Shown here: piece after piece, positions 1-40,306 of the stretch
Layout of the letters: each line of letters opens with the position of its first letter
Numbering within the stretch: the stretch's first letter is position 1
Source of the DNA: Flavobacteriaceae bacterium
GTDB taxonomy: Bacteria > Bacteroidota > Bacteroidia > Flavobacteriales > Flavobacteriaceae
Assembly (NCBI GenBank): GCA_002719315.1
Contig: PBHD01000012.1
Location: 60,444-100,749, forward strand
Direction: 5' to 3'
Length of the DNA: 40,306 bases
The notes under the pieces: model-generated
The model's input: the letters and a program-made list of their open reading frames with translations, nothing else
Database searches by the model: none
What the model was told of the DNA's origin: nothing
Program-made: the position numbers and the translations under genes

Positions 1-21
1 AAAGATAAATTTGACCTTCAT
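1..21 (-). CDS. possible start of next oxidase-cluster gene (partial)
   Basis: An ATG on the minus strand at 21-19 overlaps the TGA stop of the preceding 70-residue gene in an ATGA arrangement, as expected for a translationally coupled next gene. Only seven codons fit before the window edge (M-K-V-K-F-I-F), so no function can be read. The call rests only on the overlap and on the tight packing of this operon. Confidence 0.3.
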
Positions 22-230
22 TTTTTGAATATACTGTAGACTTTCCATCCTACAAAAACTAATAGTAAATATGGTATAGACATTAAAAATAAAATTCCAT
101 TATTTATGCCCTTAGCTGTTTCTTGTGCCTCACTTGAGTTTAATACAGCTCTACACATTGAGCATTGGGCAAATGCAATATCAGCCGATAATATTAAAAA
201 AATTAAAAAAACAGATATATACTTATACAT
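18..230 (-). CDS. small CxxC membrane protein of the oxidase maturation cluster
   Basis: This 70-residue protein has an N-terminal signal sequence ending near A20-Q22, then a C-S-M-C motif at about residues 23-26 in the context CSMCRA, and one C-terminal membrane helix (about 46-66) with a short basic tail. The two cysteines would lie on the periplasmic side, next to the membrane. It overlaps the end of the DUF420/CtaM-like gene by 8 bp, so it is probably co-translated with it. I recall similar small CxMCRA proteins beside DUF420 genes in other flavobacteria, but know of no assigned function. The position suggests a role in copper, heme or thiol handling during oxidase assembly; that is inference. 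Confidence 0.8.
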   Translation of the reverse strand: MYKYISVFLIFLILSADIAFAQCSMCRAVLNSSEAQETAKGINNGILFLMSIPYLLLVFVGWKVYSIFKK

Positions 231-747
231 AATACGGAGAAATCATTACATAAACTATTACTCCAGTTATAGCTATATATAACCATATCGGAAAAGTAAT
301 TTTAGCAATTTTTTTATGCTGAACAAACATTTTTGTGATGGCTCTAACATATGTTACTAAGACCATTGGAATTATAAAAATTGAAAGTATAATATGTGAT
401 ATTAGGATAAAATAATAGAAATATTTTATATTCCCTGAACCTCCAAAAGGAGTTGGATCAGAAGTCATGTGGTATGCTACATACATAACTAAAAAAACAA
501 CTGAAAGAAAAATTGAAATTTTCATCAACCGTTCATGTAAAATTAATTTCTTGTTAATAATAGCCCAATAAGCAATAATTAACAATAATGCTGTTACACC
601 ATTTATACTTGCATAAATTGGTGGAAGAAAATCAAGTGGTTCTACATTTGGAATACGAACCAAGAAAAGAAGAGCTACAGCTATAGGTATTGCAATTGAA
701 AGTATCCAAATGCCTTTTTTATATTTAAGTTCATGCTGTTTACTCAT
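223..747 (-). CDS. DUF420 family membrane protein, CtaM-like oxidase maturation factor
   Basis: This 174-residue polytopic membrane protein has about five hydrophobic helices and histidines at helix ends (HERLM near residue 71, YHM near 92, SH near 117). This layout fits DUF420, the family of Staphylococcus aureus CtaM, which is needed to make active heme-A oxidase. It lies 7 bp after the SCO gene and overlaps the next small gene, so it belongs to the downstream part of the oxidase cluster. The ATG at 747-745 is the natural start. The role in heme-copper oxidase maturation comes from the family and the neighbours; its exact biochemical activity is not established. Confidence 0.85.
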   Translation of the reverse strand: MSKQHELKYKKGIWILSIAIPIAVALLFLVRIPNVEPLDFLPPIYASINGVTALLLIIAYWAIINKKLILHERLMKISIFLSVVFLVMYVAYHMTSDPTPFGGSGNIKYFYYFILISHIILSIFIIPMVLVTYVRAITKMFVQHKKIAKITFPIWLYIAITGVIVYVMISPYYV

Positions 748-754
748 TTATAAT

Positions 755-1450
755 TTATTCTTTTAATAATTTACTTATATCTTCAATTATCATATCAGTT
801 CCTTGAGTTTCAAGATCTTGTTCATCAATACCCAAATAATAAACTATCGGATTTCCAAACTTATCAACTCTAGATCTTATATATCCTTTTTTATCAATTA
901 AAGCAAAATAGCCCTGATGTTCAAACCCTCCAGCTACATCCGGATTTACTGATGCAAAAATATTAAATCCTTTATTTGCTAGAGAATAAATATCGCTTTT
1001 TTTACCAGTTAAAAAATGCCAATTATTTGAAAAAACTTCATAACTCTCTGCGTACGACTTTAAAACATGTGGTTTGTCATTTTCAGGATCAATTGTGAAA
1101 GAAGCTATTCCAAAATCATCTCTTTTACCAAATTCATTTTCAATTCGCTTCATATTTTTATTCATGATTGGGCAAATACTAGGACATCTTGTGAAAAAGA
1201 ATTCAGCTACATAAATTTTATTTTTAAAGTCCTCATTTGTGATCATTAAACTGTCTTGATTATAAAATAAAAAATCTGGGACCTTTCTTGGTTCATTATT
1301 TATTTTTATATAGGAAAGAGGAGTCGAAATTGATGCTCTATTATTTTCAACAATCTGACCGTTTTTAATACGATTAATTAAATTGGGAACAGTTATAATT
1401 GCAAAAATTATTACAATTATAATTACTCCCAAATACTTTACCTTTGACAT
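755..1450 (-). CDS. SCO1/SenC family copper chaperone
   Basis: SCO proteins deliver copper to, or reduce, the CuA centre of cytochrome oxidase subunit II. This 231-residue protein has one N-terminal membrane anchor (about 5-23) and a periplasmic thioredoxin-like domain. The copper-binding CxxxC is present as C89-P-S-I-C93, and the distal histidine as H178 in the FEHQG segment just before the FALIDKKG strand. All three metal ligands are therefore intact. It is 4 bp downstream of the Cys-less SCO-like gene and just upstream of the DUF420 gene, and the CuA-bearing coxB is encoded in the same window. The ATG is at 1450-1448. Confidence 0.93.
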   Translation of the reverse strand: MSKVKYLGVIIIVIIFAIITVPNLINRIKNGQIVENNRASISTPLSYIKINNEPRKVPDFLFYNQDSLMITNEDFKNKIYVAEFFFTRCPSICPIMNKNMKRIENEFGKRDDFGIASFTIDPENDKPHVLKSYAESYEVFSNNWHFLTGKKSDIYSLANKGFNIFASVNPDVAGGFEHQGYFALIDKKGYIRSRVDKFGNPIVYYLGIDEQDLETQGTDMIIEDISKLLKE

Positions 1451-1454
1451 TTAT

Positions 1455-2117
1455 TTAATTTCTTTCCATTTTATTATATCGCTTTAATGCCAATCTATAT
1501 TCTGCTAAAATAACTTTAACATCATCAATCATCTTCTTATTAATTTCAGCAACAGATCTAGCATCAAATCCATATAGTACACCTATATCCTCATCATCAT
1601 TTCTACCTCTTAACTTTTTTTCTTTATCAATAATGAAAATATAAGGTGAACCTAGATTTTTTTCAAGATTTAAAGGTATTTTTAAACTTTTAAAGTGTTC
1701 TAAAATACTTTCTTTTGATCCCATTAAAAAATTCCATTTTTTAAGATCTGTCCCTGCACCTTCTCTTAATTCTTCTTTTAATAATTCTATTTTACTCTCA
1801 TTGTTCTCTTGCATTATTATAACAAATTGAAAATCATTAAACTGATAGAATCTTTTATAAATTTTTTCATTTAAATTTAAAGCCTCTGCTTTCTTAAAAT
1901 CCAAATTATCTCCCCAATACCCTAAGATTGTTATCTTATCTTCTAATAAAACTTTTCTTTTTTCAAAACTTTCAAACATATCTAACTCAAGAATATTTTC
2001 ACTCAAAATGGGAAGTTTTGCAAAATTATTTTTTCCAGAAGCAAAAAAAAGATAAACCACAATAGGAAAAATAAACAAAACTCCTAAAACAATTTTTTTT
2101 TTGATTTCAGAGTTCAT
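1455..2117 (-). CDS. SCO-like/thioredoxin-fold membrane-anchored protein without cysteines
   Basis: This 220-residue protein has an N-terminal anchor (about 9-25), then a soluble domain that follows the outline of a SCO/thioredoxin fold. An ITILGYWGD strand stands where SCO carries its CxxxC, and a YIFIIDKEKKLRGR strand matches the FALIDKKGYIRSR strand of the SCO protein encoded next door. There is no cysteine anywhere in the protein, and the distal histidine is absent, so it cannot bind copper in the SCO manner. It lies between the subunit-IV gene and the real SCO gene, tightly spaced. I infer a diverged SCO paralog with a structural or assembly role; an unrelated thioredoxin-like protein is the alternative. 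Confidence 0.7.
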   Translation of the reverse strand: MNSEIKKKIVLGVLFIFPIVVYLFFASGKNNFAKLPILSENILELDMFESFEKRKVLLEDKITILGYWGDNLDFKKAEALNLNEKIYKRFYQFNDFQFVIIMQENNESKIELLKEELREGAGTDLKKWNFLMGSKESILEHFKSLKIPLNLEKNLGSPYIFIIDKEKKLRGRNDDEDIGVLYGFDARSVAEINKKMIDDVKVILAEYRLALKRYNKMERN

Positions 2118-2150
2118 TTTTAAAAAATATATACTAAACTTTTTTATTAA

Positions 2151-2531
2151 TTAAAAATTCCAACTTTGGAATCCAGCCTGCATTATATCATAAATATAAT
2201 CTGCTTCTAGTATTAATATAAATGCTAGGTAAGGTATTAGAATTAATAGAGGTAATACAATAGAATTGACTAGCCCACTTGTTTCGTCTCTTAGATGCAT
2301 AAAGTCCCAAGCAATGTAATATGCCTTAACTAAGGTAAGGATAACAAAAATCCAATTCAAGATTTTCATTTGTAAAAAGCTTTCGAGAAGAAAAGCAGGT
2401 TTTAAAATACCTAATCCAACTTCAATAATTGTAACAATTGAAAGAAAAATTAAAACACCCCAAATTTTTTGTTCATTAGATTTAAATTTTAATAATCCTC
2501 TAAAAATTTCCAGTTTATGTTCAGCTCCCAT
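2151..2531 (-). CDS. cytochrome c oxidase subunit IV family protein
   Basis: This 126-residue protein has three membrane helices (about 26-43, 54-72 and 89-112), the layout of the bacterial CyoD/CtaF-like small subunit IV. The motif K-A-Y-Y-I-A-W-D-F-M-H-L at the end of the second helix is typical of the family. It is 15 bp downstream of the longer subunit-III gene, which is the usual order. It probably stabilises the oxidase core and has no cofactor. Starts at ATG 2531-2529. Confidence 0.88.
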   Translation of the reverse strand: MGAEHKLEIFRGLLKFKSNEQKIWGVLIFLSIVTIIEVGLGILKPAFLLESFLQMKILNWIFVILTLVKAYYIAWDFMHLRDETSGLVNSIVLPLLILIPYLAFILILEADYIYDIMQAGFQSWNF

Positions 2532-2546
2532 ATTATAAAATATAAT

Positions 2547-3530
2547 TTATACCAAATAAAAAAATGTAAAAACAAATACCCATACCAAATCTACAAAGTG
2601 CCAATATAATCCAACTTTTTCAACCATTTCATAATGACCTCTTCGTTCATAAGTTCCTATTAGAATATTAAAAAAAATAATGATATTAATAACAACCCCA
2701 GAAAAAACGTGAAACCCGTGAAATCCCGTAATGAAGAAAAAAAAGTTCGCAAATAGTCTATTTCCATATTCATTCCTAATTAAATTAGCTCCTTCAACAA
2801 CTATCTGAGCTTGTTCAAGTATATTCAATGACTCTTCCCTAGACAATATTATTTTTTGCCCATTATCATCTAAATACTCTGTTCTTATCAAAAGATTAGA
2901 ATTTGATTTAAATCCTTCTTTTACTTCCAAAAGACTAACTGTTGGCAAAGAACTTTCACTAAAAAACCAAATACCTTTGTTCTTTACATGAGTGGATCTA
3001 TCGGTTGGAATACTTTTTGAAAAATCACGAATAGATGCTCTTTTACCAGTATCACTGTTAACAAATTGAAGTATTTGACCACCTCTAGTTTCCAAAGCAC
3101 CATACTCTCCTTTTATAAAATTTTTCCATTCCCAAGCTTGAGAGCCAACAAAAACAGCACCTCCAATTATTGTAAGTAACATATAAAATGCAACCTTGGA
3201 TTTATTCATATTATGACCCGCATCTACAGCTAAAACCATTGTGACAGATGAAAAAATTAAAATAAAAGTCATTAATGCTACATAATACATTGGGGCATCA
3301 ACACCATGCAAAAAAGGAAAGTGGGTAAAAACTTCATCTGCAATAGGCCATGAATTTATATTTTTGAACCTCGAAAAACCATATGAGACTAAAAAGCCTG
3401 TGAAAGTTAAAGCATCTGAAACAATGAAAAACCACATCATTATTTTTCCATAGCTTGCTTTAAAGGGTTTATTATCTCCTCCTGACCAAAGTTCTAATTC
3501 TTCATTTTCATTTACAGTAGATACTTTCAT
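2547..3530 (-). CDS. cytochrome c oxidase subunit III with a large soluble insertion
   Basis: This 327-residue protein belongs to the heme-copper oxidase subunit III family. The N-terminal helices (about 28-50, 80-102, 113-130) end with the AWEW motif. The C-terminal helices carry the TGFHGFHVFSG motif (about 268-278) and end with WHFVDLVWVFVF, both hallmarks of the family. Between residues about 140 and 260 sits a polar stretch of more than 100 residues with no membrane helix, making the protein much longer than the usual subunit III of about 200 residues. I believe insertions of this kind are usual in flavobacteria, but could not check. It follows the shorter paralog, 36 bp downstream. Confidence 0.92.
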   Translation of the reverse strand: MKVSTVNENEELELWSGGDNKPFKASYGKIMMWFFIVSDALTFTGFLVSYGFSRFKNINSWPIADEVFTHFPFLHGVDAPMYYVALMTFILIFSSVTMVLAVDAGHNMNKSKVAFYMLLTIIGGAVFVGSQAWEWKNFIKGEYGALETRGGQILQFVNSDTGKRASIRDFSKSIPTDRSTHVKNKGIWFFSESSLPTVSLLEVKEGFKSNSNLLIRTEYLDDNGQKIILSREESLNILEQAQIVVEGANLIRNEYGNRLFANFFFFITGFHGFHVFSGVVINIIIFFNILIGTYERRGHYEMVEKVGLYWHFVDLVWVFVFTFFYLV

Positions 3531-3566
3531 ATTTTTTTATAAAATGCAATGCAAATTTATTAAATT

Positions 3567-4145
3567 TTAACTGTAGAATGAAACGAATAAAAATAAATAT
3601 ATCCATAACAAATCAAGAAAGTGCCAAAAAGTTTCCGCAAGTTCAATTCCCAATGAATTTTCTTTTGAATATTTACCCATTGAGGTATTAATTAACAAAC
3701 CAATTACAACTATAATTCCGGCAAATAAATGAGCTAAATGAAGTAAAACAAGCACATATAAATACGATGTGTTTATTGAACTTTCAGGACCAGTAAAATA
3801 ATATCCTAAATCTATTACTTCAGCAAATCCTTTAAATTGAAAATAAGTAAAAAGAAAAGATAAAATAAGAGTTATTATCAGAAAATACTTTGTTAGATTC
3901 AACTTATTTTCTTGTAACATTTTTCTTGAATAATAAATAGAAAAACTACTCAAAATTATTATTGCGGTACTTATAGTAAATGAAAATGGTAGTTCAATTT
4001 GAGTAAGCCAATCAGCTCTTTTAGAGCTAACAATATAAGCACTTGATAATCCCGCAAAAGTCATACAAATACTTCCAATTCCAAACCAAAGCATCATTTT
4101 TTTTGCTTTAGCATTTTGTGTTTTTAATTTTTCTGTTGTTTCCAT
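3567..4145 (-). CDS. heme-copper oxidase subunit III family protein, short form
   Basis: This protein has five predicted helices and the family signatures HLAHLFAG and ETFWHFLDLLWIYLF at its C-terminus. I place the start at ATG 4145-4143 (METTEKL..., 192 residues) rather than the in-frame codon at 4169. The chosen ATG follows the ctaB stop by one base, whereas the upstream start would overlap ctaB and add eight unconserved-looking residues. It lacks the long insertion seen in the next gene. Two tandem subunit-III genes imply either two different subunits in one oxidase or a small accessory subunit. Confidence 0.9.
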   Translation of the reverse strand: METTEKLKTQNAKAKKMMLWFGIGSICMTFAGLSSAYIVSSKRADWLTQIELPFSFTISTAIIILSSFSIYYSRKMLQENKLNLTKYFLIITLILSFLFTYFQFKGFAEVIDLGYYFTGPESSINTSYLYVLVLLHLAHLFAGIIVVIGLLINTSMGKYSKENSLGIELAETFWHFLDLLWIYLFLFVSFYS

Positions 4146-4146
4146 T

Positions 4147-5046
4147 TTACAAATATCTATCAATAACAAAAACTACCTGTAATAAACTTATATATGCAAT
4201 ACTAGATAAGATGAGATTCTTCGCAGCTTTATCAGTTTTTAATTTCATTAAAGAAATAGAAAAATAAAGCATTACAATCCCTAATAAAGAAATAATAATT
4301 GCACCAGGTAATGAAAGAAATAAATTTCCTGAATAACTCGTAGCAGGTATTAAAGAAAATAAAATCATCCAAATAGTATAAAATACAATTTGAAAAGATG
4401 TTACTTGATCTTTTTTTCCAGATGGTAAAAGTTTGAATCCTGCTTTTTTATAATCCTCATGCATTAGCCAACCAATTGCCCAAAAATGAGGGAACTGCCA
4501 TATAAATTGAATTAAAAATAAAATCCCTGGTTCAATTCCAAATTTATTTGTAGCAGCAACCCAGCCAAGCATAAAGGGGATAGCTCCTGGAAATGCACCA
4601 ATAAAAACAGCTAGAGGAGTCTTTTTTTTAAGTGGTGTATAAATACATGTATATATAAAAACCGATAAAACAGAGAAAAAAACTGTTCTAAAATTAATCA
4701 TATACAAAAATCCTATTCCAAAAAACAAAAAACTGAAACCAAAAATTAATGCTGTTTTTTCTTTCATTCTTCCAGATGGCAAAGGTCTATTTTTAGTCCT
4801 TGACATCAACCCGTCTTCCTCTTTTTCAATCCACTGATTAAATATATTTGATGATGCTACCATAAAAAATCCACCTAAAAAAAGTAAAGTTAAACTTGTT
4901 AAATTTAAATTATCGGTAGCTAAAAAATACCCAGCAATCGAGGAAAAGACGACACTTATGGCTAAACGAAACTTTGTTAATACAAATAAATCATTAAGAA
5001 AGTTTTGAAAAGAATTTATACCAATTGATTGGGTTTGATGCATCAT
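4147..5046 (-). CDS. ctaB: protoheme IX farnesyltransferase (heme O synthase)
   Basis: CtaB adds a farnesyl chain to protoheme, giving heme O, the precursor of the heme A used by aa3 oxidases. This 299-residue UbiA-family membrane protein has about nine helices. The first polar motif is N70-x3-E74-x3-D78 followed by M-S-R-T-K-N-R-P-L, which matches the prenyl-diphosphate/Mg site. A second polar region, HEDYKKAGFKLLP, is also typical. There are two adjacent ATG codons (5046 and 5043). Heme A synthase (CtaA) is not in the window. The gene is directly upstream of the subunit-III genes and nearly touches the first. Confidence 0.95.
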   Translation of the reverse strand: MMHQTQSIGINSFQNFLNDLFVLTKFRLAISVVFSSIAGYFLATDNLNLTSLTLLFLGGFFMVASSNIFNQWIEKEEDGLMSRTKNRPLPSGRMKEKTALIFGFSFLFFGIGFLYMINFRTVFFSVLSVFIYTCIYTPLKKKTPLAVFIGAFPGAIPFMLGWVAATNKFGIEPGILFLIQFIWQFPHFWAIGWLMHEDYKKAGFKLLPSGKKDQVTSFQIVFYTIWMILFSLIPATSYSGNLFLSLPGAIIISLLGIVMLYFSISLMKLKTDKAAKNLILSSIAYISLLQVVFVIDRYL

Positions 5047-5088
5047 TACTTAAAATTGAATGCAAATATAATCTAGAAAAAACAAAAA

Positions 5089-5793
5089 TTATCTTAATCT
5101 AAAAGTAATTGGAATACTAAAAGGAACTCTAACAGGTCTTCCCCTTTGTTTTCCTGGAGTCATTCTTGGAAGTTTAGCAATTATTCTCTCAGCTTCTTTT
5201 TCTAAATTTTTGTCTGGACCCCTCATTCTTATATTAGTTATACTTCCATTTTTGGAAATTATGAAGTTAACATAGACTCTACCCTGAATTCCCATTTCTT
5301 GAGCAATTTCAGGATATCTGAAATTTCTTTTAATGTGCTTATTCATTTGATTTTGAAAACAATTTCTTCTCTCAGACTTATTTACTCTTTCACAACCAGG
5401 AAAAATAGGGACATCTTCAATCACAGCGAAAGGCACATCAATGTCTTCATACTCCTCTATTACCTCAACAACTTCTATTATTTCTTCTTCATCAGTTTCT
5501 GTTGACTCAATAACAGTTTCTTCTATTTCTTCTTCATCTTCAATAACCTCTATAATTTCAGGGGCAGGTGGTGGTGGTGGTGGTGGTGGTGGTGGTGTCT
5601 TTAGTTGTTCAGTTATTGGAACATCCTCATCATCATCGTCGTCTATGATAAGAGCCTCATAATCATAAACATTTTTATATGTTTTCCATTCAATAACTCT
5701 CCATGTGATTAACAAAACAAGAGATAATCCAATTACAAAATATAAACTACTGTTTTTATTTAAATCAACCTTAGGATTTTTTTTTGGTTCCAT
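5089..5793 (-). CDS. tonB: energy transducer TonB
   Basis: TonB couples the inner-membrane proton motive force to outer-membrane receptors such as SusC. This 234-residue protein has a single N-terminal membrane anchor (about 17-31), then an acidic run at 51-57, ten consecutive prolines (67-76), a long Glu-rich linker (about 80-118), and a C-terminal TonB domain (about 125-234). The domain includes the RYPEIAQEMGIQGRVYV core and the TPGKQRGRPVRVPFSIPI end. The linker is acidic rather than the Pro-Lys type of Escherichia coli. C134 and C145 flank a short segment at the start of the domain, as in many Bacteroidota TonB proteins. ExbB/ExbD are not in the window. Confidence 0.93.
   Translation of the reverse strand: MEPKKNPKVDLNKNSSLYFVIGLSLVLLITWRVIEWKTYKNVYDYEALIIDDDDDEDVPITEQLKTPPPPPPPPPPAPEIIEVIEDEEEIEETVIESTETDEEEIIEVVEVIEEYEDIDVPFAVIEDVPIFPGCERVNKSERRNCFQNQMNKHIKRNFRYPEIAQEMGIQGRVYVNFIISKNGSITNIRMRGPDKNLEKEAERIIAKLPRMTPGKQRGRPVRVPFSIPITFRLR
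5567..5596. repeat. perfect (GGT)10 trinucleotide repeat inside tonB
   Basis: Ten uninterrupted GGT units on the plus strand (CCA/CCT proline codons on the minus strand) encode the polyproline part of the TonB linker. Change by slippage would add or remove whole prolines without breaking the frame. Confidence 0.95.
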
Positions 5794-5844
5794 TAATTAC
5801 TATAATATAGCTAAACTATAAAAAAATAAATAAAAAACAATAAA

Positions 5845-6204
5845 TTAATTTTTTGAATAATATTTTTTATAAATAATTAAAATCGCAATACATATTCCAA
5901 GAGTATTTGACAGAATATCAAAGTAATCAAATTCTCTTTTAAAAATTTTTAAAATTTGAAGTAATTCCAAAATAAGTCCTAATAAAAAAGAAAAGAGACT
6001 CGATAAAAAAACTTTTTTTTGAAAGTTATAAAAGGAAAAAAAATAAATAATAGTTAGAGTAAAATAACAGATAACATGGAGTATCTTATCACCAGGTAAA
6101 TAAAAAAAACTCCAACTCTGTGAAGAGGCATCTGGAGGTTTAAGACTCATATATATTACAAATAATGTAGCTAAAACAGCTATATATTTATAAAAATGTT
6201 TCAA
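5845..6204 (-). CDS. VanZ-like family membrane protein
   Basis: This 119-residue protein has four membrane helices and the VanZ-family polar residues D39-K-x2-H43 in helix 2, E80-x2-Q83 in helix 3, and R90, D96 and N100 before helix 4. The family is named for a glycopeptide-resistance protein, but the biochemical role is unknown and resistance should not be inferred. The start appears to be TTG at 6204-6202, overlapping the gcvH TGA stop as TTGA. The next ATG (M19) would remove most of the first helix, so the TTG start with translational coupling is preferred. Confidence 0.85.
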
Positions 6205-6581
6205 TTTGAAATAAGATCTTTGTATTGCTTAGAATCTAGAAGGTTAGAAGCTGAATTCGCATCAGATAATTTAATTTTTATCATCCATCCGGAATTATAT
6301 GGATCTTCATTTACAAGTTCTGGACTGGATTCTAATTCTGAGTTAAATTCAATAATCTCTCCACTTAATGGCATAAATAAATCTGAAACGGTTTTTACAG
6401 CTTCAACAGTTCCAAAAACAGATTCAGATTCTAAATTTTCTCCAAGAGAATCTACTTCAATGTATACTATATCTCCTAATTCTCCTTGAGCAAAATCAGT
6501 AATACCAACTGTAGCAATATCATTTTCTATTTTAACCCATTCATGATCTTTTGTATATTTTAAATCTGCTGGTATATTCAT
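6201..6581 (-). CDS. gcvH: glycine cleavage system H protein
   Basis: GcvH carries the lipoyl arm that shuttles the aminomethyl group between the P, T and L proteins of glycine cleavage. The 126-residue length is normal. The lipoylation site is K63 within [11 protein letters not shown]63-T-V-S-D, and the C-terminal W-M-I-K-I-K strand is intact. It lies 45 bp downstream of sprA and overlaps the VanZ-like gene. The other glycine cleavage genes are not in the window, so pairing with sprA is an order feature rather than a pathway link. Confidence 0.97.
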
Positions 6582-6626
6582 TTTTTTATTTTGGTAAATA
6601 TATTTGAATAAAATTAATAATTTAAT

Positions 6627-9600
6627 CTAATTGCCAAAATTATATCTAATAGTTATTCCTGACCTAATACTTGTCTGAGGAAAAGCGGTGGATATTGCAA
6701 ATTTTGAAAAATTATGATCATAAAAAAACAGGCTTGTTATATTTTTTGATATAGCGTAATCAGCAGTTATTTTAATAGACATTAATTTTTGACCTGCCGT
6801 AACCTGATTATTGTCATATTCCAAATTCCTTAAAACAGTAACATTGTTTCTATAAGAAAAATCTGCTTTAATATTTAAATCTCCTTTTAATGTAATTTTT
6901 TTACCTCCAAAGTTTGTTCTAAATCTAACATCTTTAACTCTATACCCTAAGCCTAGAGTATATTCATCACCTATAGATTCAGTTAGCAAACTATTATCAA
7001 GACTTAGCGATAAAGCTCGGTCTTTCTTAAAATCAGCTAATAATTTAAAAGAATTTTTTAATTCAATATCTAATCTTATCAAAGGATTAAATTGTTCTAC
7101 AAGATTAATATTTGAATATAAAATTTCAGGTATAATGTTTCCTGAATTATCTAATTCAAATGGATTTTCAGGGTTATAGTTAAAATTTGTTTGGAAATTA
7201 TTTATTGTATAGCTAGCTCTATAACCATGAGTCAAGGAAAATCTATTAAATCTTTTCTTAAAAGATTTAATATTCATTAAACCTGTAAATTTTAAATTCC
7301 AATTAGGTATTGGAATCTTTCTAATTGGATTTAAATCAATTTTATTAGGATCTTGCCCTGTATACGCAGCTAAAAAAGAATTAATTAAAACCTCTTGCTG
7401 ATTCTTTCCATATCCTAAAGGATATAATGAATTATTTGTTTGCTTTAAATTTTCTAAATTTTCATCGTATAATCTTTTGGCAATAACAGATCTATATTTC
7501 CTAAAATTATTAAAATTATCATCCTTATTTATATCAGAATTCTTAAAGGCTGTCTTAATCAATACAATTGAATTAGCATAATTTCCATATAAATTTGAGT
7601 TTTGAGAATAATAAAATAATTTATCAATGATATAGTTTTCATTAATATTTTCCGAATAACTTCTTTCTGCATTTATATCAATTATTAAACTTTTAAAAGG
7701 TGAAAACTGACTATTAAAAGACAACTTGCTATTGTGTACTTCAGTTATGGGTTGATTAAAATTTGAAAAATCAGTCAACCATCCTTTTTTTGCAGCTTCG
7801 TATCTTATATCAGCCTGACTTCCTAATGTGAATCCTAATGTAGGTTTAATTGATCCTGCAAACCCAACAGATGGAAGGTAGCCAGGTAAAACTGTTCCAT
7901 TATTTTCTGTATAATTAATTTGTATTCTTTTTAATGTAGTCATAAAGTCTACAACTTTAAACAAATATTTTTTTAATCTATTCTTATCTTTATTATCCTT
8001 ATCTAAATTTAAAATTGTATAAAACTTTTTTAATGAAATCGATCCATTTATTGATTTTGTATTAGCATTTTGTATCTGATTTACCACCCCAAGAGTTTGT
8101 CCTATTTCATTTTTAACATTAGCTAATGCTTCAGATCCTCTTTGCCAACTAAAATCTCCTGTATAACTATAATCTATATCTAGAAAACTTAAAACGGGAA
8201 TAAGATTCAATGGAACTTTATAATTTAAAGAAAGTGACTGAAAATGTCTATCAGGTTCACCTGTATTCCATATGCCTTCCCATATTTCTTTTGGTTTTGA
8301 CATTAAAATATTGGAAGAATCCTCCATCTCACTTCTTATAATATTGCTAGTAGATGAATTAAATGTAAACCTTAAGGATTTAGTTAAATTATGATTTATA
8401 GAATAAGTCCAATCAAATAAAAAATTTTGTTGTTGAAGCTCGGGTAAAGAAAGTTGGTTAGCAGCATCTACTCCCTCTAAAAATACTTCTCGAAACCTTT
8501 GACTGTTCAAAGCTCTGTTAATATTGGATGAAATTGAAATAGAGTTAGGAATAAGATTGAAATTAATTTCTTTTAACCATTGCCAATAAGGTTTTTCAGA
8601 TTCTGATAAATTTAATTTATTAAAAGGTTCAAAGTTAAGGGGTGAGAAATTATATGCGTAATTAGCGCCTAATGATAAAATAGTTTCATCCTGTTTAGCT
8701 ACTTCATAATCACTGTGTTTTTTTTCATTATAAGCATATGAAAAATTAAAATTTTCTGGACTATAAAAACGATTTTTACTTAATCCATTATCTAATTTTC
8801 TAACTCCAATTAAATTAATACTTTTCCTACTTGTATAGCTTATTGACTGTCTTTTTATAGAATCTCTTTGACTAGATCTTGTTGATGTTTCTATTCTATC
8901 TTTAAGTTTTAAATCTTGATAAAAGGGATCATATTCTGGAGTTAAAATAGTTTCACCTGAAGAAAAATTTAATGGAACCTCAATGCCCCATTTTTTTGGT
9001 ATTAACTGTCCAAGATTAAAATTAGAGACAATATCGTATTGAACTAATTCATCTCTACTTCTTTGATTTGGACTTTGATCAATAGAACCAAAACCTATTG
9101 TAGAATATCTACCTGAAGCAGAAAAGTTAGCGAAATCAGCAAGATTACCATCAATTGATCCAACTGTAGCCCATCCACCTTTTGAATCAATCCCAGAGAT
9201 TCTTAATTCATTAAACCAAACCTCTCCACATAATTGATCTCCCAAAGCAACTGAAGGATTTTTTAATCCAATCATTATTGTCTTTATAGATCCCAAAGAA
9301 GGATTTCCTTTTATTGATAACTTATATTTTTTGCGACCTGGTAAAGAACTTATAGGTGTAAATTCATTTATTAAATTTAAATCTTCATCATAATAAATTG
9401 GTTTATTATAAATCAAATTTTCAAGAGCTGCAGCCTTTAATCTTAATAAAAGATCAATTGAAATATCTATCGAGTTTGAATCAGGAATCCAAACTTGATC
9501 AGAACTTAATTTGTTTGAATTATTTTCAGAATATTCAGATGGTTTTAATGGAATTTCAATTTGATAATAATTATCCTTATAATCTGACCCCATTCTAATA

Positions 9601-12600
9601 AAAGCAACAATTCTTTTGTCAAACTCGTCTTTGATGCCTTCTCCAGGCAATTTTGGATATCCTTTAATAGATTCAGCATGAAGGAACATCTTTAGTTTAC
9701 TATATTGTCTTATATCAAGATCAACAGCCTTATATATACCTCTTGAATCCATAGGTTGAAGATCACAAATTCTAAAAGACAATGATTGTTCGTTTTGTCT
9801 TATTATAGTATTGTTATTGTTAATTTGTTCTCTTTCTATATCAGGAGGTAAAACATAATTTATCGGAATTCTATTTTCATTTTCTAATATATTAACTGTA
9901 CTGATATCAACTGTTGTTTCTTGAGTTGAAATAATTTCTTTATTTAATGATTTGTTATAAGTTCTCCAATCTCCTCTGACCAGATCTAAAGTTCCAAATC
10001 TAAATATAACATTAGAACTAAATCCAGTCAAAATCATTCTCATAAATCTTATCGATCTTAGATCATTTATTGAGTTTACTGAATTAAAATATTTTGAAAA
10101 TCTATTGTTTTGATAATATTGTTTTTGAATCGGTATTTTAAACTGAATCCATCTTGTATTTATTTGATCACCATTTGGAGTATCAACTCTTACATTATCT
10201 CTAACATCTGTAACAAAAGGATGGTCTCCTACTTCCATTTTTTTATTTATAGGAACTTTATATTCAAAATAACTTTCAATGGTATTCATGCTTTGATCTC
10301 TATTTATATCCTCTGTATCAGGTTCAGTCGTATTTCCCCTGTTGGTATTTGAAAATGCTAAGGGTGTATTTCCTTGAGTTCCATTGTAATTCTTATATCG
10401 ATCAAGTATATTTCCATCAGCCTGGACATAAAAAGTATAATTGTCTCCAGCTGGGTCATTTAAATTTCCATTAGTATATATATCTTTCTCTTCTATATCA
10501 GTTAAACCGTCTAATCCTACATCTTGTAATGGTCTATCAATTTCTTCAGTATTAAATGCATAAAGTATAGATTGTGATGCAGGAACTTTTCCCCATTGAG
10601 TCAAATAAGTCGGTCTTACATCATTTCCTCCCGGCAAACCATTTTCAAATTGCTTGCGACCATCTTTAAGGATGTCTTCAGAAATATTTCCCAAATGAAA
10701 AACTAAATATCCTAAATCATCATTTGAAGTTTGAATTTCTGAAAAAGTATCTAATACCCAAAATTCTATAAACTCAACATTTGTTTGTTCAAAATTTGTT
10801 GAGCTAAGAGGCCTCATTATTCCAGCCCAATTATTTTTAGAATCTAAATCATAAGTTTCTAAAATTGAATTATTGTATGGTCCCTTCTCATTTGGATAGT
10901 AAGCTAAATCAAAAGTGTTTTGAACAGTTGTGGCTCCTTGAACTAAATCTTGCTCTGGGAAAATTTCTTTTATAAAAATTCTTCTAGTTTTATTGTCTGA
11001 AATATCATTATTATTTATTCCGTTAGGGGGATTATTCCCGTAGAATATTGGATCAATAGTATACCAAGCAAGCTTTGATCTACCCTCTCCATTTTTTATT
11101 CCTTCTTTATCTGATCCTTTATAATATTTATCTGGAACGCTAGATAAACTCCATGCTGAGAATCCCTTGATATCTATATTTGTTTGAGCTCCTTCAAAAT
11201 CATCAATATAAACATTTGATTCTCCATTTAACTCCGTATTTCTTGGATTATTTGCAATTAAGCTTGCTACTTCAGCTCTAAATGAAATTTGAGATTTAAC
11301 ATTAGAATCTATGGTAGGGTATAAATTAACAAGTCTTGTTAAAAATGGAACTTCAGTAGAAAAGTTTGTGTTAAAACCAATCATTGAATTATTAACAGGT
11401 TCTGTTCCATAATTAGCTTTTTGAGTTAAAGGATTTTCACTTAAATTAACTAATGTTGCACCAATAGAAATTTTTTCGTTTACAGTATGTAAAACATTAA
11501 TACCTGAAAATCTTTTATTTTGTTGATTAAAAAAAGAATTGTTTTCAACTGAAATTTTAATTGGAATATTAGAAGCTTTTAAACCTTCATCTAAAATTTT
11601 AACTCTTCCAATTTCATAATTCACAATATAATCTATTCCTTCCTGTAATAACCTTCCCCCAGCAGAAACCCTAACAGAACCTCTAGGAACATTAAACGCA
11701 CCTATAGCTATTCCATCACCTCCTTCAGATTTATATCTACCTTTTAATTGAAATTTATTTTTTTCAGTACTTTCTAAAGCAGCCGCTTTAGTTAATGAAT
11801 ACATCTCTTTAAATACATATTTTTTTTGGTTTTCATTATAAGTTAATTCTGAATTATAATTTTCTTCTGAGGAATTTGGATTATCAAGAATATTAAATAA
11901 AAATTCTCCAAAAGGTTCTATAGATGGAAAAATTATACGACCAAATTTTGGATCAATAGTTATACCTGGTACATAATCAAAAAAACCATCCCCTTTTGGT
12001 GCTAAATCTTGATATTTATTCAGTCTATCCAAATCAAAAGTATTTAATAAAATTTGTTTTTCTAAATTTTCTGGCCAAATACTATTTTCAACAGGAGAAA
12101 GATAATTTATTGGGGATGGATCTGAATATAAAATATTTAATCTAAATCCTTCTTCAGACAATTGAAAAGCTCCAATATTATAAATATTTTTCATCATAAG
12201 GTTCCAAACAGGCTGATTTACATCTGTAACACTACTTTTCAACATTTTTACTATTAAATTATTATTTTCAACTATACTTTGATCCTGATTAAAATTTACC
12301 ACAGTACTGGGATTATCTCCATTGGCAAATTCTCCAACCTGATAAACTTTACCTAAATATGTATATTGAAAAGCAACACCAAGTATCTCATCATTACTTA
12401 ATCTTTGATTTAGAGATATATAACCAAGTTGAGGATGAAAAGTATATTCTCTTGGATTTAATTTCCTTGCACTTTCAAGGACAACATAATCAAATCCCTC
12501 TTTCACATTTTGGCTTATCCCAATAAATCCACTTTTAACTTTTGAAATATCACGTATATTATTATTCAAAATACTTGATTGTCCAATTTTATCAGGATCT

Positions 12601-13943
12601 AATCTATTTAAATTATTACTTGGAGGGCTTTTAACATTATTATTATTAAAAAAATTAGTTGTTAACTTATCTAAAGTTGTATTATTTGGGTTAGATTCAG
12701 CTAAATCTTGAATTGCGATTATGTTTCTTACATTTTGAGTTTGAGCTCCTCTATTAGTAACCCATACTTCAATTCTATTAATCTGAACACCTGAATTAAT
12801 GTAAGGATAGGTTTTTAAGGACTTATCATAATTTTCTCTAAAATATTGTGATAAGAAATAATGTCGATCTTCTTCATAATCTAGTGCAAATAAACTAAAT
12901 TCTTGAATTGTTCCTCCTCCTTGAGTTGTTATGTTTTGGGATTGTGATCTTTGTTCTGAAAAAATTCCAGACACTTCTGTTTTTCCGAATTTTAAATCTG
13001 CTCTTACTCCAAATAAACTTTGCGCTCCTTGAATTAAATTGCTGTTTATTGGCATACTAATATTACCAATATCAATATTTTGTATAATTGCATCTTCTGT
13101 GACTTTACCTTTTAAATAATCAGAAACTTGATTTCCAATTTGATTTCTTGAATTAGGTAGATTATTTAAGTTATTTTTTAAATTTTGAATTCTTCTTCTA
13201 GTTTCTTCAAGAGTATTTAAAGACGCTCCTATTCTATTTAAATTTTGAATTTGATTGTCAAACCTACTAAAAGCCGCATTTTCTATATCTCTAAGATTTG
13301 GAGGATTAAATTGAATTTTCACTAGATTTTGAAAATCAAATGTTGATTCAGTATCATAATTAGCAGTAATCTGTAGTCTATCACCTATTTTCCCAAGTAT
13401 ACTTAAGCTTATTCTTTGATCAAAATCAAAACCAAAATTTTCCCGATCTCGTGGTGAAGTAGCTGGATTATCATTTTTTTGATATCTAATTCCTAAATCT
13501 ATACCTATAGAACCTTGAGGAGAAATATCAATTAAATTTTTTCCTAGAAATGACTGAAAAAAATTCTTGTTTACATATGATTCAGGAAGAAGATTTTTTT
13601 GTAAATCATCAATATTATTTCCCTTACCACTAAGAGCTACTATTTTATTCTTGAAATATTTTCTTAATTGTTTTTTTAAAACTAGAGCTTCAAACTCTTC
13701 TACACTTAAAACTAATGGATAAGTTATTGGATAATCTCCAACCTCAGAAGAAATGATATATTTATTTAATTCAGGATTATAAATATATTTTTCTTCTATA
13801 TTTTTTGTGTCATCAAATCCAACATTATTTAAATCATATGATTTTTGTGCAAAAGAAAGCCCAGCTGAAAAAAAAATAAAAAATATTAATAAAATATAAT
13901 CTTTCAGCAATCTATAATTACAACCATAAATTGATTCAATCAA
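6627..13943 (-). CDS. sprA: SprA, outer-membrane translocon of the type IX secretion system
   Basis: SprA (Sov in Porphyromonas) is the giant outer-membrane barrel through which type IX secretion cargo, including gliding adhesins, leaves the cell. This copy has about 2438 residues, close to the family size. A hydrophobic signal (about 13-33, ending FSAGLSFAQ) is followed by repeated SprA-type segments and many barrel-like strands, ending with the typical S-G-I-T-I-R-Y-N-F-G-N tail. There is no ATG near the signal peptide. TTG at 13943 and TTG at 13910 (giving M-L-K-D-Y-I-L-L) are the plausible starts; the second gives a more standard signal peptide. The frame is the same as ruvA upstream, separated by one TAG. 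No break or frameshift was seen. Confidence 0.95.
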   Translation of the reverse strand: MIESIYGCNYRLLKDYILLIFFIFFSAGLSFAQKSYDLNNVGFDDTKNIEEKYIYNPELNKYIISSEVGDYPITYPLVLSVEEFEALVLKKQLRKYFKNKIVALSGKGNNIDDLQKNLLPESYVNKNFFQSFLGKNLIDISPQGSIGIDLGIRYQKNDNPATSPRDRENFGFDFDQRISLSILGKIGDRLQITANYDTESTFDFQNLVKIQFNPPNLRDIENAAFSRFDNQIQNLNRIGASLNTLEETRRRIQNLKNNLNNLPNSRNQIGNQVSDYLKGKVTEDAIIQNIDIGNISMPINSNLIQGAQSLFGVRADLKFGKTEVSGIFSEQRSQSQNITTQGGGTIQEFSLFALDYEEDRHYFLSQYFRENYDKSLKTYPYINSGVQINRIEVWVTNRGAQTQNVRNIIAIQDLAESNPNNTTLDKLTTNFFNNNNVKSPPSNNLNRLDPDKIGQSSILNNNIRDISKVKSGFIGISQNVKEGFDYVVLESARKLNPREYTFHPQLGYISLNQRLSNDEILGVAFQYTYLGKVYQVGEFANGDNPSTVVNFNQDQSIVENNNLIVKMLKSSVTDVNQPVWNLMMKNIYNIGAFQLSEEGFRLNILYSDPSPINYLSPVENSIWPENLEKQILLNTFDLDRLNKYQDLAPKGDGFFDYVPGITIDPKFGRIIFPSIEPFGEFLFNILDNPNSSEENYNSELTYNENQKKYVFKEMYSLTKAAALESTEKNKFQLKGRYKSEGGDGIAIGAFNVPRGSVRVSAGGRLLQEGIDYIVNYEIGRVKILDEGLKASNIPIKISVENNSFFNQQNKRFSGINVLHTVNEKISIGATLVNLSENPLTQKANYGTEPVNNSMIGFNTNFSTEVPFLTRLVNLYPTIDSNVKSQISFRAEVASLIANNPRNTELNGESNVYIDDFEGAQTNIDIKGFSAWSLSSVPDKYYKGSDKEGIKNGEGRSKLAWYTIDPIFYGNNPPNGINNNDISDNKTRRIFIKEIFPEQDLVQGATTVQNTFDLAYYPNEKGPYNNSILETYDLDSKNNWAGIMRPLSSTNFEQTNVEFIEFWVLDTFSEIQTSNDDLGYLVFHLGNISEDILKDGRKQFENGLPGGNDVRPTYLTQWGKVPASQSILYAFNTEEIDRPLQDVGLDGLTDIEEKDIYTNGNLNDPAGDNYTFYVQADGNILDRYKNYNGTQGNTPLAFSNTNRGNTTEPDTEDINRDQSMNTIESYFEYKVPINKKMEVGDHPFVTDVRDNVRVDTPNGDQINTRWIQFKIPIQKQYYQNNRFSKYFNSVNSINDLRSIRFMRMILTGFSSNVIFRFGTLDLVRGDWRTYNKSLNKEIISTQETTVDISTVNILENENRIPINYVLPPDIEREQINNNNTIIRQNEQSLSFRICDLQPMDSRGIYKAVDLDIRQYSKLKMFLHAESIKGYPKLPGEGIKDEFDKRIVAFIRMGSDYKDNYYQIEIPLKPSEYSENNSNKLSSDQVWIPDSNSIDISIDLLLRLKAAALENLIYNKPIYYDEDLNLINEFTPISSLPGRKKYKLSIKGNPSLGSIKTIMIGLKNPSVALGDQLCGEVWFNELRISGIDSKGGWATVGSIDGNLADFANFSASGRYSTIGFGSIDQSPNQRSRDELVQYDIVSNFNLGQLIPKKWGIEVPLNFSSGETILTPEYDPFYQDLKLKDRIETSTRSSQRDSIKRQSISYTSRKSINLIGVRKLDNGLSKNRFYSPENFNFSYAYNEKKHSDYEVAKQDETILSLGANYAYNFSPLNFEPFNKLNLSESEKPYWQWLKEINFNLIPNSISISSNINRALNSQRFREVFLEGVDAANQLSLPELQQQNFLFDWTYSINHNLTKSLRFTFNSSTSNIIRSEMEDSSNILMSKPKEIWEGIWNTGEPDRHFQSLSLNYKVPLNLIPVLSFLDIDYSYTGDFSWQRGSEALANVKNEIGQTLGVVNQIQNANTKSINGSISLKKFYTILNLDKDNKDKNRLKKYLFKVVDFMTTLKRIQINYTENNGTVLPGYLPSVGFAGSIKPTLGFTLGSQADIRYEAAKKGWLTDFSNFNQPITEVHNSKLSFNSQFSPFKSLIIDINAERSYSENINENYIIDKLFYYSQNSNLYGNYANSIVLIKTAFKNSDINKDDNFNNFRKYRSVIAKRLYDENLENLKQTNNSLYPLGYGKNQQEVLINSFLAAYTGQDPNKIDLNPIRKIPIPNWNLKFTGLMNIKSFKKRFNRFSLTHGYRASYTINNFQTNFNYNPENPFELDNSGNIIPEILYSNINLVEQFNPLIRLDIELKNSFKLLADFKKDRALSLSLDNSLLTESIGDEYTLGLGYRVKDVRFRTNFGGKKITLKGDLNIKADFSYRNNVTVLRNLEYDNNQVTAGQKLMSIKITADYAISKNITSLFFYDHNFSKFAISTAFPQTSIRSGITIRYNFGN

Positions 13944-13949
13944 ATAAAT

Positions 13950-14531
13950 CTATAATTTATTCAAAGCTTCTTTGATAATGTCTTCTAAAGAACTATCTGG
14001 AGAGCTTTGAATTATGTTATCAATCACTTTTTCAGACTGTCTTCTTGAATAACCAAGGACCTCTAATGCTGATAACGATTCTTCTTTGATTGTATTGCTT
14101 TTTATATCAGGAATTTCACCACTTTCATAAAGATTAAACATTTTATCTTTTAATTCAATTATAACACGTTGGGCTGTTTTTAATCCAATTCCTTTAATCG
14201 ATTTAATTGTCTCTACATTTTCAGAAACAATAGCCTTTTGAATGCTACTTGGATCTAAAGAAGATAACATGGTTCTGGCTGTACTTGCTCCTATACCTGA
14301 AACTGATATTAATAATCTAAAAATATCTCTTTCAAAAGTTGAGAAAAAACCATAAAGAGTGTGAGAGTCCTCTTTAATCTGAAGATGAGTATATAATTTT
14401 ATTTTTTCTTCAGAGCCTATTTGAGAGTAGGTATTTAGAGATATGTTAACCTCATAACCAATACCATTACAATCTATTACCAAATGTGTTGGATTTTTTT
14501 CAACTAATCTGCCAATAATTTGAGTAATCAT
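13950..14531 (-). CDS. ruvA: Holliday junction branch migration protein RuvA
   Basis: RuvA binds four-way DNA junctions and loads RuvB for branch migration. The 193-residue protein has the N-terminal OB-fold domain (1-65), two helix-hairpin-helix motifs (VSGIGASTA at 77-85 and IKGIGLKTA at 112-120) and the small C-terminal domain that contacts RuvB (about 147-193). It starts 4 bp after the maeB stop. Its partner ruvB lies in the window about 9 kb upstream on the same strand rather than next to it. Confidence 0.97.
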   Translation of the reverse strand: MITQIIGRLVEKNPTHLVIDCNGIGYEVNISLNTYSQIGSEEKIKLYTHLQIKEDSHTLYGFFSTFERDIFRLLISVSGIGASTARTMLSSLDPSSIQKAIVSENVETIKSIKGIGLKTAQRVIIELKDKMFNLYESGEIPDIKSNTIKEESLSALEVLGYSRRQSEKVIDNIIQSSPDSSLEDIIKEALNKL

Positions 14532-14535
14532 TATA

Positions 14536-16809
14536 CTAATTTATTTTTTTAAATTGTGCATCAATAACTGCGACTGCAGACATATTAACAATTTCTTCTA
14601 CTGAAGCTCCTAATTGAATGACATGAACTGGTTCACTTAGTCCTAACAAAATAGGGCCAATTGAAAGAGCTTCATTTAATTCTTTTATTATCTTATATGT
14701 GATATTAGCCGAATCTAAATTCGGTAAAATTAAAGTGTTTACTTTTTTGCTTTTTAGCGATGAAAAAGGAAACCTTTTATCCAACAACTTTTTATTTAAT
14801 GCAAAATCAGATTGTATTGGGCCATCAACTATAATTTCAGGAGAAGTTTTATGTAAAATTTCAACGGCTTCACTTACTTTATTGGATTGAGGAAATTTAG
14901 ATGATCCAAAATTGGAAAATGAAAGCATTGCAAGAATAGGTTTAATTCCAAACATTTCTACAGCTTTAGCTGTCATTTTAGCTATAGTTGCTAATTCTTG
15001 TGCTGAAGGATCAACATTTAAGGTGGTATCTGATATAAATATTGGACCTATCTTGGTTAACATTAAATTTGTGGCTGCTACCCTTTTAATACTTTTTGCC
15101 TTTGGAATTATTTCGAGAATTGGTTTAATTACAGAAGGATAGTTTCTAGAATAACCTGATATCATTGCATCAGCATCTTTATTTTTTATCATCATAGCTG
15201 CAAAATAGTTCCTTTCTCTCATCAACTTTATAGCATCATACTTAGTGTAACCTCTTCTCTTTTGATCTTGCCAGAATATTTCAGAATATATTTTTCTTCT
15301 TTTTGACTCTTTTCTGTCTTTAGGATCAATTATTTCAACATCTTTTTCAAAATTAATAGTCTCCTTTAAATCTTCAATAGTTTCTCTATTTCCTAAAAGA
15401 ATAGTTTCAGCAATCCCTTCTTCTTGAACAATTTGAGCAGCTTTTAAAACATCTAACTGATCTGCTTCAGCAAAAACAAGTCTTTTGGGTTCACTTTTCG
15501 CTCTATCGTGAATAAGTCTAACAATTTTTTGATTACTACCTAGTCTAGATTCTAGATCTTCTTTATATCTGTTCCAATCTTTAATAGGTTTTTTAGACAC
15601 CCCTGATTTAACAGCCGCCTTGGCAACTGCAAGTGGAACTCTTGAAATCAATCTAGGATCAAAAGGTTTAGGAATAATGTAGTTTCTTCCAAAACTCATG
15701 CTTGTTACGCCATAAGCAATATTAACTTGCTCTGGAACTGACTCTTTCGCTAATTCAGCTAATGCTTTTACAGCAGCCAATTTCATTTCCTCATTAATCA
15801 TTGATGCTCTTACATCTAAGGCACCTCTGAATATAAATGGAAATCCTAATACATTATTAACCTGATTTGGATGATCTGATCTTCCTGTAGCCATAATTAC
15901 ATCGTTTCTAACACTACATGCTAAATCATAATTTATCTCTGGGTCAGGATTCGCCATTGCAAATACAATAGGGTCTTTAGCCATAGATTTTAACATTGCA
16001 ATACTTAAAATATCTGGCTTAGACAAACCAATGAAAACATCAGCATTTTTTATTGAATCCTTTAAAGAATTTAAATTTTTATTTGTAGCAAAAGCTTTCT
16101 TCTCCTTACTTAAATTTTTTCTATTAGTTCTTATAACTCCTTTGCTATCAAGCATAACAATATTTTTTCTTTTTGCTCCTAATGCCATATATAATTTTGA
16201 ACACGATATAGCTGCTGCTCCAGCACCTGAGACTACAATACTAACTTTATCTATTTCTTTATTTGCAATTTGCAAGGCATTAATAAGTGCCGCACATGAA
16301 ATAATTGCTGTACCATGCTGATCATCGTGCATTACGGGTATATCTAATTCTTCTTTCAATCTTTTTTCAATATCAAAAGCTTGGGGAGCTTTAATATCTT
16401 CTAAATTAATTCCTCCAAATGTTGGAGCAATTGATTTTACAACTTCTACAAATTTATCTGGATCCTTTGCATCTATTTCTATATCAAAAACATCGATGTC
16501 TGCGAAAATTTTAAATAACAAACCTTTACCTTCCATCACAGGTTTTGATGCTAAAGGCCCTATATCACCTAACCCTAATACAGCAGATCCATCACTTATA
16601 ACAGCAACTAAATTTCCCTTATTAGTATATTTATAAACCTCTTTCTTTTCTTTATCAATTTCAAGACATGGAAGAGCAACCCCTGGCGAGTATGCTAAGG
16701 CTAAATCTCTTTGAGATCGATATGGTTTTTTAGGAACTACCTCTATTTTACCAGGACTAGGTTTTGCATGATAAACTAAGGCCTCTCTTCTTTGATTTTG
16801 TTTTTTCAT
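14536..16809 (-). CDS. maeB: NADP-dependent malic enzyme with phosphotransacetylase-like C-terminal domain
   Basis: The enzyme decarboxylates malate to pyruvate, making NADPH. The 757-residue protein has the malic N domain with Y40 in AYSPGVA, the catalytic K95 region, the metal-site segment M-H-D162-D163-Q-H-G-T-A, and a Rossmann motif GAGAAA at 195-200. Residues about 430-757 form a phosphotransacetylase-like domain, which in MaeB proteins is regulatory (acetyl-CoA sensing) rather than catalytic. It is the first gene of a maeB-ruvA-sprA-gcvH run. A 7-bp inverted repeat touches its start codon. Confidence 0.96.
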   Translation of the reverse strand: MKKQNQRREALVYHAKPSPGKIEVVPKKPYRSQRDLALAYSPGVALPCLEIDKEKKEVYKYTNKGNLVAVISDGSAVLGLGDIGPLASKPVMEGKGLLFKIFADIDVFDIEIDAKDPDKFVEVVKSIAPTFGGINLEDIKAPQAFDIEKRLKEELDIPVMHDDQHGTAIISCAALINALQIANKEIDKVSIVVSGAGAAAISCSKLYMALGAKRKNIVMLDSKGVIRTNRKNLSKEKKAFATNKNLNSLKDSIKNADVFIGLSKPDILSIAMLKSMAKDPIVFAMANPDPEINYDLACSVRNDVIMATGRSDHPNQVNNVLGFPFIFRGALDVRASMINEEMKLAAVKALAELAKESVPEQVNIAYGVTSMSFGRNYIIPKPFDPRLISRVPLAVAKAAVKSGVSKKPIKDWNRYKEDLESRLGSNQKIVRLIHDRAKSEPKRLVFAEADQLDVLKAAQIVQEEGIAETILLGNRETIEDLKETINFEKDVEIIDPKDRKESKRRKIYSEIFWQDQKRRGYTKYDAIKLMRERNYFAAMMIKNKDADAMISGYSRNYPSVIKPILEIIPKAKSIKRVAATNLMLTKIGPIFISDTTLNVDPSAQELATIAKMTAKAVEMFGIKPILAMLSFSNFGSSKFPQSNKVSEAVEILHKTSPEIIVDGPIQSDFALNKKLLDKRFPFSSLKSKKVNTLILPNLDSANITYKIIKELNEALSIGPILLGLSEPVHVIQLGASVEEIVNMSAVAVIDAQFKKIN

Positions 16810-16832
16810 ATCTTATTTCTATGTCTAAGATA
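16809..16832 (-). other. inverted repeat at the maeB start codon
   Basis: The arms TATCTTA and TAAGATA (7 bp, 10-nt loop) sit directly before maeB; the arm nearer the gene includes the A of the ATG. In RNA this could fold over the start. The stem is short and AT-rich, so it may be chance. Confidence 0.25.
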
Positions 16833-16865
16833 CTAAATCCCTCTTCACTAAGAAATTAATCAAAA

Positions 16866-17144
16866 CTATCTACAACATTCATCTAAATTTATTTCAAGGT
16901 TTTTTAGGCCATAAGGAGAATTATCAACTTTTACTAAAAACTTTCTCCTTTCTAATCTTTTAATTGAAATAATTTCATACTGTAATTTGATCATTCTACT
17001 ATATAAAATATCTGTACAATCATTTGGTGATTCACAATCAAAAGTCTTATTTTCTACTTTTTTATTTTCTTTAACGTCTTTTTTATTATTTATGTTAGAA
17101 CAACTTATATAGAACATAAAAATAAACAATAAGAATAATCTCAT
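16866..17144 (-). CDS. small putative lipoprotein of unknown function
   Basis: I do not recognise this 92-residue protein. It starts with a short hydrophobic signal ending Y-I-S-C15-S, which looks like a lipoprotein cleavage site, though the tyrosine at -3 is not ideal. A Lys/Asn-rich linker follows. The folded part (about 33-92) has a CESPNDC pair of cysteines and ends with the unusual sequence DECCR, four cysteines in all that could form two disulfides or bind metal. It lies between the susCD terminator and maeB, with a 56-bp gap to maeB, and may be its own unit. Confidence 0.65.
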   Translation of the reverse strand: MRLFLLFIFMFYISCSNINNKKDVKENKKVENKTFDCESPNDCTDILYSRMIKLQYEIISIKRLERRKFLVKVDNSPYGLKNLEINLDECCR

Positions 17145-17174
17145 TTTAGATGATTTGAAGATATTAAAGGTTGA

Positions 17175-17217
17175 AAATAAAAAAAAACCATGAGATAAAA
17201 TTAATTACCTCATGGTT
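17175..17217 (-). terminator. rho-independent terminator of the susCD operon
   Basis: On the minus strand AACCATGAG (17217-17209) and CTCATGGTT (17194-17186) form a perfect 9-bp stem around a 14-nt loop. A run of T residues follows directly (17187-17179, then more Ts). It begins 28 nt after the susD stop, as expected for an intrinsic terminator. Confidence 0.85.
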
Positions 17218-17244
17218 AAAAGTATTTTTAAGTTTTACTTTTTT

Positions 17245-19002
17245 TTAATAATTAGAATCTTGAGTTAAAGTTGCAGATCCATCCAATTGAGAGTTATCAA
17301 TAGCCTCTTGAGGAATTGGATAATACTCATTTTTAGGAAACTCAAAATTAGCATTATTTAAATAAATTCTGTACTGCTTTTCGAAGTTAACATATTTAGT
17401 TAAAACCTCATTTTGAACTCCCCATCTTTGAAGATCAAAGAAACGGTGTCCTTCACCAGCAGTTTCCATTCTACTTTCATGTCTTACAGCCTTTCTTGCA
17501 ACATTTTTATCTGTCCAAGCAGCAGTGTAAAGACCAGTATTATAGTTAGCAGCAGGATTAGCAGTAGTTGTATACTCAGCTCTACTAGCACCCTGAATTG
17601 CTTCAGGAACAAATCCAGCAGGATTTTGAGCTCTAGTTCTTAGCATGTTTACATATTCTCTTGCTTTTTCAAGACTTCCTGTCTCTACTTCAATCTCAGC
17701 TAACCAAAGATATACCATACTTAAACGTATTAACCTGTAATTATTAGAAGAAATGTTACCCCATCCTGCAACTCCAAAAGCTTCAGGTTCAGCAACGTGC
17801 TTCTGCATAAAATATGGTCCAGCATAAGTTATATCACGAATATAATCGTTCTGCATAATGTGGAATCTTTTATATAAGATACCTGGACGACCAACAGAAT
17901 GATCAATTCTAGCATCAAAAGATTGATTAGGATCAATTACTGCACCATTTAATGGATCAGTAACGTTATCCTTATTATAATTATCTAATAATGGTAATCC
18001 CGTAGCAGGGTCTGTTCTAAATGAATTAATTAGATCTTGAGTAGCTTGATAAAATCCACAACAACCCCAAGGAGATATATATGGATGTGCTAGACCAATA
18101 CCAGCATTTCCAGCATCCCAACTTGCACTACTAACTTCCATTTGAACTTCAAAAACAGATTCTTCGTTATTATTAGTTGCAACGTAGAAGTTGTCTTCAA
18201 ATTTATCCATAAGCTTGAACTGTCCACTATTAACTATTTCTAACAATAAAGACTTAGCCGAGTTTAATTTACCTGCATTAGCAGATCCACCTGGCCATCC
18301 TTGTGAAAGCATAGTTTTAGCTAAAAAGGCTTTAGCAGCCCATTTAGTTGGTCTTCCTTTATCAGCTTGAGTTGCAGGCAATACACTTGCAGCAGCTTCA
18401 AAATCAGCCTCAATCTTATCCCAAATAGGACCTGTGTTAGGAACTTTAGTACTGTTTACATCATTAAGATTATAAATATCATCTCCAATATAAACAGGAT
18501 TTCTCCACATCTTTTGAGCTTCTAAATGCATAACACCTCTAATAAATCTTGCTTCAGCTGTCATTTGATCAGCAGCGGCTTGAGACATTGCATTATCTCC
18601 TTCTTGAAGAGCTTGAATAGCAGTGATAACATCATTTGCTCTTGCTACACCCTTATAAACTCCTCTCCACTTATTCTTAATGTGGTTATTAAAAGAGTTA
18701 AGGTCATAAGCTTCAATAAATGACTGTTCTGGCTGGTCACCAGCATCTGTACCTTTAACGGCATTATCAGAAGGAATTCCTCCAAATACCCAGTTATGAA
18801 TGTCATTCTCCCAAGGAGCTTGACCATCAAGACCAGCATTATTCAGAGACTTATAAGCACCCACAAGAATACCAGCAATACCTTCTTCAGAGGCAAGACC
18901 AGTAGTACTAATTTTAGCCTGAGGAGCTTTATCTAGGAATTCGTCAGCACAGCCAACACTTACCAAGATTGCGAATAATAAAATATAATATGAATTTTTC
19001 AT
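17245..19002 (-). CDS. susD: RagB/SusD family nutrient-binding outer-membrane lipoprotein
   Basis: SusD proteins form a lid over the SusC transporter and bind glycans or peptides at the cell surface. The 585-residue protein has a lipoprotein signal with C18 (VGC followed by A-D-E, acidic as in Bacteroidota surface-export signals), a helical TPR-like N-terminal half, and the C-terminal signatures R-F-F-D-L-Q-R-W-G (520-528) and YPIPQ (561-565). It is 18 bp downstream of susC. The substrate cannot be read from the sequence. Base composition looks less AT-rich than neighbouring genes, as in highly expressed genes. Confidence 0.96.
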   Translation of the reverse strand: MKNSYYILLFAILVSVGCADEFLDKAPQAKISTTGLASEEGIAGILVGAYKSLNNAGLDGQAPWENDIHNWVFGGIPSDNAVKGTDAGDQPEQSFIEAYDLNSFNNHIKNKWRGVYKGVARANDVITAIQALQEGDNAMSQAAADQMTAEARFIRGVMHLEAQKMWRNPVYIGDDIYNLNDVNSTKVPNTGPIWDKIEADFEAAASVLPATQADKGRPTKWAAKAFLAKTMLSQGWPGGSANAGKLNSAKSLLLEIVNSGQFKLMDKFEDNFYVATNNNEESVFEVQMEVSSASWDAGNAGIGLAHPYISPWGCCGFYQATQDLINSFRTDPATGLPLLDNYNKDNVTDPLNGAVIDPNQSFDARIDHSVGRPGILYKRFHIMQNDYIRDITYAGPYFMQKHVAEPEAFGVAGWGNISSNNYRLIRLSMVYLWLAEIEVETGSLEKAREYVNMLRTRAQNPAGFVPEAIQGASRAEYTTTANPAANYNTGLYTAAWTDKNVARKAVRHESRMETAGEGHRFFDLQRWGVQNEVLTKYVNFEKQYRIYLNNANFEFPKNEYYPIPQEAIDNSQLDGSATLTQDSNY

Positions 19003-19020
19003 TTTTTGTTATTTAAATTA

Positions 19021-22000
19021 TTAAAGGTTTATATTAAGACCAACTAAAACAGTTTTTGAAACTGGCATATAACCACCATCAAATCCTATAGTTGTATCTG
19101 CTCCTGTTTGTATCTCCGGATTCAAACCAGAATAATCAGTAATAGTTATGAAATTCTGTGCTTGAAGATAAACTTGACCCGCTGCAATACCTAATAATGA
19201 ATTTATAGTATCATCAAAATTGTATGTCAGCTGAATATTTTTAATTCTAAAGTAACTTCCATCTTCAATTAAGTATGTAGAAACCCTACTACTTGTTTGA
19301 TCGTTAGCATCCATAATTGGTGATGTTGCATTTGGATTAGCCGCTGTCCATGAGCTCTTTGGAGCTGCTGGATTAGATGGCTGCCATGCATCACGTAATG
19401 CTCTTGTTGACCTGTTCCCTTGGAAAGAGTTAAAGTCAGCAAAGAAACGAACATAGTTAAATAACTCATTTCCTTGTGATCCATTACCAAAAACATTAAG
19501 AGACCAATTCTTATAGTCAAGATTTAAGTTAATACCATAAGTATAATCAGGGTGTGGACTTCCGATAATTCCTCTATCACTATCATTAATTTGTCCATCT
19601 GAGTTTGTATCTTCAATCTTAAATTTACCAGGAGAATTATAAGTTCCATAAGGAGCCCATGCATCAGCTTCTGATTGAGATTGGAAAATACCTAAAACTT
19701 TAAATCCGTAGAAAGAAGAAATTTCAGCACCTTGCTGAGTTACTGTCATCGATGGCACACGAGAACCATATCCAAAAATTCTTGAATCTGGATTGTCAAG
19801 TGCATCAACTTCATTAGTATAAGATGAAATGTTAGCAGAAAGACTATAACCAAAATCTCCTTTTCTATCAGCATACCCTACTATAAGGTCATAACCAGTA
19901 TTTGTAACTCCACCAATATTAATTGCAGGAGCAGCAGCATCACCATTAGTAAAGGTAATTGGAACTTGTAAAAGCATATCTGTTGTTTTACGATCCCATA
20001 TATCCAATTCTACTGTTAATTTGCTGTCTAAAAGAGCCATATCTACACCAACATTATTAGTTGTAGTTGTCTCCCATTGAGCAGCTTCATTTCCAAAAGT
20101 TGCCGCATCAAAACCAATTGTTACGCCAGCTCCAGTAATTGGATAACCTGAGTTATAAATATTAGATCTGTAAGTTGTAAAAGCATTATAATCACCAATA
20201 GCTTGGTTACCAGTAACACCCCAACCATATCTAACTTTCATAGTAGAAATCAAACCTCCTTGAGGGAAGAAATCTTCTTCAGAAATTCTCCAACCAACAC
20301 TAGCCGCCGGGAATAGTGCGCTGTTAGTAGCTGCTTTAAATCTAGAAGAGGCATCATTTCTTACTGTAACAGATAAAAGATATTTATCATCATAAGAATA
20401 GTTAGCATTCATAAACTGAGACCATAATGAGTAATCAGTACTTACATTACCATAGTTTGAAGAAGTTGTCGCATCTCCAAGATCTAAATAACTGATAATG
20501 TCATTTGTTTGAAATGGAAATCTGCTTCGTCCAGCTCCAAAATATTCACCAAATTGCTCTATAGCTTCAATACCTGCTAGGACTTCAATATCATGTATTC
20601 CAAATGTTTTAGCCCAATTAACAGTATTTGTAAATACCCACTGATAATTATAACTTGATCTTTGACTAGAACTATTTATAAAGTTACCCTCAACATACTC
20701 AGGTTGTGGCCTTCCGATATCTCTTCTTCTATCTGTAGCTAAATCAATTCCAAAACTAGTCTTAACAGTAAGGTCAGGAATTATTTCATAAGAAGCATAA
20801 GCATTTCCTACCATTCTAATACTAAATGTTCTGTCATCTTGATTTCTAAATATAGTAGCATAAGGGCTAAAATTGTTTCCAAGGTTTAGACCTCTACTTC
20901 CTGCAAAATTACCTGCCACATCATAAACTGGTAAAAGAGGGTGATGCTTATAAGAACCTGAAACAGCATTTTGCTCGCTGTTGTTTCCAAAACCACCTTT
21001 TCTGTTTCCTAAAGTAATAGTGAAATTCTCTCCAACTTGTAATTTATCATCTAAAGCATCAAAAGATGTATTAAGTCTTAATGACATTCTATCAAAAGAA
21101 ACAAAGTTGACAACACCATCCTGAGAAAAATATCCCATAGTAAAGGCATATCTAGAATCCTCAGTTGCTCCAGAAGCCTCTACTTGATAACTTTTTATTG
21201 GAGCATTTTCTCTAGTTACTTCTTCCCACCAATTAGTATCAGCAGATTCAGTAATAGCATAAATATTGTCAGGAGTTAAAGAGTACTTACTTAAATCCGC
21301 AGTTGCAGCTCCACTAGGAAATACATAATTAGGTATTCCAATAGTTGGATTTGTTACAGCAGGACCTGAAGGAAAAGTATACTGTCCATGACTTGGAGTT
21401 TTACCCGCATATACATCCGCAAAATAAAGATATTCTCCTAGATCCCTTGCATTTAACGCATCTACGTCTTCAGCAGTATTTTGAGTTCCATGAAAAGTGC
21501 TAAATGTAATTTTAGGTTTTCCAAGTTTACCCTTTTTAGTAGTGATAACTATTACTCCATTACCGGCACGAGCACCATAAATAGAGGCAGCAGATGCATC
21601 TTTTAACACCTGAATAGTTTCAATATCATTGGGATTTAAGTTACTTTGAGAGTCAGAAGGAACACCATCAATAACATATAGTGGGTTATTATTTCCAACA
21701 GTACCAAATCCTCTAATACGTACAGTAGCTTCACCACCTGGAGTAGCATCATTAATGATGTTAACCCCAGAAGCTCTACCTTGTAATTGTTGAGCAAAAG
21801 TTGTTGCAGGAATTGCAACTAAATCTTCTGCATCAATTACGGTAACAGCTCCGGTAACGTCTCTTTTTTCCTGAGTACCATAACCAGTAGTTACAATTAC
21901 CTCCTCAAGGAGGTTTGCAACTTCTAGTGTTACAGTTATCTGATCCTGATCTCCAACAAGTACTTCTTGAGTAGCAAATCCTACAAAAGAAATAACAAGT

Positions 22001-22203
22001 GTATCATCAGCACCAGCCTCAATAGAAAAATTACCGTCAAAGTCTGTACTTACACCAGTGTTAGTTCCTTTAATTTGAACAGCCGCTCCTGGGAGTGGAC
22101 CATCCTCACTAGTAACTACACCACTGATTGTCTGTGCATACATTCCAATACTAAGCAGAAAAACTGCCACATAAAGAAATGACTTAAAATAAGTATTTTT
22201 CAT
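19021..22203 (-). CDS. susC: SusC/RagA family TonB-dependent outer-membrane transporter
   Basis: The protein has 1060 residues. In order it shows a signal peptide (1-23), a carboxypeptidase-regulatory-like domain (about 25-100), a TonB-box-like region around LEEVIVTTGYG, the SusC-type plug with the PLYVIDGVP and DASAASIYGARAGNGVIVI motifs (about 115-225), and a 22-strand-type barrel ending V-L-V-G-L-N-I-N-L. It imports glycans, peptides or other large solutes, powered by TonB, with SusD as surface lid. No carbohydrate-active enzyme, sensor or anti-sigma gene is adjacent, so the substrate is unknown. The gene looks GC-richer than its surroundings, suggesting strong expression. Confidence 0.97.
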   Translation of the reverse strand: MKNTYFKSFLYVAVFLLSIGMYAQTISGVVTSEDGPLPGAAVQIKGTNTGVSTDFDGNFSIEAGADDTLVISFVGFATQEVLVGDQDQITVTLEVANLLEEVIVTTGYGTQEKRDVTGAVTVIDAEDLVAIPATTFAQQLQGRASGVNIINDATPGGEATVRIRGFGTVGNNNPLYVIDGVPSDSQSNLNPNDIETIQVLKDASAASIYGARAGNGVIVITTKKGKLGKPKITFSTFHGTQNTAEDVDALNARDLGEYLYFADVYAGKTPSHGQYTFPSGPAVTNPTIGIPNYVFPSGAATADLSKYSLTPDNIYAITESADTNWWEEVTRENAPIKSYQVEASGATEDSRYAFTMGYFSQDGVVNFVSFDRMSLRLNTSFDALDDKLQVGENFTITLGNRKGGFGNNSEQNAVSGSYKHHPLLPVYDVAGNFAGSRGLNLGNNFSPYATIFRNQDDRTFSIRMVGNAYASYEIIPDLTVKTSFGIDLATDRRRDIGRPQPEYVEGNFINSSSQRSSYNYQWVFTNTVNWAKTFGIHDIEVLAGIEAIEQFGEYFGAGRSRFPFQTNDIISYLDLGDATTSSNYGNVSTDYSLWSQFMNANYSYDDKYLLSVTVRNDASSRFKAATNSALFPAASVGWRISEEDFFPQGGLISTMKVRYGWGVTGNQAIGDYNAFTTYRSNIYNSGYPITGAGVTIGFDAATFGNEAAQWETTTTNNVGVDMALLDSKLTVELDIWDRKTTDMLLQVPITFTNGDAAAPAINIGGVTNTGYDLIVGYADRKGDFGYSLSANISSYTNEVDALDNPDSRIFGYGSRVPSMTVTQQGAEISSFYGFKVLGIFQSQSEADAWAPYGTYNSPGKFKIEDTNSDGQINDSDRGIIGSPHPDYTYGINLNLDYKNWSLNVFGNGSQGNELFNYVRFFADFNSFQGNRSTRALRDAWQPSNPAAPKSSWTAANPNATSPIMDANDQTSSRVSTYLIEDGSYFRIKNIQLTYNFDDTINSLLGIAAGQVYLQAQNFITITDYSGLNPEIQTGADTTIGFDGGYMPVSKTVLVGLNINL

Positions 22204-22441
22204 TCGTCAATGTTTAAGTTAAATTTAGTTTTAATATTACTTATATATATAAATAAAGGATAAAAATCCTTTGATTAAACCATCAATGTTCATGTTAAGA
22301 ATATTAAATGGGTACACAATATAGTTAAAATATTAACATATCCTTATTAAAAATAGACTTTTTGAATTAGATTTATATATGTTCCTTGGTATTAGCGTAA
22401 TTGACAATGTGTCTTTTGTTACATAAATTTAATTTGAAACC
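22204..22441 (-). promoter_or_regulatory. susC upstream region (longest intergenic gap)
   Basis: These 238 bases separate queG from susC and are the largest non-coding stretch in the window, so they very likely hold the susCD promoter and a long 5' leader. I found no good TTTG/TAnnTTTG promoter of the Bacteroidota type on the minus strand. The region contains two inverted repeats, one at 22255-22272 and a GTTAA-AATA-TTAAC palindrome near 22324-22337, and a direct repeat TCAATGTT near both 22207 and 22283. Confidence 0.5.
22255..22272. repeat. hairpin-forming inverted repeat in the susC leader
   Basis: AAAGGAT and ATCCTTT form a perfect 7-bp stem with a 4-nt loop, ending about 50 nt before the susC ATG. 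On the minus strand it is followed by an interrupted T-rich stretch, so it could be a leader hairpin or a weak terminator or attenuator. Confidence 0.4.
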
Positions 22442-23365
22442 CTATTTATCATTGTAAATAAACTTTATATTTCTTTTGAGTCCTTTATATTTTGTTCTTT
22501 TTATAGCACTATTTTTTGTGATTTTTTTAAAAACTTCATCCGTAATTTCTAACCATTCATTTTTAGTCATCGAAATTATCTCTTCTTTTGGGGTAAATTC
22601 TTTTTCACTGTTATTTTTCGAAAAACGATTCCAAGGACATACATCTTGACATATGTCACATCCAAAAGCCCAGTTATCCATTTTATTTTTAAAAACATCA
22701 GAAATTTCTTCTTTTAATTCAATGGTTAGATATGAGATGCATTTTTTTGCGTCTAATTGATAAGGAGCAACTAAAGCTTCTGTTGGGCAAGCATCTATAC
22801 ATGCTGTACAACTTCCACAATGATCAGTTACTGGATGATCATATTCTAATTCTAAATCAGTAATTATTTCGCAAATAAAGAAAAAGGAACCTGTTTTTTG
22901 ACTAATCAAATTTGTGTTTTTTCCAACCCAGCCCAAACCACTTTTTTCAGCCCATGATTTTTCCATTATAGGAGCAGAATCAACAAAAACTCTTCCTCCT
23001 ATATCACCAACTTGATTTTTAATTAATTCAAAAAGTTTTTTTAGTCTATCTTTTATAACAAAATGATAATCTTTTCCATATGCATATTTGGAAATTTTCG
23101 GCGCACTGGAGTCTTTCTGTTTCTTCTCTGAATAATAATTAAACAATAATGAAATAACACTTTTTGCTCCGGGGACAAGCAATGTAGGATCTAACCTTTT
23201 ATCAAAATGATTAGCCATATAACTCATTTTACCATGATAATTATTATTTAACCATCTTTCTAGTTTTGGAGCCTCTTTTTCTAAAAATCCAGCTTTTGAA
23301 ATGCCACAACTAAGAAAACCTAGTTCCTTTGATTTCTGCTTAATAAATTCAGTAGTATTAAACAT
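22442..23365 (-). CDS. queG: epoxyqueuosine reductase
   Basis: QueG performs the last step of queuosine tRNA modification, reducing epoxyqueuosine with cobalamin and two [4Fe-4S] clusters. The 307-residue protein has the catalytic aspartate region V-D129-S-A-P and [10 protein letters not shown]. Ferredoxin-like cysteines follow: C183, C186, C189 and C193-P, then C209, C236, C239 and C243-P. All expected ligands are present. It is 21 bp downstream of ruvB. The C-terminal HEAT-like extension of long QueG forms is absent, as in many shorter homologs. Confidence 0.96.
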
Positions 23366-23386
23366 CTATAATAATAAAACTATATG

Positions 23387-24406
23387 TTAAAATAAACCCT
23401 TTTGATTATTTTTAATTCTACCCAAATGTTTATATGCTCTTTCAGTAACTTCTCGACCTCTAGGGGTCCTAACTATAAATCCCTGTTGTATCAAAAATGG
23501 CTCATAAACCTCTTCTAAAGTTTCACCATTTTCTGAAACTGCAGTTGCTAGTGTAGTAATTCCAACAGGACCTCCTTTAAACTTATCTATAAGAGTCGTA
23601 AGAATTTTATTGTCCATATCATCCAATCCGTACTTATCAACGTTCAAAGCTTTCAGACTAAATTGTGTAATTTTCATATCAATTGATCCACTTCCTTTTA
23701 TTTGAGCAAAGTCTCTTACCCTTCTTAATAATCCATTTGAAATTCTTGGTGTACCTCTACTTCTTCCGGCAATTTCTACAGCAGCATCATTACTAATATT
23801 AATTTTTAAAATATCTGAACTTCTCTCAACAATATTGGATAATAATTCAGTAGAATAGTACTCTAATCTATTTGTAATGCCAAATCTTGCTCGCATAGGC
23901 GCCGTTAGAAGTCCTGACCTAGTTGTAGCTCCAACTAATGTAAATGGATTTAAATTAATTTGAACAGTTCTTGCATTAGGGCCTGTTTCTATCATTATAT
24001 CTATTTTATAATCTTCCATTGCAGAATAAAGATACTCTTCAACTATTGGACTTAATCTATGAATTTCATCTATAAAAAGAATATCTCTAGATTCTAAGTT
24101 TGTAAGTAATCCAGCAAGATCTCCTGGTTTATCCAAAACAGGACCAGATGTTAATTTAATTCCAACTTGAAGTTCGTTTGCTAATATATGTGCTAATGTA
24201 GTTTTTCCAAGACCAGGTGGGCCATGAAAAAGTGTATGATCTAAAGCTTCATTTCTTTGTTTAGCTGCCTCAACAAAAACCTTCAAATTTTCTAAAATAG
24301 ACTCTTGTCCAGCAAAATCATCAAAAGATAAAGGCCTTAAAGCTTTATCAATTTCTTGATCTTCAGAAGATAAATGACTACCAGTAGGATCTAAATTTTC
24401 ATTCAC
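23387..24406 (-). CDS. ruvB: Holliday junction branch migration helicase RuvB
   Basis: RuvB is the AAA+ motor of the RuvAB branch-migration complex. The 339-residue protein has Walker [10 protein letters not shown] (62-70), Walker B F-I-D113-E114-I-H, sensor region V-G-A-T-T-R-S-G, and the C-terminal winged helix with the D-K-F-K-G-G-P-V-G motif. The start is GTG at 24406-24404, giving M-N-E-N-L-D-P, which matches flavobacterial RuvB N-termini as I recall them. The ATG two bases inside is in another frame and stops at once. It lies 58 bp after coxA. Confidence 0.97.
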
Positions 24407-24464
24407 AAACTCAAAGATAAGTCATTCAGCAATAATTATGTTTTCAAAAATTTAAATAAAGAAA

Positions 24465-26255
24465 TTAATGCTGTAATTCTTCTTCACCTTTTTTAAGTGG
24501 AATATGCTGAGGGACGAAATCTTCTTTTTGTCCTGGTTTTGAATAATCGTATGCCCATCTGTGTACATGAGGAATTTTACCTTCCCAGTTTCCATGAATG
24601 TGCTTTATAGGAGCCGTCCATTCCAAAGTAGTAGACCTCCATGGGTTTTGCTCAGTCTTTTTACCATAATACATACTATGAATAAAATTATAAAGAAAAA
24701 CTAATTGTGCTAAACCAGTAATTAAAGCGAAAACTGTAATAGTAACATTAATATCTGCCAAATCATCAAAATATGGAAATGCTGTATTTGTATAATACCT
24801 TCTCGGTAAACCAGCCATTCCTATGAAGTGCATTGGGAAAAAGACGCCATAAGCACCAATAGCAGTAACCCAAAAATGAAAATATCCTAAATTTTTATTC
24901 ATCATTCTTCCAAACATTTTTGGAAACCAATGATAAACTCCAGCAAAAAGACCATATAATGCAGAAATCCCCATAACTAAATGAAAGTGTGCAACAACAA
25001 AATATGTATCATGAACATTAATATCTAATGCACTATCTCCTAAAATAATCCCTGTTAAACCTCCACTAATAAAAGTTGAAACTAAAGCTATCGAAAAAAG
25101 CATTGCTGGATTTAATTGTAAATTACCCTTCCATAAAGTAGTTATATAATTAAATGCTTTAACAGCTGAAGGAATAGCTATTAAAAGAGTAGTAAAAGTA
25201 AAAACTGATCCAAGAAACGGATTCATTCCGGAGATAAACATATGATGTCCCCAAACAATCGTTGAGAGAAATGCTATCGCAAGAATAGAAGCCACCATAG
25301 CTCTATAACCAAAAATTGGCTTCCTTGAATTAGTAGCAATGATCTCAGAAGTAATCCCAAGTGCTGGTAACAAAACTATATATACTTCTGGGTGTCCTAA
25401 AAACCAGAATAAATGTTCATATAAAACAGGAGACCCTCCCTGATAATGTAAAACTTCTCCTTGAATAAAAATATCTGAAAGAAAAAAAGATGTTCCAAAA
25501 CTTCTATCCATAACTAATAATAATGCAGCAGATAAAAGAACTGGAAATGAAACAACACCTATTACAGCAGTTATAAAAAATGCCCAAATTGTTAAAGGAA
25601 GCCTAGAAAAGGTCATACCCTTGGTTCTTAAGTTTATTACTGTCACAATATAATTTAATGATCCCAAAAGAGAAGATGCTATAAAAAATGTCATGGAAAC
25701 TAACCAAAGAGTCATTCCTAATCCTGCTCCTGGTTGAGCTTGAGGAATAGCGCTTAATGGTGGATAAACAGTCCATCCAGATGCAGCAGGTCCAGCCTCA
25801 ACAAAAAGTGAAGCTATCATTATTATACTTGAAATAAAAAATAACCAATACGCAATCATATTTAAAAGTCCTGTAGCCATATCACGAGCACCAATCTGAA
25901 GAGGTATCAACAAATTACTAAATGTTCCGCTTAAACCTGCTGTTAAAACAAAGAAAACCATAATTGTTCCGTGAATAGTAACTAAAGCTAAATAAACATT
26001 TGGATCCATCACTCCATCAGGAGCCCATTTACCAAGAAGGGCTTCAAAAATTCCAAAAGGTTGTTCTGGCCAAGCTAATTGGAGCCTAAATAATAATGAC
26101 ATTAATATTCCAATTATACCCATAAACAAGCCAGTAATCAAATATTGTTTAGCGATCATTTTATGATCCTGACTAAAAATATATTTAGTTATAAAAGTTT
26201 CTTTATGATGGTGTCCGTGATCTTCCTCGTGATTATTTTCTTGTGTTATTGACAT
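24465..26255 (-). CDS. coxA: cytochrome c oxidase subunit I (A1-type heme-copper oxidase)
   Basis: This catalytic subunit reduces O2 at the heme a3-CuB site and pumps protons. The 596-residue protein has all metal ligands: H95 and H425 for low-spin heme a, H423 for heme a3, and H288, H337 and H338 for CuB. Y292 in GHPEVY can form the His-Tyr link. E290 in the same motif marks an A1-type enzyme; D125 (D-channel entry) and K366 in IPSAVK (K-channel) are also present. The N-terminus is His-rich (residues 9-17). It closes the act-cox operon; subunits III and IV are encoded about 19 kb away. Confidence 0.98.
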   Translation of the reverse strand: MSITQENNHEEDHGHHHKETFITKYIFSQDHKMIAKQYLITGLFMGIIGILMSLLFRLQLAWPEQPFGIFEALLGKWAPDGVMDPNVYLALVTIHGTIMVFFVLTAGLSGTFSNLLIPLQIGARDMATGLLNMIAYWLFFISSIIMIASLFVEAGPAASGWTVYPPLSAIPQAQPGAGLGMTLWLVSMTFFIASSLLGSLNYIVTVINLRTKGMTFSRLPLTIWAFFITAVIGVVSFPVLLSAALLLVMDRSFGTSFFLSDIFIQGEVLHYQGGSPVLYEHLFWFLGHPEVYIVLLPALGITSEIIATNSRKPIFGYRAMVASILAIAFLSTIVWGHHMFISGMNPFLGSVFTFTTLLIAIPSAVKAFNYITTLWKGNLQLNPAMLFSIALVSTFISGGLTGIILGDSALDINVHDTYFVVAHFHLVMGISALYGLFAGVYHWFPKMFGRMMNKNLGYFHFWVTAIGAYGVFFPMHFIGMAGLPRRYYTNTAFPYFDDLADINVTITVFALITGLAQLVFLYNFIHSMYYGKKTEQNPWRSTTLEWTAPIKHIHGNWEGKIPHVHRWAYDYSKPGQKEDFVPQHIPLKKGEEELQH

Positions 26256-26274
26256 ATCTTAAAAATTTATATTA

Positions 26275-27339
26275 TTATTGAATAACTTCAGCAAATGTCT
26301 GCTGGTCATCTATCCATTTATTAAATTCGTCTTCTGTTTCTACAATTATTTTCATTTGCATATTATAATGAGAACCTCCGCATATCTTATTACACAATAA
26401 TACATAATCAAAAATATATGGCTCAAGAGGTTCATCTCCATTAGCAACTAACTCTTTACTGTTTTCTACTCTTATTTTATTTATTTTTTTAACCTTAGAA
26501 ATTATGTCTGGATTTTGTCTCATTTCTTCAGTAGTTGTAATAGGTTTAAATGCAAATTCAGTAATCATTCCTGGAACAACATTCATTTGAGCTCTAAAAT
26601 GAGGCATGAAAGCCGAATGTAAAACATCTTGAGATCTCATTTTAAAAATGACTTCTCTTCCAACTGGCAAGTGTAATTCTTGCACCACAATATCATCAAA
26701 TCCATTTGGATCTGTTGAATCAATACCAACTACATTTTTACCATCAAAATCTTGAAGAAATCTAATATTAGCATCCCCTAAAACACCATCTTCACCTGCA
26801 TATCTAGCTTTCCAATTAAACTGATAAGCATAAAGTTCAACTACTAAAGTATCATCTTTTTCCTCTATTGTCATTATATCTGTCCAGGTATATAAACCGA
26901 ATAAAATTAAAACTGCTAGAACAATTGCAGGAATAACTGTCCATATCATTTCTAGTCTATCATTATCCGCATAAAAAAATGCTTTTCTTGATTTATTTCC
27001 TCTGTATTTATATGAAAAATAATGTAAAGCTCCTTGAGTTATTGTTTGAACAAAAAATATAACCGCAAAAGAAATCCACATCAAATTATCATATGTACTT
27101 CCATGCTCGGATGCTGCATCTGGTAATAAAACATCTCCATATGCAAAAAAAGAATAAATAGTCAATGCATAAATGAAAATTAAAAAAGCAAACATCATTT
27201 TTCCATTAAAGTCGTTATCCTTGTCATCTGCAATTTGATTATTAGCTTTTTTAGTTTGAGACAATTCAAAAATCTTTGTTATCTGCCAAACTGAGATTGC
27301 AATTAAAATAAGAGCGGTAAATATGAAAAAATTAGTCAT
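26275..27339 (-). CDS. coxB: cytochrome c oxidase subunit II with CuA site
   Basis: Subunit II accepts electrons from cytochrome c through binuclear CuA. The 354-residue protein has extra N-terminal hydrophobic helices (about 3-21, 49-68 and 87-104) before the conserved second hairpin helix (131-150), then a cupredoxin domain. The CuA ligands are H241, C316, C320, H324 and M327 in C-N-K-I-C-G-G-S-H-Y-N-M. The residue between the cysteines that is usually glutamate (bovine E198) is lysine, K318. No heme-binding CxxCH is fused, so a separate cytochrome (probably ActE or the ActA monoheme domain) must donate electrons. It is 13 bp downstream of actF. Confidence 0.96.
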   Translation of the reverse strand: MTNFFIFTALILIAISVWQITKIFELSQTKKANNQIADDKDNDFNGKMMFAFLIFIYALTIYSFFAYGDVLLPDAASEHGSTYDNLMWISFAVIFFVQTITQGALHYFSYKYRGNKSRKAFFYADNDRLEMIWTVIPAIVLAVLILFGLYTWTDIMTIEEKDDTLVVELYAYQFNWKARYAGEDGVLGDANIRFLQDFDGKNVVGIDSTDPNGFDDIVVQELHLPVGREVIFKMRSQDVLHSAFMPHFRAQMNVVPGMITEFAFKPITTTEEMRQNPDIISKVKKINKIRVENSKELVANGDEPLEPYIFDYVLLCNKICGGSHYNMQMKIIVETEDEFNKWIDDQQTFAEVIQ

Positions 27340-27352
27340 CTAAAAATAAAAA

Positions 27353-28642
27353 TTAATAATGATATTGTTTACTTTCTTTAACAAACGGGTCTCCCTTTGC
27401 TAAAAGAGGAGCCTTTGTTAATTCGTTAAAAACTATATATACAAATAGCCCTAAGAAAAATAAAAATGAACCTATCTCACTTATCCCTATAAACCACTGA
27501 TCACCTACAGCAGAAGGCATAATCATATTAAAAACATCAATGTAATGGCCTAAAACTATAACAATTCCTGTCATTACTATTATATAATTAACCCTTTTGT
27601 AATCACTATTCATTAAAATGATTAAAGGAAAAATAAAGTTCATAACTAACATTCCAAAAAATGGGAGGTTATAATCCTCAATTCTTGTCATAAAATAGGT
27701 TACTTCTTCTGGAATATTTGCATACCATATAAGCATAAATTGAGAAAACCATAAATAAGTCCAAAAAATACTAATTGCAAACATAAATTTTCCAAGATCA
27801 TGAATGTGACTATCATTTACAAAGTCTAAATATCCATTATTTTTCAAATAAATAGTTATTAACGCAATAACTGTAATCCCTGTAACAAACATACTGGCAA
27901 ATACGTACCAACCAAATAATGTGCTAAACCAATGAGGATCAATTGACATTACCCAATCCCAAGACATTACTGACTCAGTTACGAAATAAAAAACTAAAAA
28001 TGCAGCAGAAATTTTAAAATTTTTCTTGTGATTTGATATATCATTTGATGGAGTGAGATCTTGTTTTAATGAAAATTTTCTTGAAAAATATCTATATAAT
28101 ACCCAACCTGAAAGAAAGAATATTGCTCTTGCAAAAAAGAAAGGTAAATTTAAGTAACCTGATTTATTTCTAATAATCTCGTCATGAGCTACAACTTCAG
28201 GATCCATCCATATAAATAGGTGATTAAAATGTAATCCTGACAAAACTAAAATAGCAATTACAATAATTCCTCCAGGAAGCAAATATGCTGTTATTCCTTC
28301 CATAACTCTGTAAAGAACAATAGACCATCCAGCTTGAGCTGCTCTTTGAATAGCATAAAAAGCTAATACTCCCAATGAAATCATCATGAAAAAGAAAGCT
28401 GAAACATACAATGCAGCCCAAGGTTTATTTTGTAATTTATGTAAAAGATGTTCTCCATGATTTGAATCTTTTTCATGTCCTTCATTGTGACTTACAGTTT
28501 CTCCATAGTGATCAGATGATGTCATTTCAATAGCCTCTTCAATTGTTGAAGGAGCAGACAAAAATCCATATGTAAGACCAAATAATCCTATAATCATGCA
28601 TGATATAGAAAAAATTTTAAGTCTTTTTGGAAAAGTATACAT
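27353..28642 (-). CDS. actF: alternative complex III membrane subunit ActF
   Basis: ActF is one of the two large quinone-side membrane subunits of alternative complex III and is related to ActC. The 429-residue protein has about ten hydrophobic helices; a His-rich periplasmic or loop segment (about 44-67) follows the first helix. It starts 5 bp after the actE stop. The M-S-W-D-W-V-M-S-I-D-P-H-W-F-S-T-L-F-G-W segment is a strong signature of this subunit. Confidence 0.95.
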   Translation of the reverse strand: MYTFPKRLKIFSISCMIIGLFGLTYGFLSAPSTIEEAIEMTSSDHYGETVSHNEGHEKDSNHGEHLLHKLQNKPWAALYVSAFFFMMISLGVLAFYAIQRAAQAGWSIVLYRVMEGITAYLLPGGIIVIAILVLSGLHFNHLFIWMDPEVVAHDEIIRNKSGYLNLPFFFARAIFFLSGWVLYRYFSRKFSLKQDLTPSNDISNHKKNFKISAAFLVFYFVTESVMSWDWVMSIDPHWFSTLFGWYVFASMFVTGITVIALITIYLKNNGYLDFVNDSHIHDLGKFMFAISIFWTYLWFSQFMLIWYANIPEEVTYFMTRIEDYNLPFFGMLVMNFIFPLIILMNSDYKRVNYIIVMTGIVIVLGHYIDVFNMIMPSAVGDQWFIGISEIGSFLFFLGLFVYIVFNELTKAPLLAKGDPFVKESKQYHY

Positions 28643-28647
28643 TATCT

Positions 28648-29196
28648 CTATTTTTTTAATTTATTTCTAAGTTCCATGACATGTTGTGATATTTGCCAAC
28701 GCTCTAATTCATTTACTTGTCCAGCATGAGATCCCATAGCATTTTTTCCATACATTAAAACATGATAAATACTTCCAGGAGTAATTTCTCTGTCAGCATA
28801 GCTTGGCACTCCTAAATAAACTTCACGCTTCATTAAAATTCCTTGACCATCTCCTTTTGAACCATGGCAAACTGAACAATATATTTCATAAAGTTTTTTA
28901 CCATTCTCTATGTTTTCTTTACTAACTACAATTGGTGACATTAAATTTAATTTTGCTTCTTCATAGCCTTCATTTGTATCTTCATATTCGTAGGGTTTCC
29001 ATCCTCTTGAAATTGTTCCTTCTACTGGTAATTGGGCTTCAATACCATTAGAAAATGCATCACTTTCAGAATATGTATCATAACCAACAGCATCATACAT
29101 TTGAGGAAAAAATTGATAATTTGGTTTGGATGAATCAAAACATGATGCCGTCATCAATAATAAAATAAATAGATATATGTTTTTTACATTTTTCAT
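28648..29196 (-). CDS. actE: alternative complex III monoheme cytochrome c lipoprotein ActE
   Basis: I set the start at ATG 29196-29194 (M-K-N-V-K-N), giving 182 residues and a proper lipoprotein signal ending T-A-S-C19, instead of an upstream codon that would overlap actD. One c-type heme is attached at C107-S-V-C-H111, with M154 in the MGSH segment as probable sixth ligand. ActE sits on the periplasmic side of the complex and is a likely electron exit towards the oxidase. It starts about one base after the actD stop. Confidence 0.95.
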   Translation of the reverse strand: MKNVKNIYLFILLLMTASCFDSSKPNYQFFPQMYDAVGYDTYSESDAFSNGIEAQLPVEGTISRGWKPYEYEDTNEGYEEAKLNLMSPIVVSKENIENGKKLYEIYCSVCHGSKGDGQGILMKREVYLGVPSYADREITPGSIYHVLMYGKNAMGSHAGQVNELERWQISQHVMELRNKLKK

Positions 29197-29197
29197 T

Positions 29198-29725
29198 TTA
29201 TTCTGGCTTTTCAACAATTTTAATATCAATAGCTCCCGTTTTCTTAATTAGAGCTTTCAATTCTTTTTCATTTTTCCCTACTTCAATTTCAATTAAAAAC
29301 TTATCATCAGTAGTAGAAGGATAAGGATTCTCAGCTTTCTTAAATGGCCATAATTTACTCCTTAAATAAAACGTAATAACCATTAAATGAGCAGCAAAAA
29401 AAACTGTCATCTCAAACATGATTGGAACAAAAGCAGGCATATTAGAAACATATGAAAAACTAGGTTTACCTCCGATATTTTGAGGCCAATCTACTATCAT
29501 CATATGATTCATCATTAAAATTGCAACAGTAAGACCAACACATCCATATATAAAAGACATTATAGCGATTCTTGTACCCTCTAAACCTAAAGCTTTATCT
29601 AATCCATGAACAGGAAAAGGTGTATAAACCTCATCAATGTGATGTTTTTTTGAAACGATTTCTTTTACTGCACTTAGAAGCACATCATCATCGTCATAAA
29701 AAGCATGAATTACTTTATCACTCAT
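29198..29725 (-). CDS. actD: alternative complex III subunit ActD (DUF3341)
   Basis: This 175-residue DUF3341 protein has two membrane helices (about 56-77 and 98-119) and soluble ends. The N-terminal H-A-F-Y-D-D-D-D and H-I-D-E-V-Y-T-P-F-P-V-H-G segments are typical of ActD. It binds no cofactor and helps hold the membrane arm together. It overlaps the actC stop by 8 bp, so translation is coupled. Confidence 0.95.
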   Translation of the reverse strand: MSDKVIHAFYDDDDVLLSAVKEIVSKKHHIDEVYTPFPVHGLDKALGLEGTRIAIMSFIYGCVGLTVAILMMNHMMIVDWPQNIGGKPSFSYVSNMPAFVPIMFEMTVFFAAHLMVITFYLRSKLWPFKKAENPYPSTTDDKFLIEIEVGKNEKELKALIKKTGAIDIKIVEKPE

Positions 29726-31106
29726 TTTTATCTCTTAATTTTTTATAATTATCCGCAGATGATTTTAAAATGGTTTTTACCTCAGCTTGAGCAATAACAG
29801 GAAATGTCCTGGCATAAAGCAAAAATAATGAAAAGAAAAAACCAACTGTTCCAATAAATATTCCTATATCAATAAAGGTTGGAGAGAACATAGTCCAAGA
29901 TGATGGTAAATAATCTCTATGGAGTGATGTCACAATAATAACAAAACGTTCAAACCACATTCCAATATTAACAACTATAGAAATAATAAATGAAAAAATT
30001 ATACTTGTCCTTAATTTTTTAAACCACATAAGTTGGGGAGAAAAAACATTACAAGTCATCATTGACCAATAAGCCCACCAATAAGGTCCAGTAGCTCTAT
30101 TTAGAAATGCATATTGTTCATATTCAACTCCAGAGTACCATGCAATAAATAATTCTGTTATATAGGCTACACCAACAATTGATCCGGTTATCATAATTAC
30201 AATATTCATAAGTTCAATATGCTGAACAGTAATATAATCCTCTAAATGGCAAACTTTTCTCATTATAATTAAAAGAGTATTAACCATAGCAAAACCAGAG
30301 AATATAGCACCAGCAACAAAATAAGGCGGAAAAATTGTAGTATGCCAACCAGGTATAACTGAAGTAGCAAAGTCAAAAGATACTATAGTATGAACTGATA
30401 ACACTAAAGGTGTTGCTAAACCAGCTAAGACTAAAGAAACTTCTTCAAATCTTTGCCAATCTTTTGCTCTTCCACTCCACCCAAAGCTTACTAGACTATA
30501 TATTTTCTTTTGAAAAGGAAGAACTGCTCTATCTCTAATCATAGCAAAATCAGGTAAAAGTCCTGTCCACCAAAATACTAATGAAACTGTTAAGTATGTA
30601 GAAATTGCAAAAACATCCCATAAAAGTGGTGAATTAAAATTAACCCATAATGACCCGAAAGCATTTGGAATTGGCAACATCCAATATCCAAGCCATGGTC
30701 TACCCATGTGAATTAAAGGGAATAAACCAGCTTGAATTACCGAGAAAATAGTCATAGCTTCAGCAGATCTATTTATACCCATTCTCCATTTTTGCCTGAA
30801 CAAAAGAAGTACTGCGGAAATTAATGTTCCCGCATGACCAATACCAACCCACCAAACAAAGTTGGTTATGTCCCAAGCCCAACCTACTGTTTTATTCAAA
30901 CCCCAAACTCCAATTCCAGTAGAAATAGTATAAATTATACAACCAACACCCCATAAAAAAGCTGAAAGCGAAATACCAAAAACAATCCACCATTGATTAT
31001 TTGCCTTCCCTTCGATTGGAGCAGCAATATCAACAGAAACATCATGATAGGACTTATTGCCAGTAACAAGAGGTTTTCTTATTGGAGCTTCATAATGTGA
31101 TGCCAT
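29718..31106 (-). CDS. actC: alternative complex III membrane subunit ActC (NrfD family)
   Basis: This 462-residue NrfD/PsrC-type protein has about ten helices. It includes the quinone-site regions around W-W-V-G-I-G-H-A-G-T-L and P-L-I-H-M-G-R-P-W. In alternative complex III, ActC with the ActB iron-sulfur domain forms the quinol oxidation site and possibly couples to proton movement. It lies between actB (15 bp) and actD (8-bp overlap). Confidence 0.97.
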   Translation of the reverse strand: MASHYEAPIRKPLVTGNKSYHDVSVDIAAPIEGKANNQWWIVFGISLSAFLWGVGCIIYTISTGIGVWGLNKTVGWAWDITNFVWWVGIGHAGTLISAVLLLFRQKWRMGINRSAEAMTIFSVIQAGLFPLIHMGRPWLGYWMLPIPNAFGSLWVNFNSPLLWDVFAISTYLTVSLVFWWTGLLPDFAMIRDRAVLPFQKKIYSLVSFGWSGRAKDWQRFEEVSLVLAGLATPLVLSVHTIVSFDFATSVIPGWHTTIFPPYFVAGAIFSGFAMVNTLLIIMRKVCHLEDYITVQHIELMNIVIMITGSIVGVAYITELFIAWYSGVEYEQYAFLNRATGPYWWAYWSMMTCNVFSPQLMWFKKLRTSIIFSFIISIVVNIGMWFERFVIIVTSLHRDYLPSSWTMFSPTFIDIGIFIGTVGFFFSLFLLYARTFPVIAQAEVKTILKSSADNYKKLRDKNE

Positions 31107-31121
31107 ATTGTTTATATAATT

Positions 31122-34100
31122 TTAGTTTTCATCAATATTTCTAATTTTTGTTTGATACATAACATTTGGTTTTGTACCAACATATTCCAACAAATGATAC
31201 ATTCTATCATTTTTCTTTAATTCAGAGACTTTACTTTCTTTATCATTAATGTCTCCAAAAACCATTGCTCCAGTACTACATGCATCGGAACAAGCACATG
31301 ACCATTCATCAGCTCTAACTTCTCTTCCCTCTAATTTTGCATCTAAAATAGTTTTCTGCGTCATTTGAATACAAAAAGAACATTTTTCCATTACTCCCCT
31401 AGATCTGACTACAACATCTGGATTAATAACCATTCTTCCTAAATCATCATTCATATGATAATCAAACTCATCATTTCCATTATATAAAAACCAATTAAAT
31501 CTTCTAACCTTATATGGACAGTTATTAGCACAGTATCTTGTTCCCACACATCTATTGTAAGCCATATGATTCTGACCTTGTCTTCCATGTGAAGTTGCAG
31601 CAACTGGACAAACAGTTTCGCAAGGTGCATGATTACAGTGTTGACACATTACTGGTTGAAAAGCTACTTGAGGATTTTCTGAAGCTTTTTCCATATCTCC
31701 AAGAACTGTTAAAGAGTCTACTAAGCCTGAAATTTCATCTTTAGTATTATTATCTTTTTCAAAAGTATTTTCTGATGAATAATATCTATCAATTCGAAGC
31801 CAATGCATATCTCTTGATTTTCTGACCTCTCTTTTTCCTACAACAGGAACATTATTTTCTGCATGACAGGCTATTACACATGCACCACAACCAGTACATG
31901 AATTAAGATCAATAGATAAATTAAAATGATGTCCTATTGATCTATCAAACTCTTCATACATATCTACTCCCGGAGAGCTTACCAAAGTTTCTATGTGATT
32001 TTTGGATACCATAACAGGAGGATTCCAGTATTTTTTTTCTTTAGTATTGAAAACTTCTAGTGTAGTTTCTTTAAGAATGTCCCCTCTTCCCATTAAAGTA
32101 TTATGAAGTTGAACACATGCAAATTCATGCATTTCGTCAATAGGATCAATCTTAATTTCTTGAACTCTATTAAATTCATTATAAAAATTAAATGCATTAA
32201 TACCAACTTTCATTTCATCTTTTACTCCAATAGTTTTTCCATAACCAAAAGCAAGCCCAACTGTCCCTTTTGCTTGACCAGGTTGAATAATTATAGGTAC
32301 TTTTATCGTTTTCTCTCCAACCGATATATTTGCATAACTTCCATTTAAGGCACCATTTGCTGTATTCTCATTTTTTAATCCAATATTTTTAGCATCTGCC
32401 ATAGATATTGTCAAATAATTATCCCATGTTACTCTTGTTATAGGGTCAGGAAATTCTTGAAGCCATGGATTATTAGATTGCTGACCATCTCCTATTCCAA
32501 TTTTAGGATATAGAATAAGTGAAAGTCCACTATCTTTAAAGTTTGAAAATTTTGAAATATCTAAAGAATAGGGATCTTGATTTCTTTTTAAATTCAAAGA
32601 GATTTTCTTAGACAAATAACCATCATGAAGAGCCTTATTCCATGAACTTCCCTCTAAAACCTCTTCATTCCAATATTGCTTTATGTACTCATTATAGCTT
32701 ATATTATTATTAAGAAGCTTTAATAAAACATCCTGAAATTGATTAGTATCAAAAAGAGGGCGAATAGTTGGTTGAGTTAATGCGTAGTGTCCATACTTTA
32801 ATTGGTAGTCTCCCCAAGATTCTAATTGATGTGGTGTAGCGGCTATATATTGAGATACAGATGAAGTTTCATCTTCTTTTGACGAAAATACTAAAGAGAA
32901 TTTCAAAGATCTAATTAGATCTCTAAACTCTAAACCATTTGGAAGAGAGTAAACAGGATTGAGCCCGGAAATTATTAATCCCTTAACTTCACCAGATTTC
33001 ATTTGGTCAACCAATTTTTTTACATCATCTTTTTTTCCCTTTCTGATAAATCTTGGAGTATTTACATTAAATGCCTTGCTCTTTAAAATTGCATTTATAG
33101 CAAGTATAAGACTTTGACAATAATCATCATCTATTCCTGAAACAACAACCGAATTAGACGTTGTTTTTTTTATTTTATTTAATATTTGATCTAACAACTT
33201 TTGGTGTTCATTAGATAAAGAAATTGAAGTTTTTTTATTTGCTAGATTAGAATATAACTTAAATAAAATATTTTTTATTTCAGATGGTCTTAACGCTACT
33301 CTTTTATCAGCATTTGCTCCAGATAAACTCATATTAGACTCTAATTGAATATGCCAAGACATAGAATATTTTTTACTATTATTCTTTTTATTTGGAACTC
33401 TACCTTTAGAATATCCGGCCTCATATCCCCCTCCTTGCCAATCACCCAATATATCTGCATCAAAAGAAACTATATTACTTGCTTTTGAAAAATCATAATC
33501 TGGTAAAGCTCTAATACCATACTCATTTTCAAAAGCATTAAGTGCCGAGTCTGATGAAATAGGATCATAAACTACATGACTAATATTAGGATATAAATTC
33601 AAAAACTCTGAAATAATTTTTTCAGTTGATGGACTTGCTAACGAACTAGTCATAAGAACTACTTTTTCTCCATCTTCACTTAATTTTTTTAGAGTTTTAG
33701 TTGTTTGATCATAAAGTTCTCTCCAACTAATATCTTTACCCATATGTTTTGGACCTTGAATTCTTAGAGAATCATACATAGACAAAACTGATGCATTAAC
33801 TCTAGCATTTGCACAACCTAAATATGGTGTTTCTTTGTTATTTTGAACCTTTATTGGCCTACCTTCCCTAGTTTTAATTAACACACTAGCAAAATCATAT
33901 CCATCAGCAATAGTAGTTGCATAATAGTTTGCAATTCCCGGGATGATTTTCTCAGGCTGAATAACATATGGAACGGATTTAATGACTGGTCCCTCACAAG
34001 CTGCAAGAGTAGCTGCTGCTGTACTATATCCAAGATATTTTAAAAAATCTCTTCTTGTGTGATTACTATCAGATTGATCCAGATTATCATTCTGATTTAC

Positions 34101-34202
34101 AGGTAATTTTGAAACAAATTCATTCTCATGAATATTCTTAATATCCTGATTATTTGAATCTAGTTGATCAATATTTTTCCAATAAATCTTTTTTGTCTTC
34201 AT
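31122..34202 (-). CDS. actB: alternative complex III iron-sulfur subunit ActB
   Basis: ActB joins a molybdopterin-oxidoreductase-like domain, without the cofactor in characterised complexes, to an iron-sulfur domain carrying one [3Fe-4S] and three [4Fe-4S] clusters. The protein has a twin-arginine motif T-R-R-D-F-L-K near residue 50 and a following LAAC lipobox-like site. The last third has C-T-G-C-G-A-C, then C-Q-H-C-N-H-A-P-C, then C-V-G-T-R-Y-C-A-N-N-C-P and C-S-C-A-C-S-D-A-C. I place the start at ATG 34202 (M-K-T-K-K-I-Y-W-K), just after the actA stop; the earlier ATG at 34220 would overlap actA. Confidence 0.96.
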   Translation of the reverse strand: MKTKKIYWKNIDQLDSNNQDIKNIHENEFVSKLPVNQNDNLDQSDSNHTRRDFLKYLGYSTAAATLAACEGPVIKSVPYVIQPEKIIPGIANYYATTIADGYDFASVLIKTREGRPIKVQNNKETPYLGCANARVNASVLSMYDSLRIQGPKHMGKDISWRELYDQTTKTLKKLSEDGEKVVLMTSSLASPSTEKIISEFLNLYPNISHVVYDPISSDSALNAFENEYGIRALPDYDFSKASNIVSFDADILGDWQGGGYEAGYSKGRVPNKKNNSKKYSMSWHIQLESNMSLSGANADKRVALRPSEIKNILFKLYSNLANKKTSISLSNEHQKLLDQILNKIKKTTSNSVVVSGIDDDYCQSLILAINAILKSKAFNVNTPRFIRKGKKDDVKKLVDQMKSGEVKGLIISGLNPVYSLPNGLEFRDLIRSLKFSLVFSSKEDETSSVSQYIAATPHQLESWGDYQLKYGHYALTQPTIRPLFDTNQFQDVLLKLLNNNISYNEYIKQYWNEEVLEGSSWNKALHDGYLSKKISLNLKRNQDPYSLDISKFSNFKDSGLSLILYPKIGIGDGQQSNNPWLQEFPDPITRVTWDNYLTISMADAKNIGLKNENTANGALNGSYANISVGEKTIKVPIIIQPGQAKGTVGLAFGYGKTIGVKDEMKVGINAFNFYNEFNRVQEIKIDPIDEMHEFACVQLHNTLMGRGDILKETTLEVFNTKEKKYWNPPVMVSKNHIETLVSSPGVDMYEEFDRSIGHHFNLSIDLNSCTGCGACVIACHAENNVPVVGKREVRKSRDMHWLRIDRYYSSENTFEKDNNTKDEISGLVDSLTVLGDMEKASENPQVAFQPVMCQHCNHAPCETVCPVAATSHGRQGQNHMAYNRCVGTRYCANNCPYKVRRFNWFLYNGNDEFDYHMNDDLGRMVINPDVVVRSRGVMEKCSFCIQMTQKTILDAKLEGREVRADEWSCACSDACSTGAMVFGDINDKESKVSELKKNDRMYHLLEYVGTKPNVMYQTKIRNIDEN

Positions 34203-34207
34203 AAAAT

Positions 34208-35539
34208 TTAATAATGACATTTACCACATTCCAAGCCTCCCATTTGAGCTACTGTTAATTTTTCAACACCATACTTTTTTGAGAGCTCTTCATGAATTTT
34301 TGTGTAATATTCATTAGACTCAACCTTTATATTTGATTCTCTATGACAATCAATACACCATCCCATTGTCAGAGGAGAATATTGATACATAATCTCCATC
34401 TCTTCAACCGGACCATGGCATGTTTGACATTGAATTTCTCCAACTTCAACATGCTGTGCATGATTAAAATAAACATGGCTTGGTAAATTATGAATTCTTA
34501 CCCATTTTACAGGTTGTGTTTGACCTGTATATTTTTGATTTTCTTCATCCCAACCAACTGCAGCATACAACTTTTTAATTTCTTTAGTATAAAAATCTTT
34601 TGTATAACCATTTTCTAGATCCTCCTCACCATTATATTCAGCAATATTCATGTGACAATTCATACAAACATTCAATGAGGGAATTCCTGAATGTTTTGAA
34701 ACTCTGGCTGAAGAATGACAATATTTACAATCTATTTTATTTACTCCAGAGTGGATTTTGTGAGAATAATGAATTGGTTGAACGGGCATATAACCCTGAT
34801 CAACACCTATTTGCATCATATAATCATATAAAAGATAAGTACTGCTTAATAAAAATAATATAACACTTGTAAAAACTAAAAATTGATTTTGAACAAAAGC
34901 TTTCCATATTGGAGTTCTTTTTTCTTTGGGTTCAGGAGTTATTTCTACACCACTAGCTTTAGCTATTTTAATTAAAGTTCTTTGAACTAAAAATAACATT
35001 ACAACCAAAATGGTAAGCACAAGAGTTAGAGCAGCTAAAATCAGATTGTTTGCAAAATCATTTGCTTGAGTATTATTAACTGCAATTGCAGAAGCAGCTG
35101 GAGCAACTGAAAGTGGAGGAGTATAATCTGTGTAAGCTAAAATTTTATCAATATCATCATTAGAAAGTTGAGGAAAATTATTCATTACAGATCTATTGTA
35201 TTCCTCATAAACTGCAACTGCTTGAGGGTCTCCAGCTTTGATCATTGCACTACTGTTTTTGATCCAACTGTATAACCATTCCCTATCATACTTTTCAGAA
35301 ACACCTTTTAAAGCGGGACCAATACCTCTTTTATTTAATTTATGACATGCAGCACAATTTGCATTAAACAATTTTTTTCCCTCTTTAACTATTGGGTCGT
35401 CTTGACTGTGCAAACTTTGAAATGAAAAAAGGAGTATAAAACTTAGGGTGAGAAAAAATCTCGAGAATGATTCTCGTCTAAATTTTGTTGAGAAATTTCT
35501 AAATGGTTGCAAAAAATAATTTTTCAAAATCCTATGCAA
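34208..35539 (-). CDS. actA: alternative complex III multiheme cytochrome c ActA
   Basis: ActA carries the heme wire of alternative complex III. This protein has six CxxCH motifs, at about residues 62, 271, 292, 371, 395 and 438 (counting from the TTG). The first belongs to an N-terminal class-I monoheme domain (about 50-140). Two membrane helices follow (165-186 and 218-240), then the pentaheme domain, whose last heme site sits two residues from the C-terminus. No ATG occurs before the signal-like helix (28-45). The start is a TTG at 35539 or a TTG just downstream (35527), so the exact N-terminus is uncertain. It is the first gene of the act-cox operon. Confidence 0.94.
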   Translation of the reverse strand: MHRILKNYFLQPFRNFSTKFRRESFSRFFLTLSFILLFSFQSLHSQDDPIVKEGKKLFNANCAACHKLNKRGIGPALKGVSEKYDREWLYSWIKNSSAMIKAGDPQAVAVYEEYNRSVMNNFPQLSNDDIDKILAYTDYTPPLSVAPAASAIAVNNTQANDFANNLILAALTLVLTILVVMLFLVQRTLIKIAKASGVEITPEPKEKRTPIWKAFVQNQFLVFTSVILFLLSSTYLLYDYMMQIGVDQGYMPVQPIHYSHKIHSGVNKIDCKYCHSSARVSKHSGIPSLNVCMNCHMNIAEYNGEEDLENGYTKDFYTKEIKKLYAAVGWDEENQKYTGQTQPVKWVRIHNLPSHVYFNHAQHVEVGEIQCQTCHGPVEEMEIMYQYSPLTMGWCIDCHRESNIKVESNEYYTKIHEELSKKYGVEKLTVAQMGGLECGKCHY

Positions 35540-35648
35540 AAATAATGCATAGACTCGGTTTGAAAAACTCTTCTATTTAACAATTATGTAATTTATAGAG
35601 ATTCTAAATAAGAAAAAAAACAAAAATTATTCTTTTCATAAATTTGAC

Positions 35649-35656
35649 TATTTTTG
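35649..35656 (+). promoter_or_regulatory. possible Bacteroidota -7 promoter element for the SPOR-domain gene
   Basis: TATTTTTG matches the TAnnTTTG -7 consensus, 22 nt before the ATG at 35679. No clear TTG element was seen at the right distance upstream, so the call is weak in such AT-rich DNA. Confidence 0.25.
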
Positions 35657-35678
35657 AGCATAGTTATTACTTAAAAAA

Positions 35679-36053
35679 ATGTCTAAATTATTTATTCAAA
35701 TTTTTGTGTTTTCATGTTTTTTTAATTTTTCATTTTCTCAAGTTGGTGAAATAAATATCATTCAAGATTCTTTAATTTCTAAAATAGAAAATCTTAAAAT
35801 TTCAATTGATAAAGAAAATTTTAAATCTGAATTTTATACTATTCAAATTTTTAATGGATCATTAGAAAAATCGATGAATATAATGGAAAATTTTAAAGCA
35901 AAATTTCCAGAGGAAAACCCTTCACTGAGTTTTGAAACACCAAATTATAAAATTCAATTTGGAAAATATAAATTTAAAATTAGAGGAATAAAAAAATTAG
36001 ATACTGTTAAGAAATATTTTCCTTCCGCTTTTTTGCTAAAAAAAATTTTATAA
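35679..36053 (+). CDS. exported SPOR-domain-like protein
   Basis: This 124-residue protein has a signal peptide (1-20, ending N-F-S-F-S-Q). The C-terminal region (about 50-124) reads like a SPOR domain: [14 protein letters not shown], then [10 protein letters not shown], then a final F-P-S-A-F-L-L-K-K strand. SPOR domains bind glycan strands of septal peptidoglycan lacking stem peptides. It is the only convincing plus-strand gene here. It diverges from actA with a 139-bp spacer and converges on infB with a 6-bp overlap of the two stop ends. I recall a SPOR gene in this position in other flavobacteria. Confidence 0.85.
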
Positions 36054-38711
36054 TTTTTTCTTGATTGCAATTTCATGAAAACTTTCTATACTGTCCCCAA
36101 CTTTCAAATCATTATGATCCTTAAGCTGAATACCACAATCATATCCTTTTGCAACTTCTTTAACATCATCCTTAAATCTTTTTAGTGAAATTAAACTTCC
36201 TGAATGTTCTACTATTCCCTCTCTTATAACTCTAATCCCCGAATTTTTTATTATTTTACCAGTCAAGACCATACATCCAGCAATTGTTCCCACTTTTGAA
36301 ATTTTGTATACTTCTCTAACTTCTGCAGTTCCAGTAACCTCTTCTTTCATCTCAGGTGACAACATGCCTTCCATAGCGTCTTTTACATCATTTATTGCAT
36401 CATAAATTATTGAATATGAACGAATATCAATTTCTTCCTTTTCAGCTAAATTTCTTGCATTTGATATAGGTCTAACATTAAATCCTATTACTATAGCATC
36501 TGAGGCTGAGGCAAGCAAAACATCTGATTCTGTAATTGCTCCAACACCTTTATGTATAATTTTAACTTCTATTTCATCAGTTGATAATTTCTGTAAAGAG
36601 TCTGTAATAGCTTCAACAGAACCATCAACATCACCCTTTAAAATTATATTAAGTTCTTTAAATTCTCCAAGAGCTATTCTCCTTCCTATCTCATCTAAAG
36701 TTATATGTCTTTGAGTTCTAACACTTTGTTCTCTAATTAACTGTGTTCTTTTAGAGGCAATTTGCTTTGCTTCACGTTCATCTTCAAGCACATAAAAAGA
36801 GTCTCCCGCTTGTGGAGCGCCATCAAGACCAAGTATTGAAATAGGTGAAGAGGGAGGAGCTTGATTTAAATTATTTCCTCTTTCATCAAACATTGCTTTA
36901 ATTTTTCCACTATGCTTTCCTGCTAACAAATAATCTCCAATTTTTAATGTCCCGTTTTGAACAAGAATAGTAGAAACATAACCTCTTCCCTTATCCAAAA
37001 AAGCTTCAACAACTGTTCCTTTTCCTCTTTTTGATGGATTTGCTTTAAGTTCCAATAGCTCAGCTTCAAGTAAAACTTTTTCAAGCAATTCATTAACTCC
37101 TGTTCCGTTTAAAGCTGAAATATCATGAGACTGTATTTTTCCACCCCAATCTTCAACCATTAAGTTCATTCCTGCTAATGATTCTTTAATTTTATCTGGA
37201 TTAGAATTAGGTCTATCAATCTTATTTATTGCAAAAACAATTGGAACATTAGCCGCTTGAGCATGACTTATAGCTTCTTTAGTTTGAGGCATTATATCAT
37301 CATCAGCAGCAATTACTATAATAGCAATATCTGTAACCTGAGCTCCTCTTGCTCTCATTGCTGTAAAAGCTTCATGACCAGGTGTGTCTAAGAAAGTTAT
37401 TTTTTGTTTATTATCCAATTCAACAGAATAAGCTCCTATATGTTGAGTTATCCCTCCAGACTCACCCGCTATAACATTTTCCTTTCTTATATAATCTAAA
37501 AGGGATGTTTTACCATGATCAACATGGCCCATAACAGTTACTATTGGATGTCGAGGTTTTAAATCCTTATCATCATCTATTTCTTCAACAATTATATTTT
37601 CTTCAGATTCTGCTTTCTCAAAAGAGACTTCAAAACCAAATTCTTCAGCAACTATAGTTAAGGTTTCTGCATCTAGTCTTTGATTCATTGTAACCATTAT
37701 GCCAAGAGACATACATGCGGATATAATTTCAGTTGTATTAACTTCCATCATCGTTGCCACTTCAGAAACTGTAATAAATTCAGTGACTTTTATAATTTTA
37801 CTTTTTTCCTTTATTTGTTCTAATTCTTCCTCAGATTTTATTCTATGCTGATCCCTCTTATCTCTTCGATATTTTGCACCTTTTGATTTCGTTGAACTTC
37901 CTTGAAGTTTTTCTAAGGTTTCTCTAATTTGTTTTTGAACCTCTTCTTCTGATGGTTCTTCCTTTTTTACAAAATCTCTTTTTTTGTTTACTGATTTTTT
38001 TGGAAATATATTTTTATCATTATTCGTTTGACTTTTCCTAAGGTCCTTATTTATTCTTTTTCTCTTTCTTTTTCTAGCATCTTCAATATTTTTTTCTTTT
38101 TTATTAATTTCATCAATATTCAATTTTTCGCCTGTTTTAACTGGGCCTGAAAGTTTTTGATAATTTGTTGCTACTGTCTGATTATTATTTTGGCTTTCTA
38201 AATTATCTTTACTTTCTTCATTTATCTTTTCTTTTAATTCCGAATCTTCTTGTATATGTTGTTCTTGAAATTTTTTAGTTTCAACTTTGGACTCTATATC
38301 CTTTGGTTCCTGTTTTTTTAATGGTTTCTTTTGAAAATTTTCTTTTTTATCTAGATCTATTTTTCCAACCATTTTAGGTTTATTAATGGGGCTTTTAAAA
38401 AAATCTATATTTTCTTTTTCTGTAACCTTATTTTTTTGAGATTGATCATTTTCTTCAAATGCAATTCTTAGATTTTCTTTTTCTTCCTTCTCTTTTCTTT
38501 TTACCTCAGAAATTTCATCAGAAGCAACCCTGTCAGATTTATCAATCTCAAACTCATCTAATAAAATTTTATAAACTTCATTTGTGATTTTTGTTGTAGG
38601 TCTAATATCAATTTTTATTTTTTTCTTTAATAAAAACTCAGAAACTCTATCTAAAGAAATATTTAATTCCCTTAATACCTTATTAATCCTTACACTTTGT
38701 TTATCTGACAT
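36048..38711 (-). CDS. infB: translation initiation factor IF-2
   Basis: IF-2 is the GTPase that brings initiator tRNA to the ribosome. The 887-residue protein has an N-terminal helical IF2-N subdomain (about 8-55), a long Lys/Glu-rich linker, a second IF2-N-like segment (about 310-362), and the G domain with G-H-V-D-H-G-K-T (395-402), D-T-P-G-H (442-446) and N-K-I-D (496-499). Domains II-IV complete it. It is 40 bp downstream of nusA, in the usual rimP-nusA-infB order. The long charged linker is normal for Bacteroidota. Confidence 0.98.
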
Positions 38712-38751
38712 AAATTATTTATTTAAACATAAACTTAAAATTATATTCATT

Positions 38752-39984
38752 TTATTCTTCAAATTCTTCTTTAAGAATCCTTATCACATCCTTAACTGTT
38801 TCCTCTTCTAAATCCGTTCTTTTTATTAAATCCTCAGCTTCAAGCTCTAAAACACTTTTTGCTGTATCTAAACCAACTTTTTTAAATTCATCAATTACCC
38901 AAGAATCGATTTCATCAGAAAACTCTTTTAATTCAACATCTTCCTCCATTCCTTCTCTATAAACATCGATTTCATAACCTGTCAGTTTTCCTGCTAATCT
39001 AATATTTGATCCTCCTTTGCCAATTGCTTTTGAAACCTCCTCTGGGTTTAAAGTAACCTCAACCGTTTTATTTTCTTCATTTATTTTTAAAGAATTAATT
39101 TTTGCTGGACTCAAAGCTCTAGTAATAAATAATTGTAAATTATTAGTATAGTTAATTACATCAATATTTTCATTTCCTAATTCTCTAACAATTCCATGAA
39201 TTCTAGAACCTTTCATTCCAACACAAGCTCCAACAGGATCTATTCTGTCGTCATATGAATCAACAGCAACTTTAGCTTTTTCTCCTGGAATTCTTACTGC
39301 CTTTTTTATAGTGATTAAACCATCAAAAACTTCTGGGATTTCTTGTTCAAATAATTTTTCTAAAAACCCAGGAGATGTTCTTGAAAAAATTATTCTGGGC
39401 TTATTTCCTCTTAATTCTACACTTTCAATAATTCCTCTTACATTATCTCCTTTTCTAAAAAAATCACTAGGTATTTGTCTGTCTTTTGGTAAAATAAGTT
39501 CATTCCCATCATCATCTAATAAAATTATTTCTCTGCTTCTTATATGATGAACTTCTGCAGTATAAAGATCTCCTTCTCTATCTTTATATTGTTTAAAAAT
39601 ATTATTGCTATCATGTTCAAAAATTTTAGCTACAAGACTTTGTCTTAAATATTGAATTGACCTTCTTCCAAGATCAATTAATTTAACCTCTTCAGAAACA
39701 TCTTCTCCAACTTCAAAATCTGGCTCAATTTTTCTTGCTTCACTCAATTCAATTTCCTGATTTGGATCCTCAACTTCATTATCTTTAACCACTACTCTGT
39801 TTCTCCATATTTCCAAATCTCCTTTATCAGGGTTGATGATAATGTCAAAATTTTCATCATCTCCAAATTTTCTTCTTAAAGTACTTCTAAAGACGTCCTC
39901 TAAAATTACCATGAGGGTAACTCTATCAATTAATTTTTCATCTTTAAAGTCTGAAAACGATTCAATTAAAGCTAAATTTTCCAT
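38752..39984 (-). CDS. nusA: transcription termination/antitermination factor NusA
   Basis: NusA binds RNA polymerase and nascent RNA, affecting pausing, termination and antitermination. The 410-residue protein has the N-terminal polymerase-binding domain (1-125), an S1 domain (about 135-200), two KH domains (with V-G-A-C-V-G-M-K-G-S-R and A-I-G-K-G-G-S-N-I-R), and a short C-terminal helix-hairpin region (about 350-410). It lacks the acidic repeats of the longer Escherichia coli protein, as usual in Bacteroidota. It is 19 bp downstream of rimP. Confidence 0.97.
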   Translation of the reverse strand: MENLALIESFSDFKDEKLIDRVTLMVILEDVFRSTLRRKFGDDENFDIIINPDKGDLEIWRNRVVVKDNEVEDPNQEIELSEARKIEPDFEVGEDVSEEVKLIDLGRRSIQYLRQSLVAKIFEHDSNNIFKQYKDREGDLYTAEVHHIRSREIILLDDDGNELILPKDRQIPSDFFRKGDNVRGIIESVELRGNKPRIIFSRTSPGFLEKLFEQEIPEVFDGLITIKKAVRIPGEKAKVAVDSYDDRIDPVGACVGMKGSRIHGIVRELGNENIDVINYTNNLQLFITRALSPAKINSLKINEENKTVEVTLNPEEVSKAIGKGGSNIRLAGKLTGYEIDVYREGMEEDVELKEFSDEIDSWVIDEFKKVGLDTAKSVLELEAEDLIKRTDLEEETVKDVIRILKEEFEE

Positions 39985-40003
39985 ACTATCAATTTTTTAT
40001 TTT

Positions 40004-40306
40004 TCATATAATGACTCTTGAACTTTTAACATCAGAAAACAATAATGTCTTATTTTTTATAACATCTATTTTGCCTTTTCCAATTGGCTTTGGTTCTCTT
40101 TGACTCCATTGAATAGTAAAACCATCATCATTAACTTTTTTCAACTCTCCAACCAATGGTTTTGAATCTCCAATTAAAACCTCTATTTTTCTTCCCACAT
40201 TTTTTTTATACTGACGATTGCTTGAAAGAGGAGTTCCTATCCCTGAAGATGAAACTTCAATTGAAAAATCATACTTTTCTCCATCAATATTATTTTCAAT
40301 ATCTCT
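40004..40306 (-). CDS. rimP: ribosome maturation factor RimP (C-terminal part, cut by window edge)
   Basis: RimP is needed for 30S subunit assembly. The open frame runs off the right edge, leaving the last 100 residues. It contains the SIEVSSSGIGTPL segment, which corresponds to the conserved VSSPGxxRPL motif of RimP, then Y-K-K-N-V-G-R-K and a C-terminal SH3-like domain. There is no internal start: an apparent GTG at 40198 is just an internal valine. It begins the rimP-nusA-infB operon. Confidence 0.93.
   Translation of the reverse strand, partial: RDIENNIDGEKYDFSIEVSSSGIGTPLSSNRQYKKNVGRKIEVLIGDSKPLVGELKKVNDDGFTIQWSQREPKPIGKGKIDVIKNKTLLFSDVKSSRVII

Follow-up and report, generated by a model that had tools for sequence, protein, structure and literature searches.

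Genes at the Locus

The analysed window is a stretch of 40,306 nucleotides from a bacterium of the family Flavobacteriaceae, whose named relatives include Maribacter and Saonia, and all the genes described here lie on its minus strand. In order of transcription, a cytochrome oxidase cluster begins with the heme O synthase gene ctaB (4147..5046; NCBIfam TIGR01473, 5.2e-74, above the cut-off), continues with two COX3-family subunits (3567..4169, Pfam COX3 2.3e-10; and 2547..3530, 327 aa, Pfam COX3 3.4e-12) and subunit IV (2151..2531; Pfam COX4_pro 2.5e-12), and then reaches the gene under study, referred to here as X (1455..2117). X encodes a 220-aa protein with an N-terminal helix resembling a membrane anchor. 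It is followed by an intact SCO gene (755..1450), by a DUF420 membrane protein of the CtaM family (223..747; Pfam DUF420 1.2e-41), and by a 70-aa protein (18..230). The Pfam match of the 327-aa COX3-family subunit falls in two stretches, split by what appears by eye to be a long inserted segment.

The SCO neighbour of X has both elements of the metal site, a CPSIC motif and a histidine in the motif GGFEH. It matches Pfam SCO1-SenC (1.9e-27), has 1on4, 1xzo and 4hde as PDB relatives, and is likely a copper chaperone for the CuA centre. It is one of two genes of the SCO family (PF02630) in this genome; the second is found on the same contig at a distance of about 97 kb. The 70-aa protein has a signal-peptide-like start, one membrane-like segment and a CSMC motif, and gave no match in a Pfam search; it may be a small partner, for copper or redox chemistry, in oxidase assembly. 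At 62 of 105 loci, DUF420 is followed downstream by a similar reading frame with a C-x-M-C motif.

The same window holds an alternative complex III (ACIII) operon, after which come the genes for oxidase subunits II and I. The six ACIII genes, ActA to ActF, occupy 27353..35539: ActA (34208-35539) matches 6btm_A with an E-value of 8.8e-175, ActB (31122-34220) has an iron-sulphur domain, ActC (29718-31106) an NrfD domain and ActE (28648-29229) a cytochrome c domain, ActD (29198-29725) matches Pfam ActD (2.2e-58), and ActF (27353-28642) is named from gene order. The letters B, C and E are likewise those that we take to apply from gene order. Subunit II (26275..27339) has PDB relatives, matches COX2_TM (2.6e-8) and carries a CuA-like sequence, CNKICGGSHYNM; its COX2 periplasmic domain scores 21.2 bits, just under the cut-off of 22. 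It is the presumed client. Subunit I (24465..26255) matches Pfam COX1 at 6.5e-139. Since both clusters lie in one window, X belongs to one of two clusters that jointly specify an ACIII-aa3 respiratory system.

A SCO-Fold Protein without Copper Ligands

X contains no cysteine, and its single histidine lies off the SCO ligand column. The cysteine status of X was read in three sets of genes. CxxxC is missing from all of 41 X-like reading frames, of which 21 are cysteine-free and 20 carry between one and three scattered cysteines. In 42 more loci found by searching (three of them genomes counted before), X has at most one cysteine and again lacks CxxxC, a motif that the adjacent SCO retains in all 42. 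A wider set of 92 X loci, some of which represent one genome twice, also has no CxxxC in X. The ligand histidine is substituted in every X row of a 161-row alignment; the 12 X rows from the window's family and from families f10 and f12 have G, S, A, Y or F in its place. What X proteins share is the loss of CxxxC and of the histidine; a complete lack of cysteine is not common to them. At one locus (L045), the X frame is shortened and ends at 149 aa.

Standard searches do not recognise the protein. X alone gave nothing above cut-off against Pfam and NCBIfam and nothing useful in a PDB sequence search, and the families matched by 33 X proteins in Pfam at E 0.1 did not include PF02630 (SCO1-SenC). 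Matches of X to InPase (E 0.048) and NADase (E 0.41) were dismissed as chance. When X is compared with its SCO neighbour by pairwise BLAST, the match is marginal (E 0.009, 26% over 88 aa). Family profiles decide the matter: profiles built from 33 X and 30 SCO proteins give an alignment of 200 columns with an E-value of 2.9e-20, and an earlier profile set gave 1.7e-20 across 199 columns. By these profiles, the resemblance of X to SCO exceeds chance.

An AlphaFold2 model of X (mean pLDDT 92.8, pTM 0.83) predicts a SCO-type thioredoxin fold. With this model, Foldseek placed ResA (1su9) first at 7.2e-7 and SCO (4hde) next at 1.4e-6. In a second look at the structural matches (VIA), the Bacillus SCO 4hde ranked first (Z 15.4, rmsd 2.6, 154 residues aligned) and the Bacillus SCO 1xzo second (Z 14.4), followed by a non-SCO structure (Z 13.2). 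The N-terminal anchor corresponds to a predicted helix at residues 3-27 that is hydrophobic by reading, and the adjacent SCO also starts with a hydrophobic segment of this kind. The first-pass annotation had described a cysteine-free gene lacking the SCO histidine beside an intact SCO, and the reading frames and the alignment agree. It had also seen a shared membrane anchor and sequence likeness between the two genes, which the anchors and the profile comparison bear out, and the thioredoxin/SCO fold that it supposed is the one predicted by the model and its best matches to 4hde and 1xzo.

X is under purifying selection. Its dN/dS is 0.04-0.13 in the seven of nine relative pairs that could be computed, compared with 0.015-0.13 in the seven computable pairs for SCO, with synonymous sites near saturation in several pairs. 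The loop that replaces CxxxC holds 1.92 bits of information, the lowest among 12 regions of X, and the most is held by strand 1, at 3.21, and the C-terminal helix, at 3.20. The values for SCO are 3.48 bits in the CxxxC segment and 2.75 in the C-terminal helix. Ten columns are invariant in 33 X sequences (P18, L35, G69, Y87, F96, D164, R170, G171, R172 and D199), and none of the positions that are invariant or nearly so is a cysteine, histidine or methionine. By the information and invariant-residue patterns, constraint has gone from the metal loop and has been kept on a core strand, an RGR hairpin and the C-terminal helix.

Distribution of X

A profile search of 199 genera in the window's family found X in 194: the match is strong (E 4.3e-49 or better) in 193 and weak in one. 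The expectation that the same gene would recur in related oxidase clusters was thus confirmed. A SCO with an intact motif is the neighbour of X at 91 of 92 loci, a set in which some genomes appear twice. An earlier count of X in 31 of 40 relatives, including the window's own genome, was reduced to 26, since the matches in G030, G031, G034, G037 and G038 are intact SCO proteins. At the locus L010 (genome G017), X (1492-2148, minus strand) lies outside the oxidase cluster, beside a 491-aa transporter-like reading frame, and the 3.65-kb stretch around it contains no SCO.

Six genera of the family have no strong X (G024, G567, G588, G628, G576 and G181). A search with the COX2 model gave no match in the first three, a 759-aa frame only in G628, frames of 230 and 771 aa in G576, and a 328-aa COX2 in G181. 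Nitrous oxide reductase carries a COX2-type domain, with which the 759-aa frame may be compared. The COX2 model is insensitive here, as the window's own subunit II falls under its cut-off, and an apparent absence may be a miss; these absences are therefore merely suggestive, and the link between X and a CuA oxidase is weaker than it appears. In G181, a divergent cysteine-free SCO-like reading frame (L134, 2290-2997, minus strand) lies between COX4 and SCO. It scores 56 bits for S and 46 bits for X, and is possibly an independent replacement of X.

Outside the family, X is strong in families f10 and f12 and divergent in f13. In a sample of 198 genomes from the phylum, strong X was confined to the window's family. 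Three families of the same order (f7, f8 and f14) and many others have a single intact SCO in the corresponding slot and no X.

Recurrent Erosion of the SCO between COX4 and DUF420

The position of X, between COX4 and DUF420, can be followed in more distant clusters with DUF420 as a marker, which was found in 103 of 198 genomes sampled from the phylum and in 270 of 296 from the class. Of the 180 loci read (19, 80, 80 and L134), the slot could be defined at 107, and these 107 are all outside the window's family; at the other 73 it was not definable on the sequence stretch. Of these 107 clusters, 65 contain a single intact SCO with both cysteines and the histidine (C, C, H), 32 a single eroded protein, 7 a tandem pair, and 3 nothing. 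Eight of the 32 eroded singles were classed by position and by fold or tail, without clear full-length homology to SCO. In the tandem pairs, it is always the upstream, COX4-proximal copy that is eroded and the downstream copy that is intact (19 of 19 fully read: 7 outside the family and 12 from the family, f10, f12 and G181).

The erosion is graded. Some proteins have lost only the histidine, being CCY (L211, L326, L204 and L368), CCP (L290, L294, L295 and L322) or CCA (L356, L357 and L364), and beyond these the loss is total. Two of the CCY proteins, L204 and L368 of family f20, are upstream tandem copies that keep CPHQC and have tyrosine at the ligand histidine, an intermediate state. Intact and eroded proteins occur within one family in seven cases (f17, f18, f22, f23, f24, f57 and f104), and within one genus in two (g120, L179 vs L241; g424, L356 vs L320).

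The number of changes was counted on trees built after removal of the ligand columns. At a minimum, a quick 150-row tree, which omits 11 short or remote rows, requires nine changes, and a careful 90-row tree, which omits 71 of the 161 rows, requires six; supported branches force at least five in each. Parsimony changes alone do not separate loss from gain, and loss was assumed because the regain of CxxxC plus a histidine is implausible. On these trees, the same loss of the copper site appears to have arisen several times in related bacteria.

The eight singles classed in this way are strongly reduced. In family f19, all five slot proteins (L213, L215, L218, L232 and L238; 170-248 aa) are cysteine-free, gave nothing against Pfam and match the SCO profile more weakly (E 1.6e-6). 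An AlphaFold2 model of L213 from five sequences (pLDDT 82.6) is thioredoxin-like, with SCO structures tied with others among its matches. Three of these proteins (L213, L215 and L232) have a common C-terminal tail, DIVLKRE. Another three slot proteins (L194, L244 and L180) align with the SCO profile over 40 columns only.

Genomes with an eroded slot protein retain an intact SCO. Where the eroded protein stands alone in the slot, an intact C, C, H SCO was found elsewhere in all 32 genomes (14 and 18). Among genomes with an intact slot protein, a second SCO, counted by the criterion of full length, was found in 20 of 30 sampled from the 65. The difference gives a Fisher p of 2.8e-4, with relatedness ignored.

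Origin of X

The first-pass annotation had called X a cofactor-free SCO paralog in an oxidase cluster. The fold, the presence in nearly all genera of the family and the SCO beside it agree with this description; whether X is a paralog of its neighbour is less clear, as the trees separate the two and the AU test does not reject them as one clade. In the 150-row tree, X falls among slot proteins of other families and the adjacent SCO among SCO proteins from outside the slot. In the 90-row tree, a clade of X (12 rows, support 100/100) is apart from a clade of adjacent SCO proteins (11 rows, 95/99). Long branches make the placement of X unsafe, and a tree in which X is constrained to share a single clade with its SCO neighbour is worse by only 1.69 log units (AU p 0.43). 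The trees favour a history in which X would be the original operon SCO and its neighbour a newcomer that took over the chemistry. A local duplication as the source of X, compatible with the AU test, is uncertain. The stronger statement that X is necessarily the orthologue of the slot SCO, and no duplicate of its neighbour, was dropped in view of the same test.

Proposed Role of X

The role of SCO proteins in the assembly of CuA is debated; they may act as copper donors, as thiol reductants or in some other way. Their repeated loss of the metal site in related bacteria suggests that SCO proteins also have a copper-free job. We put at slightly better than even the chance that X is a member of the SCO family without a copper or redox site that has been kept for copper-independent protein binding in the biogenesis of the ACIII-linked aa3 oxidase. 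An inner-membrane anchor would hold X so that its SCO domain faces the periplasm, where X would dock on nascent oxidase subunits. Its likeliest partners would be subunit II, at the CuA domain, or the module of subunits III and IV, whose genes immediately precede X, and the conserved RGR hairpin and C-terminal helix would form the docking surface. X could then hold the subunits for an intact SCO, which would perform the copper or thiol chemistry.

The case for a copper-free role draws on homology, fold, near-universality, purifying selection, shifted conservation and recurrent erosion, as well as on the intact SCO found elsewhere in every genome with a lone eroded slot protein, the constant order of the tandem pairs and the keeping of X even where it is apart from SCO (L010). 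A docking role is weakened by the same locus, where X is outside the oxidase cluster, and by families such as f7, f8 and f14, which have one intact SCO and no X and show that clusters of this kind do not everywhere include a separate copper-free protein. A broader proposal, on which our judgement is evenly balanced, is that the operon SCO of the window's class (presumably Bacteroidia) has a second, copper-independent function, and that the metal site has been lost repeatedly where another SCO covers the chemistry, leaving a dedicated pseudo-chaperone that became fixed as X in the window's family.

Co-conservation with the oxidase would suit a structural subunit equally well. A permanent place for X in the aa3 oxidase or its ACIII supercomplex, with no part in assembly, is a serious alternative to which we give about one chance in four. 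The gene directly follows that for subunit IV and is near-universal in the family, ACIII and coxBA are in the same window, and conservation in X lies in the fold, hairpin and helix instead of the old metal site. Against it, the SCO proteins characterised so far are assembly factors, as a review of bacterial oxidase assembly presents them in the part drawn on here (PMC9145763). The PDB sequence set has no X-like chain, a weak point since the flavobacterial aa3 oxidase is apparently absent from the set: it includes the ActA of 6btm, and its nearest match to the window's subunit II is 2yev. This absence was accordingly dropped as evidence on the subunit question.

An improbable alternative takes its model from plants. 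The Arabidopsis protein HCC2 is a SCO homologue without the cysteines and the histidine, and its knockout has normal COX activity and raised UV-B sensitivity (PMC3971200). By analogy, this dispensability argues against an assembly role for X, which might instead be a stress-linked envelope modulator of the intact SCO, affecting its thiol or copper state; oxidase activity would then not depend on X. The close association of X with SCO at nearly every locus read speaks against this, as do the genera without strong X, four of six of which show no COX2 of ordinary size by the insensitive model; nothing would require a general stress factor to track the oxidase. Still less probable is that X binds some other cofactor (a heme, a lipid or a different metal) at residues that have nothing to do with the SCO site. 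Thioredoxin folds are versatile and the strict G69, Y87, F96, D164, R170, G171, R172 and D199 persist in X, but none of its invariant or nearly invariant residues is a cysteine, histidine or methionine, so a conserved soft-metal site is unlikely. The loss of the ligands that define the family and the 149-aa frame at L045 are what would be expected of a decaying remnant without function, a reading that the low dN/dS, the strong matches in 193 genera and the ten invariant columns make very improbable indeed.

Comparison with Known Systems

Titles and the first parts of abstracts in the open-licence literature yielded no paper on a ligand-free SCO in Bacteroidota. The review of bacterial oxidase assembly defines Sco by the motif CXXXCXnH and identifies CtaM as a DUF420 protein; words that start with "Bacteroidetes" or "Flavobacter" do not occur in its main text (PMC9145763). 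A copper survey of Bizionia argentinensis, in the part consulted, lists two SCO family proteins (PMC11213822), and the available part of the HCC2 paper states the view of SCO proteins as reductants (PMC3971200).

The analysis gives an identity to a protein that Pfam and NCBIfam leave unnamed and that is present in nearly all genera of a large family. Furthermore, the series from intact to histidine-less to ligand-free proteins in one operon position sets a copper-free function of SCO apart from the chemistry. Such a function thereby becomes testable in the genetically tractable Flavobacterium johnsoniae, in which bd oxidase is predicted to support growth when ACIII and aa3 are absent (PMC8552683).

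X shares a membrane anchor, a SCO-type thioredoxin domain and a place in an oxidase operon with the SCO/SenC chaperones (PF02630), such as human SCO1 and YpmQ (BsSco) of Bacillus subtilis. It differs from them in having neither CxxxC nor the ligand histidine, in falling under PF02630 detection and in having the metal loop as its least conserved region. CtaM/DUF420 is similar in being a protein of oxidase biogenesis whose gene (223-747) belongs to the cluster that contains X; however, DUF420 is an integral membrane protein of an unrelated family. The closest parallel in the loss of ligands is Arabidopsis HCC2, where both cysteines and the histidine are gone and the host retains an intact SCO, HCC1 in the plant. 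HCC2 is a mitochondrial, cysteine-rich plant protein that is not needed for COX activity, whereas X is bacterial and mostly encoded in an oxidase operon. A ligand-free SCO was therefore already known from plants, and what is new here is the recurrence of this erosion in the SCO of one operon slot.
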